Part shown: one piece after another, positions 1 to 64,000 of the stretch
How the letters are laid out: each line of letters starts with the position of its first letter
How positions within the stretch are numbered: the first letter of the stretch is position 1
Origin: Nitrospirota bacterium
GTDB lineage: Bacteria > JACPQY01
Length of the DNA: 64,000 nucleotides
NCBI GenBank assembly: GCA_016190245.1
Contig: JACPQY010000080.1
Coordinates: 1 to 64,000, forward strand
Direction of reading: 5' to 3'
Notes under the pieces: model-generated
Told to the model about the DNA's origin: nothing
Seen by the model: the letters and a program-made list of their open reading frames with translations, nothing else
Database searches by the model: none
Made by a program: the position numbers and the translations under genes

Positions 1-2
1 AT

Positions 3-224
3 CACGTCTGCGTCGTCTGGTTGCCCAAGTACAGTCCGAAACTCAACGCCATTGAAGGGCTGTGGGGCTATCTGAAACGAAGCGCGCTCAACAACTACTT
101 CTTCGGTTCGGTGAATCGCTTGGGAGAGGCCATCGTGGAAGTGTTCCATCACCTCAACCGACATCCGCACACCGCCCTCTCCCTCGCGTACCGGATTTCT
201 CATGACTTACGTCAGGTGGCTTAG
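3..224 (+). pseudogene. IS630-type transposase, C-terminal fragment cut by window edge
   Basis: The reading frame is open to the left edge, so the gene begins outside the window and only about the last 73 residues are visible. The stretch LPKYSPKLNAIEGLWGYLKR is the end of the DDE catalytic domain of IS630/Tc1-mariner-type transposases, where the third acidic residue is the E of 'NAIEGLW'. The track start at 21 is an internal TTG, not a true start. Whether the full element is intact cannot be seen. It could be functional, and is labelled a pseudogene only because it is partial here. Confidence 0.8.
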
Positions 225-227
225 GAC

Positions 228-303
228 AGGCGAAAGGTGAAAGCCAAAAGGTGAATGCCGGGGTGCCGCCCGTCCTCGCCTTGTCCACTTTGACCTTTCG
301 CCT
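228..303. repeat. 11-bp inverted repeat after the transposase
   Basis: AGGCGAAAGGT (228-238) is exactly complementary to ACCTTTCGCCT (293-303). It lies just after the transposase stop and before the rhomboid gene. It may be a transcription terminator or part of the insertion-sequence end; the left half of the element would be needed to decide. Confidence 0.4.
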
Positions 304-330
304 TGAACCTTCGCCCTCTGAGCGACCGCC

Positions 331-1002
331 ATGCTCCCCCTGAGAGACGCGAATCCGACCCGCCGCGTTCCGGTGCTCACGATCGGGCTCGTTGCGGCGA
401 ACGTGCTGGTCTACCTGTACGAGGCCGTTCTGCCGGAGGAGGCGCTCGGATCGTTCGTCCTCCAGTTCGGCGCGATTCCTAGGGAGATAACCCGTTTGAG
501 CAACCTCGCGGGCTCGGGCGGACTCCCGCCCCTTGTGAGCATGGTCACGTCCATGTTTGTGCACGGGGGGCTGGCCCACCTTCTCGGCAACATGCTCTAC
601 CTGTGGATCTTCGGGGACAACGTGGAGGATCGGCTCGGCCGCCCCCGCTTCGTCCTGTTCTACCTGTTGTGCGGGTTGGCGGCGGCCTTGGGGCATGTGG
701 TCTCGGCGCCCGGCTCCGAAGTGCCCATGGTGGGCGCGAGCGGGGCGATCTCCGGCGTGCTGGGGGCTTACGTGCGGCTCTTCCCCCGGGCGCGGGTGAT
801 GACGCTGGTGTTCTTGGGCTGGTACGTGCGCATCGTGCCGCTGCCGGCCGCGTTCGTCCTGGGGGTGTGGTTCGTCATCCAAGTTCTCAACGGCTTGCCT
901 TCCCTTGCATTTGCGAACTTCGGCGGAGTGGCGTGGTTTGCGCACGTGGGAGGGTTCCTGGCTGGATACCTCCTCGTGCGCCGGATGGAGCGGCCGCGGT
1001 GA
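331..1002 (+). CDS. Rhomboid family intramembrane serine protease
   Basis: The 223-residue protein has about six hydrophobic segments. The rhomboid signature is clear: HGGLAHLLGNM (about 78-88) for the His/Asn oxyanion region, GASGAISG with nucleophile Ser137, and FAHVGG with catalytic His205. Rhomboids cleave transmembrane helices of membrane-protein substrates within the bilayer. The substrate is unknown. The next gene begins 57 bases downstream on the same strand, so the two may be co-transcribed. Confidence 0.92.
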   Translation: MLPLRDANPTRRVPVLTIGLVAANVLVYLYEAVLPEEALGSFVLQFGAIPREITRLSNLAGSGGLPPLVSMVTSMFVHGGLAHLLGNMLYLWIFGDNVEDRLGRPRFVLFYLLCGLAAALGHVVSAPGSEVPMVGASGAISGVLGAYVRLFPRARVMTLVFLGWYVRIVPLPAAFVLGVWFVIQVLNGLPSLAFANFGGVAWFAHVGGFLAGYLLVRRMERPR

Positions 1003-1058
1003 TTCGGCCGCGAAGGACAGCGACCCCCCCCCGGCAAGCGAGGGGGTGGGGCCGCGCG

Positions 1059-1940
1059 ATGCTATGGTTCCTGGCGGTTGCGTTCGCGGGGGCGCGCATG
1101 GATACGCTGCCGCACCCTTGGGCCTACCCGCTGAAGAGCCCCCTCGACTTGGACCGTTGCTTGAACCCCGGAGAGGTGGTGGAACTTTCTGTGGAAGGGG
1201 GCACACCGGTGGAGGCTTGGGCGGGGGACGGTGTCGTGTCGATTTTCTCCGATCCCACCGGGCGTGTTCGAGCGCTCCTCGCGTTTGATATGGAGTCGCC
1301 GGCCTTTCCACGTGGCTACCAACTCAGCTACCGCGTTCACGGGCGTCTGCTGGAGTTCCGGGGGACGGTGCACGTCTGCCCGCCTTTCCCCCCGGTCGAG
1401 CGAATCCCGCGGTCGGGAGGCCGCTTGGAGCGACTGATGTCCGAGCGGATTCTTCAGGAGAAGGCGAGGTTCGAGGCTCTCTTCCGCGTGGTGCGGCCGG
1501 GATGGGCGTGGTCCCGGCCCTTCTCTCTCCCCGTTCCCGACGAGTTGGTGGTGACGGGTCGGTTCGGAGCGCGGCGGTTTGCAGGCGGGGATGAGCTTTC
1601 GCCCCACACGGGCGTGGACCTTCGCGCGAGATGGGGCACGCCGATCCTGGCGGTTGCCGCAGGTGTCGTCTCACTCGTGGATCGCATGGTGCTGGAGGGC
1701 AACGTGGTTGTGATCGACCACGGCGGCGGACTCCAAACGCTTTACGCCCATCTCGACGAGGTCTGGGTGTCGCCCGGCCGAAAAGTGGTGGCCGGCAGCG
1801 TACTCGGCCTGTCGGGGAAGACCGGTCGTGCACGCGGGGCCCACCTGCACTTCAGCGCGCGCCTCAGGGGGGCGAGGGTGGACCCGCTGTCCGTGCTTCG
1901 ACTCGGCGGCGTGGACACCACGCTCCTCTCGCGCTATTGA
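1059..1940 (+). CDS. M23-family peptidase (LytM/peptidoglycan endopeptidase-like)
   Basis: The C-terminal half carries the M23 zinc-peptidase core: HTGVDL (His and Asp ligands), a YAHL segment and HLHF (the HxH motif with the third ligand). All catalytic residues are present, so it is likely an active endopeptidase cutting peptidoglycan peptide cross-links. The start at 1059 follows a GGGGTGGGG stretch and gives a short hydrophobic N-terminus (LWFLAVAFAGA) that could be a signal peptide. The longer track ORF runs antiphase through the rhomboid gene and is not credible upstream. The following gene starts 8 bases after the stop. Confidence 0.88.
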   Translation: MLWFLAVAFAGARMDTLPHPWAYPLKSPLDLDRCLNPGEVVELSVEGGTPVEAWAGDGVVSIFSDPTGRVRALLAFDMESPAFPRGYQLSYRVHGRLLEFRGTVHVCPPFPPVERIPRSGGRLERLMSERILQEKARFEALFRVVRPGWAWSRPFSLPVPDELVVTGRFGARRFAGGDELSPHTGVDLRARWGTPILAVAAGVVSLVDRMVLEGNVVVIDHGGGLQTLYAHLDEVWVSPGRKVVAGSVLGLSGKTGRARGAHLHFSARLRGARVDPLSVLRLGGVDTTLLSRY

Positions 1941-1947
1941 AGGGCGG

Positions 1948-3144
1948 ATGGCCAGGGGATTCGCCGCGGCCGTCCTCGTTGGGGCGCTCGGCCTGGGGGC
2001 GTCCGTCGTCGCCGCCCAAGAGGCCCGTGCCGGAGGGGACGTGGGGCTCATCCTCAGCGCCGAGACCGAGGAGGGCGAAGCGCTGAGAGCCCTGGTGGAG
2101 TCCCACCTGCTGGGCCGATTGACCGCGCTGGATGTGCAGGCGCGTGCCGTGCTCCTTCCGACGGTGCTGCCCCGCAGTGGCGAGCCGTTTCCCGAGGAAT
2201 GGATCGAGAAGGCCTGGCTTGCCTACAAGTACTTCAACTTCGACGAGGCCGAACGGAATCTCCTGCGCGCCGAGGCCGCCGCAGCCCGCTTGGAGAGGCC
2301 CGAGGCCGACCGGCGCGCGCTGTTCGACGTGAAAGTCTTTCAGGGGATGCTGGCGCTTGTGCGGCAGGACCGGGAGCGCGCCGCGCGCCTCATGCTCCGC
2401 GCGGCGGAACTCGGCACCGTTGCGTGGCTCGATCCCCTGCGATTCCCGCCCGGCGTGACTGAACTGTTCAACGTCGCCACCGAGCGGCTCCAGCAGGCCC
2501 CCGTGCGCTCCACGCATGTCCTCACGGAGCCGCCAGGCGCCCAGGTGATCGTGGACGGCCGCACGGCAGGAGCGACCCCCCTGACGCTCCCGCTCTATCT
2601 CCATCACGACTATGCGTTGCGCCTGGAGCGGGAGGACACACGACCCCACGTCCAGGTCCTGAGCGTGCCCTTGCCTGACGACACGCTCAAGGTGTACCTG
2701 GGCCCGCGCACCGCCGAGGAGATCATCTCAGTCGGGCTTGCGAAGTTCTATGCGGAGCCCGCGCTTGGGGCCCAGTGGGTGTCGAGGGTGCGGGAGCAGC
2801 TCGGCGTGAGGCGGCTCTACTTGGGTCGCGTCGCGCGTTCCGGCACCGGCTGGCTGCTGGCGTCCGTCTATTTCAGTGAGGCGGGCGGACTCGTTGTCGG
2901 CCGGGGGATCGCACTTGTCGTGGCGGAGGGAGGGGACGCGTTCGCGGCGGCCAACCCCGGGATCGAGGAGATCGTCCATCGGCTTGCGCAAGCGGACGCC
3001 CGCTTCGGGCCGGGTTTCTGGTCGTTCACGCGGAAGCCCTGGTTCTGGGGGGTGGTGATCGGGGTGGCGGCGGCGGGTGGCGCGGCGCCGTTCGTCGCGG
3101 ACGCCTTGAAGGAGGAGACGGTTACGGTTCGAGTGGTGAAGTAG
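1948..3144 (+). CDS. PEGA-domain secreted or envelope protein
   Basis: A 398-residue protein with a signal peptide (MARGFAAAVLVGALGLGASVVAAQ). After a helical, possibly TPR-like region (residues about 60-170) comes a PEGA domain, recognisable from EPPGAQVIVDGRTAGATPL, and near the C-terminus a hydrophobic segment (WFWGVVIGVAAAGGAAPFV) that may anchor it. PEGA domains are small beta-structures common in surface proteins and kinase ectodomains. The true start is 1948, because the track ORF begins inside the M23 gene. The kinase at 4533-6035 also ends in a PEGA domain, which suggests a related envelope-signalling context. Exact function is unknown. Confidence 0.75.
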   Translation: MARGFAAAVLVGALGLGASVVAAQEARAGGDVGLILSAETEEGEALRALVESHLLGRLTALDVQARAVLLPTVLPRSGEPFPEEWIEKAWLAYKYFNFDEAERNLLRAEAAAARLERPEADRRALFDVKVFQGMLALVRQDRERAARLMLRAAELGTVAWLDPLRFPPGVTELFNVATERLQQAPVRSTHVLTEPPGAQVIVDGRTAGATPLTLPLYLHHDYALRLEREDTRPHVQVLSVPLPDDTLKVYLGPRTAEEIISVGLAKFYAEPALGAQWVSRVREQLGVRRLYLGRVARSGTGWLLASVYFSEAGGLVVGRGIALVVAEGGDAFAAANPGIEEIVHRLAQADARFGPGFWSFTRKPWFWGVVIGVAAAGGAAPFVADALKEETVTVRVVK

Positions 3145-3191
3145 GGACGCACCGCGCCCGGGTTCGGACGGATAGGAATCCGTCCCTACTT
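3139..3191. terminator. Nested hairpin between convergent genes
   Basis: An inner perfect 8-bp stem GGACGGAT-AGGA-ATCCGTCC (3166-3185) sits inside an outer 11-bp pairing AAGTAGGGACG (3139-3149) with CGTCCCTACTT (3181-3191); the two structures compete. It overlaps the last codons of both convergent genes. It is likely a bidirectional terminator, though no long U-tract is present. Confidence 0.55.
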
Positions 3192-4502
3192 GAGTTGCAG
3201 CTTCTTCACCATCCGCTCGAGGTACTTGCGATCGATCCCGGCCGTGCGGGCGGATTCCGAGATGTTGTAGCCCTTCGCGGACAGGAGCTGAGAGAGATAC
3301 TGGCGCTCGAAGTCCGTCAGAAGCCGCCGCTTGGCATCCTTGAAGGGGACGCTGATGTCCACCCCCGCTGACCGGCGTTCCGTTTCCTTGGGAAAGAAGT
3401 CGCGATGGTCGGGAAGGACGAGCAGCTTTTGCAGACTGTTGCGCAACTCGCGCACGTTCCCCGGCCAAGAGTAGGACTGGAAGAGGGGAATCGTCTCTGC
3501 CGGGAGACGTGACTTCTCGGAAGGGCCCAGATCCTTGAGGATTTTCTCGATGAGGAGAGGCAGGTCCTCGCGTCGCTCGCGAAGCGGCGGCATGTGGACG
3601 CGGATCGTGTTCAGCCGGTAGAACAGGTCGTTTCGGAAGCGCCCCGTGCGGACCTCTTCCTCCAGGTTCCTGTTCGTGGCCGCGAGGAACCGAACATCCA
3701 CCTTGATGGTGGAGGTGCCGCCGATCCGCCGGATCTCCCGTTGCTCCAGCGCCCTCAGGAGCTTGGGCTGGAGTTCCGGGTCCAGCTCTCCGATCTCGTC
3801 GAGAAAGAGCGTGCCGCGGTGCGCCAACTCGAGGGCGCCCATCTTGTCGCCCTGGGCTCCCGTGAACGATCCGCGCATGTGGCCGAAGAGTTCGCTCTCG
3901 GCCAGCGTTTTCGGCACCGATCCGGAATCGAACACCACGAACGGCCCGTCCTTGCGCGGACTGTGCTGGTGCAGCGCCCGCGCCACCAGCTCCTTGCCCG
4001 TGCCGGTCTCACCCTCGATCAACACCGTTATGTCCGTGGGGGCGACGCGCTCGAGGAGTGCAAACACCCGGCGCATGGCCACGCTCGTGCCCGCGAGGTC
4101 TCCGAATGAGGTCCGCTCGCTGAGCGCCACTTCCACTTGATCCTTGAGGGGCTCGAACGTGATCTGAGTCGCCCCCAGCGCGATCGTCGAGTACGGCGGC
4201 ACGTAGGCCTCCCGCACGAGGAACCCTCCCACGCTCGTGCCGTTCGTGCTGCCGAGGTCGAGTAGGAGGTAGCCCCTTGGCGTGAGCCGGATCTCCGCAT
4301 GATGGCGGGAGATCGTCTCGTCCGTCAGGACGACGTTGTTGTCGGAGGCGGTCCCGAGACGGACCACGTCCTTGTCCACCACCACTTTGCGGCCCTTCTC
4401 CGGCCCCCTGAGGAGCCTGAAGAGCAACTTGCGGAAGACGAGCTTCGTGGGCCGCTCGTCCGCGGAGACGAGCTTGGTGACCTCGGGGGCAATCTCGGTC
4501 AT
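3186..4502 (-). CDS. FHA-domain sigma54-dependent transcriptional activator
   Basis: Domain order is an N-terminal FHA domain (residues about 25-120; RLGTASDNNVVL, SRHHAEI, GSTNGT), a sigma54-interaction AAA+ domain and a C-terminal Fis-type helix-turn-helix (SESARTAGIDRKYLERMVKK). Walker A is GETGTGKE and the sigma54-contact loop reads GSFTGA instead of the usual GAFTGA. FHA domains bind phosphothreonine, so input is probably from a Ser/Thr kinase rather than a histidine kinase. The neighbouring upstream gene on the same strand is exactly such a kinase, 30 bases away. Target promoters (-24/-12 type) were not identified. Confidence 0.93.
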   Translation of the reverse strand: MTEIAPEVTKLVSADERPTKLVFRKLLFRLLRGPEKGRKVVVDKDVVRLGTASDNNVVLTDETISRHHAEIRLTPRGYLLLDLGSTNGTSVGGFLVREAYVPPYSTIALGATQITFEPLKDQVEVALSERTSFGDLAGTSVAMRRVFALLERVAPTDITVLIEGETGTGKELVARALHQHSPRKDGPFVVFDSGSVPKTLAESELFGHMRGSFTGAQGDKMGALELAHRGTLFLDEIGELDPELQPKLLRALEQREIRRIGGTSTIKVDVRFLAATNRNLEEEVRTGRFRNDLFYRLNTIRVHMPPLRERREDLPLLIEKILKDLGPSEKSRLPAETIPLFQSYSWPGNVRELRNSLQKLLVLPDHRDFFPKETERRSAGVDISVPFKDAKRRLLTDFERQYLSQLLSAKGYNISESARTAGIDRKYLERMVKKLQLK

Positions 4503-4532
4503 GGATTCGTGGCGGTCACGAGGTGGACCATC

Positions 4533-6035
4533 TCAAGGTTCCTCGGACAGGTCAATGACCAGATTGTGGGTCTGGCCGGGACGGACATCGAGCTCGATCT
4601 TTCTCTTCCGCGTCATATAGGGGTTGGTGAGCTCTACGACGTGATGTCCGGCGCTCAGTTTCAGTTTCATGAGCGGAGTGGTGCCGTCGAGCGGCCGGCC
4701 ATCCACGATCACGTGCGCCCAGGGTGTGCTGTTCAGGTTGAGGTAGCCGAAAGCGTCCGGGGTGGGACGGGGCGCAGGCGCCGGCGGGGGTTCGGCGGGC
4801 TGAGGCGTCTCAGTCACCGCGTTCGGGGGCCCGGCTGCGGCGGTCGGAGGAGCGGGCGCGGGCATCTCGTCGGCGGGCGCGGACGCGGCGGCTTCGGGAG
4901 GGTGATGGACGGGAGCGACCGGCTCGGGCCGGCCGGACCGTGTGAGCGCCACCACGGCCGTAGCAATCAGGCCGGCGCCGACGGCGCCTGCGGCCCAAAC
5001 CCAACGCCGGCCCTTTGAGGCGGTCGGCCCGCCCTGGGGCATGACCTTCGTGGGCCGACGCTCCGAATCCGCAGTGGTTCGCGGCGCAACCGTGCGGGTC
5101 TCCGGCGGAAAGAGTCCTTTGAGGAAACGGCCCAGCTTCCGCTCCCATCGCTGGGAGCCGTGCTCGAACAGAAGGCGCTGCAATTGTTCCCCGATCTCGC
5201 CCGCGGTTTGAAACCTCTCGGCGGGCAAGGGCTTAAGGAGGCGACGAAGTGTCTCCGCCAGCGCCGGCGCCATCTTCGGTGACGCCTCAAGGGGGTCGGG
5301 GATGGCCGCGTTCTTCGCCCGCTCCAGAACCAGGAAATCGTTCTCGTCCGCCAGCGGGTTCAGGCCTGTCAACATCTCGTAGAGTGTCAGGCCCAGCGCG
5401 TAGAGATCCGCCCGTGCATCGATCGTTTCGCCCCGCGCCTGCTCAGGCGACATGTAGCTCCACTTGCCCTTGAGAGCAGGCACGGAGGTCTGCGGATGGA
5501 TCGCCACCTTGGCGATGCCGAAGTCGCCCAGCTTCACCTCGCCTTCGTAACTCAGGTAGATATTGGAAGGGCTCACGTCGCGGTGCACGATGTTGAGCAG
5601 GTGCCCCTCCGCATCGCGCTTCTCGTGGGCGTACTCGAGCGCGGCCAGCACCTCGTGAGCCACATAGACGCACAGGGATTCCGGCAGGCGCTCGCCGCGT
5701 CGGGCGAGGGCGCGCAGGACCTGGCCGAGGTCCTGGCCCTCCACGTAGTCCATCACGAGGTAGTACGAGCCGTCCCACTCCCCGTGATCGAACACGGAGA
5801 CGATGTTGCGGTGCGACAGCGCGAAGGCGAGCTTGACCTCCTGCAGGAACATGGCCCTCAGTTGGGGGTCCTCGGCCCACTGCGGGAGAATCTTTTTCAG
5901 GGCGACCGTTTTTTCCGCGCCGTCGCTGGTGACGAGGCGCGCCTTGTACACCTCGGCCATTCCGCCCAGTCCGATCCGTTCGAGGACCTCGTATCGGCCG
6001 ATCTGGTGCGGCGCGTCCGAGGGCAGGGCGCTCAT
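4533..6035 (-). CDS. Ser/Thr protein kinase with C-terminal PEGA domain
   Basis: The N-terminal kinase domain (about 14-275) has the glycine loop IGLGGMAEVYK, the catalytic loop HRDVSPSNIYL, the DFG motif and the activation segment ending MSPEQARG. A proline/alanine-rich linker follows, with one transmembrane helix (WVWAAGAVGAGLIATAVVAL, about 330-350). The C-terminal PEGA domain (STPWAHVIVDGRPLDGTTPL) would then face the periplasm. The kinase should phosphorylate Ser/Thr on cytoplasmic partners; the FHA-sigma54 activator immediately downstream is the obvious candidate. The two genes look like one operon. Confidence 0.93.
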   Translation of the reverse strand: MSALPSDAPHQIGRYEVLERIGLGGMAEVYKARLVTSDGAEKTVALKKILPQWAEDPQLRAMFLQEVKLAFALSHRNIVSVFDHGEWDGSYYLVMDYVEGQDLGQVLRALARRGERLPESLCVYVAHEVLAALEYAHEKRDAEGHLLNIVHRDVSPSNIYLSYEGEVKLGDFGIAKVAIHPQTSVPALKGKWSYMSPEQARGETIDARADLYALGLTLYEMLTGLNPLADENDFLVLERAKNAAIPDPLEASPKMAPALAETLRRLLKPLPAERFQTAGEIGEQLQRLLFEHGSQRWERKLGRFLKGLFPPETRTVAPRTTADSERRPTKVMPQGGPTASKGRRWVWAAGAVGAGLIATAVVALTRSGRPEPVAPVHHPPEAAASAPADEMPAPAPPTAAAGPPNAVTETPQPAEPPPAPAPRPTPDAFGYLNLNSTPWAHVIVDGRPLDGTTPLMKLKLSAGHHVVELTNPYMTRKRKIELDVRPGQTHNLVIDLSEEP

Positions 6036-6135
6036 GGGGGCGGGGTCAGTCCGCGCGGCCGTCGTGCGGGGCGCGTGCGGAAGGTGTTTGCATGTCGGAC
6101 CGCGACCAGTCTAGCATGCGCGTGGGGGGCCTTCA

Positions 6136-6498
6136 ATGAATGTCTTGGACCATCCGATCACCGTCGTGCGCAGCGGCCTCCGCTGGAGGCTTGTCGGCGC
6201 GGTCTCGCGCGCCTTCGTGCCCGGCCGGGTGGCCGTGACCATCGCCCGTCGGGTGTATGCCTACAGGTGGCCGTTGCCGCCGGGGGTGATGGAGCACGAA
6301 TGTGTCCACGTCCGCCAGTTCGAACGTGAACGCTACCTGATGTGGATCCGGTACGTTCGCTCGTTCCTTGCCGGTTGGATCCGGACGCGAAGCCGTCAGC
6401 GCGCGTATGCGGAAAACCCTTATGAAGTGGAAGCGTGCGAACGCGCCGACCAGATCGCCGCGGCGAGTCGTGTGGTCGAAGTCGATGATCGATCCTGA
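6136..6498 (+). CDS. Small conserved protein with HExxH motif (zincin-like)
   Basis: A 120-residue protein divergent from the kinase gene. It contains HECVHVRQFER (an HExxH zinc-protease-type motif, about residues 54-58) and, about 40 residues later, NPYEVEACERAD, where a glutamate could be the third zinc ligand. No signal peptide is obvious. The arrangement resembles short uncharacterised zincin-like proteins. Peptidase activity is inferred from the motif alone. Confidence 0.6.
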   Translation: MNVLDHPITVVRSGLRWRLVGAVSRAFVPGRVAVTIARRVYAYRWPLPPGVMEHECVHVRQFERERYLMWIRYVRSFLAGWIRTRSRQRAYAENPYEVEACERADQIAAASRVVEVDDRS

Positions 6499-6539
6499 GT
6501 GACGCGAGGTGCCAAAGCCTGTCGGTCCGACCAGCCGCC

Positions 6540-7721
6540 CTATCGGCCGCGCAGGGCGGGGCGCGGCCCCGAGCGCAGTTCCGATTCGGATTCGGAAGAG
6601 TGCATGGGACGCGGGCGGGTGCCGAGCGTGCGAAGGAATGCCACGAGATCCCAGCGGTCCCGGTCGCTCAGGTGGTCCTTCCAGGGCGGCATGACGGGAC
6701 GGCGACCGTAGGTGATGACGTCGTACCAGTCCTGATCGGTCTCCATGACGATCCACATGGGGTCCGTCAGGTCGGCGGGCCGGCGCGGAAGGTCCGCCGC
6801 CGCGGGCCCTTGTCCGTTGCCCTCGGGACCATGGCAGGTGACACACAGCTCGGCGAACAGCTCCGCCCCGTGCTCCGGTGAGGGGCGTTCCGTGGGGTAG
6901 GTGATGAAAAGCGACTGCTCGTCGTCGTCGGGAGCCGCCGCGGCGAGGACGAGTTCGGTCCCGTACGCGGTGAAAAACCCGAGCAGCAGACCGCCCATGA
7001 CCCATTCGTGCGCCCCGCGGTGGCGACCGAGGTGGAGAAGCTCGCCCACGACGTACAGGATCGAACCGCTCGCCATGGCCAGAAAGACGAGTTGGGCGAG
7101 CGGGCTGGAGACGCGCAGTCCCAGGAGCGTGCCGAACATCGTGGGGAGGCCGCCGATGCAGCCGAGGAGCGCCACGTAGCGGATGGAGGGCTTTGTCCCG
7201 CCCAGCGGGCCGGCGATTCCGAAACCCTCCGTCGCGTTGTGCAAGGCGAAGCCGACGATGAGGAGTTGCGCGAGCGCCATCGCTCCCGAGGCGTAGGCCG
7301 CGCCGATGGCGAGACCCTCGCTGAGGTTGTGCAGCCCTATGCCCGTGGCGACCATGAGGGCGAGGTGTTGCGCCCGGCGATCCGCGGGGACCTCCTCGTC
7401 CTTGGCGTTCTTGATGAAGCGCCGGTCGAACCACACCAGTGCCCAGAATCCACCTGCGATGCCGACGACGAGTGGGACGAACAGCTCCAAGGCGAGGGGG
7501 AGCGAGATCTTTCCGAGGCGCGCCGCCCCGACGATCACTTCGCCCTGCTCCAGCACTTGCGCGCCGATCTCGATGAGAAGGTACACAAGGACGCCAACCG
7601 AGAAGGCCGTGAGCAAGCTGCGCAGGCGCGCGTGGGCACCGCCCAGGAAGGCCACGGGAAGGCCGAGAAAAATCGTCCCGCCGGCTACGAGGGCGAGGAG
7701 AAGGGCGTTCAGGTCGTTCAT
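6540..7721 (-). CDS. ZIP-family metal transporter fused to a cytochrome c domain
   Basis: A 393-residue fusion. Residues about 1-270 are a ZIP permease with eight or so hydrophobic segments and the paired metal-site helices GLHNLSEGLAIG and ALHNATEGFGI. Residues about 285-370 form a mono-haem cytochrome c with CVTCHGPEGNGQGP (CxxCH) and a likely axial Met in VMPPWKDHLS. ZIP proteins move Zn2+, Fe2+ or Mn2+ into the cytoplasm. The haem domain would sit on the periplasmic side, suggesting redox-coupled metal uptake, perhaps ferric/ferrous iron. No frameshift or stop interrupts the junction. The gene is divergent from the acyl-CoA dehydrogenase gene. Confidence 0.85.
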   Translation of the reverse strand: MNDLNALLLALVAGGTIFLGLPVAFLGGAHARLRSLLTAFSVGVLVYLLIEIGAQVLEQGEVIVGAARLGKISLPLALELFVPLVVGIAGGFWALVWFDRRFIKNAKDEEVPADRRAQHLALMVATGIGLHNLSEGLAIGAAYASGAMALAQLLIVGFALHNATEGFGIAGPLGGTKPSIRYVALLGCIGGLPTMFGTLLGLRVSSPLAQLVFLAMASGSILYVVGELLHLGRHRGAHEWVMGGLLLGFFTAYGTELVLAAAAPDDDEQSLFITYPTERPSPEHGAELFAELCVTCHGPEGNGQGPAAADLPRRPADLTDPMWIVMETDQDWYDVITYGRRPVMPPWKDHLSDRDRWDLVAFLRTLGTRPRPMHSSESESELRSGPRPALRGR

Positions 7722-7823
7722 CGGGGGTTCCCAGAAGTGAGAATGAAAATCATCATCGTAGCTCGGCCATCCATGGCGTGCCGAGCGTACGGGCGCGGGC
7801 CGGCGATGTCAAGCGAGGATGTG

Positions 7824-7851
7824 TTGACAGACCGCCTCGCGTTGCTACGAT
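7824..7851 (+). promoter_or_regulatory. Sigma70-type promoter for the acyl-CoA dehydrogenase gene
   Basis: TTGACA (7824-7829), a 16-base spacer and TACGAT (7846-7851), about 50 bases before the start codon in the divergent intergenic region. Match to consensus is good for the -35 and moderate for the -10. Confidence 0.55.
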
Positions 7852-7900
7852 TGCGCTGCAACCGGAGCCTCGGGAGGGCTTTCGGGCATAGGAGGTCACC

Positions 7901-9046
<1,146 letters not shown>

Positions 9047-9125
9047 GGCTCCCGGCGGAATCGCCTCCGCTTTCCTGCCGGACTTGCTCGCCGCAAGAGC
9101 CCCTGCGGCATTCCGAGGGCCAGTG

Positions 9126-9134
9126 TGTTATGAT
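9126..9134 (+). promoter_or_regulatory. Extended -10 promoter element before ftsH
   Basis: TGTTATGAT, about 15 bases upstream of the ftsH start, fits an extended -10 (TGn-TATnAT). No convincing -35 was seen. The short leader would begin around 9141. Confidence 0.35.
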
Positions 9135-9148
9135 ACACCGTCCCTGTC

Positions 9149-11023
9149 ATGAACGTGAAAACGCCGAAGATGTCGAGCCGCACGCTGGCCTTCTGGCTCG
9201 TCCTCATCGTGTTGGGCCTTCTCGGCTACAACATCATGAACCTGGCCCACCGGATCGACCGGGAGATCGGCTATTCTGAATTCATAGATCAGGTTGAGTC
9301 CGGCCTCGTCAAGGAGGTGATCATCCGGGGCAACGAGATCCAGGGCGTACAACAGGACGGGACCGGCGTGTTCCGCACCTACGCGCCCGACGACCCTTCC
9401 CTGATCGAGCTCCTGAAGGCAAAGAAGGTTGCGATCAAGGTCAAGGCGGTCGAACGTGAGGGGTGGTTTTCGGGCGTCCTTCTGACGTGGCTGCCGATCC
9501 TTTTCGTAGTCGCGCTGTGGGTCTTTTTCATGCGCCAGGTTCAGGTGGGGGGGGGGAAGGCGATGTCCTTTGGCAAGAGCCGCGCCCGGCTGATCGCGGA
9601 CACCCAGCGCAAGATCACCTTTGCGGATGTGGCCGGCATCGACGAGGCAAAGATGGAGTTGGAAGAGATCATCCAGTTTCTGAAGGACCCGAAGCGCTTC
9701 ACCAAGCTGGGCGGCCGGATCCCGAAGGGTGTGTTGCTCATCGGGTCGCCGGGCACGGGCAAGACGCTCCTGGCCCGGGCCATCGCCGGCGAGGCGGGCG
9801 TCCCCTTCTTCAGCATCTCGGGATCGGACTTCGTGGAGATGTTCGTGGGCGTCGGCGCCTCGCGTGTGCGAGACCTCTTCATGCAGGGGAAAAAAAATGC
9901 GCCCTGCATCATCTTCATCGATGAGATTGACGCCGTCGGGCGGCACCGCGGCGCGGGGCTCGGCGGCGGGCACGACGAGCGCGAGCAGACGCTCAACCAG
10001 CTTTTGGTGGAGATGGACGGTTTCGAATCCAACGACGGTGTCATCCTGATCGCAGCGACCAACCGGCCCGACGTGCTGGACCCGGCCCTGTTGCGCCCGG
10101 GACGGTTCGACCGGCGGGTGGTGGTCCCCCGGCCGGACCTCAAGGGGCGCCAGGAGATCCTGCGCGTCCACTCCCGGAACAAGCCGCTCGATCCCACGGT
10201 GGATCTCGACAAGATCGCGCGGGGGACGCCGGGTTTCTCCGGTGCCGACCTGGAGAACCTTGTCAATGAGGCCGCCCTTTTGGCCGCGCAGCGGGGGAAG
10301 ACCACCATCCAGCTCGAGGATTTCGAGCAATCGAAGGACAAGGTTCTCATGGGTGTGGAGCGCCGCAGCATGATCGTCACTGAGGGCGAGAAGCGCAACA
10401 CGGCGTACCATGAGGCCGGTCATGCCCTGGTGGCGAAGCTCCTGCCCAATGCGGATCCGGTGCACAAGGTCACGATCATCCCGAGGGGAATGGCCATGGG
10501 GGCGACGCAGCAGCTCCCCGTGGACGACCGCTACACCTACTGGTACGACTATCTCATGGACAACATCACCACCTTGATGGGCGGCCGCGCCGCCGAGGAA
10601 GTGGCGATGGGGCACGTGACCACCGGGGCGGGCAACGACCTCGAGCGGGCCACGGACCTCGCGCGCAAGATGGTGTGCCAGTGGGGGATGAGCGAGAAGC
10701 TCGGCCCCCTCACGTACGGCCTGCGGGATCAGGAAGTTTTTCTGGGCCGCGATTTCCTGCGACAGAAGGAGTACAGCGAGAAGACCGCGATGGAGATCGA
10801 CGACGAGGTCCGGCGGATCGTCAACGAGGCCCATGCGAAGGCGCGTAAGATGCTTTCCGACCATCTCGACAAGCTCCACGTGCTGGCCAAGCGCCTCCTC
10901 GAGAAAGAGGTGGTGGACGCAGCGGAGCTTGAAGAGATCGTCAACGGGAGCAGCGCCCCCGCTGAGCCGGCGCCCCCTGTGTCAGGGGCGGCGGAAGCGG
11001 CCCAAGGGCCCACGGTTCACTGA
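9149..11023 (+). CDS. ftsH: ATP-dependent zinc metalloprotease FtsH
   Basis: Membrane-anchored AAA+ protease that degrades misfolded membrane proteins and selected regulators. Two N-terminal transmembrane helices (about 14-32 and 110-128) flank a periplasmic domain. The AAA module has Walker A GSPGTGKT (199-206, Ser where Pro is usual) and Walker B IIFIDEID, and the M41 protease domain has HEAGH (about 421-425). Length 624 is typical. Codons 132-136 contain a G10 tract. It heads a likely ftsH-folP-cdaA-cdaR operon. Confidence 0.97.
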
Positions 11024-11047
11024 GGCTCGGCGGGTGGGGCGGTTGCC

Positions 11048-11935
11048 GTGAGCCTTGCGCGCCCCGGCTCGACCCCGGGGGACAGCGCGTCTGCGGCCGG
11101 ACGCGGGGCGATTGTAGGATTGGGTTGGTCGGATGCCCCCTTGCGCGTGATGGGGATTCTCAACGTCACTCCCGATTCGTTCTCGGACGGCGGCGCGTGG
11201 GTTGATCCCGAGCGCGCTCTCGAGCACGCCCTCCGGATGGAGGAGGAAGGGGCGGACGTTGTGGACATCGGTGCCGAATCAACCCGTCCCGGCGCCATGC
11301 CGGTTCCGCTGGAGGAGGAGTGGCGCCGCCTCCGGCCGGTGCTGGACCGGCTTGGCGGGCGGCTCGGTATCCCCTTTTCCGTGGACACGTACAAGGCCGA
11401 GATCGCGCGCCGGGCGATCGCGCTGGGGGCGCGGATGATCAATTGTGTGGGGGCGTTATCCTTGGATTCGGCGATGGCCGACGTGGTGGCCGGGAGCGGC
11501 GCCTCGATCGTCCTCATGCACATGCGGGGCACGCCGCAGACCATGCAGGAGAACCCTCTCTACCGGGACGTGGTCGCCGAGGTCTGCGATGAGTTGGCGG
11601 CCGCTGTTCACCGGGCTGAGGAGCATGGGATCGCGCGGGAGCGGATCCTTGTGGATCCGGGCCTCGGATTCGGGAAGACGTTCGAGCACAATCTTCTTCT
11701 GTTGAGACACGTGGACACGCTCGCCACGCTGGGGTGCCCGGTCTTAATCGGCCCTTCGCGGAAGAGTTTCGTGGCGCGGGTTCTCGGCTCGGAGACGGGC
11801 GACCGGGACGACGGTACGATGGCGCTCGTGGCCTGGGCGGCGTTGCGAGGTATTCACATGGTCCGAGTGCACGACGTGCGCCGGACGCGAAACGTGATCC
11901 GGATTCTGGAGGCGGTCCGCCGTGTCGCTCACTGA
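11048..11935 (+). CDS. folP: Dihydropteroate synthase
   Basis: Condenses p-aminobenzoate with 6-hydroxymethyl-dihydropterin pyrophosphate in folate synthesis (cytoplasm). The signatures GILNVTPDSFSDGG (about 36-49), GAESTRPG and LVDPGLGFGKT are intact. The start is GTG at 11048, 24 bases after ftsH; the family core begins about 30 residues in, so a later start is possible. The 3' end overlaps cdaA by 14 bases, suggesting translational coupling. Confidence 0.95.
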   Translation: MSLARPGSTPGDSASAAGRGAIVGLGWSDAPLRVMGILNVTPDSFSDGGAWVDPERALEHALRMEEEGADVVDIGAESTRPGAMPVPLEEEWRRLRPVLDRLGGRLGIPFSVDTYKAEIARRAIALGARMINCVGALSLDSAMADVVAGSGASIVLMHMRGTPQTMQENPLYRDVVAEVCDELAAAVHRAEEHGIARERILVDPGLGFGKTFEHNLLLLRHVDTLATLGCPVLIGPSRKSFVARVLGSETGDRDDGTMALVAWAALRGIHMVRVHDVRRTRNVIRILEAVRRVAH

Positions 11936-12785
11936 GATCTGGGGTTGGGCCAGGGGCCACCTCTTGGATGGGGCGGACATCGCCCTCATCACCTTCATCA
12001 TGTACCGCATCATTCTCATGCTGAAGGGCACGCGCGCCGTGCGCATCCTGCTCGGCCTGGCGGCCATCATTTTTTTCTACTTCTTCGCCCAGCGGGTGGG
12101 CCTGGTCGCGACGAGCTGGCTCCTCAGCAACTTCCTGCTGTACGCAGTCCTGATCGTTGTCATCATCTTCCAGAACGAGATCCGCCGGGCGCTGTGGGAG
12201 ATGGGGCGGCCGCCGACGTGGTTCGATGTAGGCACCCGCGGGGCCCTCGGCGAGTTGGAAGAAATCATCCGCGCCACGCAGCTCATGGTCGCACGCAAGG
12301 TGGGCGCCCTCATCGTGATCGAACGGCAGGTGGGGCTGCGGGACTACATCGAGGGGGGGGTGACCCTGGACGCCCGCGCGAGCAAGGATCTCCTCCTCAC
12401 GTTGTTTCTCCCGGGCACACCGCTGCATGACGGAGCCGTGATCATTCAGAAGGGGCGGGTGGCGGCGGCGAGTTGCCTGCTTCCGCTCAGCCACGAGAGC
12501 CGGGTGGACCTCGGGCTCGGCACGCGTCACCGCGCCGCCGTCGGACTCACGGAGGAAACGGATGCGGTGGTCATCGTGGTATCCGAGGAGCGCGGGTCGG
12601 TATCGCTGGCGGTGGCGGGCGAGTTGCGGCGGAATCTGGATGCCACGCAGTTGCGCGAGCAGCTCTACGGGCTCCTGACGCCGCCGCGCCAGGGGCGCCC
12701 CGTGGCCCGGCGGGCGCCGAAAACCGATGGGGCTGGTGCGGAGCCCGTTCAAGCCGCGCCCGTCGAGGGGGCGGGTCAGCCGTGA
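11922..12785 (+). CDS. cdaA: Diadenylate cyclase CdaA
   Basis: Makes cyclic di-AMP from two ATP. Three N-terminal transmembrane segments (about 18-100) precede the DAC domain with LHDGAVII and GTRHRAA, the DGA and RHR catalytic motifs. Length 287 is standard for CdaA. It overlaps folP by 14 bases, and its stop overlaps the cdaR start (GTGA). In many bacteria cdaA-cdaR is followed by glmM. Here the next gene is galE on the other strand, and a phosphosugar mutase lies at 44.6 kb. Confidence 0.95.
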   Translation: MSLTEIWGWARGHLLDGADIALITFIMYRIILMLKGTRAVRILLGLAAIIFFYFFAQRVGLVATSWLLSNFLLYAVLIVVIIFQNEIRRALWEMGRPPTWFDVGTRGALGELEEIIRATQLMVARKVGALIVIERQVGLRDYIEGGVTLDARASKDLLLTLFLPGTPLHDGAVIIQKGRVAAASCLLPLSHESRVDLGLGTRHRAAVGLTEETDAVVIVVSEERGSVSLAVAGELRRNLDATQLREQLYGLLTPPRQGRPVARRAPKTDGAGAEPVQAAPVEGAGQP

Positions 12786-13441
12786 ATCGCCTGCGCCGAT
12801 TCTTCCTGGGCAACTTGGCGGAGAAGATCCTCGCCCTCGTCCTGGCGGTCCTGATCTACGGCTTCGTGTTCGGCCAACGGCCCGTGGAGCAGATCGTCCG
12901 CGTGCCGATCCAGATCGAGGATCTCCCCGCGGGGATGGTGGTGACGAGGCTGGAGGCGAACAGCGTGGACCTCCGGCTGAGCGCGCCCAAGACGCTGCTG
13001 GTCGGCCTGGAGCGCAAGAACATCCGGGCGATCGTGGATCTCGCCTCCGCCGCGCCGGGCTTTCAGACCTACATGTTCCGCGCGGAGGATTTCGCGTTGG
13101 CGCGCGCGATCAGCATCGTGGAGATCAGCCCGCCGGAGATCAGCTTCTGGGTGGACCCCCTGATGACGCGGATCGTGCCCGTGGTGCCGACGTTCCGGAA
13201 CCGGCCGCCCGAAGGATTCGAGATCGTGGAGGTGGAGGTGACGCCCCGCGAGATCGAGATTCAGGGCCCGAAGCGCGACGTGGAGAAGCTGGAGGAGATC
13301 CCGACCGAGCCGATCGACCTCTCCACGCTGCGGCAGGATCAGAGCTTCTCGGTGCTGCCGGGGGCCGTGCCGGCCGAGATCGTCATGAGCCTCGGCGGCC
13401 GCGTGCTCGTTTCGATCCGCGTGGCGTCGAATCCGCGCTGA
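12782..13441 (+). CDS. cdaR: CdaR, YbbR-domain regulator of diadenylate cyclase
   Basis: Starts at GTG 12782, overlapping the cdaA stop. One N-terminal membrane helix (ILALVLAVLIYGFVFG) is followed by extracytoplasmic YbbR repeats (about 45-215; for example VPVVPTFRNRPPEGFEIVEVEVTP). Family members bind and modulate CdaA. The 219-residue length indicates two YbbR domains. The track ORF starting at 12473 is an out-of-frame extension into cdaA and is rejected. The 3' ends of cdaR and galE overlap by 59 bases (13383-13441). Confidence 0.9.
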   Translation: MNRLRRFFLGNLAEKILALVLAVLIYGFVFGQRPVEQIVRVPIQIEDLPAGMVVTRLEANSVDLRLSAPKTLLVGLERKNIRAIVDLASAAPGFQTYMFRAEDFALARAISIVEISPPEISFWVDPLMTRIVPVVPTFRNRPPEGFEIVEVEVTPREIEIQGPKRDVEKLEEIPTEPIDLSTLRQDQSFSVLPGAVPAEIVMSLGGRVLVSIRVASNPR

Positions 13442-14435
13442 GTCGGGTGCCGCCACCGCCTCCCCTGATCAGGGTGAAACCCGTTTCGCGGTACCACCTC
13501 CAGGCGGTGCGAATGATCGTTTCCGGATCGCTGTACGCGGGCCGGACGTCGAGCCGCCGTCGGGCCTCACGGGGATCGGCCACGAGGATGGGTGGATCCC
13601 CCGGACGGGCGGGCGCCTCCGTCGGCTTGAGATCGTGGCCGACCACATGCGCGGCAAGCCGGACGATCTCGCGGACGGAATGGCCCACGCCGGTGCCAAG
13701 GTTGAGAGCGACTGAATCGCCGCCATCGTCCAGGTAGCCGATCGCTCGCGCGTGAGCCTCCGCGAGATCGGCGACGTGGACGAAGTCCCGAATGCAGGTT
13801 CCGTCCGGGGTCGGGTGGCGGGTACCGAAGAGGAACATCCGGCGGTCGACTCCGCCGGCGAACCGGAGCAGGTTGGGGATGAGATGCTTCTCGGGCGAGT
13901 GGATCTCTCCGAGTTCGCCGTCCGGATCCGCGCCCGCGGCGTTGAAGTAGCGGAACGACACGAAGCGGAATCCTTCGCGCGGCGCACACCAGTCCAGGAT
14001 GCGTTCGCACATCAGCTTGCTCTCGCCGTAGGGGTTGATGGGTTGCAGGGGATCCCGCTCGGTGGCCAGGCGCCGCGGTGGCCGGCCGTAGACGGCGGCC
14101 GAGGATGAGAAAACGAGGCGGCCGCACCGCGCGGCTCGAAGCGCGGCCACGAGGTTGAGGGTCGTCACTACGTTGTTGCGGAAGTAGCGTTCGGGGTTTC
14201 GCACGGAGTCCTCCACCTCGGCCGAGGCGGCGAAGTGCAGGGCCGCTCGGGGTCGCAGGGCCGTGACCACGTCCGTGAGCCGTCGCAAGTCCGAAAGCGT
14301 GCCCCGCACGAGACGCCCGTAGCGGATAGCCCAGCGGTGGCCGGAGGACAGGTCATCGTAGACGACCGGCAGGTAGCCGAGGGCCCTGAGCCGCTTGGCG
14401 GTGTGGCTCCCCACGTAGCCGGCCCCGCCGGTCAC
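13383..14435 (-). CDS. galE: UDP-glucose 4-epimerase (GalE-like SDR)
   Basis: NAD-dependent extended short-chain dehydrogenase that interconverts UDP-glucose and UDP-galactose or similar sugars. It shows GGAGYVGS for NAD binding, SSSAAVYG and the catalytic YGESK. About 310 residues belong to the family; the last 35 (GGGGGTRLSADSTPRGSKRARGRRGS) are a low-complexity tail reading antisense through cdaR. The annotated GTG falls inside the first beta-strand (the sequence continues upstream as RGTVLV-TGG), so the real start is probably a few codons earlier, where no ATG/GTG/TTG is visible. It sits before the heptose genes, consistent with LPS sugar supply. Confidence 0.85.
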   Translation of the reverse strand: MTGGAGYVGSHTAKRLRALGYLPVVYDDLSSGHRWAIRYGRLVRGTLSDLRRLTDVVTALRPRAALHFAASAEVEDSVRNPERYFRNNVVTTLNLVAALRAARCGRLVFSSSAAVYGRPPRRLATERDPLQPINPYGESKLMCERILDWCAPREGFRFVSFRYFNAAGADPDGELGEIHSPEKHLIPNLLRFAGGVDRRMFLFGTRHPTPDGTCIRDFVHVADLAEAHARAIGYLDDGGDSVALNLGTGVGHSVREIVRLAAHVVGHDLKPTEAPARPGDPPILVADPREARRRLDVRPAYSDPETIIRTAWRWYRETGFTLIRGGGGGTRLSADSTPRGSKRARGRRGS

Positions 14436-14515
14436 CAGGACCGTGCCTCGGTTTTTCGGGCGTGCCGCCGTTCGTGGGATCAGGCTTCAGTCTCCAGTCT
14501 GCGGCCGCGGGTGTG

Positions 14516-15124
14516 TCAGCAGCGCAGGTGCACGATGTCGCCGGTGACGGTGGCGTCATTGTGGAGGATCCCGTAGATCCGCTGCATCGCCATGTGGAGG
14601 ATGATCATGTGCAGGTCTTCAACCTTCTGCATGTCGTGTGCGGGGACCACGAGGGCGTCCCGGGCCGACTGGGCGAGTTTCCCCCCGCTGAACCCGGTGA
14701 GCCCGAATGTCCGGCCTCCATGGTCGTTGGCATATCCGATCGCCTTCAGAACGTTCTTCGAGTTCCCGCTGCCGGAGATGCCGAGGGCCAGATCTCCGGG
14801 CCGGTGGAAGTTGATCAACTGCTGCACGAACACGTCCTCGTAGCTCACGTCGTTGGCGTAGGCCATGAGGATCGAGACGTTGTCGTTGAGGCAGATCATC
14901 CGGAACCGTTTCGGCAGCTCTGCCGACGCGCCCTTGTTCATGTCCTGCGCGAAGTGGGAGGCCGTGGTGGCGCTGCCTCCATTCCCGAAAACGAACACCT
15001 GCTGTTCTCCCTTGTAGGTTTCGAGAAGGAGCTGAACGAGCCGCTCGAACTTCTCCGAGGAGATCCGATCCATGAGCCCCTTGAGGGTCCCCAGGTAGCG
15101 CGCCGCGAAGTCTCGATCGCCCAT
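14516..15124 (-). CDS. gmhA: Phosphoheptose (sedoheptulose-7-phosphate) isomerase
   Basis: SIS-domain protein of about 202 residues that converts sedoheptulose 7-phosphate to heptose 7-phosphate, the first step of ADP-heptose synthesis for LPS. Visible motifs are FVFGNGGSATTASHFAQDM and the phosphate loop GISGSGNSKNV. The ATG at 15124 overlaps the stop of the upstream adenylyltransferase gene (TGATG), so translation is coupled. The track start one codon earlier is a GTG. Confidence 0.88.
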   Translation of the reverse strand: MGDRDFAARYLGTLKGLMDRISSEKFERLVQLLLETYKGEQQVFVFGNGGSATTASHFAQDMNKGASAELPKRFRMICLNDNVSILMAYANDVSYEDVFVQQLINFHRPGDLALGISGSGNSKNVLKAIGYANDHGGRTFGLTGFSGGKLAQSARDALVVPAHDMQKVEDLHMIILHMAMQRIYGILHNDATVTGDIVHLRC

Positions 15125-15684
15125 CACCGGATGCTAGACGCGCCGAGCCGCCGGGTCAACCCGCGACGCGTCGGGGGGGGGGGCGTTGCCTCCGCCTCCC
15201 CGGCGGCGCGAATCCGGCCGAGGAGGCGGCTGGTGGAGAGGCCGAAGAACTTGGGGATGAGATGGAGACGGCCGCCGTGGTGCTTCACAACCCCGCTCTC
15301 GATGCAGTTGGCGCCGTACTCGGAGCCGTTGACGTGCACGTCCGGTCGGATGATGGACAGCAACCGGCGGGGATCGCGCTCGTGAAAGATCGTGACGAAG
15401 TCCACGCATTCGAGGGCGGCCAGCATCGCGGCGCGGTGCCGCTGTGGGACGATCGGGCGGGTGGGACCCTTGTAGCTATGCACCGAGCGGTCGCTGTTCA
15501 ACCCGACGATGAGGACGTCGCCCTCGGCGCGGGCAAGCTGAAGGTACTTCGCGTGGCCCGCGTGGAGGAGGTCGAACGAGCCGTTGGTCGTCACGATCCT
15601 CCGGCCTTGGGCGCGAAGGCGGCGGACGAGGGAGCGAAGACGTGCGCGAGGGACGATCTTCGACGAAGGCTTACGAGGGGTCAT
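15124..15684 (-). CDS. hldC: Heptose 1-phosphate adenylyltransferase (HldE C-terminal-type)
   Basis: Nucleotidyltransferase of 186 residues that activates heptose 1-phosphate to the nucleotide sugar. It has TNGSFDLLHAGHAKYL with the HxGH motif, and VNGSEYG. In enterobacteria this is the second domain of HldE; here it is a separate gene overlapping the kinase gene by 14 bases. ADP versus GDP specificity cannot be told from sequence. The C-terminal 30 residues are arginine/proline rich and include a C11 tract (G11 on the plus strand at 15173). Confidence 0.88.
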   Translation of the reverse strand: MTPRKPSSKIVPRARLRSLVRRLRAQGRRIVTTNGSFDLLHAGHAKYLQLARAEGDVLIVGLNSDRSVHSYKGPTRPIVPQRHRAAMLAALECVDFVTIFHERDPRRLLSIIRPDVHVNGSEYGANCIESGVVKHHGGRLHLIPKFFGLSTSRLLGRIRAAGEAEATPPPPTRRGLTRRLGASSIR

Positions 15685-16675
15685 TCAGGATCGCGGCTTG
15701 GAGTTCTTGGGGGGTCACACAGCTCGTTCCGAGACGTCCGACCACAACGCCCGCGGCGTAGTTCGCGAGCTGAGCGCCGACATCGAGCGGCGCACCGGCC
15801 GCCAGTGCCAGCGCCAGCGTGGCCATGACCGTGTCGCCCGCGCCGCTCACGTCGAACACATCCCGGGCCTTCGTCGGGATCGCGAGGGCGGAGCCGTGAT
15901 CGCCGAGGAGGAACATCCCCTTCTCTCCGCGCGTGATGAGAATGGGGCAGCCGTAGCGGCGGCGCAGACGACGTGCCACGCGCAGGGGATCCTCGGCAGC
16001 GGTTCCGTCGAGACCGCTCAGCGTCCGGGCCTCGCCCCAGTTGGGAGCGAGCAGGCTCACGCCACGGTACGCTCTGGAGTTCGACGGCTTGGGATCCAAG
16101 AGGATTTTGATTCGGCGGCGGCGGGCCTCGCGGGCGATCAGCTCGAAGACGCGCGCCGTGACCACGCCCTTGTGGTAGTCCGACACGACGACGATCTCGG
16201 CTCGGCTCACCTGGCGACGGAGCAGGGCCAGGAGCTGCCGCTCAACGGAGCCCGAGACGGAATGCGTGGCCTCGTAGTCCACGCGTAGGAGTTGCTGGTG
16301 CTGTCCCATGACGCGAAGTTTTACAGTGGTGGGTCGGGACGGATCGGCGACGACTCCGGCCGTTTCCATCGCCTCGCCCCGCAGGGTACGCGTGAGACTT
16401 TCTGCGGCGGCGTCGCGGCCGCGGAGACCGACGAGGAGGGGCCGTCCCCCGAGACTGGCGATATTCCGCGCGGTATTGCCCGAGCCCCCGAGCGTGACCG
16501 ATTCCCGCTGGGCGGCCACAACCTGTACCGGCGCCTCGGGCGAGATGCGATGAACGTCGCCCCAGATGTAGCGATCCAGCATGATGTCGCCGACCACCAG
16601 CACACGCCGACCGGAGAACCGAGCGATCCAGCGGGACCAGTCCTGGCGGTCGCGAGCGAGCGTCTCAGTCTTCAC
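15671..16675 (-). CDS. hldA: Heptose 7-phosphate kinase (PfkB/HldE N-terminal-type)
   Basis: Ribokinase-family enzyme of 334 residues. It has VGDIMLDRYIWGDVHRISPEAP, typical of heptose 7-phosphate kinases, GGSGNTARN, and the catalytic DVSGAGDTV near residue 280. It phosphorylates D-glycero-D-manno-heptose 7-phosphate at C1. It lies directly upstream of the adenylyltransferase and isomerase genes and overlaps the preceding unknown gene by 11 bases. No GmhB phosphatase gene is in the window. Confidence 0.92.
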   Translation of the reverse strand: MKTETLARDRQDWSRWIARFSGRRVLVVGDIMLDRYIWGDVHRISPEAPVQVVAAQRESVTLGGSGNTARNIASLGGRPLLVGLRGRDAAAESLTRTLRGEAMETAGVVADPSRPTTVKLRVMGQHQQLLRVDYEATHSVSGSVERQLLALLRRQVSRAEIVVVSDYHKGVVTARVFELIAREARRRRIKILLDPKPSNSRAYRGVSLLAPNWGEARTLSGLDGTAAEDPLRVARRLRRRYGCPILITRGEKGMFLLGDHGSALAIPTKARDVFDVSGAGDTVMATLALALAAGAPLDVGAQLANYAAGVVVGRLGTSCVTPQELQAAILNDPS

Positions 16676-17666
16676 GAAAAACCTCCCTCACGAGGAGCGG
16701 CACGGTGTCCTCGAAGCGCCCCTTGACGTAGAGCGAGCGGCCCGCGTCGCGGGTGGGGCGTTGGAGGACGTTGACGCGGGGCCGGTAGTGGTCGAGCATG
16801 TCCAGCACGGCGGCCGTGAATCCCCGTATCGGCCCTGTCAGATTGCGGGCCACCGAAAGCGCCTTCACGAAGACTTCCGGCAGGACCACGCTGCTCCCGA
16901 GGTTGACTACGACGCCGCCGTCGCCGATCCGAGTCAGCGTCTGCGCCAGGATTCGGAAGTCCAGATAGCTGGTCTGGCCGATGGCCGCCCCATCGCAGAG
17001 TGGGGATTGGTAGATCGTGTCCGTCCCGATCGCGGCGTGGACCGTGAAAGGAATCCCGCGCGTGCGGGCGGCAAGCATGAGGCTCACGGTCGGGTGCCCG
17101 GGGGGGGGGCGGCGGCCGGCGAGGTGTCGAGCGAGGCTCTCTCCCAGTCCCTCGCCCCGGCGTGCCCCTTCCTTGGCTGCCTCGTTGATCTCTTGCAGCG
17201 TCTCACGGACGCTCCCGAACATGCCATCCGGCAGCGTGTCCTCCACCTCTTCGGAGGTCCGACCGAACGTGCTCAACTCGAAATCGTGGATCGGCACCGC
17301 GCCGTTTCCCGCCAGGTGGGTGATGAATCCCTTCTCGATCAGGGCTCTCAGGTACCGGCTCAGGCCGACCTTGATGGCGTGGGCACCCATCATCAAGACG
17401 ATGGGCTTGCCGAGACGCCGGGCGGTGCGGATGGCCTTACCCAACTCGCGAATTTCGTCGGACGCCTCGGAGAAAGAGCTCAGGCCGGCCGGGTCGAACG
17501 GAGGGACGTCTTCGATCTTGACCTTGTGCCGGCGCTCGAGGATTCCGTAGGTGCGGATCGCGGAGAAATCGAGGGCGGCGAAGGCGCTCACGCGTGGGGG
17601 ACCGGTGAAGAAAACGGCATGGGGCGCATGGTAGCACAAAGGCGCGTGAGGTCGCAGCAGAGCCAT
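16665..17666 (-). CDS. Conserved protein of heptose/LPS clusters, function unknown
   Basis: About 333 residues from the ATG at 17666. The track ORF's first 102 residues are translated from an intergenic repeat and are not credible. The core contains GAHAIKVGLSRYLRALIEKG, HLAGNGAVPIHDFELS and LGESLARHL, a Rossmann-like pattern I recall from an uncharacterised family found beside heptose genes in Geobacter relatives; it also resembles deoxyhypusine-synthase-like folds. It heads the minus-strand heptose operon and overlaps hldA. The role is inferred only from context. No clear Shine-Dalgarno was seen, so the start could be later, near LDFSAIRTYGI. Confidence 0.65.
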   Translation of the reverse strand: MALLRPHAPLCYHAPHAVFFTGPPRVSAFAALDFSAIRTYGILERRHKVKIEDVPPFDPAGLSSFSEASDEIRELGKAIRTARRLGKPIVLMMGAHAIKVGLSRYLRALIEKGFITHLAGNGAVPIHDFELSTFGRTSEEVEDTLPDGMFGSVRETLQEINEAAKEGARRGEGLGESLARHLAGRRPPPGHPTVSLMLAARTRGIPFTVHAAIGTDTIYQSPLCDGAAIGQTSYLDFRILAQTLTRIGDGGVVVNLGSSVVLPEVFVKALSVARNLTGPIRGFTAAVLDMLDHYRPRVNVLQRPTRDAGRSLYVKGRFEDTVPLLVREVFRED

Positions 17667-17754
17667 TTGGACGCGGACACCGACGTAGTCTATAGTAGCG
17701 CGATGGTTGTGGAGTGCTTGTTCCGTGATGGAGTCCCGAGAGTGTCGAGCATCA

Positions 17755-17826
17755 TGACGCGGGCTGCCTGCCCGCCGAAGTCCGTCCGCCGTGGCGGACT
17801 GGACAGGCGGGAAGCCCGTGGCTGCC
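17755..17826 (+). repeat. Family-A palindromic (REP-like) element, copy 1
   Basis: Begins TGACGCGGGCTGCCTGCCCG and ends near GGCGGGAAGCCCGTGGCTGCCA; the two ends are roughly inverted. A central hairpin AGTCCGCC/GGCGGACT-like core lies at 17780-17804. The first 24 bases are identical to 28039-28062. Confidence 0.75.
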
Positions 17827-17897
17827 AGGACCGAGAGTCCGAGGTAGGCGCAGGCCATGTTGCATGCCGCGCCATCTCCGCCGCGGCGGACGCAGCG

Positions 17898-17956
17898 ACA
17901 CCTGGACAAGGAGTCCTGGTGCCACGAAAGGAAGGCAGGCCAGGAAGGCCTGCGAA
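17898..17956 (-). repeat. Family-B dispersed repeat, copy 1
   Basis: 59 bases that match 52657-52715 in reverse complement with 2 mismatches by my count. It contains the perfect 7-bp hairpin GCAGGCC-AGGAA-GGCCTGC. A related hairpin occurs at 49657-49675. Confidence 0.8.
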
Positions 17957-18067
17957 TGGCGTGGCATTGCATGGCCCCATGCCCTCACTGGCAAGGGGCT
18001 TTGAGCCTGCGGGTGTCTTGCGCCTGGCCCTCAGGCGGTCGGACGCTCCTGGACCGGAGCGAGAGAG

Positions 18068-18667
18068 TTGAGAAACCACCTGTGGCCTGCCGCGATGCTC
18101 TGCATGACGCTCGGGCCCGGCTCCGCGGCGGCCTTCGAGGCCGGCGTGGGAGCGGAGTTGCGCAGCTCGCCGGGAACCACGATTCTCGGGGGGGGGGTGA
18201 GCCTCGGGCTGTTCGGACGGGCGTGGTGGGAGAGTTTTGGCTGGGATCTGGGCCTGCAACTGGCCGAGTCGCGCCTGGAGCTCTCCGGGATGGCCGCTGA
18301 CGAGTCAGACGACTCGCGCGTGGACGTCACGATGTTCTCGGTCAGTCCGCATCAGCTCGCCGGTCTTCACCTCCGCGCATTCAGGTTGTTCGCTCTCGGC
18401 GGCCCTGAGTTCAGCTATCTCAAGGTGGAGTCCGCCGGCCAGGGAACGAGCGCGGGCAAACAGGTGGACCTCTACACGGCCATCGGCCTTGACTACTACC
18501 CGACGCCCTCCCTGGCCCTGGGCCTGACACTCTTCAGCTTCCGCAAGACGCTGATGAGCGAGATTGAGGACGGTGAAGTCGATCTTCGTGTGGTGGGCCT
18601 CCTCAATGGGTTTTCCATCCGTTATCTCTTCGGCGCCGGGGAGGAAGAGGCCGCGGAGGAGTGGTGA
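18068..18667 (+). CDS. Outer-membrane beta-barrel-type protein
   Basis: 199 residues starting at TTG 18068 (preceded by GGAGCGAGAGAG). An N-terminal signal peptide (LWPAAMLCMTLGPGSAAAF) is followed by alternating hydrophobic strands with glycine and aromatic residues (VSLGLFGRAWWESFGWDLGLQL, LRAFRLFALGGPEFSYLKV, LALGLTLFSFRKTLM) ending in FSIRYLFGAG. The pattern suits a small outer-membrane beta-barrel. No family could be named. A G10 tract occurs in the ILGGGVSLG segment (18188-18197). Confidence 0.6.
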   Translation: MRNHLWPAAMLCMTLGPGSAAAFEAGVGAELRSSPGTTILGGGVSLGLFGRAWWESFGWDLGLQLAESRLELSGMAADESDDSRVDVTMFSVSPHQLAGLHLRAFRLFALGGPEFSYLKVESAGQGTSAGKQVDLYTAIGLDYYPTPSLALGLTLFSFRKTLMSEIEDGEVDLRVVGLLNGFSIRYLFGAGEEEAAEEW

Positions 18668-18886
18668 GCACTACTACGCCAGGTGGCGGGAGGTGACACG
18701 GTGCCGCTTCGGGCGGTCCCAGGTGGGATCAACGCGTCTGACTCAGGGCTTCGTAGTGCTCATCCTGCGAAGCATTGGCGTAGTGGCTCCAGAAGCCGAG
18801 TACGTGGCCCTGCGATAGAGGTGTTCCGACAACTGCGTTGCCAACCGGGCGCGGCAGGATGAGCGGTTGGGCCGCCGCAGGGGGGA

Positions 18887-18911
18887 GTGAACGAATGCAA
18901 GACCTGACCCC
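18887..18911 (+). repeat. 25-bp RayT-associated repeat, direct copy at hemDE start
   Basis: GTGAACGAATGCAAGACCTGACCCC, identical to 21844-21868. The copy at 23836-23860 differs only at the first base. The ATG inside it (18895) is in frame with hemDE and follows a GGGGGAG, so the repeat appears to supply the start codon and the residues MQDLTP. Confidence 0.85.
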
Positions 18912-20841
18912 GGGGTTCGGTGGGTTGAGCGTGGTGTCGTTCGAGAGCCGGATGGCGGACGAGGCCGTCCTGCTCATCCGGAAATACGGGGGCCAACCCA
19001 TCTCCGCGCCGTCGCTCCGCGAGGTGCCGCTCGAGGTGAATACCGAGGCCCTCGAGTTCGCCGAGCGTCTGATGAAAGGGCATGTGGACGTGGTTCTCTT
19101 CCTCACCGGGGTGGGGACGCGGGCGGTCATCCGGATCGCAAGCTCGCGGCACGACCGCGAGGCCTTCCTTCGCGCCCTGGCCGGGGCGACCGTGGTGACG
19201 CGCGGGCCGAAACCGATCGTCGCCCTCGGGGAGGTGGGCCTGAAACCGACCGTCACCGTGCCGGAGCCGAATACGTGGCGCGACGTGCTCGCCACGCTCG
19301 ATCGCCGTCTGGACGTGCGGGGAAAGGTCGTGGCGGTGCAGGAGTACGGCCGGGCAAACGCCGAGTTGCTCGCGGGTCTGCGAGATCGGGGCGCGGAGGT
19401 TTTTCGCGTGCCCGTGTACCAGTGGGCGCTGCCCGAGGACACGGCGCCGCTCGTGCACGCGCTCCGGGGGATTGCGGAGGGCGCGGCGGATGTCCTGCTC
19501 TTTAGCAATGCGGCGCAGGTGGACCACGTGCTCGAAGTGGCCCGGGAAGAAGGGCTTGAGGCCTCCATCCGGGAATCCATGGAGCGGCTGGTTGTCGCTT
19601 CCATCGGGCCGATCACGAGCGAGGCCTTGCGCGAGCGCGGGTTCCCCGTGGATTTCGAGCCGCGCCGCTCGAAGATCGGCGTGTTCATTCAGGAGGCCTC
19701 CCTGGCATGCCCCGCTCTGGTGGCGCGAAAGCGGGAAGTACGTGTGCAGATTGGGGTGTGGGAGCGCCCGCAGCCCGCGGCGCCCCTCGCCGGCGAACGC
19801 CCGCTGCCCTGTCTCGATGGTTCCTTCATGAAGGCCTGCCGGCGCGAGCCGGTGGAGCGGGTGCCGATCTGGCTCATGCGGCAGGCGGGCCGCTACATGA
19901 AGGCCTATCGGGACGTGCGCTCGCGGGTGAGCTTCCTGGAACTGTGCCACAACCCCCAACTGGCGGCGGAAGTTACCGTCACCGCCGCCGAGCAGCTCGG
20001 CGTGGACGCTGCCATCATCTTTGCCGACATCCTTCTGGTGACGGAGCCGATGGGAGTAGGACTCGAATTCCTGCGAGGCGAGGGGCCGGCGATCCACCGC
20101 CCCGTGAGAACGGCGGAGGACGTGGATCTCGTCCGCGAGGTGGATGCCGAGAGCTCTCTCGGCTTTGTATTCGAGGCGATTCGGTTGACGCGCGCCGCGC
20201 TAGCTCCGCGGATCCCGCTGATCGGTTTTGCCGGAGCGCCGTTCACCGTCGCCTCGTACGTCACTGAGGGCAAGGCCTCGGAGCACTATCTCCATACCAA
20301 GGGCCTCATGCTTCGCGACACGGGGGCCTGGAACGCCCTCCTTGGAAAAATCACGCGGGCGACAACGGACTACCTCAACGGCCAGATTCGGGCCGGCGCG
20401 CAGGCAGTCCAGGTTTTCGACAGTTGGGTGGGGTGCCTTTCCCCTCACGACTATGAAATGCATGTCCTTCCGCATATGCGTCGGCTCTTTGCGGGACTCC
20501 AGGCCGGCGTGCCGGTTATCCATTTCGGGACCGGGACCGCGGCGCTACTTGAGCTGATGAAGGCGGCCGGCGGAGCGGTGATCGGCGTGGACTGGCGGGT
20601 GGAGTTGGGAGCGGCTTGGGACCGGCTGGGCGAGGTGGCCGTGCAGGGGAATCTCGATCCGGCCGTGCTCCTGACCGACGAGCCCACGATCCGGCGGGAG
20701 GCTTGGAGAGTGCTGGACCAGGGACGCGGCAGGCCGGGGCACATCTTCAACCTGGGGCACGGCGTGCTGCCCCAGACACCCGAGGAGAATGTCCACGCCC
20801 TCATCCGGGCTGTGCACGAGTACCCTGTTGAAAAGGTATGA
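18895..20841 (+). CDS. Uroporphyrinogen-III synthase / uroporphyrinogen decarboxylase fusion
   Basis: A 648-residue two-domain protein. Residues about 8-265 are a HemD-type uroporphyrinogen-III synthase (VLFLTGVGTRAVIRI; VLLFSNAAQVDHVLEVA; SIGPITSEALRERG). Residues about 310-648 are a complete HemE decarboxylase (VPIWLMRQAGRYMKAYRDVR with the substrate-binding Arg; DILLVTEPMGVGLEF; GFAGAPFTVASY; FNLGHGVLPQTPEENV). It would close the tetrapyrrole ring and then decarboxylate it to coproporphyrinogen III, a consecutive pair of steps. The start at 18895 lies in a repeat and has a good Shine-Dalgarno; the track start at 18838 is less likely. The stop overlaps hemH (ATGA). Confidence 0.92.
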   Translation: MQDLTPGFGGLSVVSFESRMADEAVLLIRKYGGQPISAPSLREVPLEVNTEALEFAERLMKGHVDVVLFLTGVGTRAVIRIASSRHDREAFLRALAGATVVTRGPKPIVALGEVGLKPTVTVPEPNTWRDVLATLDRRLDVRGKVVAVQEYGRANAELLAGLRDRGAEVFRVPVYQWALPEDTAPLVHALRGIAEGAADVLLFSNAAQVDHVLEVAREEGLEASIRESMERLVVASIGPITSEALRERGFPVDFEPRRSKIGVFIQEASLACPALVARKREVRVQIGVWERPQPAAPLAGERPLPCLDGSFMKACRREPVERVPIWLMRQAGRYMKAYRDVRSRVSFLELCHNPQLAAEVTVTAAEQLGVDAAIIFADILLVTEPMGVGLEFLRGEGPAIHRPVRTAEDVDLVREVDAESSLGFVFEAIRLTRAALAPRIPLIGFAGAPFTVASYVTEGKASEHYLHTKGLMLRDTGAWNALLGKITRATTDYLNGQIRAGAQAVQVFDSWVGCLSPHDYEMHVLPHMRRLFAGLQAGVPVIHFGTGTAALLELMKAAGGAVIGVDWRVELGAAWDRLGEVAVQGNLDPAVLLTDEPTIRREAWRVLDQGRGRPGHIFNLGHGVLPQTPEENVHALIRAVHEYPVEKV

Positions 20842-21818
20842 GCGCGGACGCCGTCCTCATGATCGCGTTCGGGGGGCCGGCCAAGTTCGAAGAGGTTCGG
20901 CCGTTTCTGGCAAACGTGCTGAAGGGGCGGCCCGTTCCCCCGGCGCGCGTCGAGCAGGTGGTTGAGCAGTATCGGCGGATCGGGGGCCGGTCTCCGATCC
21001 TGGAGTGGACGGTCCGGCAGGCCAGGGCGCTGGAGGAGCGGTTGCGGACGCCGGGGGGGGGGATGCCGGTCGTGATCGGGATGCGTCACTGGCCTCCCAC
21101 GATCGCCGAAGGCCTCGAGCGGTTGGCGGCGGGCGGAGCGCGGCGGGTGGTGGGCCTCATCATGGCCCCTCATCGGTCGCCGGCGAGTTGGGAGAAATAC
21201 GTGGAAGCGGTGGACGAGGCACGCGGGCGCATGGGAGAACGGGCGCCGGAAGTCCGGTGTGCGGATCTCTGGCATGTCCATCCGCTGTTTCTGCGCAGCG
21301 TGGCGGCCGTGGCGCAGCCCGTGCTTTCCGCCGAGGGCGCCAGGGGCGGGAAGGTGCTCGTCGTTTTCACGGCCCACAGCGTGCCCGTGGAGATGTCCCG
21401 GGCCTCGGGATACAGCGATCAGGTCGAGGCATCGGCGCACGGTGTGGCGGAGATTCTGGGGCTCGACGAGTGGAAGGTGGCCTATCAGAGCCGGAGTGGG
21501 CGGCCGGAGGATCCGTGGTTGGGACCGGACATCCGGGACGTGATAGGCGATGCCGCCCGGGTGGGATGTGCGGCCGTCGTGGTCATCCCCATCGGTTTCG
21601 TCTGCGATCACGTTGAAGTGCTTTTCGACCTGGACATCCAGGCGCGGGAGACGGCGGAGCGCCTGGGCGTTCGCTTCGCGCGCGTGCCGACGGTGGGCGA
21701 TCACCCGGATTTCATCGAGATGCTGGCCGACGCGGTGTGGTCGGTCCGTTGGGGTCGTTTGGAGACCGAAACTGCGCTCGATGGCGGTGCGGAGGTGAAG
21801 CCAAGTCGCTCGCCATGA
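20838..21818 (+). CDS. hemH: Ferrochelatase
   Basis: 326 residues, inserting Fe2+ into protoporphyrin IX (or coproporphyrin III). Family motifs are IGGRSPILEWTVRQA, the metal-site FTAHSVPVEM with its conserved His, and IGFVCDHVEVLFDLD with the conserved Glu. The ATG overlaps the hemDE stop by 4 bases. A G10 tract lies at 21053-21062. The next haem gene, hemY, is about 2 kb downstream beyond a lipoprotein/transposase insertion. Confidence 0.94.
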   Translation: MSADAVLMIAFGGPAKFEEVRPFLANVLKGRPVPPARVEQVVEQYRRIGGRSPILEWTVRQARALEERLRTPGGGMPVVIGMRHWPPTIAEGLERLAAGGARRVVGLIMAPHRSPASWEKYVEAVDEARGRMGERAPEVRCADLWHVHPLFLRSVAAVAQPVLSAEGARGGKVLVVFTAHSVPVEMSRASGYSDQVEASAHGVAEILGLDEWKVAYQSRSGRPEDPWLGPDIRDVIGDAARVGCAAVVVIPIGFVCDHVEVLFDLDIQARETAERLGVRFARVPTVGDHPDFIEMLADAVWSVRWGRLETETALDGGAEVKPSRSP

Positions 21819-21843
21819 GCGATCGCAGGGCATGGATGTCGCG

Positions 21844-21868
21844 GTGAACGAATGCAAGACCTGACCCC
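21844..21868 (+). repeat. 25-bp RayT-associated repeat, second direct copy
   Basis: Identical to 18887-18911. Here the ATG opens only a 38-codon frame (MQDLTPRNARL...) that ends before the lipoprotein signal sequence, so the repeat does not supply the lipoprotein start. It marks the left boundary of a roughly 2-kb segment ending at the copy at 23836. Confidence 0.85.
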
Positions 21869-21895
21869 CAGGAACGCGAGGTTGACAAGACAGCG

Positions 21896-22852
21896 GTGGA
21901 AAACCAGGATTGCAACGCAAAGCGGGGAGCACCTATCACGGCACGTTTCATTACAGCTACCACGGCATTCTTCATCCTGATTTCCCTCAACGGCTGCGGT
22001 CTGCCGTGGGCCATCTACGGGGGCGGCCAGACACGAACGTTTGATGATCGGTTCGTTTCCTTGCAGGGAGCCATGTCGTCCTCACAGGTGCGGACCCTCC
22101 TTGGAGATCCGGATCGCAGGATTGTGAACGGACAGTCTGAGGAATGGTATTGGCGGACGTACCGCAGACTGGTACTCTACCACTTCTTAGGAATTGCAAC
22201 GTTCGGCTTTTTTTACGTGATTCCGCCTACGTGGCTTGGAGGGATTTACTACGAGAGTCACAAGGTGGTGCTCTGGAAGGGCATCGTCATGTCCTACGGG
22301 AAGGCTTCCGCTCTTTCGCCGATTGTGACAAGCAGAGTTTCCCCGGAACTTCCCCCGATTGCCGAAAAGTCATACCGGCTTGCTGAAGTGGTTTCAATCA
22401 GGGACCAATGGCTGAGGGCTGCCCTCAAGAAAGGCGTAGAAGCGGTTGGGTGGAAAGAATCGCCTGAATCGAAGATCGTCATGCTGTTTGCCGAGCAAAC
22501 CGGCAACCAAGTTGTGCATGTTCCGCCCACGGTCGTTTGGAAGACGGTCAACATTAGTGTGCCCGGTCAATCGTTCTCAGGTTCGGTTCAAACGAATAAG
22601 GGGTCATCGAGTTTTGAAGGGCAAACGGGTTCGACTTCAACCAGTACAAGCGTCCCCGTCACGGTGCCTGGTTACGAGACGACCATGACGATCAAGACAC
22701 TGAGCCTCAATGCTTTCACACCGGATGGTAAGCCGCTCTGGGAAGGTTACTGCTCCTGGGATGTAAGCCAGTATCCTCAAGACCCTGGGGAACTGTTCAT
22801 CGCGATACTGGGATTCGGTCTCGGTGCCGATCTCGCCCCACCGGAAAAATGA
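21896..22852 (+). CDS. Lipoprotein with BamE/SmpA-like domain, probable insertion cargo
   Basis: 318 residues from GTG 21896. The N-terminal hydrophobic segment ends in a lipobox (SLNGC), so it is probably a lipoprotein. Residues about 55-90 (MSSSQVRTLLGDPDRRIVNGQSEEWYWRTY) look like the BamE/SmpA motif of outer-membrane assembly and related proteins. A Ser/Thr-rich stretch (SSFEGQTGSTSTSTSVPVTV) lies near 225-250. Base composition is visibly less GC-rich than its neighbours and codon choice is freer, suggesting recent acquisition. It separates hemH from hemY. Function unknown. Confidence 0.6.
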   Translation: MENQDCNAKRGAPITARFITATTAFFILISLNGCGLPWAIYGGGQTRTFDDRFVSLQGAMSSSQVRTLLGDPDRRIVNGQSEEWYWRTYRRLVLYHFLGIATFGFFYVIPPTWLGGIYYESHKVVLWKGIVMSYGKASALSPIVTSRVSPELPPIAEKSYRLAEVVSIRDQWLRAALKKGVEAVGWKESPESKIVMLFAEQTGNQVVHVPPTVVWKTVNISVPGQSFSGSVQTNKGSSSFEGQTGSTSTSTSVPVTVPGYETTMTIKTLSLNAFTPDGKPLWEGYCSWDVSQYPQDPGELFIAILGFGLGADLAPPEK

Positions 22853-22968
22853 CCGGTGATCGCTTGCCCTCGCCTCCCCCTGGGCATCATCCCGTTCGGC
22901 CCCGGATTCATGGTTGCCGCGCCGCCTGTGCCGAGGGGCGGCTGCCCGTGTGGGATTCCCGGGGAATT

Positions 22969-22984
22969 GGGGTCAGGTCTTGCA
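22969..22984 (-). repeat. Inverted copy of the RayT-associated repeat (core 16 bp)
   Basis: GGGGTCAGGTCTTGCA is the exact reverse complement of TGCAAGACCTGACCCC. With the direct copy at 23836-23860 it flanks the RayT gene on both sides, as REP-type recognition sequences do. Confidence 0.8.
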
Positions 22985-23014
22985 ATAACGCATGTGGTGT
23001 GATAGGAGGCGGAT

Positions 23015-23839
23015 GTGGCGCGACCCTTGAGACTGGAGTACCCCGGCGCGGTGTACCACGTGACAAGCCGGGGGGACCGGCGGGAGAAAATCTGCGAGGC
23101 GGACGCGGACCGGGCTCTCTTCCTCGACCTCTTGGCGCAGACGGTGGGACGTTTCCCCTGGGTGTGCCACGCGTATTGCCTGATGGACAACCACTATCAT
23201 TTGCTGATCGAGACGCTCGAGCCCAGTCTGTCCCGAGGGATGCGGCACCTGAACGGCGTCTACACGCAGAGGTTGAATCGTCGGTACGGGCGTGTGGGCC
23301 ACGTCTTCTCGGGGCGGTTCAAGGCGATCGTGGTTCAGAAGGACTCACATCTGCTGGAATTGTGTCGGTATGTGGTGCTCAACCCGATCCGGGCAGGTGT
23401 GAAGAAGAGGGCACAAGATTGGCCCTGGAGCAGCTATCGTGCGACGTCCGGGCTGGACTCGGTTCCGGCATGGTTGACGGTGGACTGGGTATTGGGTCAG
23501 TTTGGGAGCAAGCGGAGTCCTGCGATGCGGGCGTATCGCCGGTTTGTTGCGGAGGGGCTGGGACAGACACCGTGGGAGGGGCTGGTCGGTCAGATTTACT
23601 ACGGGGACGAAGGGTTTGTGCGCGATCTGGCGACGGGGGAGCGAGTTGAGGAGGTCCCACGCGTACACAAGCGTCCGGTTCGGCTACCGCTGTCGGCGCT
23701 TGTCCGCACGGGTTCGGCGGCCGAGGTTGGGAGGGCGTACATGGTGCACGGGTATCGATTGCGAGAGATTGCGTCGCAAATGGGGGTGCACTATTCAACG
23801 GTGAGTCGCCGGCTGCGGGAGTACGAGCAGGCGAAATGA
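23015..23839 (+). CDS. REP-associated tyrosine transposase (RayT / IS200-like Y1)
   Basis: 274 residues, start GTG with a strong AGGAGG upstream. The Y1-transposase core has LEYPGAVYHVTSRG, the HUH motif in MDNHYHLLIE and the catalytic tyrosine in LCRYVVLNPIRAG. The C-terminus (LREIASQMGVHYSTVSRRL) is a helix-turn-helix, probably for DNA recognition. Such proteins nick and move short palindromic REP sequences rather than forming classic insertion sequences. It is flanked by inverted 16-bp repeats, and the stop codon falls inside the right-hand one. Confidence 0.93.
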   Translation: MARPLRLEYPGAVYHVTSRGDRREKICEADADRALFLDLLAQTVGRFPWVCHAYCLMDNHYHLLIETLEPSLSRGMRHLNGVYTQRLNRRYGRVGHVFSGRFKAIVVQKDSHLLELCRYVVLNPIRAGVKKRAQDWPWSSYRATSGLDSVPAWLTVDWVLGQFGSKRSPAMRAYRRFVAEGLGQTPWEGLVGQIYYGDEGFVRDLATGERVEEVPRVHKRPVRLPLSALVRTGSAAEVGRAYMVHGYRLREIASQMGVHYSTVSRRLREYEQAK

Positions 23840-23860
23840 ACGAATGCAAGACCTGACCCC
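23836..23860 (+). repeat. RayT-associated repeat at the hemY start
   Basis: ATGAACGAATGCAAGACCTGACCCC, differing from the other direct copies only at base 1. It contains the RayT stop codon (23837-23839) and, at 23844, an ATG in frame with hemY. Confidence 0.85.
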
Positions 23861-25301
23861 TAGGGTGGGGGTGATCGGGGGGGGGATCACGGGGCTCTCG
23901 CTGGCCCATCGCCTGGTGGAGTTGGCTGCCGAGCAGGGAGTGCCACTGAACGTCTTCCTCTTCGAGGCGAGCGACCGGTTCGGAGGGGTGATCTCGACGC
24001 GCAGGGCGGATGGCTTTCTGCTCGAGGAAGGTCCCGATTCTTTCATCACGGACCGTCCCTGGGCGTTGGACCTCTGCCGCCGGATCGGTTTGGAGGGGGA
24101 ATTGATAGGCGTTCGTCCCGAGAGCCGAAAGAGCTACGTCCTGCGCAACGGCACCATGATCGAAGTTCCAGAGGCGTTTTATCTCCTCGCTCCCGCGCGG
24201 CCCGGCCCCGTCTGGCGATCTCCACTCCTCTCGCTCGGTGGCAAGCTGCGCCTCTTCTGTGAGCCGTTCGTCCCGCGTCGCCGCGGGGGGGGGGACGAGA
24301 GCGTGGGGGGATTCGTTCGGCGCCGGATGGGGTCGGAAGTTCTGGACCGAATCGCGCAGCCCATGATCTCGGGGATCTACAGCGCGGACGTGGACGCTCT
24401 CAGCCTGAGAGCGACCCTCCCGAGGTTCGCCCGGATGGAGGAGGAATGGGGGAGCGTGACGCGCGCGCTGAGGCGGGAGGCGGGGGGCTCTGTGGGCGCG
24501 CGGGCGGCCCAGGGGCCGCGCTACAGTCTGTTCCAGACGCTCCGACCGGGACTGGATGCGCTCGTCGCCAAGCTCGTGGAACGATTGCGCCCGGCCGACC
24601 TTCGCCACGGGGAGCGTGTGACAGCCGTGGTGCGGCCGGGGCGGGAGGGGCGATATCTGGTGGCGTCCGGGGGGGGGGACGTTCTCGCGGACGCGGTCTG
24701 CGTGGCGATGCCCGCTCATGGCGCGGCCGCGGTTCTGAAAAGCCTCGATCCCGATCTGGCGGGCGAACTGGCCAAGTTGGAGTGGACCACGTCCATCACC
24801 GTGAACCTAGCCTACGCGACCGGCCCCTCGGCCCGGTCCATCGCGGCCTCGGGGTTTGTCGTGCCTGCCTCCGAGCGCCGCCCGCTGCTGGGCTGCTCCT
24901 TCTCCAGCGAGAAATTCGAGGGCCGGGCGCCCTCCGGGTTTCTTCTCTTGAGAGTCTTCACCACGCCCTCGGCGCTTGAGAGCGCAGGCGTGCCGCCGGA
25001 TGCCGACGACGCCCGGATCGTCCAGAGTCTGCGACCCCACATCGAGGGGCCCCTGGGCCTTCGAGGCGAACCGGTGCTTGCACGGGTTCACCGCCACGAG
25101 CGGGCGATGCCGGTGTACCGTGTGGGACATCTCGATTGGGTGGCGCGGGTCCAATCTCTGGCCGCCCGCACACCGGGACTCTTCCTCGCCGGGAGCGCGT
25201 TTGAAGGTGTGGGGGTTCCGGATCGTGTTCACGATGGAGAGCGCACGGCCGGGGAGTGCCTGGCCTATCTCACCTCGGCGGGTTGCATCGGTCGGGCTTG
25301 A
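23844..25301 (+). CDS. hemY: Protoporphyrinogen oxidase (HemG/HemY-type)
   Basis: FAD-dependent oxidation of protoporphyrinogen IX (or coproporphyrinogen III) in haem synthesis. The N-terminal dinucleotide-binding motif VGVIGGGITGLSLAHRL follows six residues (MQDLTP) encoded by the RayT repeat. The C-terminal FAD contact LAGSAFEGVGVPDRV is present, and length 485 is normal. GTG 23865 inside RVGVIGGG is an alternative start that would exclude repeat-encoded residues. Two G10 tracts lie at 24285 and 24669, plus a G9 in the FAD loop. It probably belonged to the hemDE-hemH operon before the insertion. Confidence 0.9.
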   Translation: MQDLTPRVGVIGGGITGLSLAHRLVELAAEQGVPLNVFLFEASDRFGGVISTRRADGFLLEEGPDSFITDRPWALDLCRRIGLEGELIGVRPESRKSYVLRNGTMIEVPEAFYLLAPARPGPVWRSPLLSLGGKLRLFCEPFVPRRRGGGDESVGGFVRRRMGSEVLDRIAQPMISGIYSADVDALSLRATLPRFARMEEEWGSVTRALRREAGGSVGARAAQGPRYSLFQTLRPGLDALVAKLVERLRPADLRHGERVTAVVRPGREGRYLVASGGGDVLADAVCVAMPAHGAAAVLKSLDPDLAGELAKLEWTTSITVNLAYATGPSARSIAASGFVVPASERRPLLGCSFSSEKFEGRAPSGFLLLRVFTTPSALESAGVPPDADDARIVQSLRPHIEGPLGLRGEPVLARVHRHERAMPVYRVGHLDWVARVQSLAARTPGLFLAGSAFEGVGVPDRVHDGERTAGECLAYLTSAGCIGRA

Positions 25302-25317
25302 CGGGTACGAGGATAGG

Positions 25318-25719
25318 GTGGACCGGATCCTCAACGCCTTGGCCGAGGCGATGATCCCACCCGGCGGGGCTTTCGATCCGGGCGGCGCCGACATCGGCCT
25401 GCCGGCCCGCGTGAAAGAGATCGCGCGCCGCCTTGGCTACCCGTCATGGCCCCTCGGCGTCTTCTTGCGTCTCTTCGACTGGTTCCCGCTGCTTTTCGGG
25501 TTCCGATTCAGGCGTTTTTCCCGCCTCGATCCGGACTCGCGTCGCACCTTTCTCGCCTGCCTCGAAGGGAGCCGCGGAATGGTGGGGACAGGGGTCTTTC
25601 TGGCCTTGAAGGCGCTCGTGATGCCGCTGTTCTACTCCGACCCGGAGGTGGGGAGGAGGATCGGCTACTCGGCGGCAGGCGGCGAGCTGCCCGCCGCGCT
25701 CGGGGGGGGGGAGCCGTGA
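25318..25719 (+). CDS. Small partner subunit of GMC oxidoreductase (gluconate DH subunit 3-like)
   Basis: 133 residues from GTG 25318, preceded by GAGGA. ILNALAEAMIPPGGAF at the N-terminus resembles the short subunit-3-type proteins encoded beside GMC oxidoreductases, where it marks the 'iPpg' loop. A central segment (PLGVFLRLFDWFPLLFGF) is hydrophobic. The stop overlaps the GMC gene start (GTGA), supporting a functional pair. The track ORF starting at 24976 is an out-of-frame extension through hemY. A G10 tract is at 25702-25711. Confidence 0.65.
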   Translation: MDRILNALAEAMIPPGGAFDPGGADIGLPARVKEIARRLGYPSWPLGVFLRLFDWFPLLFGFRFRRFSRLDPDSRRTFLACLEGSRGMVGTGVFLALKALVMPLFYSDPEVGRRIGYSAAGGELPAALGGGEP

Positions 25720-27224
25720 GCGGGAAGGCAACGGAGCGCGCCGACGTCTGCGTCGTGGGCACGGGCGCTGGCGGTGGCGTGGTGGCGAAGGAACTGGCTG
25801 AGGCCGGGGCGAAGGTCATCATGCTGGAGCGCGGGGGCCCCTCGGCGAGACTGGAGCCGCACGAGCCCGTGGTAGACGGGGCCGTGCGGATCTTTTCGGC
25901 CTCCAGGGCGCTGCGAACGGAGGTGGCGTGGGGCGTGCCGCCCATGCCGATCATCTTCGGCCGCTGCGTGGGAGGCTCCGCCGCCCTCAACGCGGGGACC
26001 TGCTTCAGGCTGCCGGAGCGGATCACCGAGAAATGGGTCACGCGGCATCGGCTCGAGGTTTTCCAGTCGGCGTACTTGGAGAAGCTGTACGTGCATGTGG
26101 AGACGTTCGTGAACATCCATGAGATCGAGCCCGAACTGATCGGGGGGCACGGCCGCGTCTTCCGGAGGGGTATCGAGGCGCTGGGGTGGTCCGGCGGGCC
26201 CGTTCACCGAAACGCGCGGGGCTGCCAGGGCGCGGGGGCCTGCGTGGTGGGCTGCCCCCACGATGCGAAGCTATCGCCGAATCTGAGCTGGGTGCCGCGC
26301 GCGATCGAGAAGGGGGCTCGGCTGCTCACGCGGTGTCGGGTGCAGCGTGTGGTGGTGAAGAGGGGGAGGGCCGTGGCCGTGGAGGCGAAGTGGCATGCAA
26401 ACGGCGGGACCGGTCCGGCGCAGGCGCTGCGCGTGGAGGCTCCGCTGGTCGTGCTGGCGGGTGGCGCGCTGGGGACCCCAGAGATTCTGTGGTCGAGCGG
26501 CCTCGGAGGATCGAGCGGCGAGCTCGGTCGGAATCTCCGCCTGCACCCGGGTGTTGTGGCTGGGGGATTGTTCGACGAACAGCTCGACGGCTGGCGGGGG
26601 GCTCCGCAGAGCTACTTCAGCGACCAGTTTATGGACGAGGGCGTCATTCTCCTCGTTGGTTCGGTCCCGCCTCCCTTGGGGTGCCTTCTCGTACCGGGGT
26701 TTGGGGAGACGCACAAACAATGGATGAGCCGCTATTCCGGTTTCAGCGATGCCGGCGCGCTCATCAGCGATTCCGCTACGGGGCGGCTCCTCCGCGGCCC
26801 CGGCGGTCGTCCGATCCTGACCTATCGGCTCGTGGAGGAGGATGCGCGACGATTGCATCGGGCGCTCGAACGGCTCTGTCGCGTCTACTTGGCGGCGGGC
26901 GCGAAGGTGGTTTTCCCGGGCTTCATCGGGGCAACGCCGGCGCGCAACGAGCGGGAGTTGGGCGAGGTTCTCACGCGGTTCGGACCGAGCCTGCCTCGGC
27001 GGCGACTCGTGGGGGGCAGCCTCCACCCGATGGGCACGTGCACGATGGGTGTATCGCCCGAGTCATCCGTTGTCGATCCGTTCGGCCGAGTTCACGGTGT
27101 GGAAGGCGTGTACGTGGCGGACGGGAGCATCCTGCCCACCTCGACGGTGGTGAACCCCCAGGAGACGATCATGACGCTGGCCACGCACATCGCCTGGGGC
27201 ATCCGAGACGGCGCGCACGCGTAA
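25716..27224 (+). CDS. GMC-family FAD oxidoreductase
   Basis: 502 residues starting at GTG 25716. The Rossmann motif VGTGAGGGVVAKELAEAG, the GMC signature GRCVGGSAALNAGTCFRLPE and the C-terminal LHPMGTCTMG ... VYVADGSILPTSTVVNPQETIM are intact; the conserved His in the last region is the usual catalytic base. A cysteine cluster, GCQGAGACVVGCPHDAK (about 168-184), is typical of the long-chain alcohol/sterol oxidase branch. It probably oxidises an alcohol. Substrate unknown. Confidence 0.88.
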   Translation: MSGKATERADVCVVGTGAGGGVVAKELAEAGAKVIMLERGGPSARLEPHEPVVDGAVRIFSASRALRTEVAWGVPPMPIIFGRCVGGSAALNAGTCFRLPERITEKWVTRHRLEVFQSAYLEKLYVHVETFVNIHEIEPELIGGHGRVFRRGIEALGWSGGPVHRNARGCQGAGACVVGCPHDAKLSPNLSWVPRAIEKGARLLTRCRVQRVVVKRGRAVAVEAKWHANGGTGPAQALRVEAPLVVLAGGALGTPEILWSSGLGGSSGELGRNLRLHPGVVAGGLFDEQLDGWRGAPQSYFSDQFMDEGVILLVGSVPPPLGCLLVPGFGETHKQWMSRYSGFSDAGALISDSATGRLLRGPGGRPILTYRLVEEDARRLHRALERLCRVYLAAGAKVVFPGFIGATPARNERELGEVLTRFGPSLPRRRLVGGSLHPMGTCTMGVSPESSVVDPFGRVHGVEGVYVADGSILPTSTVVNPQETIMTLATHIAWGIRDGAHA

Positions 27225-27235
27225 GCGCGGCGCGT

Positions 27236-28003
27236 CTAGCGGTTCCGCGGGAGGCTGCTGAGGCGAAGATACAGATCGGCGATCTGTTCGGGGGTGGGGC
27301 GGGGTCGGAGGCGGCTGCGGGTTTCCTCGGCGTACTCGAAGCGATTCTCGACAAGGCGGCGGCAGGCCTCGGGAAAGGAATGCGCGGCGGCTTCGATGAG
27401 GCGATGCGCGAGGCGTTCCGGCGTTTCGCCCTCGCGCACTCGGGCGCGGCGGCGCAAGATGATCCAGCCGCTGTCGAGGCGGGAGGTGAGCGTGTGGAAG
27501 GTCACGCCGGCGTATTGGGCGCGGTCGTAGACGGCCCAGAAGGCCGAGCAGGGGCCGCCGTAGTCGGGCAGGAGCCCGCCGTGGACATTCAGGGCGCCGC
27601 GCTGAGGAAGTTGGAGCAGGGACCGGGGGACGCGGTGACTGAGCGCGGCGGTCACCAGGATGTCGGGTGCCGTGTCGGCAAGGATTCGACGGGTTGTTGC
27701 GCTCCGGAGGGACCACACGTAGCGAACCGGGATGCCGCTCCTGCGGCAGTCGGAGAGGAGGCGGGCCTTCGTCCAGCGCCGGGCGGCGAGGGAGCTTCGG
27801 AGAAGGCGGCCGAGCGCCCCTTGGATCCGGGCGAACCGGCGGCGAGCTGTCGGCGCGACCTGACCGTTTACATAGCGATTCAGCAGAGGAGCCGGACTGA
27901 GCGGGAGGAGGACCAGGGCCACGGTGTGACCGGCGGCAACGGCTGCGCGTGCGTAGAGCGCGGTCTCGTCGCCGTTGGGGTTCGTGATGAAGACGATGTT
28001 CAC
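27236..28003 (-). CDS. Formyltransferase-family enzyme
   Basis: 255 residues. The N-terminal Rossmann part starts MNIVFITNPNGDETALYARAAV. The formyl-transfer core ALNVHGGLLPDYGGPCSAFWAV ... YAGVTFHTLTSRLDSGWII contains the Asn-His-Asp triad of 10-formyl-tetrahydrofolate-dependent transferases. It is too short and divergent to be methionyl-tRNA formyltransferase. Relatives modify amino sugars or other amines. It is transcribed convergently with the GMC gene and stands alone. Confidence 0.8.
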   Translation of the reverse strand: MNIVFITNPNGDETALYARAAVAAGHTVALVLLPLSPAPLLNRYVNGQVAPTARRRFARIQGALGRLLRSSLAARRWTKARLLSDCRRSGIPVRYVWSLRSATTRRILADTAPDILVTAALSHRVPRSLLQLPQRGALNVHGGLLPDYGGPCSAFWAVYDRAQYAGVTFHTLTSRLDSGWIILRRRARVREGETPERLAHRLIEAAAHSFPEACRRLVENRFEYAEETRSRLRPRPTPEQIADLYLRLSSLPRNR

Positions 28004-28038
28004 ATGACTCGTTCGACGGTCCAGATCGTCTGACGTAG

Positions 28039-28127
28039 TGACGCGGGCTGCCTGCCCGCCGACCCGTCCTCCGTCCGCCTCAGGCGGACTGCTACGGAAG
28101 CGGCGCAGGCGGGAAGCCCGCGGCTAC
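28039..28127 (+). repeat. Family-A palindromic (REP-like) element, copy 2
   Basis: Starts with 24 bases identical to copy 1 (TGACGCGGGCTGCCTGCCCG...) and ends GGCGGGAAGCCCGCGGCTACC. The middle holds CCGTCCGCCTCAGGCGGACT, a hairpin. It lies between divergent genes. Confidence 0.75.
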
Positions 28128-28155
28128 CGGAGACGATACCAGAAACCAGGATCCG

Positions 28156-28188
28156 AGGTAGTCGCGGGCTTTCAGCCCGCGGGCCTCT
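28156..28188. repeat. Short palindrome of the GTAG-CGCGGGCT type
   Basis: The hairpin CGCGGGCT-TTC-AGCCCGCG has a perfect 8-bp stem, flanked by GAGGTAGT. The stem sequence is shared with the ends of family-A elements, so it may be a solo end. Confidence 0.6.
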
Positions 28189-28249
28189 CTGGGAGACTGG
28201 ATCTCAGCGTTCCTTGACAAAGGTCCCCCCCCAGAGTAATTCCGATGAG

Positions 28250-29152
28250 GTGAGGATTCTCATCCTGTCCAGGAGGGGCACCCTGTATTCCACGCGGCGC
28301 TTCACAAAATCGGCGCTGCGTTCCGGACACGAAGTGCGCGTGCTGGATCCGCTTCGCTGTCACATAGTGATTGCGCCGGGGGGGGGGACGGTCTACATCA
28401 AGGATCGGCCCATCGAGACACCGGGCGTCGTCCTTCCGCGGATCGGGGCCTCCATCACCGAATACGGCCTGGCCACGGTGATGCAGTTCGAGCAGATGGG
28501 CGTGCCGGTCGTGAATCCGTCACAGGCCATCCTCGCCTCGCGGGACAAGCTGCGCGGGCTCCAAGTTCTGGCGCAGAACGGTATCGACGTGCCTCGCACG
28601 ATCATGAGCCGCGAGGTGGACCACTTGGACAAGATCCTCGAGTTGGTCGGTGGGGCGCCCGTGATCGTGAAGCTGCTCCACGGCACGCAGGGGGTGGGCG
28701 TCATGATCGCCCACACGCGCGAGGCTCTCGAGGGGTTGCTCGAGACGCTCTGGGGGCTGGAACAGGATCTGCTCGTGCAGGAGTACTACCCGGAGGCCGC
28801 CGGGCAGGACCTGCGCATCCTCGTGGTGGGTTCGCAGGTGGTGGCCGCCATGCGACGCGTGGCGCGACCCGGGGATTTCCGCTCGAACATCCACCGAGGG
28901 GGGGAGGGGTTCCGCGTGGACTTGCCCGACGCCTACCGCGACCTGGCCCTGCGCGCAGCGATGGTGCTGGGGCTGCGTGTCGCCGGCGTGGACATCATCG
29001 AATCCAAGACCGGTCCCAAGGTGGTCGAGGTGAACTCGTCTCCGGGCTTCGAGGGCTTGGAGCGGGCGACGGGTCTTGACATTGCCGGCGCGATCATTGA
29101 TTACACAGTCCGATATGCAGAAGAGGTCCGGGAGAAAAAGCAGGCCGCTTAG
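28250..29152 (+). CDS. RimK-like ATP-grasp amino-acid ligase
   Basis: About 300 residues. An N-terminal RimK-type domain (VRILILSRRGTLYSTRRF; VLPRIGASITEYGLATVMQFEQMG) precedes an ATP-grasp domain (VIVKLLHGTQGVGVMIAHT, LLVQEYYPEAAGQDLRILVVG, VVEVNSSPGFEGLERATG). RimK adds glutamates to ribosomal protein S6 or related carboxylates. The GTG at 28250 matches the family N-terminus better than the track's TTG at 28214. That TTG falls in a TTGACA that could be a -35 box. The gene overlaps the next by 38 bases, forming an operon with an AstE-like hydrolase. Confidence 0.88.
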   Translation: MRILILSRRGTLYSTRRFTKSALRSGHEVRVLDPLRCHIVIAPGGGTVYIKDRPIETPGVVLPRIGASITEYGLATVMQFEQMGVPVVNPSQAILASRDKLRGLQVLAQNGIDVPRTIMSREVDHLDKILELVGGAPVIVKLLHGTQGVGVMIAHTREALEGLLETLWGLEQDLLVQEYYPEAAGQDLRILVVGSQVVAAMRRVARPGDFRSNIHRGGEGFRVDLPDAYRDLALRAAMVLGLRVAGVDIIESKTGPKVVEVNSSPGFEGLERATGLDIAGAIIDYTVRYAEEVREKKQAA

Positions 29153-30161
29153 GATCGCGGGCCAGCCCGTCGAGCGGGGCGAGGTTTACGAGATCAACCT
29201 CAAGGTCAGCGAGTTCTATACGGCCACCGCCGCCACGATCCCCGTCACGGTGATCGCGGGGCGCCGCTCCGGGCCGGTCCTGTTCGTGACGGCGGCTGTG
29301 CACGGGGACGAGCTCAATGGCACCGAGATCATCCGACAACTGATCTGCCGGGTGGCGCCGGCGGACATCCGCGGCACACTTGTCCTCATGCCCGTCGTGA
29401 ACCGCTTCGGCTTCTTGCATCACACCCGCTATCTGCCCGACCGCCGCGACCTTAACCGGAACTTCCCCGGAAGGACGGATGGGAACATGGCGCAGCGCGT
29501 CGCGTGGGAAGTGTTCGATCAGGTGATCCGCCACTGCAACTATGGGATCGATCTGCATACCGCCACGGCGGACCGGACGAACCTCCCGCACGTGCGGGGG
29601 GACATGAGCCATCGCGAGGTGCGCCGCCTGGCCCGCGCTTTCGGGGTGGAGATCATCATCAACTCGGAGGGGTCGGACGGATCGCTGCGGCGCGCGGCCG
29701 TGGCGGCCGGCGTCCCCACGATTCTCTTCGAGGCCGGGGAGCGTCAGAAATTTCAGGAGCCCATGATCCGGCGCGGCGTGGAGGGGATTCGAAACGTGTT
29801 GGTGGAGTTGGGCATGCTGCAGGGGACGAAGGTCGCACCGTCGTTTCGCATCATCGTCAAGAATTCGGAGTGGGTTCGGGCGGAGAAGGGCGGGATCCTG
29901 ATTATGTACAAGAAAGTGGGCGAGCTCGTGTACAGCGGGGAGGAGATCGCCCTCAACACCAATCCGTTCGGACGCGAGTTCGGGACGATCCGGTCACCGG
30001 TGACGGGCCTCGTCATCGGGGCGACCACCCTTCCGCTCGTCAATCCGGGCATCCCCGTGGCGCATGTGGTCAAGCTCCGCAAGACGCTGCCGGTTGTGGA
30101 GCGGGCGGTCCGCCGTAAGGCCCTCGTGCGCGCGGAGGAGAAGCCGGTCATGTTTTCCTAG
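29115..30161 (+). CDS. Succinylglutamate desuccinylase/aspartoacylase-family zinc hydrolase
   Basis: 348 residues from ATG 29115. The zinc site is visible: AAVHGDELNGTEII (His and Glu ligands), RRDLNRNFPG (substrate-binding Arg/Asn) and GIDLHTATADRTNLPHV. A conserved Glu (TILFEAGE) is probably catalytic. The C-terminal part (SPVTGLVIGATTLPLVNPGIPVAHVVK) is a barrel-sandwich extension. The family removes acyl groups from acylated amino acids or peptidoglycan-like amides. Its overlap with the RimK-like ligase suggests opposing or sequential reactions on one amide bond. Confidence 0.88.
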   Translation: MQKRSGRKSRPLRIAGQPVERGEVYEINLKVSEFYTATAATIPVTVIAGRRSGPVLFVTAAVHGDELNGTEIIRQLICRVAPADIRGTLVLMPVVNRFGFLHHTRYLPDRRDLNRNFPGRTDGNMAQRVAWEVFDQVIRHCNYGIDLHTATADRTNLPHVRGDMSHREVRRLARAFGVEIIINSEGSDGSLRRAAVAAGVPTILFEAGERQKFQEPMIRRGVEGIRNVLVELGMLQGTKVAPSFRIIVKNSEWVRAEKGGILIMYKKVGELVYSGEEIALNTNPFGREFGTIRSPVTGLVIGATTLPLVNPGIPVAHVVKLRKTLPVVERAVRRKALVRAEEKPVMFS

Positions 30162-30172
30162 GAGGATAGCGC

Positions 30173-30727
30173 ATGCCCCTACCCAGAAGAGTGTTCCTCA
30201 CCAAAGGCGTCGGCCGCCACAAGGAGAAGCTGACCAGCTTCGAGATGGCGCTGCGAGATGCGGACATCGCCCGATACAACCTCGTGCGCGTCACCAGCAT
30301 CTATCCGCCCGGATGCAAGTTGATCCCGCGCCACGAAGGGGTCAAATTGCTCGTCCCCGGGGAGATCGTCTATGTGGTGCTGGCGGAATCGTACACGAAC
30401 GAGTCGAATCGTCTGGTCGCGGCCTCGATCGGTCTCGCGCTTCCGAAAGACCAGCGACAATACGGCTACCTCTCCGAGCATCACAGCTACGGCGAGACGG
30501 AGCGGAAGGCGGGCGACTATGCCGAGGACCTCGCCGCCGGCATGCTGGCGACGATTCTGGGCGCCAGCTTCGATCCTGAAAGGAGTTGGGACGAGAACAA
30601 GGAGATCTGGAGGATCAGCGGGAAGGTCTACCGGACGCACAACATGACTCAGTCGGCCGTCGGCAGCAAAGAAGGGGTGTGGACGACTGTGCTGGCCGCC
30701 GCCGTGTTTGCGGACTGGGAGGATTGA
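30173..30727 (+). CDS. pdaD: Pyruvoyl-dependent arginine decarboxylase
   Basis: 184-residue proenzyme with a strong AGGAGGA ribosome-binding site, 11 bases after the AstE-like gene. [17 protein letters not shown] carries the self-cleavage site; here the pair is Thr41-Ser42, the Ser becoming the pyruvoyl group. [20 protein letters not shown] and the Glu in [11 protein letters not shown] belong to the active site. It makes agmatine from arginine without PLP, for polyamine synthesis or acid resistance. No agmatinase or speE was seen nearby. Confidence 0.92.
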
Positions 30728-30790
30728 CCGTTCGGGGCTGAGGCTCTTGCGATACGACGCACGTGCACGTTCCGATCTTTTCCCACGGGT

Positions 30791-30848
30791 GGTAGTCGCA
30801 CCCTTTAGGGTGCGTCTGCAGACGCAGGCTGAAGCCTGCGACTGCCGG
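30791..30848. repeat. Double-hairpin intergenic repeat
   Basis: Two adjacent hairpins, CGCACCC-TTTA-GGGTGCG and CGCAGGCT-GA-AGCCTGCG, are joined by the palindrome GTCTGCAGAC; GGTAGTCGCA at the left mirrors TGCGACTGCC at the right. Its layout (GTAG-CGC ends) is like the other REP elements here. It lies in the 215-base gap after pdaD and could also act as a terminator. Confidence 0.7.
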
Positions 30849-30942
30849 TACAGGCATTGAGGAAGCTCAACTAGGTGGTCTTGCGCGGATACCGGGGCGC
30901 GATCCCCCGGCCCGCCCCCGGGGCGGGAGTGGCCCGACACGG

Positions 30943-31968
30943 ATGAACGGCAAGATCGTGACGGTGGAGAAATTGGGGTCCCTCCGCGAGCGGGCGGCGG
31001 GCGAGGGGAAGAGCATTGTGCTTGCCAACGGCATTTTCGACCTGCTCCACGTGGGGCACGTCCGATACCTCGAGGCGGCCAAGAGGGAAGGGGATTTTCT
31101 GGTGGTTGCGGTGAACGACGACCAGGCGGCGCGCACCCTGAAGGGGCCGGGGCGACCGCTGACGCCGCTCGCAGAGCGGATGGAGATTCTGGCGGGGCTC
31201 GGATGCGTGGACCGGGTGGTGCCCGTGGCTGCAACCGACATGAACGAGCTTCTGCGACGGCTGCGGCCGGCCGTTCACGCCAAGGGAACCGACTACACGC
31301 CGGAGTCCGTCCCCGAGCGGGACATCGCGACAGAGGTGGGTGCCCGGGTCGCGATCGTGGGCGATCCGAAGGATCACTCGACGCGGAATCTCGTGCGGGC
31401 GGTGGCGGCGGCGTCCGGATCGGCACCGGGACCGAGCAGAGGCTGGTCGCGCTGGCGACTTGCCGCGGGCCACGTGTTCCTGGTGGCGGCGGCCCTCACC
31501 GTCGATCGGTTGGGTCGTGCCGCGTTGATGGGGGCGGTCGTGGCGGGTTCGGGCCTGGCCCTGAGGGCGTGGGCGGCGGGCTACATCGAGAAGACCGTAC
31601 GCGTCGTCTCCGCAGGTCCGTATCGTTTCCTCGCACACCCGCTGTACGTCGGGAATTTTCTCATCGGCCTGGGATTCGCCATCGCGAACGGACGGCTGTG
31701 GGTCCTCGGCCTCTACCTCCTCCTCTATCTGATCCTGTACGGGGCCACCATCCGTGATGAAGAAGCGCGCATGGCCGGGCTCCACGGCGCCGCATGGACG
31801 GCCTACCGTCGCTCCGTGGGGGGTCTCGTGCCGGCCTGGCCCGGCGCGCCGGCCGACGGGACGCGCTACTCCGCCCGGAGGATGGTGTGGCGGAACAAGG
31901 AGTATCGAGCCTGGGCCGGCATCGGTGCGCTGGCCCTTCTCGCGGTGTTCAAGGCCATTGGGCGATGA
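30943..31968 (+). CDS. Heptose-type nucleotidyltransferase fused to isoprenylcysteine methyltransferase-like domain
   Basis: 341 residues in two parts. Residues about 1-150 are a cytidylyltransferase-fold domain like HldC/RfaE2 ([50 protein letters not shown]). Residues about 165-310 are a membrane domain of the ICMT/PEMT methyltransferase type ([28 protein letters not shown], then [22 protein letters not shown]). The joint is uninterrupted. The first domain would activate a sugar phosphate; the second would methylate a lipid or thiol-linked substrate in the membrane. A second, separate HldC-like gene exists at 15.1 kb, so this one probably has a different job. Confidence 0.85.
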
Positions 31969-31998
31969 TATAAACGGGTATGTCGCGAGGAAGATCGC

Positions 31999-34026
31999 AT
32001 GACTGAGCGCGAAGGCGGCTCTGCCGGGGACCGCGGCGAAGAGGAGCGGTGGCAGCAGGTCCATTCACTCCCGCCGGATGGGAAGCACGTCCACACCTTC
32101 CTGCGCGCGCTTGCCGATCCGGGCTGGCGGGTCCGGAAGGTCGCGGCGGACAAGATTGTTGCGTGCCCGCAGGTGGAGGACTACCTCGACGAGGTGGTGC
32201 GCGGACTCCACGCCCAGGACAACGCGGGGCTTCGCAATTCCTCCGTGGAGGTTCTCATCGGTATCGGGGCACCGGCGGTGTCCCGTCTGGTTCGGGAGAT
32301 TGCCTCGGGGGACGTAGACGTTCGGAAGTTCATCGCGGACATCCTGGGTGAGATCGGCGGCCCGACCTCCGAGAGGGCTCTGGCGCGTCTCCTGCGCGAT
32401 AGCGACGAGAACGTGAGTTTCGCCTCGGCCGAGGCCCTGGGGAAACTGGGCACCGCGACAAGCCGGAGGATCCTCGAGAAGGAGTGGATGCGGCCCTCCC
32501 TTCGGCCCCTTGTGCGCGTCTCAATGCTCGATGCTCTTGCGAGCACCCAGTCGGTCGTTCCCCTGCGCGAGATTGAGAAGTGCCTGGACGATCCCTTGCT
32601 CGCTCGGCCCGCGGTTCGGCTTCTTGCCCACCACCGGTCCCCCAGGGCGCTGGACCTGCTTGTGAGGGTCCTCGCCCAGCCCAAGGAGAGCCTTCGGCAG
32701 GCGGCCTTGCTTTCGCTGGACCGGATTCTGGAGCGGTGCGCGGCGTCGCGGATCCAGGCCACGGTCCAACGGGCCAAACAGTACCGGGAGCCCGCGGGGC
32801 AGGCCATGTTTCTGGCGTTGCCGGGGTGGCTCCGCTCGGAGGACACTCACGTGCAGTTCGCGGCCGCGCGGGTCGTCTCCCATCTCGGCCTGAAGGAGTT
32901 GGCGTCGCACCTTCTTGAAATCGTGTCGAGCGAGCAGGGCGCCCTCGTGGCCCGCCGTTCATTGGAGAGGCTGGGGCGCGATGCCGTGCGCGGTCTGAGT
33001 CTCGTCTTCCCCGGGCTGTCGGGTGAGAAGCGGGCGTTCGTGCTCGAACTGTTCGGTGACCTGGAACTGGGAGGGGTGAGGCCTCTGGTGGAGGGGAGCC
33101 TCGACGATCCCGATCCCCTCGTGCGGGCCGCCGCGGCCAGGGCGCTCGGGCAGCTTGGCGATCGTGCGGGGATTTCCCGCCTGATGCAGGCGCTCCTGCA
33201 AGAGCTGGAAGACAGCGTTCTGGAGAAACTCGTGGACGCCCTCATTCGCCTGGCCGAGCGCCATCGCGAGGCGGTCCTTGCCGAGGTCGAACCCCGGCTG
33301 AAAGACGGCGATCGGGCGGCCTTCGCCTATCTCATCCGGCTTCTCGGCCACTGTGGCCAGAAACGCCACGTCGAGAATCTCGCGGTCCTCTTGCAAGACC
33401 CTTCCCCCGCGATCCGGCGGGAGACGCTCAGCGCGATGGCCGAGCTGGACGACCCGCAGGTGCGCCGCCGCGTCATCGCCTTTCTCAACGACGACGAGCC
33501 GGAGAACCGGGCGCTCGCGTGCCGCCTCCTCGCGCGGCTGGGCGGGAGCGACGGCGTGCAATCGCTCCAGCGCATGGCGGATGACAAGAACTGGTGGGTG
33601 CGATTGGAGGCCGTGCGCGGGCTGGCAGGGCTTCGCGGGCAGGGTGAGCCGGCACGGTCCTCCGTGCTGGCCAAGGCGCTGCTCGATCCGATCGGCCCCG
33701 TGGCCATCTTCGCGTTCGAAGAAATCTCGAAACACGATCCCAAGGCGGCGCTCGGCCATCTCGGTCCGGTGCTGACGCATCTCGATCCCAGGGTCCAGGC
33801 GGAGGCCCTGCGGATCATGGAGCGCAACGGGCTCGATCCTACGCGGACGGAGGTGAGATCCCGCGCGGCCGTCCTCAACGAGCAGGCCAAGGAGGATTGG
33901 TTGCGCTGGGTCGCGCGCGCCAGGAAGCGGCTTCCGCGTCCCTTCCTGGATGAACTGTCGAGAAGCGAGAAGAGCCCCCAGCTCAGAAAACTGGTGGCGC
34001 AGCTCGCCGGCGCGGCGGGGCGGTAG
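31999..34026 (+). CDS. HEAT-repeat protein
   Basis: 675 residues made almost entirely of HEAT/PBS-lyase-type helical repeats of about 30 residues (for example VRAAAARALGQLGDRAGISRLMQAL; VRLEAVRGLAGLRGQG; IRRETLSAMAELDDPQVRRRV). There is no signal peptide, membrane segment or catalytic motif. It is likely a scaffold. GAGGAAGA precedes the ATG. Only 3 bases separate its stop from cheR, so it probably works with the CheR/CheB pair. Confidence 0.85.
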   Translation: MTEREGGSAGDRGEEERWQQVHSLPPDGKHVHTFLRALADPGWRVRKVAADKIVACPQVEDYLDEVVRGLHAQDNAGLRNSSVEVLIGIGAPAVSRLVREIASGDVDVRKFIADILGEIGGPTSERALARLLRDSDENVSFASAEALGKLGTATSRRILEKEWMRPSLRPLVRVSMLDALASTQSVVPLREIEKCLDDPLLARPAVRLLAHHRSPRALDLLVRVLAQPKESLRQAALLSLDRILERCAASRIQATVQRAKQYREPAGQAMFLALPGWLRSEDTHVQFAAARVVSHLGLKELASHLLEIVSSEQGALVARRSLERLGRDAVRGLSLVFPGLSGEKRAFVLELFGDLELGGVRPLVEGSLDDPDPLVRAAAARALGQLGDRAGISRLMQALLQELEDSVLEKLVDALIRLAERHREAVLAEVEPRLKDGDRAAFAYLIRLLGHCGQKRHVENLAVLLQDPSPAIRRETLSAMAELDDPQVRRRVIAFLNDDEPENRALACRLLARLGGSDGVQSLQRMADDKNWWVRLEAVRGLAGLRGQGEPARSSVLAKALLDPIGPVAIFAFEEISKHDPKAALGHLGPVLTHLDPRVQAEALRIMERNGLDPTRTEVRSRAAVLNEQAKEDWLRWVARARKRLPRPFLDELSRSEKSPQLRKLVAQLAGAAGR

Positions 34027-34029
34027 CCC

Positions 34030-34881
34030 ATGGCGTTTCCCGGCACGCTGGGCCTGCAGATGAGCGACCAGGAGTTCGCGCTCATCCGCGACTTCATTCG
34101 GGACTACTGCGGCATCTACTTCGAGAACGGCTCCAAGGCCATCGTCGAAATGCGGCTGGCGCGCAACGCCACAAAGCTTAACCTGCGCAGCTTCCTGGAC
34201 TACTACTACCTGCTCAAGTACGACGAGCGCCGGGAGCAGGAGCTCCAGGAGCTTGTGGAGAGCATCACCACCAAGGAGACCTACTTCTTCCGCGAGGTCT
34301 CACAGCTCAAGGCCCTGGCCGAGGAGATCCTGCCGGACATTCTCCAGCGCAAGCGGTCGCGCGAGCGCGTCGTGCGGATCTGGAGCGCGGGCTGCGCCAC
34401 CGGCGAGGAGCCCTACTCGATAGCCATGGTGCTCCTGGAGGACGGCCGGACGGAGGCGTGGCGGCGGGAGATCATCGCGAACGACATCAGCAAGCGGGCC
34501 CTCCAGGTCTCTCGCCTCGGCCTGTACGGCGAATCCTCCATGCGGGCCATCGCGCCGGCGCTGAAACAGAAGTACTTCCGGCGCGAGGAAAACAATCGGT
34601 ACCGCGTGCTGGATCAGGTCAAGTCGCTCGTCCAATTCGCGCACGTCAACCTTCTATCTTCCGAGCGGTTGGCGCTCCTCCCGCAGATGGACGTGGTTTT
34701 CTGCCGGAACGTCCTCATGTACTTCGACCAGGAGCACCGTCGGCGAGTGGTCAACGCGTTTTTCGAAAAGCTGGAGCCCGGCGGGTTCCTCCTTCTGGGC
34801 CACGCCGAGTCGCTGATGAGCCTCTCCACGGGATTCGATCTCGTCCAGCTCACGCACGACCTCGTGTATCGAAAGCCATGA
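34030..34881 (+). CDS. cheR: CheR-type protein-glutamate methyltransferase
   Basis: 283 residues. The N-terminal helical domain (LIRDFIRDYCGIYFENG) is followed by the SAM-binding domain with ETYFFREVSQL, WSAGCATGEEPYSIAMVL and MDVVFCRNVLMYFD. It methylates glutamates on chemoreceptors or other targets using S-adenosylmethionine. The stop overlaps cheB (ATGA). No cheA, cheW or receptor gene is present in the window. Confidence 0.93.
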   Translation: MAFPGTLGLQMSDQEFALIRDFIRDYCGIYFENGSKAIVEMRLARNATKLNLRSFLDYYYLLKYDERREQELQELVESITTKETYFFREVSQLKALAEEILPDILQRKRSRERVVRIWSAGCATGEEPYSIAMVLLEDGRTEAWRREIIANDISKRALQVSRLGLYGESSMRAIAPALKQKYFRREENNRYRVLDQVKSLVQFAHVNLLSSERLALLPQMDVVFCRNVLMYFDQEHRRRVVNAFFEKLEPGGFLLLGHAESLMSLSTGFDLVQLTHDLVYRKP

Positions 34882-35990
34882 CGGAGACCACGCCGAAGAC
34901 ACGCGTGTTGGTGATCGACGATTCCGCCTACAACCGTCGCGCCCTGCGCCGGATGCTGGAGGAGGAGGCGGCCATCGAGGTCGTGGATACGGCGAGGGAC
35001 GGCGAGGAGGGGCTCAAGAAGGCGCTCGACCTTGCCCCGGACGTCATCACGCTCGATCTCGAGATGCCGAAGATGGATGGTTTCACCTTCCTCCGCATCC
35101 TCATGAGCCGGCGGCCGACGCCGGTCATCGTGGTGAGCGGTCGGGCGGAGGATCAGAATACTTTTCTGGCGATGGAGTTGGGCGCCGTCGATTTTGTTGC
35201 CAAGCCGCAGAACCAGATCTCGCCCGAGCTCTACGCCATCCGGAGCGACTTGGTGGACAAGATCATGGCGGCGAGATCGGTGTCCATCGACCGCTTGGCG
35301 CGTCTTCCTCAGCGCCCGGCCCCCGCTCCGCCCCCGCAGGCGGTCTCGCCCGCCGAGCGCAAGGCAGGCCGCCTTGTGGTCGTGGGATGCTCCACGGGGG
35401 GGCCGACCGCTCTCCCCATCCTCCTGGCGGGCTTTCCGCCGGATTTCGGCGTGCCGGTGGTTGTGGCCCAGCACATGCCGCCCGGTTTCACCCGATCCTT
35501 CGCCGAGCGCATGAACAAGACATGTCCCCTCACCGTGAGGGAGGCCGAGCACGCGGAGGAGCCGAAGCCCGGCCACGTCCTCATCGCCCCGGGCGGATTC
35601 CACATGCGGCTCAAGGGCAGCCGCGAGGATGCGCGGATCCATTTGGAACGTGGGGTGCGGGGGGATCGCTACGTGCCGTCCGTGGACGCCCTGTGCGCCT
35701 CGGCGGCGGAATTGTTCGGCCCGGAAACGGTGGGCGTGATCCTGACCGGGATGGGCGACGACGGGCGCGAAGGCGTGAAGATCATCAAGCAACACGGCGG
35801 CTGCACGATGGCGGAGTCGCAGGAGACCGCCGTCATCTACGGCATGCCGCGGGAAGCGATGCGGACGGGCGCGGTGGACGTGCAGGCGCCCGTCTACCGC
35901 TTGGCCGAGCAGATCGTGGCCCGATGCCAGTCCGCGCAAACCCGGCCGGCGGCACGGCCGGCGGGTGACGGCGCGGCTGTCCGCGGTTGA
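34878..35990 (+). CDS. cheB: CheB-type response regulator, protein-glutamate methylesterase
   Basis: 370 residues from ATG 34878 (the longer track ORF is an overlap artefact). The receiver domain (about 9-130) has the phosphoacceptor Asp in DLEMPKMDGF. The linker is proline rich, and the C-terminal esterase domain has the triad Ser in GCSTGGPTAL, His in AQHMPPGFT and Asp in GMGDDGREG. It demethylates or deamidates CheR targets when phosphorylated. The kinase that would activate it is not nearby. Confidence 0.94.
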   Translation: MTETTPKTRVLVIDDSAYNRRALRRMLEEEAAIEVVDTARDGEEGLKKALDLAPDVITLDLEMPKMDGFTFLRILMSRRPTPVIVVSGRAEDQNTFLAMELGAVDFVAKPQNQISPELYAIRSDLVDKIMAARSVSIDRLARLPQRPAPAPPPQAVSPAERKAGRLVVVGCSTGGPTALPILLAGFPPDFGVPVVVAQHMPPGFTRSFAERMNKTCPLTVREAEHAEEPKPGHVLIAPGGFHMRLKGSREDARIHLERGVRGDRYVPSVDALCASAAELFGPETVGVILTGMGDDGREGVKIIKQHGGCTMAESQETAVIYGMPREAMRTGAVDVQAPVYRLAEQIVARCQSAQTRPAARPAGDGAAVRG

Positions 35991-36099
35991 ACTGCCCGGT
36001 GGTCCCCGTTTCCGCTCTCCTCTCCTTCTCGTCCCCATTGATGGGGGTGGGTGGGGGTGGAAGCTTGGAAACGACCGATGGCGGTCCGGGAACCCCCTG

Positions 36100-37485
36100 A
36101 TGAAACGCGCAGCAGATCCCCTGAACCGAATCCGATCCCGGATTGATCGCGTTGACCGGGAGATCGTGCGTCTCCTGGATGCCCGCGCCCGCGAGGTTCG
36201 GCGGCTCGGGGCGGTCAAACGGGGCTCGGGCCGTCCGCTTTACTCCGAAGAGCGCGAGGCCGAGGTGATCCGACGATTGGAGCTGCACCGAGACGGCCGG
36301 TTTCCCTACGAGGCCATGCGCAACATATTCCACGAGATCTTTGCCGCGAGCCTGGCGGTGCAGAGGTCGGTTCCGGGCGCCCCGCGGGAATCCGTCCGCG
36401 GCCACTGGCGGTCCGGCGCGGCCGAATACGTGACGTCACTGCCGGAATACGAGCCGGGCCAGCGACGCGGCTGGCACGGAAAACGGGAACCGCTCTCGCT
36501 GGCGGCCAACGAGAGCAGCTACGGGATGTCGCCCCCCGTGCTGCGCGCGGTGCAGAGGGAGTTGCGCCGGCTCCATCGGTATCCCGATCGCTGGGCCGGC
36601 GAGGCGACTCGTGCCGTGGCGCGGCGCGTGGGGTGTTCGCCGAAGGAAGTCGTTTTGGGCAACGGGTCGGACGAGATCATCGACCTGCTCTCGAGGACGT
36701 TTCTGCGACCGGGCCGCGAGGCTCTCGTTCCCGCGCCCAGCTTTGCCTACTACGAGCTCGCGGCGCGGGCCTGCGGCGCTCGGCCCGTGGCCTTCCCGCT
36801 TCCGAACTGCAACTACAGCGTCCGCGAGATCCTGAAGAGGGTGAACGACCGCACAGGGCTCGTCGCCATCGCCAACCCCAACAGCCCCACGGGCACCTAC
36901 CTTGGCGAGCGGGAGCTGTCCGAACTTCTGCGAGGGCTCCCTCAACGCCTGGTTGTCCTTCTGGATGAGGCCTACTGGGGCTATCCGACGGCGAGAGACT
37001 TCCCGAATGGAATGGACTGGCGTGGCCGGCACGAGCCGCTCGTCGTGATGCGTACACTCTCCAAGCTGTTCGGGCTGGCCGGGCTGCGATGCGCGTACGC
37101 GGTTTGTCCCGCCGGTCTGGCGGACACTCTGAACCGGCTGCGTCAGCCATTCAACGTGAATCGGTTGGCCCAGGCGGCGCTTGTGGCCGCGATGCGCGAC
37201 CGCCGCTGGGTGGCTCGCGTGGAGGGTGCGAATCGTCGCGAAATGGCGTACGTCACGACAGGACTGAGACGTCTGGGCTTGCCCTATGTGAATTCCCAGG
37301 CCAACTTCGTCCTCGTGCTCCCGCCGCCCAGTGGGGCCGGCTTGGTGCGAGGCCTCGAGAGGGAGGGGATCTGGGTGAGGGATACGGCCTCCTTCGGCCT
37401 TCCCGGAGGTTTCCGGGTGACGATCGGGGTGCGGGGCGAGAATCGGGCTTTCCTGGACGCCCTGCGCCGCCTTCTGCGCGCATAG
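36100..37485 (+). CDS. Chorismate mutase (AroQ) fused to HisC-like aminotransferase
   Basis: 461 residues from ATG 36100; the track start at 35965 overlaps cheB and is unlikely. Residues about 7-90 are an AroQ chorismate mutase helix bundle (LNRIRSRIDRVDREIVRLLDARA). Residues about 120-461 are a fold-type-I PLP aminotransferase of the HisC group (NESSYGMSPPVL; NPNSPTGTYLGE; DEAYWGY; RTLSKLFGLAGLRCAYA with the PLP Lys). With prephenate dehydrogenase immediately downstream it likely channels chorismate to prephenate and transaminates prephenate or the aromatic keto acids. A histidine role is possible, since the his operon here lacks hisC. Confidence 0.88.
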   Translation: MKRAADPLNRIRSRIDRVDREIVRLLDARAREVRRLGAVKRGSGRPLYSEEREAEVIRRLELHRDGRFPYEAMRNIFHEIFAASLAVQRSVPGAPRESVRGHWRSGAAEYVTSLPEYEPGQRRGWHGKREPLSLAANESSYGMSPPVLRAVQRELRRLHRYPDRWAGEATRAVARRVGCSPKEVVLGNGSDEIIDLLSRTFLRPGREALVPAPSFAYYELAARACGARPVAFPLPNCNYSVREILKRVNDRTGLVAIANPNSPTGTYLGERELSELLRGLPQRLVVLLDEAYWGYPTARDFPNGMDWRGRHEPLVVMRTLSKLFGLAGLRCAYAVCPAGLADTLNRLRQPFNVNRLAQAALVAAMRDRRWVARVEGANRREMAYVTTGLRRLGLPYVNSQANFVLVLPPPSGAGLVRGLEREGIWVRDTASFGLPGGFRVTIGVRGENRAFLDALRRLLRA

Positions 37486-37490
37486 CGGCA

Positions 37491-38327
37491 ATGGCTTTTC
37501 TTTTCCGTCGCGTCGTCGTGGTAGGTGTGGGGCTGATGGGGGGGTCCATGGCTCTCGGTCTGCGCCGGCGACGCTTGGTGGAGCACGTGGTGGGCGCGGG
37601 ACGAAACGCATCTCGCCTTAGAGCGGCCAAGCGGGCGGGGGTCATCGATGCGTGGACGCTGGATCCATCCGAAGCCGCAGCCGAGGCAGACCTCGTCGCC
37701 TTGTGTACTCCACCCGAAGCGGTCATTCGGATGGGTCGAGTTCTGCTCCAAGGAGGGAACGCCGAGAGCGGCCCCATCGTCACGGACGTCGCCGGCGTCA
37801 AGCTCCCCATCGTGCGTGCGCTGGGTCGCCTTCCCAACTCCGGCCGGTTTGTCGGCGCCCACCCGATGGCGGGGACCGAATCCTCGGGCTGGCGCCACGC
37901 CCGCGAGAACCTGTTCGAGGGTGCGGCGTGCGTGGTCACGCCGGGTCCGCGATCGCAACCCGCAGCGGTGCGCGCCGTCGAGCGTGTCTGGCGGGCCCTT
38001 GGCGCACGCCCGATGCGCCTGACTCCTCGCGATCACGACCGCGTGGTGGCGCTGATCAGCCACTTGCCCCACGTCATCGCTTACTCGTATGCCGGCCTGG
38101 CCCGCGAGCCGCAATGGGACGACCTCGCCCGGCGCCTCGGCGCGGGCAGCTACCGCGACATGACGCGCGTGGCGAGGGAATCGCCCGAGCTTTGGGCGTC
38201 ACTCCTGGCAACGAATGCCCGTGAGGTGGGACCGCATCTCGATCGCCTGATCCGACGGCTCAAGCGGATGAGGGCGGCCATGAGGCGTGCCTCGCTTCTC
38301 CGTCCGCTCCTGGTCGGCCCCCCGTGA
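37491..38327 (+). CDS. tyrA: Prephenate (or arogenate) dehydrogenase
   Basis: 278 residues from ATG 37491, 5 bases after the aminotransferase fusion. NAD(P)-binding VVGVGLMGGSMALGL, the catalytic-region GAHPMAGTESSGW and the His in SHLPHVIAYSY identify the TyrA family, which oxidatively decarboxylates prephenate toward tyrosine. The upstream extension of the track ORF lies in another gene's frame. It is part of the aroQ/hisC-tyrA-aroA-cmk operon. Confidence 0.92.
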   Translation: MAFLFRRVVVVGVGLMGGSMALGLRRRRLVEHVVGAGRNASRLRAAKRAGVIDAWTLDPSEAAAEADLVALCTPPEAVIRMGRVLLQGGNAESGPIVTDVAGVKLPIVRALGRLPNSGRFVGAHPMAGTESSGWRHARENLFEGAACVVTPGPRSQPAAVRAVERVWRALGARPMRLTPRDHDRVVALISHLPHVIAYSYAGLAREPQWDDLARRLGAGSYRDMTRVARESPELWASLLATNAREVGPHLDRLIRRLKRMRAAMRRASLLRPLLVGPP

Positions 38328-38334
38328 GGCGATC

Positions 38335-39636
38335 ATGCTGGGCGTAGACGAGGACGGCCGCCTCCACGTTGCTCCCGGGGGAGCGCTGAAGGGGGAGATC
38401 GAGATTGAGGGCGACAAGTCGGTGGCTCACCGCGCGCTCATCCTCGCGTCATTGGCCGAGGGGCGTTCTCGCATCCTCAACATGCCGGAGGGGGATGACG
38501 TGGCGAGGACCCTCCGGGCCCTCCAGGACCTGGGGGTCGCGATCGAACGCACGGACGGGGCGGTTGTGGTGGAGGGGCGCGGCCTCCGCGGCCTCCGCGA
38601 GCCGGAAGGCCCGATCCAGTGCGGCGAGTCCGGCACCACGGCCCGCCTGCTGGCAGGCCTTGCAAGCGGTTTCGAATTCGTGACGATCCTCATGGGACTC
38701 CCCGGGCTGCGACGCCGCCCGATGGGACGCGTGGCGGAACCCCTGCGGCGGATGGGGGCACGCCTGTATGGCGCCGGGGGGGGGGAGCGGCTTCCCCTCT
38801 GTGTGGTGGGAGGGCGGCTCCGGGCGATCCATTTCGACCCGCCGGTGCCGTCCGCCCAGGTGAAATCGGCCGTGCTCCTCGCCGGCCTCTCCGCGCGCGG
38901 GACGACGGTTGTCCGCGAACGGCGCCCTACACGCGACCACACCGAGAACCTCCTCGCGTTCATGGGAGCTCGGATTCGCCGGTCGGGCGCCGCGACGGCC
39001 GTGACGGGGGGAGGAAAACTGCGCGCATGCGAGCTTCTCCTGCCCGGGGATCTTTCGTCGGCCGCATTTCTCATCGCGGCGGTGGGCCTCCTGCCGGGGT
39101 CGCGGGTCACCGTGCGCGGAGTGCTTCTCAACGAACACCGTTTGGCCTTCGTGCGCCTCCTCCAGCGCGCCGGCGCGGTCGTGGACCGCATGCAGGCGGG
39201 CGTCGGGTGCGGCGAAACGATGGGAGACCTCACCGCGCGCCCAGGTGCTCTCCAGCCGTTCAGGATCGGCGCTCGCGAGGTCCCCGGCTTGATCGATGAG
39301 CTTCCGTTGGCCGCCGTTGTGGCCGTCCGCGCAAAGGGTCGGAGCGTCATCTCAGGCGCCAAGGAGTTGAGAGTGAAAGAGGCGGACCGCGTTCGGACCA
39401 TGGCGGCAGGGCTGGCGGCCATGGGCGCGCGAATCCGCGAGAAGCCGGACGGGTGGGAGATCCATGGCGGGAAACCGCTCCACGGGGCGGAGGTGGATGC
39501 GCGCGGCGATCACCGAAGCGCCATGGCCCTGGCCGTGGCCGCGCTCTCAGCGCGCGGCGAGACGGTGATTTCCAATCCCGGGATCGGCAAATCGTTCCCG
39601 CGTTTCGTGGAGCGGATGAACGGATTGATCGCGTGA
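38335..39636 (+). CDS. aroA: 3-phosphoshikimate 1-carboxyvinyltransferase (EPSP synthase)
   Basis: 433 residues from ATG 38335. It transfers enolpyruvate from PEP to shikimate 3-phosphate, the step before chorismate synthase. Motifs are IEGDKSVAHRALILASLAEG, QCGESGTTARLLAGL and KEADRVRTMAAGLAAMG. A G10 tract occurs at 38776-38785 (GAGGGERL). The stop overlaps the cmk start (GTGA). Confidence 0.95.
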   Translation: MLGVDEDGRLHVAPGGALKGEIEIEGDKSVAHRALILASLAEGRSRILNMPEGDDVARTLRALQDLGVAIERTDGAVVVEGRGLRGLREPEGPIQCGESGTTARLLAGLASGFEFVTILMGLPGLRRRPMGRVAEPLRRMGARLYGAGGGERLPLCVVGGRLRAIHFDPPVPSAQVKSAVLLAGLSARGTTVVRERRPTRDHTENLLAFMGARIRRSGAATAVTGGGKLRACELLLPGDLSSAAFLIAAVGLLPGSRVTVRGVLLNEHRLAFVRLLQRAGAVVDRMQAGVGCGETMGDLTARPGALQPFRIGAREVPGLIDELPLAAVVAVRAKGRSVISGAKELRVKEADRVRTMAAGLAAMGARIREKPDGWEIHGGKPLHGAEVDARGDHRSAMALAVAALSARGETVISNPGIGKSFPRFVERMNGLIA

Positions 39637-40358
39637 GGAAAGCCGGACCGTCCCTCCGGGCCGCGGGCATCGTGGTGGCCGTGGACGGACCTGCGGGCGC
39701 AGGGAAGAGCAGTGTGTGCCGGGCCGTCGCCGATCACCTCGGTCTGCTCTACGTGGACACGGGGGCCATGTATCGCGCCGTGGCCTACGCGCTGCGTGGC
39801 CGCCGCCAACTCCTGGGACAGGACGGGCGGCTGGCCGACGCGCTCGCCGCCCTGCGGGTGGACCTGCAGAGGCCACGCGGAGGCGGACCGCTCCGGGTCA
39901 AGCTGAACGGCCGCGACGTGACCCGCGAGGTCCGCGCCCCCGAAATCGGAGAGCTCGCCTCTCTCGTTTCCCGACACGTCCTCGTCCGGAAAAGGCTGGT
40001 TGCATTGCAAAGGTCGTTGGCCTATCATCCCGGCATCATTATGGAGGGTCGTGACATCGGGAGTGTGGTATTCCCAGACGCCGACGTAAAGGTCTACCTC
40101 ACGGCGAGCGTGCGCGAGCGCGCCCGGCGCCGGGCGGAGGACCTGGCCCTCCAGGGGCGGCGCGTGCCGTTGCCCGTGATCGAGCGCGAAATCCGGCGAA
40201 GGGACCGGCGCGACCGCAGCCGCAAGGTCTCCCCGCTGCGCGTCGCCAGCGGCGCCATCCGACTCGACACGAGTCGCATGACCGAGGCGCAGGTGGTGGA
40301 GGCGCTCGGCCGCCTCGTCCGCAAGCGCTTGAAGGCGCGCTCGGACCTGCTACAATGA
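39633..40358 (+). CDS. cmk: Cytidylate kinase
   Basis: 241 residues from GTG 39633. It phosphorylates CMP and dCMP. The P-loop VDGPAGAGKSSVCRAVA, DTGAMYRAVAYAL and MEGRDIGSVVFPDADVKVYLTAS are diagnostic. It overlaps aroA by 4 bases and precedes rpsA, the common order in proteobacteria. The 3' end of the gene also carries the likely rpsA promoter. Confidence 0.94.
   Translation: MRKAGPSLRAAGIVVAVDGPAGAGKSSVCRAVADHLGLLYVDTGAMYRAVAYALRGRRQLLGQDGRLADALAALRVDLQRPRGGGPLRVKLNGRDVTREVRAPEIGELASLVSRHVLVRKRLVALQRSLAYHPGIIMEGRDIGSVVFPDADVKVYLTASVRERARRRAEDLALQGRRVPLPVIEREIRRRDRRDRSRKVSPLRVASGAIRLDTSRMTEAQVVEALGRLVRKRLKARSDLLQ
40329..40356 (+). promoter_or_regulatory. Sigma70-type promoter for rpsA inside cmk
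   Basis: TTGAAG (40329-40334), a 16-base spacer and TACAAT (40351-40356), ending just before the cmk stop. An rpsA promoter within or next to cmk is a known arrangement in other bacteria. Confidence 0.6.
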
Positions 40359-40374
40359 CGCCCCCTTGACCGGT

Positions 40375-42033
40375 ATGGAAACACCGACTGCACCCGATCC
40401 GACTCTGGAAGAGTTGCTCAACCGAGCCGTTCCCCAGATCCGCCCCGGCCAGATCGTGAAGGGGCGAGTGATTGATATCGCGCAAGACCGGGTCCTGGTT
40501 GACGTGGGCTACAAGTCGGAAGGATTCGTCGCCAAGTCCGAGTTCATGGACACCAACAAGGAGTTGAGCATCAAAGTGGGGGACCAGGTGGAGGTCCTCG
40601 TCGAGGGCATGGAGGACGAGGGCCCGATCGAGCTCTCAAGGATCAAGGCCGAGCGGGCCAAGGTCATCGAGGAACTGCGCGAGGCCAGCGAGCGGGACGG
40701 CGAGGTCGACGGTGTGATCGTTCAGCGCGTAAAGGGCGGTTTCTTCGTAGATGTGGGCGCGCCCGCGTTCCTGCCGGGCTCCCAGGTCGAGATCCATCCG
40801 GTGAAAGACTACGACGCGTACGTCGGCAAGACGTTCAAATTCAAGATCCTGGCCTTCAACCCAGAGAAGCGGAACATCATTCTTTCACGCAAGGCCTACC
40901 TCCAGAAGGTCAAGGAGAAGCTGAAGCAGGAGATCCTCGTCAAGATCCGGCCCGGCAAGAAACTGACGGGCAAGGTCAAGAACATCATGCCCTACGGCGT
41001 CTTCGTGGATCTGGGCGGGATCGACGGCCTCATGTATACGAAGGACATTTCCTGGAGCCGGATCCGGCACCCGGCCGACGTCCTCAAGACGGGCGACGAC
41101 GTGGAGGTGGTGGTCCTCAAGATCGACGCGGAGACGGGCAAGATCACGCTCGGTCGAAAACAACTCCTGCCCGATCCGTGGATCAGCGTGATGGACAAGA
41201 TCACGAAGGGCTCGGTGGTGAAGGGCAAAGTGACCAAGGTCTCCAACTTCGGCGCGATCGTCGAGGTCGAGCCGGACGTCGAGGCGCTCCTGCCCAAGGC
41301 CGAAATCTCGTGGGACAAGAAGCTCAAGCACCCCTCCGAGGTGGTCAAGGTCGGCGACGAGCTCGAGTTGATGGTTCTTTTTGTCGATCCGGAGAAGCGG
41401 CGGATCATCCTGTCGTTCCGGCAACTCCAGTCTAGCCCGTGGGACACTCTCGAGCAGAACTACACCGTGGGGCAGGACGTGACCGGCGTCGTCAAGGCCG
41501 TCAAGGATTTCGGCCTCTTTGTGGAGTTGGAGGACGGCATCACGGGACTTGTTCACAATTCGGACATCACGTGGAACCGGCGTCTCCAGAAGCCGGCGGT
41601 GGCCTTTCGGAAGGGGGAGGACATCCATGTTCGGGTACTTCGGCTCGAGCCCCTCAAGAGGCGCGTGACGTTTGGAATCAAGCAGATCGAGGGCGACCCG
41701 TGGGCCACCGCAGGCGAGAACTACAGGCCGGGAACCGAAGTCCGCGGGAAAATCGTGGAACTGACCCCCGAGGGGGTCTACGTCGAGATCCGGGATGGCG
41801 TGGAGGGTTTCATCCGGCCGGCGCACATGGGGGAGCGGGCCGAGGGGGAAGGACCGCCGGCGCTCGATCAGGATGGGCGCGTGGTGGCCGAGGTCATCAG
41901 CCTGGATCTGCGGAAGCGTCGAATGGAATTGAGCCTCAAGACCTACGAGGGCGTGCCGTTGGCGGAAGCCGAAGCGACGCCCGCCGAGCCGCCTGCGCCC
42001 GAGCCCCCACCCGAGACCCCCAGCGAGGCATGA
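40375..42033 (+). CDS. rpsA: 30S ribosomal protein S1
   Basis: About 552 residues from ATG 40375 (the TTG at 40366 in the track is a less likely start). Six S1 RNA-binding domains can be followed, with repeated G-x-V-x-(D/N)-(F/Y)-G-x-F/A units such as KNIMPYGVFVDLGGIDGL, TKVSNFGAIVEVEPDVEAL and KAVKDFGLFVELEDGITGL. S1 recruits mRNA to the 30S subunit. The C-terminal tail is Pro/Glu/Ala rich. The stop overlaps the sppA start (ATGA). Confidence 0.96.
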   Translation: METPTAPDPTLEELLNRAVPQIRPGQIVKGRVIDIAQDRVLVDVGYKSEGFVAKSEFMDTNKELSIKVGDQVEVLVEGMEDEGPIELSRIKAERAKVIEELREASERDGEVDGVIVQRVKGGFFVDVGAPAFLPGSQVEIHPVKDYDAYVGKTFKFKILAFNPEKRNIILSRKAYLQKVKEKLKQEILVKIRPGKKLTGKVKNIMPYGVFVDLGGIDGLMYTKDISWSRIRHPADVLKTGDDVEVVVLKIDAETGKITLGRKQLLPDPWISVMDKITKGSVVKGKVTKVSNFGAIVEVEPDVEALLPKAEISWDKKLKHPSEVVKVGDELELMVLFVDPEKRRIILSFRQLQSSPWDTLEQNYTVGQDVTGVVKAVKDFGLFVELEDGITGLVHNSDITWNRRLQKPAVAFRKGEDIHVRVLRLEPLKRRVTFGIKQIEGDPWATAGENYRPGTEVRGKIVELTPEGVYVEIRDGVEGFIRPAHMGERAEGEGPPALDQDGRVVAEVISLDLRKRRMELSLKTYEGVPLAEAEATPAEPPAPEPPPETPSEA

Positions 42034-42974
42034 GCCAAAGCGCCCCGTGCGGGGTCCCGAACCGCGGGCGGCGGATTCGGGAAGACACGCGGGGCCGCGC
42101 CCGAATCGGCGGCCTCATCCTTGTGGCCGTGCTGATCGTCGCGTTCGCCGGAGGCATGATTCTCGTCGGAATGAGAGGCGGGCCGAAGCGGTGGGTGGCA
42201 CGGACCGGCGGCAAGCTGGCCCGTGTGGACCTCGAAGGGATCATTCTCGAATCCGAACCCACAACGAAATGGCTGAAGACCTATGCGGACCGCGAGGACA
42301 TCAAGGGCATCATTCTGAGGATCGATTCACAAGGCGGCGCGGTCGGCCCCTCCCAGGAAATCTATGCCATGGTGAAGGAGGTCCGAACGGTCAAGCCGGT
42401 GGTCGCCTCGCTGGGCAGCGTGGCCGCATCGGGCGGGTACTATGTCGCCAGCGCGGCCACCCGGATCTTTTCCAACCCCGGCACGCTCACCGGGAACGTT
42501 GGGGTGATCATGGGCTACACCCACGTGGAGCGGCTGCTGAATCGGATCTACGTCGATCCCGTGATCGTGAAGAGCGGGGCGAGAAAAGACGTGGCCTCCC
42601 CGATGCGTCCGCCCACCGAGGAAGATCTGGCGCTGCTTCAGGGGTTGGTGGACGACGTCAGCCGTCAATTCCTCGCCGATGTTCGATCTCAGCGGGAGTT
42701 GACGGAAGAGACTGTGGCCCTGATTTCGGACGGCCGGCCGCTCTCGGGCGCGCAGGCCAAGGACATGGGGCTGGTGGATGACCTGGGCACTCTCCAGGAC
42801 GCTACGGCGTGGTTGAAGGCCCAGGCGGGGATCGAGGGAGAGCCCGTGATTGTGCGCCCGCCCTCGCCGCAGCCGAGTCTGATCGAGTGGCTCACCTCGC
42901 GACCCGAACAGCGATTTCCGGCGAGTGTGTTGGAGCAGTTGTTTTTCTTCGGCCCCATGTTGAGCGTGCGATAA
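42030..42974 (+). CDS. sppA: Signal peptide peptidase SppA (short form)
   Basis: 314 residues from ATG 42030. A single N-terminal membrane helix (GGLILVAVLIVAFAGGMILV, about 25-45) anchors an S49 protease domain. The nucleophile Ser lies in SLGSVAASGGYYVASAA and the Lys region in LTGNVGVIMGYTHVERLL. It degrades released signal peptides in the membrane. Length matches the short, homo-oligomeric type. Its TAA stop shares one base with the next gene's ATG. Confidence 0.92.
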   Translation: MSQSAPCGVPNRGRRIREDTRGRARIGGLILVAVLIVAFAGGMILVGMRGGPKRWVARTGGKLARVDLEGIILESEPTTKWLKTYADREDIKGIILRIDSQGGAVGPSQEIYAMVKEVRTVKPVVASLGSVAASGGYYVASAATRIFSNPGTLTGNVGVIMGYTHVERLLNRIYVDPVIVKSGARKDVASPMRPPTEEDLALLQGLVDDVSRQFLADVRSQRELTEETVALISDGRPLSGAQAKDMGLVDDLGTLQDATAWLKAQAGIEGEPVIVRPPSPQPSLIEWLTSRPEQRFPASVLEQLFFFGPMLSVR

Positions 42975-43270
42975 TGCCGATGCGTCAGAGCGACCTCATG
43001 GACAAGCTGGCCAGGGAGTACCCCGACCTCGAGAAAGACGCGGTCCGCTCGGTGGTCAAGTCCTGCTTCAAAACTCTCGCCGAATCGCTTCGCAAGGGGC
43101 GGCGCGTGGAGATCCGGGGATTCGGCGTGTTCCTCGTCAAGAGCCATGGCGCCCGCCGCGTGAAGATTCCGAACCGTCCCCAGTCCTTCAAGATCCCCCC
43201 GCGGAGGCTTCTCACCTTCAAGGCGAGCGGGCTCCTGCTTCAGCAGGTCAATCACACACGGGGGCGATGA
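42974..43270 (+). CDS. HU/IHF-family DNA-binding protein (IHF-beta-like)
   Basis: 98 residues. QSDLMDKLAREYPDLEKDAVRSVVKSCFKTL is the helical dimerisation part, GRRVEIRGFGVFLVKSHGARR the beta-arm base, and IPNRPQSFKIPPRRLLTFKASGLL the DNA-contact arm. The position after rpsA-sppA matches ihfB in many proteobacteria. ATG 42980 is an alternative start. The stop overlaps the next ATG by 4 bases. Confidence 0.9.
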   Translation: MPMRQSDLMDKLAREYPDLEKDAVRSVVKSCFKTLAESLRKGRRVEIRGFGVFLVKSHGARRVKIPNRPQSFKIPPRRLLTFKASGLLLQQVNHTRGR

Positions 43271-43833
43271 GGCGCATCCTCCTTGCCGGTGCCGCCTGTC
43301 TCGCGCTCGCGGCGTGCAGCCGGGAGAAGATGGCGCGTGTGGAGACCGAACGCGGAACCTTCGTCATCGAGCTGTTCGACAAGGACGCCCCGAAAACGGT
43401 GGAGAATTTCAGAAAACTCGTGAAGGCCGACTTCTACGACGGTCAGACCATCTTCCGAGCGGAGCAGGGATTTGTGATCCAGACGGGCGACCCGAAAGCG
43501 GACGGGACCGGCGGACCGCCGTACGCCCTCGGTGAGAGGCTCGGTGTGGCCATCGCGAATCAGCCCAAATCGGGGGAGCCCTCGCCGGAGACGTACTTCA
43601 TCGCGCCGGAGATCAACGCCCGCAAGCACGTCGAGGGAACGGTGGGGATGGTGCGCCGGCCGGACAGCGTCGATCCGAATCGCCTCTCAAACGGGAGCCA
43701 GTTTTACATCAGCCTGAACGAGCTCAAGCACCTGGACGACCAATACACCGTGTTTGGGCAGGTGGTGGAGGGGATGGACGTGGTGAAGGCGATCCGGAAG
43801 GGCGACACGATCCGCAACATCACGTTCAAGTAG
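43267..43833 (+). CDS. Cyclophilin-type peptidyl-prolyl isomerase, lipoprotein
   Basis: 188 residues with a lipoprotein signal peptide (LLAGAACLALAAC, lipobox LAAC), so it is likely anchored in the periplasm. The cyclophilin domain shows VETERGTFVIELFDKDAPKTVENF, FYDGQTIFRAEQGFVIQTGDP and NGSQFYISL. It catalyses proline cis-trans isomerisation during folding of exported proteins. ATGA overlap with the HU/IHF gene. Confidence 0.92.
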   Translation: MRRILLAGAACLALAACSREKMARVETERGTFVIELFDKDAPKTVENFRKLVKADFYDGQTIFRAEQGFVIQTGDPKADGTGGPPYALGERLGVAIANQPKSGEPSPETYFIAPEINARKHVEGTVGMVRRPDSVDPNRLSNGSQFYISLNELKHLDDQYTVFGQVVEGMDVVKAIRKGDTIRNITFK

Positions 43834-43886
43834 GGACCGATTCTCACCTGCCCGCCGATTGGCAGGCGGGTCGGTCCGTCCCCACG
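43829..43886. terminator. Inverted repeat after the cyclophilin gene
   Basis: GGGACCGA shortly after the stop pairs with TCGGTCC at about 43871-43877, enclosing a CCCGCC/GGCGGG hairpin. Like the element at 3139, it starts AAGTAGGGAC. It sits between convergent genes and could end both transcripts; no U-tract is seen. Confidence 0.4.
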
Positions 43887-43896
43887 AGCATCAGTC

Positions 43897-43966
43897 GGTA
43901 GCCGCGGGCTTTCCGCCTCTGGGCGGGTCCGCCTCTCGGCGCGACAGCCCGCGTCCCTTCCTACGC
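43897..43966 (-). repeat. Family-A palindromic (REP-like) element, copy 3, inverted
   Basis: GGTAGCCGCGGGCTTTCCGCC is the reverse complement of the end of copy 2 with one mismatch, and CAGCCCGCGTC mirrors its beginning. It partly overlaps the 3' end of the unknown minus-strand gene. Confidence 0.65.
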
Positions 43967-44548
43967 GTACAGGCTGACGCGTGTGGGGCCGACCGGCGGC
44001 GCTGTGCCCGCCCACTCGGCCGTCGAGCGAAACAGATTGAGACGGGCCGACTCGCTGTAGTCGGCGATCGGGACGGGTGCAAGAATCTGCTGGCGGACGC
44101 CCAGGGAGGCGCGATAGCCTTCCGGACTCGTGTAGGTCATGTCGTAAACGCCGGCCGGTGTTGTTTCCTCTTCGGGCAGCTCGAAGTACGCCGGAGCCTG
44201 CCCGGCTTCCTGCGGGGATCGGTTGAGGATTCGATGCGCGCGCCGGATGAGCTGGGCGGCGGACGAAAGGTTTCCGTTGCGAAACTCCTGATTCGCGAAT
44301 TCGACGAGATCCCGCACATCTTCCCCCACGAGCGCGTCGAGGATGGACCGCACCGCCACCCGGGTCGGCCGCTGCGGGCGTTCGGCGGCTTCCCCGGGCT
44401 CCGCCCTGGGTGAAGTGGGGTAGGCGTTGGTCTCGCGGGTCCCGCCGACCGCTTTGATGGGGATCTCCAGGGTTTGGCTCACCGGCGCCACGATCCGGGG
44501 CAGGATATGGCGATAGTCGTATGTAAGGTCGTACAGGTGTGTTGCCAC
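43961..44548 (-). CDS. Hypothetical protein
   Basis: 195 residues, start GTG with AGGAGA close upstream. I do not recognise the family. It has no signal peptide or membrane helix. The middle part (VRSILDALVGEDVRDLVEFANQEFRNGNLSSAAQLIRRAHRILNR) is helical and may be a TPR-like pair. The N-terminal YDLTYDYRHILP and later YDMTYTSPEGYRASLG hint at repeated beta units. It stands alone between convergent cyclophilin and the mutase operon. Confidence 0.5.
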   Translation of the reverse strand: MATHLYDLTYDYRHILPRIVAPVSQTLEIPIKAVGGTRETNAYPTSPRAEPGEAAERPQRPTRVAVRSILDALVGEDVRDLVEFANQEFRNGNLSSAAQLIRRAHRILNRSPQEAGQAPAYFELPEEETTPAGVYDMTYTSPEGYRASLGVRQQILAPVPIADYSESARLNLFRSTAEWAGTAPPVGPTRVSLYA

Positions 44549-44606
44549 TTCTCCTATTGTACCCCGGAAAACACCACCCGCGAAGGCCGCGGGGCGGGGG
44601 GGGGCG

Positions 44607-46031
44607 TCAGGCGAGGGAGAGGACGAGTTTGCGGGCTTCGGAGAGGGCCACGCCGATGTCGGGCTCGTTGGCCATTTCGGCGTAGATTCGCAGGGTTGGC
44701 TCTGTACCGCTGAAGCGAAACAAGAGCCAATCGCCTCCCTTGAAAAAGACCTTCAGTCCGTCGAGGGTTGACTGCTCCACGATCGCCTTCTCGCCGAGGC
44801 GTCCGCCGAGACGATCCGACAAACGTCGGTAGAGCGCGGCGTTCGGTCCCCCCGGGACCTCCCAATGGACGTCCTCGCGGGCGAAGTGATGCGGGCCGTA
44901 TCGTTCGTGGAGCTCATCTATCAGTCCGCTGAGCTTCTTTCCCGTTTGGGCCATGTATTCGAGGAGGAGGATGGCGCAGAAGAAGCCGTCCCGCTCCATG
45001 ATGTGGTGCTTCATACCGATGCCCCCGCTTTCTTCCCCGCCAATGAAGACTTTGCTCTTGAGCATCTGTTCGACGAGATGCTTGAAGCCGATGGGGGTTT
45101 CGCGGATCTTGGCGCCGAACGCGGCGGCCATCTTCTCGACCATGGACGTCGAGGAAAAGGTTTTGCCCACCAGCCCGCGAATCTTCTTGTGGTTCCACAG
45201 GTAGTCGAGGAGGAGGGCGAAGATCCGGTGGGAATCCACGTACCGGCCGGCATCGTCCACCGCGGCGATCCGGTCCGCGTCCCCGTCGAAAGCAAAGCCC
45301 GCATCGAGGCGGCCATCAACGACCGTCTTTTTGAGCGTTTCGAGTTTGTGCTCCAGGGGTTCCGGGGCGACGCCTTCAAACCCGGGATTGTGGTGGCAGC
45401 GGAGGTCGGTGAGTTCGGCGACGTGGGGCCCGAGCAAGGGCCGCAGATGGCCTTGTCCGGCCCCGAACATGTAGTCCACGGCCACGCGGAAACCCCTGGC
45501 CTCGATCGCGCTCCACTTGATGAGTTCCATGAGGTGATCGCCGTAAATGGCCCTGAGGTCGATGCTTTTCAGATCCGCCTTCCTACCCCTTGCTCGTGGC
45601 TCCTTCGCGGGAAGTGAGCGGTAGACGGCTTCGATCCGCGTGATCATGTCTCCGACGGCGGGTCCTCCATAGTAGCCCTTAACCTTGAGGCCGTTGTAGG
45701 CCGGTGGATTGTGGCTGGCCGTGACCACGATCCCGCCGGCGGCCCCGAGTTTCTTGACGGCGAGAGAAACCATCGGGGTGGTGACGAAACGATCCGCGAG
45801 GAGGACGGCGGCCCCGGCGCGCGTGGCGGCATCGGCGGCACGTGCCGCGAACTGATCGGACAGGAATCGCGTGTCGTAGCCGATGACGATGGTCCGGCCT
45901 CTCTTCTGCCGGAGGAGGTACCGGGCGATCGCGCCGGCCACTCGCTCGACGCGCTCGAACGTAAACCTATCGGCAATGACGGCCCGCCAGCCGTCCGTGC
46001 CGAACCGCACGTCCTGTCCGCCCTTCGTCAT
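44607..46031 (-). CDS. Phosphoglucomutase/phosphomannomutase family protein
   Basis: 474 residues from ATG 46031. VRFGTDGWRAVIADRFT at the start, the phospho-serine loop VVTASHNPPAYNGLKVK, the metal-binding DGDADRIAAV, the sugar-binding GGEESGGIG and the phosphate-binding RFSGTEPTLRIYAE are all intact. It interconverts hexose 1- and 6-phosphates. Its start overlaps the manC stop by 4 bases, so mannose-1-phosphate is the likely product, feeding GDP-mannose. It is not the glmM partner usually found after cdaR. Confidence 0.93.
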   Translation of the reverse strand: MTKGGQDVRFGTDGWRAVIADRFTFERVERVAGAIARYLLRQKRGRTIVIGYDTRFLSDQFAARAADAATRAGAAVLLADRFVTTPMVSLAVKKLGAAGGIVVTASHNPPAYNGLKVKGYYGGPAVGDMITRIEAVYRSLPAKEPRARGRKADLKSIDLRAIYGDHLMELIKWSAIEARGFRVAVDYMFGAGQGHLRPLLGPHVAELTDLRCHHNPGFEGVAPEPLEHKLETLKKTVVDGRLDAGFAFDGDADRIAAVDDAGRYVDSHRIFALLLDYLWNHKKIRGLVGKTFSSTSMVEKMAAAFGAKIRETPIGFKHLVEQMLKSKVFIGGEESGGIGMKHHIMERDGFFCAILLLEYMAQTGKKLSGLIDELHERYGPHHFAREDVHWEVPGGPNAALYRRLSDRLGGRLGEKAIVEQSTLDGLKVFFKGGDWLLFRFSGTEPTLRIYAEMANEPDIGVALSEARKLVLSLA

Positions 46032-47110
46032 GTGTATTCCTTCCACCCCTTCTGGTTGAGCTGTTCGACGACCTTCTTGATGTTCTGGTCCTCATCCTTG
46101 CGGCAGATGAGGATCGCGTCGGCGGTCTCGACCACATGGAGATTTTCGACGCCCACCAGCGCCACGAGGCGGCCGGTATTGAACACGAAGCAGTTTCGGC
46201 TGTCCACGTGGACCACCTTGCCCTTGGCGGCGATGCCGGCGGTGTCCTTCTCGAAGAAGCCCTCCAGGGCGCTCCAGCTCCCCAGGTCGCTCCAGACGAA
46301 ATCGCCGCGCATGACGGCGATGTTGTGCGCCTTCTCCATGACGGCATAGTCGATCGAGATGAACGGGAACTGCTCGTAGAGCTCCGCCATTGTCTCGGGG
46401 GTGGGGAAGGCGTGCAATCCCATGAGCGACTGGTGCATCTTGGGGAGGTGGCGCGCGAACTCGGCAAGGATCGCCTCGGCCCGAAAAATGAAGATTCCCG
46501 CGTTCCACAGGTACTGGCGGGAACGCACGTAGGCCTTGGCGGTCTGCCGGTTGGGCTTCTCGACGAAACGAGAGCATCGGTAGAACGTGATCCCGTTCAA
46601 CCGCGTGATCACCCGGCCCTTGCGGATGTAGCCGTAACCCGTTTCCTCGCTGTGGGGCGGCGCACCGATGGTGACGATGACATTCTGCCGCTCGATGATC
46701 TTGAGGGAGGTTTCCACCGCGAGCGTGAACTTCTCGCGTTTGCTGATGATGTGGTCGGACGGGAAGACCGCGACGGGGGCGTTGCCGTGGCGGAGTTGGA
46801 TCAGACGGCTGCACAGGCCGATCGGCGCCGTCGTGTTCCGGCCGACGGGTTCGAGGATGATCTGGTCCGCGGGCACCTCGGGGAGTTGAACGCGGATCGC
46901 GCTGGCGTAGGGTCGAAGGGTGACGACCCAGATGTTCTGCGGCTCGAACATGAGCTTGAGCCGTTCGTACGTGGATTTGAGCAGCGTGACCCCGCCCACG
47001 ATGTTGAGGAGCTGCTTGGGGCGGTCGGTGCGGGAGAGCGGCCAGAACCGCTGGCCCTTGCCGCCGGCGAGAATGATGGCCTGGGGCTTAGGCTGGCCGG
47101 GTCCTGCCAT
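46028..47110 (-). CDS. manC: Mannose-1-phosphate guanylyltransferase
   Basis: 360 residues. IILAGGKGQRFWPLSRTDRPKQLLNI is the GTP-binding signature, and FVEKPNRQTAKAYVRS and WNAGIFIFRAEAIL are typical of GDP-mannose pyrophosphorylases. It makes GDP-mannose from mannose 1-phosphate and GTP. Unlike type-II ManC/AlgA it lacks the C-terminal isomerase cupin, which is instead the next gene upstream, overlapping by 23 bases. Confidence 0.93.
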   Translation of the reverse strand: MAGPGQPKPQAIILAGGKGQRFWPLSRTDRPKQLLNIVGGVTLLKSTYERLKLMFEPQNIWVVTLRPYASAIRVQLPEVPADQIILEPVGRNTTAPIGLCSRLIQLRHGNAPVAVFPSDHIISKREKFTLAVETSLKIIERQNVIVTIGAPPHSEETGYGYIRKGRVITRLNGITFYRCSRFVEKPNRQTAKAYVRSRQYLWNAGIFIFRAEAILAEFARHLPKMHQSLMGLHAFPTPETMAELYEQFPFISIDYAVMEKAHNIAVMRGDFVWSDLGSWSALEGFFEKDTAGIAAKGKVVHVDSRNCFVFNTGRLVALVGVENLHVVETADAILICRKDEDQNIKKVVEQLNQKGWKEYT

Positions 47111-47465
47111 AGTCGTCGCTCAGGCGCACCACGTCGTTGAGTTGGGCGGTCGAGACTTCAAATAGAGCGGTGGTCTCGATGGCGTGGAAGCGGTGGATGA
47201 GGCCGGCGGGGAGGTGGAATGCCTCGCCGGGCGTGAGGGTGAGGGCGGCGAGCCGTTTCGGCGTTCGTCCGTAAATGAGGCGCAACCGGCCCTTCACCAC
47301 GAGGATGGATTCGGTTTTTTCGCGATGGAGTTGGAGCGAGAGACGGTGGCCCTTGCGGATGTGGAGCACCTTTCCCGCGTAGTGGGGCGTGCGGGCGAAA
47401 ATCAGTTCGTGGCCCCACGGTTTCGACACCCGCTCGGGCCGGGACTTTGCACACGGCCGTTTCAC
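47088..47465 (-). CDS. Cupin-domain mannose-6-phosphate isomerase-like protein
   Basis: 125 residues from GTG 47465. It corresponds to the C-terminal half of bifunctional AlgA/ManC: VSKPWGHELIFA, KGHRLSLQLHREKTESILVVKGRLRL and GEAFHLPAGLIHRF carry the metal-binding cupin His and Glu. It would isomerise fructose 6-phosphate and mannose 6-phosphate. With manC and the mutase it forms a three-gene GDP-mannose set. The start lies one base inside a 20-bp inverted repeat. Confidence 0.85.
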   Translation of the reverse strand: MKRPCAKSRPERVSKPWGHELIFARTPHYAGKVLHIRKGHRLSLQLHREKTESILVVKGRLRLIYGRTPKRLAALTLTPGEAFHLPAGLIHRFHAIETTALFEVSTAQLNDVVRLSDDYGRTRPA

Positions 47466-47677
47466 CCCGCACCTATCCTTTCTGCCGCATTTCTGCTTGC
47501 TGCCCCCTTACCATGCAGTTCACAGGGAAGGACACGGGCACGATCCTGCCGTCGTCCGTTCCTCTGAAAATGCGACCCGTCAACCTCTCGGAGGATGACA
47601 GATCCCATGGATTCCTCCTGCGGCACGACCAAGGCTCTCGGCCGCACGGCATTTTCGAGAAAGGATAGGTGCGGGGT
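47464..47677. repeat. 214-base segment bounded by perfect 20-bp inverted repeats
   Basis: ACCCCGCACCTATCCTTTCT (47464-47483) is exactly complementary to AGAAAGGATAGGTGCGGGGT (47658-47677). The 174 bases between have no credible gene; a 73-codon plus-strand ORF crosses it but has no family features. The layout is like a miniature inverted-repeat element. Its left repeat includes the cupin start codon region. Confidence 0.7.
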
Positions 47678-49488
47678 CATGGGGCCGATCCTATCGCCGA
47701 TCTGCGGCGGGTCAACTCGTTTCGGAGGGATCGGAGTTTGTCCGGATCTCGCGCCGCGGTGAGACAGACGAGCCCTTGGCAGACGTACGCCGTGGGTTCG
47801 GGCGTGTCCGGGTCGTAGCCGAGCCGCTCGACCCGCGCGCGATCCGTTTTCGGGTCGAGCCATTGGAGATAGGTGGTGGAGTTGGGCCAGGAGTGCCCCG
47901 CCTCGAAGAGCTTGGCAGCCTCGGTGCTGCCGGCCGGGCCGACGAGTGTGATGTGGAAGGGTTCCCGCTTGGCCAGAATGAGTGCGCTGCCCACGATGGG
48001 AAGTCCGTATTGAGTGGCCCGGGCGCGCGGGCGTCCCGCGACGGCAGACGCCTGCTTTACCAGTTGGCTCTGCAGGGCGTCGGCGGCCTCGCGGTGCTCG
48101 GAGACGCCGGTCAGGTCCGCCAATCGCCGCAGCAGAACGACGATGCGGGCATTTTCGGCCAGGGGATAGCGCGTATCGCGGGCCAGGGGGGTGCGCCGTG
48201 CGGCCGGCACGTCGGCGTAGAGCGGGCCGTCCTTGAAAAGGGCGAGATCCGTCCCGACGAAGTTCGCGGCCTCGTCCAGGGGTTCGATTCGGTGAGTGGC
48301 TTCGGCCAAGTCCAGCAGGGTCACGGCAAAGATGACTTGATCCTCGAGATAGGTGATCCCGCTGGGACGACCGCCTTGGATCTCACGGGCGATCCCGCCA
48401 TCTTTCAGTCGGCCTTGTGCAGAGACGGTTTTCACCACGCACCGGGCCCGATCGAGGAAGGTGGGGTCCACGCTCTGCGAGTGGGCATAGAGGAGGGCGC
48501 GGGCGGTTTCGAGATTCGCGCCGGTGAGAAACGGATGGAGGAGGCTCGGTCGGGTTGCTGGTTTCTTGGGATCGCTTTCCGGCCACACCTGTCCTTGACG
48601 GAACAGTCCGTCTTTCTCGGACCAGAGACGGGCGAGCGCATAGCGGAGGGCGGACTTCGCGGCGTCGGCATATTCCGGCCGTCCCCCGAGCTGTTCCGCT
48701 GCAAGGAGTGTTTGGGCCATACGAGCTTGGTCCTCGAGGAGCTTGGCGCGGGTCGGGCCGCTCCAATCGCGCTCGCGTGCGGCGTGGTAGAAGCCGCCTC
48801 CCGCGGAATCGTGGATGGCGCCCTTGAGCAGGCCATCGAGCGTCTTCGAGGCCATGCGATCGAACTCCGCATTCGCCGCCGCGTCGGCCTCGATGAGGGC
48901 GAACTCGAGGGACTCGACCGGGAGGAGCTTCGTGCCTGTCCCGAACCCGCCGTGCTTCCGGTCGTGCTCCTTTTTGTGCCATTCTTCGACGAGCGTGAGG
49001 AGTTGGGCCTCGTTTCCGGGCGCTGAGGCGCCGGGTTCAGCCGCGGACTCGGCCGGGCGCGCGGCCGCGGCCTTCTTCGCGTCGTAGACTTTCGCGAGCG
49101 AGTCGAGGAGCGCCACGAGACGGTCCGCGTCCAGGCTCTCGGCCGAGGAGATTTCCACGCCGGTCTCCGTAAGGAAAGCGGTGATGGGCCAGCCGCGCCT
49201 CAGGAATCGAGTGGCGATGTCCGGCCGCAGGTCGGGATCGAGCCGGATAGGCACCGCGTGTCCCGACACGGCGGCCGCCGCGCGGGGGTCCCGGAAAGTG
49301 TCGTGCTCCATGCGCTGTCCCCAGGTGGACCATGCGGGCGACATGAAGAGGAGGATCGGCTTGTGAACGGCCTGAGCGGCCTCCACCGCCTCGCGGTCCG
49401 ACCCCTTCCATGAAATCGGCTCCGCCGCGCCGGCGCGTGGTGCGAATGCGAAGAGAAAGATGATGGCTCCGAGACTCCGCGCTCGCAT
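47677..49488 (-). CDS. DUF255/YyaL-type thioredoxin-domain protein, cysteines lost
   Basis: 603 residues with a signal peptide (LGAIIFLFAFAPRAGA). The N-terminal thioredoxin-fold DUF255 domain (ISWKGSDREAVEAAQAVHKPILLFMSPAWSTWGQRMEHDTFRDPR) normally holds a CxxC-type motif (CHWCHVM), but here the equivalent WSTWGQRM has no cysteine. The remaining 450 residues are the (alpha/alpha)6 sugar-epimerase-like barrel of this family (GGGFYHAARERDW; TYLEDQVIFAVTLLDL). Redox function is probably lost. Biological role of the family is unclear. Confidence 0.78.
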   Translation of the reverse strand: MRARSLGAIIFLFAFAPRAGAAEPISWKGSDREAVEAAQAVHKPILLFMSPAWSTWGQRMEHDTFRDPRAAAAVSGHAVPIRLDPDLRPDIATRFLRRGWPITAFLTETGVEISSAESLDADRLVALLDSLAKVYDAKKAAAARPAESAAEPGASAPGNEAQLLTLVEEWHKKEHDRKHGGFGTGTKLLPVESLEFALIEADAAANAEFDRMASKTLDGLLKGAIHDSAGGGFYHAARERDWSGPTRAKLLEDQARMAQTLLAAEQLGGRPEYADAAKSALRYALARLWSEKDGLFRQGQVWPESDPKKPATRPSLLHPFLTGANLETARALLYAHSQSVDPTFLDRARCVVKTVSAQGRLKDGGIAREIQGGRPSGITYLEDQVIFAVTLLDLAEATHRIEPLDEAANFVGTDLALFKDGPLYADVPAARRTPLARDTRYPLAENARIVVLLRRLADLTGVSEHREAADALQSQLVKQASAVAGRPRARATQYGLPIVGSALILAKREPFHITLVGPAGSTEAAKLFEAGHSWPNSTTYLQWLDPKTDRARVERLGYDPDTPEPTAYVCQGLVCLTAARDPDKLRSLRNELTRRRSAIGSAP

Positions 49489-49499
49489 GGCGGAGGTAT

Positions 49500-49527
49500 T
49501 CTATACGCCGTGAGCGCGGCTTGACAA
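49500..49527 (-). promoter_or_regulatory. Possible minus-strand promoter for the DUF255 gene
   Basis: Reading leftward: TTGTCA (49527-49522), 16 bases, TATAGA (49505-49500). Its -35 overlaps the -35 of the rho promoter on the other strand. The transcript would start within about 10 bases of the ATG. Confidence 0.35.
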
Positions 49528-49550
49528 ACCTGACCCCTCCATCCTAGACT
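49521..49550 (+). promoter_or_regulatory. Sigma70-type promoter for rho
   Basis: TTGACA (49521-49526), an 18-base spacer and TAGACT (49545-49550). It would give a leader of about 270 bases before rho. Rho genes are often autoregulated through long leaders. Confidence 0.5.
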
Positions 49551-49650
49551 GCCTGCACCTACCGACGCGGTTTAGCTCAGACCCTCTGGCACGATGAACT
49601 TCTCGACAAGCTCGAAGGATACCTTGCCGAGGACGGCATGGTACTGCGCA

Positions 49651-49675
49651 AAAAAGCGGGCCAGGACGGCCCGCC
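49651..49675 (-). terminator. Intrinsic terminator pointing leftward, in the rho leader
   Basis: On the minus strand the perfect stem GCGGGCC-GTCCT-GGCCCGC is followed by TTTTTT. No minus-strand gene lies to the right, so it would stop antisense transcription or is part of a family-B repeat remnant. Confidence 0.5.
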
Positions 49676-49700
49676 ATCAACGCGGTACTGTTCGAGCGCA

Positions 49701-49725
49701 GTCCAGTCCGCCGCGGCGGACGGAC
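49701..49725. repeat. Partial family-A core hairpin in the rho leader
   Basis: GTCCAGTCCGCCGCGGCGGACGGAC matches the reverse complement of 17780-17804 with one mismatch and contains the 16-base palindrome GTCCGCCGCGGCGGAC. Together with the adjacent hairpin at 49657 it fills most of the 339-base gap between the DUF255 gene and rho, which otherwise shows no gene. Confidence 0.6.
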
Positions 49726-49827
49726 GGAGTCGAGAACCATGCAGTCGCTTTGTCGTGAGCGGTAACCGATGGCTGAACACTGGCCTCCAACGAATGCTTT
49801 TCTGAAACCCGAGAGGACTTCAGCGCC

Positions 49828-51087
49828 ATGCCCGTTCACCTGAATGAACTGAAGGTCAAGAAGGTCAGCGAGCTCGTCACGCTCGCCAAGAAGCTCAACC
49901 TCGATGCGGCCGCGGGGATGCGCCGCCAGGAGCTCATCTTCGCGATCCTCCAGGCGCAGTCCAAGGGCGACGAGGACGGCTCGATCTTCGGCGAGGGTGT
50001 GCTGGACGTGCTCCCCGAAAGCTTCGGTTTCCTTCGCGCGCCCGATTACAGCTACCTGCCGGGGCCGGACGACATCTATGTCTCGCCTTCCCAGATCAAG
50101 AAATTCGGGCTCCGCACCGGCGACACGGTTTCCGGCGTGATCCGCCCGCCGAAGGACGGCGAGAAGTACTTTGCCCTCGTCAAGATCGAATCCGTCAACT
50201 ACGACCTGCCGGAGCGGCTCAGAGAGAAAGTCATGTTCGAGAACCTCACGCCGCTGCACCCGTTCGCGCGGTACAAGCTGGAGACGGTGGGTGAGAACCT
50301 CTCGATGCGTCTCCTCGACCTCCTCGTGCCCATCGGCAAGGGGCAACGCGGGCTGATCGTGGCGGCCCCACGGACGGGGAAGACGATCCTTCTGCAGCAG
50401 GTCGCGAATGCCATCACCACCAATCACCCCGAGGTGTACCTCATCGTGCTCCTGATCGACGAACGCCCGGAAGAGGTCACGGACATGATCCGCAACGTGA
50501 AGGGCGAGGTGGTCAGTTCCACGTTCGATGAGCCGCCGACGCGGCACGTCCAAGTGGTGGAGATGGTCCTTGAGAAGGCGAAGCGGCTGGTCGAGCACGG
50601 GAAGGACGTGGTGATCCTCCTCGACAGCCTCACCCGCATGTCGCGCGCGTACAATAGCGTCACGCCCTCCAGCGGCCGCGTGCTGAGCGGGGGCATTGAC
50701 GCCAACGCCCTCGAGAAACCCAAGCGGTTTTTCGGCGCGGCGCGGGCCATCGAGGAGGGCGGGAGCCTGACGATCATTGCAACCGCGCTGGTTGAAACGG
50801 GCAGCCGCATGGATGACGTGATCTTCGAGGAGTTCAAGGGTACGGGGAACATGGAGTTGCACCTGGAGCGGCGTCTCGCCGACCGGCGCGTGTTTCCGGC
50901 CGTGGAGTTGACCCGCTCCGGCACGCGGAAGGAGGAGTTGCTCATCCCCAAGGAATGGTTGACCAAGATATGGGTGCTCCGCAAGGTGCTCCAGAACATG
51001 GGGAACGCCGAGGCCGTGGAGTTCCTGCTCGAGAACATGCGAAAGACCAAGGGCAACGAGGAACTCCTCAAGAAGATGAATGTGTGA
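49828..51087 (+). CDS. rho: Transcription termination factor Rho
   Basis: 419 residues. The N-terminal helical domain ([20 protein letters not shown]), the cold-shock RNA-binding domain ([34 protein letters not shown]) and the ATPase with Walker [28 protein letters not shown] and the Q/R-loop region ([20 protein letters not shown]) are all typical. Rho is the hexameric RNA helicase that terminates transcription. It heads the rho-rpmE-prfA-prmC-murA-his cluster. Confidence 0.97.
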
Positions 51088-51138
51088 ACGCGGGGCGTTG
51101 AAGTTTGGGGCCGGATGGTGTAACAAGGACTCGCGAAA

Positions 51139-51345
51139 ATGAAAGCCGACATTCACCCCGAATACGGGCCATCCGTCATCAAGTGCGCCTGCGGGAACAC
51201 GATTGAAACCCGGTCCACGCTCAGGTCCATCAAGGTCGAGATCTGCTCCGCCTGCCACCCGTTCTTCACGGGCAAGCAGAAGATCATCGATTCGGAAGGG
51301 CGGGTGGAGCGATTCCGCAAGAAGTACAAGCGCGCCGCGGCGTGA
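51139..51345 (+). CDS. rpmE: 50S ribosomal protein L31 (zinc-binding form)
   Basis: 68 residues. [21 protein letters not shown] and [26 protein letters not shown] are diagnostic. The CxC ... CxxC cysteines of the zinc (C+) form are present. A Shine-Dalgarno AAGGA precedes the ATG. The 120-base gap to prfA holds a G10 tract (51371-51380). Confidence 0.96.
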
Positions 51346-51465
51346 TGAGCCCCGTGGTGCGGTGCCCTGCGGGGGGGGGGATCCGGCCCATCGCCGCCCC
51401 CTCGATGCGCCCCTTCTGCTCTCCCTAAGAGCCGGGAGCCCCGTTCATCCAGAGGGCGAGACCCC

Positions 51466-52554
51466 GTGGATCTTCTTGGCCGACTGGGTGGGCTGGAGGC
51501 GCGCTACGAGGAACTGGCGCGGGTGATTTCAGACCAGCGGGGAAGCGTGAACCCCATGGAGTACAAGGCCCTCACCCGAAAGTACGCGCGTCTCGGCAAG
51601 GTGGTGGACCTCTACCGGAAACTCAGGAAGACTCACGAGCAACTTGGGGAGGTGGAGCAGCTTCTGGCCGAGGGGGACAGCGACCTCGCCACGCTCGCCC
51701 AGCAGGAAAAGGAGCAGTTGGCGCGCGAGAAGACCGCACTCGAATCGAGGCTGTACGACCTTCTGGGGAGCTCTTCGGATGAAGGGCGGAAGGGGGTTAT
51801 CGTGGAGGTCCGCGCCGGGGCCGGCGGTGATGAGGCCGCGCTCTTTGCCGGAGACCTGCTGAGGATGTATCAGCGGTACGCTCAGTCACAGGGATGGGTG
51901 GTCGAGGTACTCAGCTCCAGCGAGTCGGGTCGGGGCGGGTATAAGGAAGTCGTGTTCAGCGTGGAAGGGGAAGGCGCGTACCGCTGGCTCAAGTACGAGA
52001 GCGGAGTTCACCGTGTGCAGCGCGTACCGGTCACGGAGGCGCAGGGTCGGATCCACACCTCCACGGTGACCGTGGCTGTGCTCCCGGAGGTGGACGAAGT
52101 CGAGGTAAAGATCGACCCTGCCGAGTTGCGGATCGACACGTTCCGCTCCTCCGGTCCGGGGGGGCAGCACGTCAACAAGACCGATTCGGCCGTGCGCATT
52201 ACGCACATCCCGAGCCAGATCGTGGTCTCATGCCAGGATGAGAAGTCGCAGCACAAGAACCGCCACCGCGCGATGAAGATCCTGATGGCCCGATTGTACG
52301 AGCGCAAGAAGCAGGAACAGGAGGATCAGATCCACGAGATGCGCCGCTCGCAGGTGGGCACGGGCGAGCGGAGCGAAAAGATCCGCACCTACCATTTCCC
52401 GGAGAGCCGCGTCACGGATCACCGGATCAAGGTCACGCTGCACGATCTGAAGACGCTGCTTGACGGGCGATTGGACAAGATCATCCGCCCCCTGCTCGAA
52501 ACGGAACAGGAGCGCGCGGTCGAGAAGGAGATCGCCGAGCTCGCCGCGACCTAG
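51466..52554 (+). CDS. prfA: Peptide chain release factor 1
   Basis: 362 residues, start GTG. The stop-codon recognition loop reads RVPVTEAQGRIHTS; the P-x-T tripeptide marks RF1 (UAA/UAG). The peptidyl-hydrolysis motif GPGGQHVNKTDSAVRITH contains GGQ. It lies upstream of prmC, which methylates the GGQ glutamine, though a CNBD gene and a repeat separate them here. Confidence 0.96.
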   Translation: MDLLGRLGGLEARYEELARVISDQRGSVNPMEYKALTRKYARLGKVVDLYRKLRKTHEQLGEVEQLLAEGDSDLATLAQQEKEQLAREKTALESRLYDLLGSSSDEGRKGVIVEVRAGAGGDEAALFAGDLLRMYQRYAQSQGWVVEVLSSSESGRGGYKEVVFSVEGEGAYRWLKYESGVHRVQRVPVTEAQGRIHTSTVTVAVLPEVDEVEVKIDPAELRIDTFRSSGPGGQHVNKTDSAVRITHIPSQIVVSCQDEKSQHKNRHRAMKILMARLYERKKQEQEDQIHEMRRSQVGTGERSEKIRTYHFPESRVTDHRIKVTLHDLKTLLDGRLDKIIRPLLETEQERAVEKEIAELAAT

Positions 52555-52609
52555 AATGCGTACGAAGACATGGCAAAGACAACCTGTTCTTGATGAGATG
52601 GTGAAACGA

Positions 52610-52645
52610 GTTCAGCATGACAGCACAGGGGGTGTCACCCTGAAC
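52610..52645. repeat. Imperfect palindrome after prfA
   Basis: GTTCAGCATGACA and TGTCACCCTGAAC form an interrupted 11-pair stem. It lies 55 bases after the prfA stop, directly beside a family-B element. It may act as a terminator or be part of the repeat. Confidence 0.5.
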
Positions 52646-52656
52646 TTGCCACGCTT

Positions 52657-52715
52657 TTCGCAGGCCATCCTGGCCTGCCTTCCTTTCGCGGCACCAGGAC
52701 TCCTTGTCCAGGTGT
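52657..52715 (+). repeat. Family-B dispersed repeat, copy 2
   Basis: 59 bases matching 17898-17956 (opposite orientation) with 2 mismatches. It contains the hairpin GCAGGCC-ATCCT-GGCCTGC and ends CTCCTTGTCCAGGTGT. Confidence 0.8.
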
Positions 52716-52766
52716 TTCAGGGTCTGGGAGGCTTTCGGGCACAGTCATAGGCAAAGGAGACGAACC

Positions 52767-53237
52767 ATGAGCAATTCGGACTTGGTGGAGGTTGAGTTCC
52801 TGAGAAAAGTTCAGATCTTCAAGGACCTGTCCGACGAGGAGTTCAAGAAGATCGCGGCGGTCACGCTGCGGCGGCCGCACAAAGAGGGCGAGAGGATCGT
52901 GGAAGAAGGCACCGTGGGCCAGGCCATGTTCGTGGTGCGGACGGGCTACGTCAAGGTCATCAAGAAAGGAGAACGCGGGGACGACGTGTTTCTGACGGTG
53001 CTCGCACCGGGGGAGCATTTCGGAGAGCTGAGCCTCGTGGACCGGCATCCCCGGTCGGCCTCGGTGGTGGCCCAGCGCGACTGTGAGATCTACGAGATCC
53101 CGGGCGAGAGTTTTCACAAGCTGATCGAGGTGGACACCAAGATGGCCGTGAAGATCTACAAGGGCTTCGTGCGCGAGCTGTGCAACCGTCTGCGAGAGGC
53201 CGACGAGGTCCTCACGTTCGGCAACATCCAGTATTGA
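52767..53237 (+). CDS. Cyclic-nucleotide-binding (Crp-type) domain protein
   Basis: 156 residues from ATG 52767 with AAGGAGA upstream. A single cNMP-binding beta-roll (FLRKVQIFKDLSDEEFKKIAAV; GQAMFVVRTGYVKVI; LAPGEHFGELSLVDRHPRSASVVAQRDCEIYEI) with the phosphate-binding cassette GEHFGELSLVDRHPRSA. There is no helix-turn-helix or effector domain, so it is a stand-alone sensor or adaptor. It is inserted between prfA and prmC. Confidence 0.88.
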   Translation: MSNSDLVEVEFLRKVQIFKDLSDEEFKKIAAVTLRRPHKEGERIVEEGTVGQAMFVVRTGYVKVIKKGERGDDVFLTVLAPGEHFGELSLVDRHPRSASVVAQRDCEIYEIPGESFHKLIEVDTKMAVKIYKGFVRELCNRLREADEVLTFGNIQY

Positions 53238-53278
53238 GGGTGCTTCCGGAACCCACCCTCCCCCGGTCTTCGACCACC

Positions 53279-53350
53279 CTCCCCGCCTGTCCGCCCAACG
53301 GCGGATCGGCGGGCAGGTCCCCCATGCGGGAAAGGGGAGAGGTGAGGGGA
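53279..53350. repeat. GC-rich palindromic repeat upstream of prmC
   Basis: CCCCGCCTGTCCGCCCAACG followed by GCGGATCGGCGGGCAGG forms the hairpin TCCGCC-CAAC-GGCGGA with partly pairing CCTG/CAGG flanks. The CCTGTCCGCC and GGCGGGCAGG words recur in family-A elements. Confidence 0.5.
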
Positions 53351-53395
53351 AGCGTTCGAGTTTCCAGAGGCATCCGAAGGGATGGGGCACCGCGC

Positions 53396-54277
53396 ATGCG
53401 GCTGGCCGAGGTGATCACGGCTAGGACCGCCCTCGCCCATGCGATCGGGAGTCTCCGCAGAGCCGGCATCCGGGGCGCGCGCTTTGAAGCTTCTCTCCTG
53501 TTGGCTCACGCCGTGGGCGAGAGCCGAGAGTGGGTGCTCTCGAACCCAAACGAACGCCTGTCGGCCGTGGCGACGCGACGCTTCACCGGCCTCGTCCGCC
53601 GGCGGAGGAGCCGGTTCCCCATCCAGTATCTCCTGGGCGAGTGGCCGTTCTGGAACGACACGTTTCGTGTGGGCGAGGGCGTGCTCATCCCGCGACCGGA
53701 ATCCGAGCATCTTGTCGAGGCAGCGGCCGCCTGGCTGGGCCGGAAGGCCGGGACTGCGCCGCGGGTTCTCGAGTTGGGTGTGGGATCAGGCGCCGTTCTC
53801 CTGAGCATCCTGCGGGAATGCCCCCGCGCCGAGGGGTGGGGCGTGGACATCTCGTGGCGGGCGGTGAAACGGGCAACTGAGAATGCCTCGCGCCTCGGCT
53901 TGGCGGCGCGCGTCCGCCTGTGGGTGGGTGACCTGGCTGGAGCCGTCGCGGGCAGAGAGAAATTCGATCTGGTGGTCTTCAACCCACCTTACCTCACCTG
54001 CCGGGAGCTTCGGCGGGCCCAGCCGGAACTCGGTTTCGAGCCGCCGGAGGCACTGGATGGGGGCGTGGGGGGCCTGGCGTTCTACGATCGAGCCGCCGAC
54101 GAGTTGCCCTGCATCCTGAAGCCGGAGGGCCGACTCCTGCTGGAAGTGTCGCCGAGACGAGCGGGGCGCGTCCGCAAGCTCCTCGATGCGCGGGGATGGA
54201 AGGACGTCCGGACGTCGCGCGACCTGGCTGGTCGGGATCGTGTGGTGGACGCAGCCTCGAGCGCATGGATCGGATAA
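53396..54277 (+). CDS. prmC: Release factor glutamine methyltransferase
   Basis: 293 residues from ATG 53396; the track start upstream runs through the CNBD gene and repeat. The N-terminal helical domain is followed by the SAM-binding domain ([18 protein letters not shown]) and the catalytic NPPY in [13 protein letters not shown]. It methylates the Gln of the GGQ motif in release factors. It overlaps the murA start by 13 bases. Confidence 0.92.
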
Positions 54278-55521
54278 AGGTCGAAGGGGGCGCACGGCTC
54301 CAGGGCCGCGTGTCCATCAGCGGGGCGAAGAACGGCGCGTTGCCGAGCATGGCGGCCGCCCTGCTCGCCCAGGGTCGCTTCCGACTTGCCCGGGTGCCGT
54401 CTCTCATGGACGTGATCACCATGCAGAAGCTTCTCAAGCGCCTGGGCGCCACGTGCGAGTATCGAACGGGCGAAGGCGTCATGGAGGTGGAGGCCCGGCA
54501 GCTCACCTCCGTGGAGGCGCCCTACGATCTCGTTCGCACCATGCGGGCCTCGATCCTCGTTTTGGGGCCGCTCGTCGCGCGGTGTGGCGAGGCCGTGGTC
54601 TCGCTCCCCGGCGGGTGCGCCATCGGGAGTCGTCCCGTTGACTTCCACATCGAGGGGTTGCGGCGTCTCGGGGCCGCCATCGAGCTGAGCGACGGTTACA
54701 TCCGGGCCCGCACTCAAGGCCTGAAGGGGGCGCGTGTCGTGTTCCCCATCCCGAGCGTCACGGGCACCGAGAATCTTCTAATGGCCGCGGTGCTGGCTCA
54801 GGGCGAGACCGTGTTCGAGAACGCGGCGTGCGAACCGGAGGTCACGGACCTCGCCCGGCTCTTGCGCGCGATGGGCGCCCGCATTGAGGGCGAGGGGACC
54901 ACCACCATTCGCGTCCAGGGGGTTTCCTCGCTGAAAGCCGTGGATTGGGAGGTTGTGCCGGACCGGATCGAGACGGGCACATTCGCGCTCGCTGCCGCGA
55001 TGACGGGGGGTGAGCTGGTGATTGAACGCTGCCGGCCGGAACACGTCACGGCGCTCCTGGACAAGGTTCGAGCCGCAGGCGCGACAGTCGAAGAGCACGA
55101 GGGAAGCGTGCGAGTACTCGGGAACGGCCGGCCCCGCGCGGTGGATGTCACCACCGATCCCTACCCGGGCTTTCCGACGGATCTCCAGGCCCAGTTCATG
55201 GCCTGGATGGCCGTGGCGGAGGGATCGAGCATCGTGGCGGAGCGCGTCTTCCAGCAGCGCTTCATCCACGTCAGTGAGCTGCGGCGGATGGGGGCGGACA
55301 TCAGCGTGAGCGGTTCTCAGGCCGTTGTGCGGGGCGTTCCCGCCCTTCAGGGAGCGGAGGTGATGGCCACCGACCTGCGCGCCAGCGCCTCGCTTGTCCT
55401 GGCGGGGCTCATCGCGAAAGGTGCCACCGTCGTCCACCGGGTGTACCATCTGGACCGTGGATACGAGCGCATGGTGGACAAGCTGCGGGCCGTGGGGGCG
55501 CGGATCGACCGCCTGAAGTGA
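54265..55521 (+). CDS. murA: UDP-N-acetylglucosamine 1-carboxyvinyltransferase
   Basis: 418 residues from ATG 54265. It transfers enolpyruvate from PEP to UDP-GlcNAc, the first committed step of peptidoglycan synthesis. [27 protein letters not shown] and the active-site Cys in [15 protein letters not shown] are present, so it is the fosfomycin-sensitive Cys form. The Shine-Dalgarno and start lie within prmC. hisG follows after one base. Confidence 0.96.
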
Positions 55522-55522
55522 G

Positions 55523-56188
55523 ATGCGCATGAGCTCTCGACCCGGCCTTCGCGTTGTTCTGCCCAAGGGGAAGGTGCAGGGCGAGGTGTTGCGTCTCCTC
55601 CAGCGGGCCGGCTTCCCCCCCCCGCCGCGCCTGGGCGAGGATGGGTTGCTCCACTGGCGCGACACGTCTAGCGGGACGACCTTCCTCCTCGCGCGCGACC
55701 GCGACATCCCGACGTTTGTGGAGTACGGCGTCTGCGAGATCGGCCTCGTGGGGAAGGATGTCTTGCTGGAGCAAGAGCGGGATGTCTATGAGCCTCTGGA
55801 TCTCGGACTAGGCCGTTGCCGCTTGGTTTGGGCTGCGCCCCGTGCAGCGGCGATTGCGGGTTCGCCTCGCGCAGCTTCGGATGGCAGACGGGGCCGTGTG
55901 GCGACGAAGTATCCACGTGTGACCCGCGCCTTCTTTGAGGGCAGGGATGTCGAGGTGGAGGTCGTGGAACTGTACGGCTCCATCGAACTCGCTCCCTTCC
56001 TCGGACTGGCCGATTCGGTGGTGGATTTGGTTTCGACCGGGCGAACGTTGCGCCAGATGGGGCTGAAGGAAATCCAGACCATCGCGCCGATCTCCACGTG
56101 GGTTGTCGTCAATCGCGCCGCGTCGAAACTCCGTGCCGACCGAGTGTCGGCCTTTCTGGATCGGTTGGAGCGGGCACAGCGCGGATGA
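55523..56188 (+). CDS. hisG: ATP phosphoribosyltransferase, short form
   Basis: 221 residues, the first enzyme of histidine synthesis (ATP plus PRPP). LRVVLPKGKVQGEVLRLL, EYGVCEIGLVGKDVLLE and DSVVDLVSTGRTLRQMGL identify it. The C-terminal regulatory domain is absent, so activity and feedback control should need a HisZ partner, which is not in this window. ATG 55529 is an alternative start. ATGA overlap with hisD. Confidence 0.94.
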   Translation: MRMSSRPGLRVVLPKGKVQGEVLRLLQRAGFPPPPRLGEDGLLHWRDTSSGTTFLLARDRDIPTFVEYGVCEIGLVGKDVLLEQERDVYEPLDLGLGRCRLVWAAPRAAAIAGSPRAASDGRRGRVATKYPRVTRAFFEGRDVEVEVVELYGSIELAPFLGLADSVVDLVSTGRTLRQMGLKEIQTIAPISTWVVVNRAASKLRADRVSAFLDRLERAQRG

Positions 56189-57468
56189 AGATTTTGGATG
56201 CCCGCCTCCACCCCATCTCGTGGGTGCTCGCGGAGGCGGGGCGACTGCGCGTCGCGTCGGCGGCGGACGAGAGAAAAATCCGCGCGATCCTCGAGGACGT
56301 GCGCGCAAAGGGCGACCGCGCGGTGGAGGTGTGGACGGCTCGGCTCGACCGCGTTCGTCTCAAGGCGGCCCATTTCGAGGTTCCGCAGAAGGCGTGGGAC
56401 AAAGCTCTGGCGGGTTTGGCGCGGCCGCTGAGGCGGGCCCTCGAGCGCGCCGCCGAGCGCATCACGGAGTTTCATCGCGTGGGCGTGCCGGAGAATGCGT
56501 GGTGGAAGAACGGCGCCTCCCACTTCGGCAAGCTCTTCGTCCCCCTCGATCGCGTCGGAGTGTATGCGCCCGGAGGTTCGGCCGGGTACCCCTCCACGGT
56601 TCTCATGGGGGCGATCCCCGCGAAGGTGGCGGGCGTGCGGGAGATCGTGGTGGTCACGCCGCCGCGCAAGGGTGGGGTGGCGCCGGCCCTCCTGGCTGCT
56701 GCACGACTGTCCGGTGCGGACCGCGTCTTCCAGGTGGGTGGGCCGATGGCCGTCGCCGCGCTCGCCTACGGCACGGACACGATCCCTCGCGTGGACAAGA
56801 TTGTCGGCCCCGGCAACGCTCACGTCGCGCTGGCCAAGAAACTTCTCTATGGCCGCGTCGGTCTGGACATGCCGGCGGGTCCGACCGAGCTCGTCGTGCT
56901 GGCGGACGACTCCGTCGCGCCCGACTGGGTGGCGGCCGATCTGGCGGCGCAGGTAGAACACGGGGGGGGGGCGCTGGCCCTGCTGGTCACCCCGGATCAC
57001 GGCGTGGCCAAAGCCGTGTCCGATGCTTTCTTGACGGACCGGTTCCTCAAGAAGTTACCGGCAGCCCAGCAGTCTCAGTGTCTGGCGGTGGTCGTGAGGG
57101 ACTGGGACACCGCCGCGGATCTCGCCAATGCCATCACTCCGGAGCACGCCCATCTCATGGTTCGGCAGCCGGCCGCGCTCTCGCAGCGCATTCGGAACGC
57201 CGGGGCGGTCTTTGTCGGCTCGTTCTCCCCGGTAGCGCTGGGCGACTACGTGGCCGGGCCGAACCACGTCCTGCCGACCGATGGCAGCGCCCGTTTCGCA
57301 TCGCCTCTCGGCGTGGAGGATTTCCTCAAGCGGCTCAACTTCATCTCCGTTCAGCCGGAAGACTTCCCGAGTCTGGCGCCGCATGCGGTCCAGTTAGCGC
57401 AGGCGGAGGGTTTCGTCTATCATGCCTACTCGGTGAAGAAACGTGGCCAGACGAAACGCAGCTCGTAG
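56185..57468 (+). CDS. hisD: Histidinol dehydrogenase
   Basis: 427 residues from ATG 56185. It oxidises L-histidinol to histidine with two NAD+. VGVYAPGGSAGYPSTVLMGAIPA, VDKIVGPGNAHVALAKKLL and DMPAGPTELVVLAD are diagnostic. The usual QAEHG reads AAQVEHGGG and LSPEHLE reads ITPEHAH, keeping the zinc-site Glu and His. A G10 tract is at 56962-56971. It overlaps hisB by 26 bases. Confidence 0.95.
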   Translation: MKILDARLHPISWVLAEAGRLRVASAADERKIRAILEDVRAKGDRAVEVWTARLDRVRLKAAHFEVPQKAWDKALAGLARPLRRALERAAERITEFHRVGVPENAWWKNGASHFGKLFVPLDRVGVYAPGGSAGYPSTVLMGAIPAKVAGVREIVVVTPPRKGGVAPALLAAARLSGADRVFQVGGPMAVAALAYGTDTIPRVDKIVGPGNAHVALAKKLLYGRVGLDMPAGPTELVVLADDSVAPDWVAADLAAQVEHGGGALALLVTPDHGVAKAVSDAFLTDRFLKKLPAAQQSQCLAVVVRDWDTAADLANAITPEHAHLMVRQPAALSQRIRNAGAVFVGSFSPVALGDYVAGPNHVLPTDGSARFASPLGVEDFLKRLNFISVQPEDFPSLAPHAVQLAQAEGFVYHAYSVKKRGQTKRSS

Positions 57469-58060
57469 CGCGGGCACCCGCCGGGCTGAGGTCCACCGGA
57501 AGACGAAGGAGACCGAGGTGACGGTCTCCCTCCGCCTCGACGGCACGGGGCAGGGGACCGTGTCCACCACGATCCCGTTCCTGGACCACATGCTGGATCT
57601 CCTCAAGCTTCACAGCCGATTCAACCTCGACATCCGCGCGAAGGGCGACACGGAGGTGGACTTCCACCACGTGGTGGACGACGTGGGGATCTGTCTGGGA
57701 CAGGCGCTCGACGGCGCGCTCGGCGATCGGCGGGGGATCGCGCGGTACGGTCATGCCCGCGTGCCGATGGATGAGGCGCTCGCGGACGTCACGCTCGATT
57801 TCTCGGGGCGGCCCTATCTTCGATACGACGTGAAGATCTCGAAGGGGAGAATTCGGGACTTCGACGTTGAGCTGGTGGAAGGTTTTTTCTCGTCGCTCTG
57901 CACACACGCCGGGCTGACGATGCACGTCCACGTCCCGTATGGGAGAAACCGCCACCACATCGTGGAGGGCATTTTCAAGGCGAGCGCGCAGGCCCTTCGA
58001 CGCGCCGTGGCAGTGGATCCGACTCTCGCGACCGTCCCCTCGACCAAGGGCGTGATCTGA
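57443..58060 (+). CDS. hisB: Imidazoleglycerol-phosphate dehydratase
   Basis: 205 residues, start GTG within hisD. Two copies of the fold's metal motif are visible: FLDHMLDLLKLHSRFNLDI with DFHHVVDDVGICLGQAL, then FFSSLCTHAGLTMHVHV with GRNRHHIVEGIFKASAQAL. It dehydrates imidazoleglycerol phosphate. It is the monofunctional form, lacking the histidinol-phosphatase domain. Confidence 0.95.
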   Translation: MARRNAARSAGTRRAEVHRKTKETEVTVSLRLDGTGQGTVSTTIPFLDHMLDLLKLHSRFNLDIRAKGDTEVDFHHVVDDVGICLGQALDGALGDRRGIARYGHARVPMDEALADVTLDFSGRPYLRYDVKISKGRIRDFDVELVEGFFSSLCTHAGLTMHVHVPYGRNRHHIVEGIFKASAQALRRAVAVDPTLATVPSTKGVI

Positions 58061-58078
58061 GGGCGCGGGGGGAGCCGC

Positions 58079-58726
58079 ATGGCAACACCTCGCGTCGCCG
58101 TTGTGGACTATGGTGTGGTCAACCTGCGCAGCATGGTCAAAGCCCTTGAGCGGTTGGGCGCGCGCGTGGTGCCCACGCAGAGCCGCCGCGCGCTCCAAAA
58201 CGCCACAGCCATCGTCCTTCCGGGCGTCGGTCATTTCGGGGCCGCAGCGCGCAACCTTGACCGGCTGGGTCTGGTCGAGCCCTTGAAGCGAGAGATCCGT
58301 GCAGGAAAACCCTTTCTCGGCGTGTGCTTGGGGCTTCAGCTTCTCTTCGAGGGGAGCGATGAAGCTCCTGGGATTGCCGGCCTGGGTGTGTTGCTGGGTC
58401 GCGTGCGCCGCCTTCGAGCGCGTTCGAAGGGCTTGAAGCTGCCGCACATGGGTTGGAACGCGGTTCGCTTCGCCGACCGCAGGAGTGGACGCACACCCGG
58501 CAGAACGCCCGAGGCCGACTCCTACTTCTACTTCGTTCACACCTACGCCCCCGTTCCGGCGGACGATCGAGTGGTGCTCGGCCGCACGCGCTACGGCCAG
58601 GATTTCGTGTCCGCCGTCGCCTGGGAAAACGTTCTTGCGTGCCAGTTCCACCCCGAGAAGAGCCAGGCGACGGGGCTGCGATTCCTCCAAGACCGCTTTC
58701 TTCGCCGCCACGACCTGATCTGCTGA
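58079..58726 (+). CDS. hisH: Imidazole glycerol phosphate synthase, glutaminase subunit
   Basis: 215 residues. Class-I glutamine amidotransferase with nucleophile Cys in FLGVCLGLQLLFEGS, LPHMGWN and the His/Glu pair in CQFHPEKSQATG. It supplies ammonia to HisF. The expected hisA and hisF do not follow; instead a toxin-antitoxin pair starts 50 bases downstream, with its own promoter. Confidence 0.94.
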   Translation: MATPRVAVVDYGVVNLRSMVKALERLGARVVPTQSRRALQNATAIVLPGVGHFGAAARNLDRLGLVEPLKREIRAGKPFLGVCLGLQLLFEGSDEAPGIAGLGVLLGRVRRLRARSKGLKLPHMGWNAVRFADRRSGRTPGRTPEADSYFYFVHTYAPVPADDRVVLGRTRYGQDFVSAVAWENVLACQFHPEKSQATGLRFLQDRFLRRHDLIC

Positions 58727-58755
58727 TTGACAGGGTGCCGCACTTCCGTTACACT
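58727..58755 (+). promoter_or_regulatory. Sigma70-type promoter for the RHH-ParE module
   Basis: TTGACA (58727-58732), a 17-base spacer and TACACT (58750-58755), starting immediately after the hisH stop and ending 20 bases before the antitoxin ATG. It is close to consensus. Confidence 0.65.
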
Positions 58756-58775
58756 TCGGGTAGGGAATTCCGATC

Positions 58776-59012
58776 ATGCCGACATCGGGACCAAGAATCA
58801 GCGCGGTGGTGGAGCGGCCCTTGTACGATGCCATTCAGCGCATCGCGGCTCGGGATCAGGTCAGTATCTCGGAGAAGGCGCGCGATCTCCTCCGCGAAGC
58901 GCTGGAACTGACGGAAGATGCGGCGCTCGAGCAACTCGTCAACCGCCGCCGCAGAACATCACGTCGCTCGTATTCCCTCGCTGAGGTCAGACGACGCCTG
59001 AGACTCGACTGA
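58776..59012 (+). CDS. Ribbon-helix-helix antitoxin
   Basis: 78 residues. The N-terminal ISAVVERPLYDAIQRIAARDQVSISEKARDLLREAL is an RHH (CopG/Arc-type) DNA-binding fold, and the C-terminal basic tail probably binds the toxin. Such antitoxins repress their own promoter. It lies 6 bases before a ParE/RelE-type toxin gene. Confidence 0.82.
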   Translation: MPTSGPRISAVVERPLYDAIQRIAARDQVSISEKARDLLREALELTEDAALEQLVNRRRRTSRRSYSLAEVRRRLRLD

Positions 59013-59018
59013 CCGCCG

Positions 59019-59315
59019 TTGGCGTACATCGTCCGCTTTCGAGATGTGGCGCTGGCCGATCTTGAGGAACTTCCCAGAAACCTCCAGGCACGAATCCTCC
59101 GTGCCGTCGAGGCAAGGCTCGCAACCGCTCCCCATCGGTACGGAGTGAGACTCAGACGCGCCTTGTCGGGACTCTGGAAGCTGCGAGTGGGCGACCGGCG
59201 GATGGTCTATGAGCTGGAGCGCTCGTCTGTAACCGTCTGGGCCGTCCGACATCGCAAGGACGTGTATCCGGAGGTCGAGCGACGGGCAAGGACGGGAGAA
59301 ACCAGGCGGAACTGA
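59019..59315 (+). CDS. ParE/RelE-family toxin
   Basis: 98 residues from TTG 59019. YIVRFRDVALADLEELPRNLQARILRAVEARL ... GVRLRRALSGLWKLRVGDRRMVYELE ... VWAVRHRKDVYPEV is the RelE/ParE fold, with the conserved basic GLWKLRVGDRRMVY segment. RelE-type toxins cut ribosome-bound mRNA and ParE types poison gyrase; sequence alone does not decide. It pairs with the RHH antitoxin upstream. Confidence 0.85.
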   Translation: MAYIVRFRDVALADLEELPRNLQARILRAVEARLATAPHRYGVRLRRALSGLWKLRVGDRRMVYELERSSVTVWAVRHRKDVYPEVERRARTGETRRN

Positions 59316-59458
59316 AGCGGACCGAGACTCGAACGGGAATGGAACAAATGGTCACAGGGTTGTTCGGTGCTGGATTGACTCGTCCTGTGTGACCCCATAT
59401 CCTTTCCAGATGCGGACAAGCAAAGAGTGACAAGTTAGCCAGACGGTGGGAGACTGAG

Positions 59459-60352
59459 ATGGCAGAAATCACGCGTCGACGCCTTGGGGAATTGCTCCGG
59501 GATCTCTTCGAAATCCTCCTCCGAACCCCCGACGGTATGCAGGCACGGGACGCCCTGGCGGCACTCGCTCCCGAGGTGAAGCTTACTGCCTACGAAGCCG
59601 GTGACTACGAGTCTGGCGGCCGCCGATTCGAGAAGATCGTGAGATTTGCGACGGTCGACACAGTGAAGGCAGGCTGGCTTGAGAAGACGAAGGGTCGTTG
59701 GTCGGTCACGGATCAAGGGAAACAGGCCGTAGGCAAGTACGCTGACCCGGAAGCGTTCTACCGCGAGGCGGTAAAGCTCTATCGCCAGTGGAAAGCCAGT
59801 CGGCCCGAGTCCGAGCCGGAATCGGACGAGGAACCAACCGACAGAACCTCGGCAAAGGCGACGAGCATAACGTACGAAGAGGCCGAGGAGCAGGCCTGGG
59901 CAGAGATCGAGGCTTACCTGCGTGAGATGAATCCGTACGATTTTCAGGAACTCGTCGCCTCCCTGCTTCGCGGAATGGGCTACCATGTTTCTTGGGTCGC
60001 TCCGCCGGGAAAGGACGGCGGCACCGACATCCTCGCGTGGAGCGATCCGCTGGGCACACGGCCTCCGAGGATCAAGGTGCAGGTGAAGCGCCAGGACCAG
60101 CCGATCAACGTTGATGGCCTCCGCTCCTTCATGGCACTACTGGGTGATGAAGACGTTGGTCTTTTCGTGTCCGCAGGCGGCTTCACCAAGGACGCCCATG
60201 AGGAGGCTCGTACGCAGGAGAAGCGAAGAGTCACCTTGGTTGACTTGGAACGGTTGGTTGACATGTGGATCGAGCACTACGGCAAGCTGGAAGAACCCGC
60301 GCGTCGCAGGCTCCCGCTGCAACCGATTTGGTTCCTTGCACCAGAGTCGTAG
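59459..60352 (+). CDS. Mrr-type restriction endonuclease
   Basis: 297 residues. The N-terminal winged-helix Mrr_N part (RRLGELLRDLFEILLRTPDGMQARDALAALAP) is followed by an acidic linker and the Mrr catalytic domain: ELVASLLRGMGYHVSWVAPPGKDGGTDILAW ... RIKVQVKRQDQPINVDGLRSF. The D-x(n)-QVKR arrangement is the PD-(D/E)xK nuclease core. Mrr enzymes cleave modified foreign DNA. No methyltransferase is adjacent, consistent with a modification-dependent (type IV) role. Confidence 0.88.
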   Translation: MAEITRRRLGELLRDLFEILLRTPDGMQARDALAALAPEVKLTAYEAGDYESGGRRFEKIVRFATVDTVKAGWLEKTKGRWSVTDQGKQAVGKYADPEAFYREAVKLYRQWKASRPESEPESDEEPTDRTSAKATSITYEEAEEQAWAEIEAYLREMNPYDFQELVASLLRGMGYHVSWVAPPGKDGGTDILAWSDPLGTRPPRIKVQVKRQDQPINVDGLRSFMALLGDEDVGLFVSAGGFTKDAHEEARTQEKRRVTLVDLERLVDMWIEHYGKLEEPARRRLPLQPIWFLAPES

Positions 60353-60737
60353 GCAAGTTCGCGGCTTACATGTCGGTGCAGCCTGCGGGGCCCCGGGGGC
60401 TGCGCGGCTGACCGCTGGTGTTGGCCGAACGAAACGAAGGGAGAAGCGAATGGGACGGAAGGCACAGGGCCCGAAGTGGGTACGCTATTCGGGGGGATCG
60501 GAGGTCAACTCTATCCGGTTGAGATGCCATCTGCCCTGTGTTCCTACGAGCGTGGAGTTCTGAGGGACGGGCGGCTGCTTCAGCCGTGACTCGATTGCGG
60601 CGAGGAATTTCCCCAGGTCTGTGAAAGCCCCTTGGTTCCAGACGGACGGCCTGCGGTCCCTCGCCCACCTGCCCGGCCTTGGGCCGCTCCGATGGCCTCG
60701 CGTTGACCGGTGGGCGAGGTGCCGATACGATGGGCTT
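60353..60737. other. 385-base region without a secure gene
   Basis: Spacer between the Mrr gene and the HEPN gene. The only plus-strand candidate is a 37-codon ORF (60450-60563) with an AGGGAGA ribosome-binding site and no recognisable features. A minus-strand frame ending RWHLNRIELTSDPPE looks protein-like but has no start context. It may be gene debris at the edge of the island. Confidence 0.5.
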
Positions 60738-61115
60738 ATGCGGGAGGAATCGGAGCGGCTGCTGAAACAGGCGCGGGAGAACCGAGCGTCGGCGGCGACG
60801 CTGTTGCAGGGGGATCGGTTCGAGGCCTCCATGTTCTACAGCAACCAGACAGCCGAACTGGCCCTCAAGGCCGTCTACTTGGAGAAGAAGCGGCGACCTG
60901 CGCGGACGCACGATCTCGTCGTCCTCTCTCGCGAACTCGGGGCTCCGAAGGCCATTCAGGAGGCGGCCCGGATCCTGACGCCCAGCTACATCATCACGCG
61001 TTATCCGGACGCGGCCAACGGCGTGCCAGCCGAGCTGTTCTCCGAGGATGATGCGAAAAAGCAGATCACACTGGCCGACGAGGTGTTGAAATGGGTCGAG
61101 CTGAAGCTGACGTAA
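60738..61115 (+). CDS. HEPN-domain protein (toxin component)
   Basis: 125 residues from ATG 60738. MREESERLLKQARENRASAATLLQGDRFEASMFYSNQTAELALKAVYL is the typical HEPN four-helix start. RPARTHDLVVLSREL contains an R-x4-H motif of the ribonuclease active site. It overlaps the MNT gene by 25 bases; HEPN-MNT pairs act as toxin-antitoxin modules, where the MNT enzyme adenylylates the HEPN toxin. Confidence 0.87.
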   Translation: MREESERLLKQARENRASAATLLQGDRFEASMFYSNQTAELALKAVYLEKKRRPARTHDLVVLSRELGAPKAIQEAARILTPSYIITRYPDAANGVPAELFSEDDAKKQITLADEVLKWVELKLT

Positions 61116-61429
61116 GGCGCTTACTCAGGAGCCTGCGGACACACCGGGTTGAGCGGGCGATCCTGTTCGGCTCGCGAGCGAGGGGTGAGGCCCTCGTCGA
61201 CAGCGACGTGGACCTGATTCTCGTCTCGCCGGGCTTCGAAGGAATCCCCTTCGTGAAGCGGATCGGGGACGTCCTCGCGAAATGGCGGGGGAGGGTGGGT
61301 TTGGATGTCCTGTGCTACACACCCGGTGAGTTTCGGAAGAAGTGTCGGGAATACGGATTGGTTCGGGAGGCCGCGCGTGAGGGCCGGTCTCTGATCGGAC
61401 GCCGCCGGGGGGACGGGCTTCGGGCCTGA
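61091..61429 (+). CDS. MNT-type nucleotidyltransferase (antitoxin component)
   Basis: 112 residues. ILFGSRARGEALVDSDVDLILVS carries the GSRARG and DxD metal-binding signature of minimal nucleotidyltransferases. Start and reading frame overlap the HEPN gene, indicating coupled translation. It is predicted to AMPylate and silence the HEPN protein. Confidence 0.9.
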   Translation: MGRAEADVRRLLRSLRTHRVERAILFGSRARGEALVDSDVDLILVSPGFEGIPFVKRIGDVLAKWRGRVGLDVLCYTPGEFRKKCREYGLVREAAREGRSLIGRRRGDGLRA

Positions 61430-61511
61430 AGAACATGAACCGGGTTCCGGCTGAGGTGGCGAATGGGCTTTGGCCGGGTCGGGCAGGGTGTGGTACTCTC
61501 GCCTTGTGAAC

Positions 61512-62339
61512 ATGCCCGCCGAGGCCGTGATTGAACAGGAAGCTGACGAGAAGCTGCGCAGGCTGCAGGATGCGTTGCGGGAGTGGCCCAACGCGCTGGT
61601 GGCCTTTTCCGGCGGCGTGGACAGCGCGTTCCTCCTGCGCGTGGCGGCGGACACCCTTGGTAGGGAGCGCGTGTGCGCGTTCACGGCCCTGTCCCAGACG
61701 GTGCCTGAGCAGGACGCGCGCGACGCGAGCGAGCTGGCCTCTTCCATCGGGGTGGAGCACATCGTGCTGCGCTCGGGCCATCTCCAGATGGAATCCTTTC
61801 TTCGCAACGACGCGGACCGGTGCTACTTCTGCAAGGACGAGATCTACTCGATCGCGCGGAAGGTGGCGGACGAGCGCGGCTCGGCGGTGGTGCTGGACGG
61901 CACGAATGCGGACGATCTTTCCGATGTGCGGCCCGGCCTTCGCGCGGCCAAGGAACTGGGGGTCCAGAGCCCGCTGGCTGAGGCAGGTCTCACGAAAGCC
62001 GAGATCCGCGAACTCAGCCGACGTCTGGGCCTGCCCACGTGGGACCGGCCTGCCTCGCCGTGCCTGTCCTCAAGGTTTCCGAAGGGTTTGCGCATCACCC
62101 CGGAGGGGTTGAGCAGCGTGGGGCAGGGCGAGGCGTTCCTCAGATCGCTCGGATTCCGGGAGTTCCGCCTGAGAAACCACGGCGACATCGCCAGACTGGA
62201 GCTTCGCGCGGAAGACTTTGAGCGGATGCAGGAGGGCGATGTCCGCTCGCAGATCGCGTCCCGTCTCAAGGAACTCGGGTTCAAGTTCGTTTGCGTGGAT
62301 CTCGAACCTTTCCGCTCGGGGCGGATGAACGAAGTCTGA
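61512..62339 (+). CDS. larE: LarE-type ATP-dependent sacrificial sulfur transferase
   Basis: About 275 residues from ATG 61512 (GTG 61506 also possible). The PP-loop FSGGVDSAFLLRVAAD and YFCKDEIYSIA, DGTNADDLSDVRPGL and RPASPCLSSRFPKGLRI match LarE. The Cys in ASPCLSSR corresponds to the sulfur-donating residue. LarE helps build the nickel-pincer cofactor of lactate racemase. larB, larC and larA are not in the window, so it may serve another sulfur-transfer pathway. Confidence 0.9.
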   Translation: MPAEAVIEQEADEKLRRLQDALREWPNALVAFSGGVDSAFLLRVAADTLGRERVCAFTALSQTVPEQDARDASELASSIGVEHIVLRSGHLQMESFLRNDADRCYFCKDEIYSIARKVADERGSAVVLDGTNADDLSDVRPGLRAAKELGVQSPLAEAGLTKAEIRELSRRLGLPTWDRPASPCLSSRFPKGLRITPEGLSSVGQGEAFLRSLGFREFRLRNHGDIARLELRAEDFERMQEGDVRSQIASRLKELGFKFVCVDLEPFRSGRMNEV

Positions 62340-62346
62340 AGGGCTG

Positions 62347-62868
62347 TCAGGCTTTGGTTGTTCTCGCGAATCGCAGCGTTTCCCCCACAAGGACCAGCGC
62401 GGCCGTGCAAAAGAGCAGGGCGGAGAGGAAGATGAGAACCGTCCATTCCGTGCGCAGGCCGGGATCGTGGGTGACGTACCCCGTGGTGACCACGCCAAAG
62501 AGGCTGCACGTCATGGCCAGCAGACCGATCCCGATCGTCATGGGAGGGGATTTGATGCGGGCGTGTGCCAGGATGGAGACAAGAATTCCTCCGGTGATGA
62601 CGAAAGCCGGTCGGTCGAGCGAGGCGCCTGCCGCATGCGTGCGTGCAAGGAGCGCCGCGCCGACAAGGATCTGCAGAACCAGCATGGCAAGGAAGATCCT
62701 CCTCGGCCGGGGATCGCGCCGGTTCGGGGTCAGATTGTCAGCACCGTACGTCTGGATCGAGAGGCAGCGCCGGCAGGCGAACACTTCGAGGGGTTCGAGC
62801 TCGCCGACCTGCAACTCGCGCTCGCAGACGCGGCAGAACGCCTGAAGGACGGTTCCCTTCGCTTCCAT
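62347..62868 (-). CDS. Membrane protein with N-terminal zinc-ribbon-like motif
   Basis: About 173 residues from ATG 62868 (ATG 62880 also possible). CRVCERELQVGELEPLEVFACRRCLSI has two CxxC pairs, a zinc ribbon. Four hydrophobic helices follow (IFLAMLVLQILVGAALLA; PAFVITGGILVSILAHA; MTIGIGLLAMTCSLFGVV; WTVLIFLSALLFCTAALVLV). The start overlaps the divergent inositol monophosphatase start. The longer track ORF runs antisense into that gene. Function unknown. Confidence 0.7.
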   Translation of the reverse strand: MEAKGTVLQAFCRVCERELQVGELEPLEVFACRRCLSIQTYGADNLTPNRRDPRPRRIFLAMLVLQILVGAALLARTHAAGASLDRPAFVITGGILVSILAHARIKSPPMTIGIGLLAMTCSLFGVVTTGYVTHDPGLRTEWTVLIFLSALLFCTAALVLVGETLRFARTTKA

Positions 62869-63715
62869 GCCGAGACGCATTATAGACGAGGACCCGGAGA
62901 CAATCCGCTTCGGCGCCGGTGTTGCCCGCGAGGCCGGCGACCTCCTCAGGCGGCACCTCGGCCGCGGCGTGCGTGTCCGGTACAAGGGCTGGAACAATCT
63001 CGTGACGGATCTCGACGAGCGGGCGCAACGGCTCATCGTTCGCCGCATCCGAGGCCGCTTCCCGGAGCATCAAATCGTTGCCGAAGAGGCGGGCCTCTCC
63101 GAGGCGGGCCGCAGCCCGTCGCGAATGCAGTGGTTCGTGGACCCTCTGGACGGAACCACCAACTACGCGCACGGTTACCCGGTGTTCTGCGTCTCGATGG
63201 CGCTTGCCGAGAGCGGCCGCGTGCGTCTCGGCGTCGTCCACGACCCGTGCCGCGACGAGACTTTCACGGCCCTCCGCGGTGGGGGGGCCTGGCTCAACGG
63301 CGACCGCTTGCGGGTTTCGAAGACCGCCCGCCTGGACCACGCTCTCCTCGCCACGGGGTTCTCGTACGAACGCCCGATCACCCTTCTGAACCTGATCCAT
63401 TTCCGGAATTTCATTCTCTCGTCGAGGGCTGTTCGGAGAGACGGCTCCGCGGCGCTCGACCTCTGCTACACCGCCGCCGGCCGGTTCGATGGATTTTGGG
63501 AGTTGAATCTCAACCCGTGGGATGTGGCCGCCGGCGCCTTGCTCATCGAAGAGGCGGGCGGCTGCCTGACCGATTTCGGCGGGCGCCCATTCGACGTTCA
63601 CTCGAAGGAAGTGGTGGCCTCGAACGGCCGCATCCATCGCGCGATGCGCCAGGTCCTTGCGCGCGCGCGGAGAGGCCCCGCCGGAAGATCTTCCCCGAAG
63701 GGGCCGACGTCTTGA
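62867..63715 (+). CDS. suhB: Inositol monophosphatase family protein (SuhB-like)
   Basis: 282 residues. IVAEEAGLSEAGRSPSRMQWFVDPLDGTTNYAHGYPVFCVSMAL holds the metal-binding Glu and DPLDGTTNY motif, and NLNPWDVAAGALLIEEAGG the third metal site. It dephosphorylates inositol or related sugar phosphates with Mg2+. The ATG at 62867 overlaps the minus-strand gene's ATG (CATG); GTG or later starts are possible. The C-terminal 20 residues are basic and beyond the family core. Confidence 0.92.
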   Translation: MPRRIIDEDPETIRFGAGVAREAGDLLRRHLGRGVRVRYKGWNNLVTDLDERAQRLIVRRIRGRFPEHQIVAEEAGLSEAGRSPSRMQWFVDPLDGTTNYAHGYPVFCVSMALAESGRVRLGVVHDPCRDETFTALRGGGAWLNGDRLRVSKTARLDHALLATGFSYERPITLLNLIHFRNFILSSRAVRRDGSAALDLCYTAAGRFDGFWELNLNPWDVAAGALLIEEAGGCLTDFGGRPFDVHSKEVVASNGRIHRAMRQVLARARRGPAGRSSPKGPTS

Positions 63716-63795
63716 CACCGTTTGCGTCGGGGTGCGACGATGCGGCGGTGAGCCGGAGGGTGAAAGCGAAGAGAGAATTGAGTAGGACTCGAGGG

Positions 63796-64000
63796 ATGAT
63801 CCCCGTTCGCTGCCGTCAGTCGGCGGTCTTGTTCGCGTTCTTGGCTTCGCTCGGCATGGGCTTGGGCGATGCCGGAACCCTTGTCTTGTGCTTGGAGGAG
63901 GACCGCGTGGCGGTCGAGGTGGGAAAGTGCGGTCCTGGTAAAGCGGTGCAAGATCCATGTCGTGCCCCCTGCGTGGACATCCCCCTGGCGACGGCCGGGA
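63796..64000 (+). CDS. Partial secreted cysteine-containing protein, cut by window edge
   Basis: Not in the ORF track because the frame runs off the window. From ATG 63796 (or GTG 63760 after GGAGG) it reads a basic start and a hydrophobic signal peptide (SAVLFAFLASLGMGLGDAG), then LVLCLEEDRVAVEVGKCGPG and CRAPCVDIPLA. Several cysteines in the mature part suggest a periplasmic or surface protein. Family unknown. Confidence 0.55.
   Translation, partial: MIPVRCRQSAVLFAFLASLGMGLGDAGTLVLCLEEDRVAVEVGKCGPGKAVQDPCRAPCVDIPLATAG

What the first reader, a model, noticed from the sequence alone, without database searches (positions are those of the whole stretch)
6540..7721. ZIP metal permease fused to a periplasmic-type cytochrome c
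Residues 1-270 are a ZIP transporter with both HN..EG metal motifs. Residues 285-370 are a cytochrome c with CVTCH and a probable Met axial ligand. A haem domain tethered to a metal importer suggests reduction (for example Fe3+ to Fe2+) at the pore mouth, or redox gating. I know of no characterised system of this design.
Basis: partly seen in the sequence, partly recalled or inferred. Interest (0 to 1): 0.62.

Follow-up and report, generated by a model that had tools for sequence, protein, structure and literature searches.

The report
Fur-controlled ZIP permease–cytochrome c fusion
A bacterium from a barely sampled phylum makes a metal-import pore joined to a haem protein on the outer face of the membrane, and its gene carries the iron-starvation control box also found at the cell's FTR1 iron permease, so it is probably an iron importer with its own redox partner.

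Summary
ORF 6540-7721 (-) is one 393-aa protein: an 8-helix ZIP permease (residues 1-262, both HNxxEG motifs) followed by a class I cytochrome c (about 282-366; CVTCH 293-297, candidate Met344). Topology puts the haem outside the cytoplasm.

New here: a near-perfect Fur (iron) box lies 17 nt upstream of the start codon. Only three such sites exist in the 3.29-Mb genome (0.02 expected). The other two precede an FTR1 iron permease and the porin-like gene next to it. The genome has two Fur-family proteins and cytochrome c assembly proteins. Iron is therefore the best-supported substrate.

The ZIP part belongs to a broad clade whose members carry other extracytoplasmic domains: multicopper oxidase, cupredoxin, or an unnamed HGG domain. 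None of the 80 best GTDB relatives, nor about 390 sampled genomes, has a second ZIP-cytochrome c fusion. Known neighbours are ZIP next to multicopper oxidase in ammonia-oxidising archaea and cytochrome c/FTR1 permeases, so this is a new variant of a known kind.

Best mechanism: ferrous iron import, with the tethered haem exchanging electrons with iron at the periplasmic mouth. Reduction of Fe(III) is favoured but unproven; electron direction is the main open point.

The parts
6540..7721 (-). ZIP-cytochrome c fusion gene, 393 aa, single ORF
6936..7721 (-). ZIP permease domain, residues 1-262, eight TM helices
   Evidence: Pfam Zip above cut-off; AF2 pLDDT mostly >90; Foldseek BbZIP
7314..7331 (-). 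TM4 metal motif HNLSEG (residues 131-136)
   Evidence: H131, N132, E135 invariant in 80 aligned sequences
7224..7241 (-). TM5 metal motif HNATEG (residues 161-166)
   Evidence: H161, N162, E165 invariant in 80 aligned sequences
6879..6935 (-). acidic extracytoplasmic linker, residues 263-281
   Evidence: low AF2 confidence, acidic; relatives carry their extra C-terminal domains at the same point
6624..6878 (-). class I mono-haem cytochrome c domain, residues 282-366
   Evidence: Pfam Cytochrome_CBB3 2.6e-14 and Cytochrom_C 7.8e-12; PDB relatives: ACIII cytochrome subunit, CcoP
6831..6845 (-). haem attachment motif CVTCH (residues 293-297)
   Evidence: sequence
6690..6692 (-). candidate distal Met ligand M344 (MPPW)
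   Evidence: sequence only
7739..7757 (.). Fur box GAGAATGAAAATCATCATC, 16/19 to GATAATGATAATCATTATC, 17 nt upstream of the start codon
   Evidence: only site with <=3 mismatches in window, 0 in 100 shuffles; 3 sites genome-wide

Best explanation
This is a Fur-controlled, inner-membrane iron importer of the ZIP family with a haem domain tethered to its extracytoplasmic C-terminus. Shown by sequence: one ORF, an 8-helix ZIP fold with intact metal motifs, a CXXCH cytochrome c domain above Pfam cut-offs, and a Fur-type operator directly upstream that is shared only with an FTR1 iron permease and its neighbouring porin-like gene. Inferred from topology: the haem lies in the periplasm at the pore entrance. 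Inferred from regulation and family: the substrate is Fe2+ taken up under iron starvation. Inferred with less certainty: the haem exchanges electrons with iron at the mouth, most likely reducing Fe(III) to the Fe(II) that ZIP pores carry, using electrons from the respiratory chain. It would then act as a one-protein counterpart of a ferric reductase plus ZIP importer such as FRO2 and IRT1. I put iron import with a periplasmic haem domain at about 0.7 and the reductive direction at about 0.4. The confidence below is for the whole statement.
For: Pfam domains above cut-off. ZIP fold with only BbZIP as significant PDB match. Metal-site residues H131, N132, E135, H161, N162 and E165 invariant in 80 sequences. 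Cytoplasmic loops carry more K/R than periplasmic loops (12 against 4 including the linker), giving N-out and C-out. Fur box: 3 mismatches, none in 100 shuffles, 0 of 5000 first-order simulations of the 210-nt upstream region; next best in the window has 6 mismatches. Three sites in the genome, 0 for the reversed control, 0.018 expected; a consensus of the three finds the same three only. The other two precede FTR1 (PF03239, 1e-29) and the following porin-like gene. Two Fur-family proteins are encoded, scoring best to Fur models. Cytochrome c assembly proteins are present. A near relative, L007, has a 4-mismatch Fur box 52 nt upstream (0 of 500 simulations). E. coli ZupT, also a ZIP, carries iron (PMC3852070).
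Against: No transport or redox data exist for this protein. Class I cytochromes c usually have rather high potentials, which suits taking electrons from Fe2+ or Cu+ better than reducing chelated Fe(III) (general knowledge). Partner domains in relatives are mostly oxidases or high-potential carriers. Only one of 80 relatives besides this gene has a clear Fur box, so iron may not be the substrate of the whole clade; an ArsR-type gene lies directly upstream of the L007 ZIP. The cytochrome domain could not be modelled with confidence, so haem-to-pore distance is unknown.
Confidence: 0.5

Rival explanations
1. The haem works in the oxidative direction. Like the multicopper oxidase and cupredoxin domains of its relatives, it accepts an electron from a reduced metal (Fe2+, or Cu+ to Cu2+) before or during uptake, as proposed for archaeal MCO-ZIP pairs and as in Fet3-Ftr1.
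For: The same ZIP clade carries fused MCO (L033, L034, L039, L046) and cupredoxin (L010, L015, L018, L021-L023) domains. A sister clade has an MCO gene directly upstream. Copper oxidation then ZIP uptake is proposed in PMC7785015.
Against: Oxidised iron (Fe3+) is not the form ZIP pores are known to carry. The Fur box points to iron, not copper. No copper genes adjoin the gene in the window.
Confidence: 0.22
2. The haem domain does not act on the metal. It is a redox sensor or gate for the pore, or a tethered electron carrier for another periplasmic partner.
For: The linker is about 19 residues and acidic, with low AF2 confidence, so the domain may be mobile. Its closest solved sequences include respiratory-chain cytochromes.
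Against: Redox or metal-binding domains are joined to this ZIP clade in several separate lineages, which suggests a role linked to the metal.
Confidence: 0.13
3. The pore mainly carries another divalent metal (Zn, Mn or Co) and the Fur control reflects cross-talk in metal homeostasis.
For: ZIP proteins are often broad (ZupT: Zn, Fe, Co, possibly Mn; PMC3852070). The M2-site Glu of BbZIP aligns by eye with Thr194 here, so selectivity may differ.
Against: The only other Fur-type sites in the genome are at FTR1 and its neighbour. A second, ordinary ZIP without such a site exists on contig C63.
Confidence: 0.1
4. The fusion is an assembly or frameshift error joining two genes, or a non-functional join.
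For: The genome is a fragmented assembly (86 contigs) and no second ZIP-cytochrome c fusion was found.
Against: Uniform codon use and GC across the junction, an open frame with no stops, a fusion point that matches other C-terminal fusions in the clade, and an operator at the expected place.
Confidence: 0.04

Closest known systems
ZIP permease next to two-domain multicopper oxidase MCO1 in ammonia-oxidising archaea (NVIE_000590/NVIE_000600; PMC7785015, PMC7819960)
   Same: A ZIP permease paired with an extracytoplasmic redox protein; a metal-redox-then-uptake model has been proposed.
   Different: Separate genes, copper oxidase rather than haem, proposed substrate copper; the pair was induced by copper limitation rather than tied to a Fur box.
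ZIP-MCO and ZIP-cupredoxin fusions found here (L033, L034, L039, L046, plasmid L100; L010, L015, L018, L021-L023)
   Same: Same ZIP clade, one polypeptide, partner domain on the extracytoplasmic side.
   Different: Copper-based partner domain; none of those tested shows a clear Fur box.
Cytochrome c/FTR1 family iron permease (annotated e.g. in Idiomarina, PMC9230427)
   Same: A cytochrome c joined to an iron permease.
   Different: The permease is FTR1, not ZIP. Named from published annotation only; not examined here.
FRO2 reductase with IRT1 ZIP importer in plants (PMC3968747)
   Same: Functional analogy: reduce Fe(III), then import Fe(II) through a ZIP pore, induced by iron starvation.
   Different: Two proteins; FRO2 is a membrane flavocytochrome b (general knowledge), not a cytochrome c.
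VciB and other PepSY-type or flavinylated assimilatory iron reductases (PMC8238504)
   Same: Extracytoplasmic iron reduction proposed to serve Fe(II) import, some gene clusters Fur-controlled.
   Different: Unrelated proteins; not fused to a ZIP.

Membership tests
ZIP (ZRT/IRT-like) permeases, Pfam PF02535 | Profile match above gathering score | tested here: met
   46.5 bits, cut-off 35.1
ZIP (ZRT/IRT-like) permeases, Pfam PF02535 | Eight-TM ZIP fold | tested here: met
   8 helices, pLDDT mostly >90; BbZIP structures are the only significant PDB matches
ZIP (ZRT/IRT-like) permeases, Pfam PF02535 | TM4 and TM5 metal ligands (H, N, E on each helix) | tested here: met
   H131, N132, E135, H161, N162, E165, invariant in 80 sequences
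ZupT equivalog (NCBIfam NF003243) | Score above curated cut-off | tested here: not met
   52.9 bits against 252
Class I cytochrome c | CXXCH and profile match above cut-off | tested here: met
   CVTCH 293-297; PF13442 53.7 bits (27), PF00034 46.8 bits (21.3)
Class I cytochrome c | Distal axial Met ligand | tested here: inconclusive
   M344 in MPPW at the expected place by sequence; the fold could not be modelled
Class I cytochrome c | Covalent haem, extracytoplasmic | not testable with these tools
   Topology and cytochrome c assembly proteins are consistent with it
Cytochrome c/FTR1 permease | FTR1 permease domain | tested here: not met
   Permease is Zip; no FTR1 match
ZIP-multicopper oxidase fusion or pair | MCO domain fused or adjacent | tested here: not met
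   None in the protein; neighbours are an acyl-CoA dehydrogenase and an unknown 120-aa ORF
Fur regulon | Fur box at the promoter or leader and a Fur protein in the genome | tested here: met
   binding itself not tested

The most novel reading that the evidence does not exclude
A single polypeptide acts as ferric reductase and ferrous permease: the tethered cytochrome c feeds respiratory electrons to Fe(III) at the ZIP pore mouth. It would be one of a series of 'redox-headed' ZIP importers in which haem, cupredoxin or multicopper oxidase heads were gained separately.
Probability: 0.35. Interest if true: 0.75.

Novelty: new variant of a known kind. Interest (0 to 1): 0.57.

Why it matters
How bacteria couple metal redox state to uptake across the inner membrane is poorly understood. 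Here the redox centre and the pore are one molecule, the gene carries an iron-regulator site, and the same ZIP clade carries other extracytoplasmic domains (multicopper oxidase, cupredoxin, HGG) in other lineages. That gives a natural comparative set for asking which way the electrons go and whether the partner domain sets metal choice. It also gives a substrate hint (iron) for a large ZIP clade that databases label only as 'metal transporter' or zinc permease.

Tried and rejected
Viral contigs were scanned with the cytochrome part: no relative. AlphaFold2 of the whole protein left the cytochrome unmodelled because no alignment rows cover it, and the cytochrome alone folded poorly (mean pLDDT 45), so no haem-to-pore distance is claimed. 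A phylum search around G058 returned one genome, because its phylum has one held genome. The window's own phylum has two held genomes; the sister G001 lacks this ZIP. Placement in the tree is unsure: the window sequence is a long branch (1.06) with no starred set around it, so no claim is made about its nearest fused relative. I considered that the archaeal MCO-ZIP pair is the same clade; the MCO-adjacent loci seen here (L103, L110, L111, L113) fall in a separate sister clade and the Rhodococcus operon (L101) was not placed in the tree, so the link is by kind, not shown by descent. The assembly-error idea was tested by codon use and rejected. A plasmid search with the genome's FTR1 did not retrieve a cytochrome c/FTR1 example, so that precedent rests on published annotation only.

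Full report
OBSERVATION. ORF 6540-7721 on the minus strand encodes 393 aa without interruption. Pfam places Zip at 108-224 and Cytochrome_CBB3 at 282-363, both above curated cut-offs. The gene stands alone: the upstream neighbour is a divergent acyl-CoA dehydrogenase starting at 7901, and the downstream neighbour is a convergent 120-aa ORF of unknown family ending at 6498.

ZIP PART. With 79 relatives aligned, H131, N132, E135, H161, N162 and E165 are invariant, and G191, P193 and T194 in TM6 are invariant or nearly so. AlphaFold2 gives eight helices with pLDDT mostly above 90, and the only significant PDB matches are eight BbZIP structures. In the profile alignment to BbZIP, read by eye, the Glu of TM6 that forms part of the second metal site falls opposite Thr194 (role of that Glu from general knowledge), so the second site probably differs. 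K and R are richer in the loops that should face the cytoplasm (12 against 4, linker counted outside). N- and C-termini therefore face outward, and the haem domain is extracytoplasmic.

CYTOCHROME PART. The nearest solved sequences are a hypothetical cytochrome, an Alternative Complex III cytochrome subunit and CcoP proteins. The genome carries 14 Cytochrome_CBB3 matches and three proteins with a cytochrome c assembly domain, so haem attachment is plausible. No confident model of the domain was obtained.

IRON CONTROL. At 7739-7757, 17 nt upstream of the ATG, lies GAGAATGAAAATCATCATC, 16 of 19 to the Fur box. It is the only site in the window with three or fewer mismatches, none appeared in 100 shuffles, and the next best site has six. 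First-order simulations of the upstream stretch never reached it (0 of 5000). In the whole 3.29-Mb assembly there are three such sites and none for the reversed control; base composition alone predicts 0.018. Searching with the consensus of these three sites returns only the same three. The second site is directly upstream of an FTR1 iron permease (PF03239, 1e-29) and the third is upstream of the next gene, a porin-like protein ('porin-like' is my reading of the sequence, no Pfam match). The genome encodes two Fur-family proteins that score best against Fur models, although below the curated equivalog cut-offs. The sigma-70-like site for the acyl-CoA dehydrogenase is at 7824-7851, 66 nt away from the box, so the box more likely serves the fusion gene. 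Among 80 relatives only L007 has a clear Fur box (4 mismatches, 52 nt upstream, 0 of 500 simulations). Its ZIP gene breaks at a contig end, and a fragment elsewhere in the same assembly continues the identical ZIP sequence into a cupredoxin.

RELATIVES. A scan of GTDB genomes gave 482 confirmed relatives, of which the best 80 were kept. None of these 80 is a ZIP-cytochrome c fusion and none has a cytochrome c gene next to the ZIP. Two sampled searches of 98 and 386 genomes (overlapping sets) found no second case. The same ZIP clade does carry other extracytoplasmic domains: two-domain multicopper oxidase at the N-terminus (L033, L034) or C-terminus (L039, L046, and plasmid protein L100), cupredoxin at the C-terminus (L010, L015, L018, L021-L023), and an unnamed HGG-containing domain with no Pfam match (L003, L004, L006, L009, L011, L070). 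That is 16 of 80. These sit in separate parts of the tree, which suggests repeated gain, though no formal test of the number of gains was run. A sister clade of four (L103, L110, L111, L113) has a two-domain MCO-like gene directly upstream, and Rhodococcus plasmids have an MCO-domain protein, a ZIP-type 'metal transporter' and a Rieske protein in a row.

MECHANISM. ZIP pores carry divalent metals; E. coli ZupT carries iron as well as zinc (PMC3852070). Fur control, shared with FTR1, makes iron the best-supported substrate. A haem at the entrance could reduce Fe(III) to the Fe(II) that the pore carries, in the way FRO2 feeds IRT1 in plants (PMC3968747) and as proposed for VciB-type and flavinylated reductases (PMC8238504). 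Against this, class I cytochromes and the copper domains of relatives are usually high-potential (general knowledge), and an oxidative model (Cu+ to Cu2+, then ZIP) has been proposed for the archaeal pairs (PMC7785015). Sequence alone cannot settle the direction. Shown: fusion, fold of the ZIP part, motifs, Fur-type site. Inferred: haem attachment, topology, iron transport, electron transfer.

NOVELTY. ZIP beside MCO is published, and a cytochrome c/FTR1 permease is an annotated protein name (PMC9230427, table entry). A ZIP joined to a cytochrome c was not found in the literature searched nor in the collections searched. It is a new variant of a known kind.

Noticed in passing
G000 contig C52:12546-17498 (locus L142): Fur-box cluster: FTR1 permease, porin-like protein, a 490-aa ORF with one CSSCH followed by a barrel-like sequence (possible haem-bearing porin), then an FMN_bind/ApbE-like protein. 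Looks like an extracytoplasmic iron-redox uptake locus.
   Followed up: partly
G000 contig C25:44232-45746 (locus L136): A 505-aa protein with a Cu-oxidase_3 domain and a C-terminal cytochrome c, similar in layout to NirK-cytochrome c nitrite reductases.
   Followed up: partly
L003, L004, L006, L009, L011, L070 (C-terminal ~110 aa): Unnamed domain with an H-x-PRHGG-like motif fused to the ZIP C-terminus in Omnitrophota; no Pfam match. Possibly metal-binding.
   Followed up: partly
L033, L034, L039, L046, L100: ZIP permeases fused to two-domain multicopper oxidases, at either terminus, in Eremiobacterota, Deinococcales/Deinococcus and Alicyclobacillus.
   Followed up: partly
L101 (Rhodococcus plasmid) 2370-5106: Gene row multicopper oxidase-domain protein, ZIP-type metal transporter, Rieske protein; the transporter-Rieske pair recurs on several Rhodococcus plasmids.
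   Followed up: no
L007 5470-6750: ArsR-type regulator gene (ELCVCD motif) directly upstream of the ZIP-cupredoxin gene, in addition to a Fur-like box.
   Followed up: no
window 6136-6498 (+): 120-aa ORF with a HECVHVRQ stretch and no Pfam match; convergent with the fusion gene.
   Followed up: no
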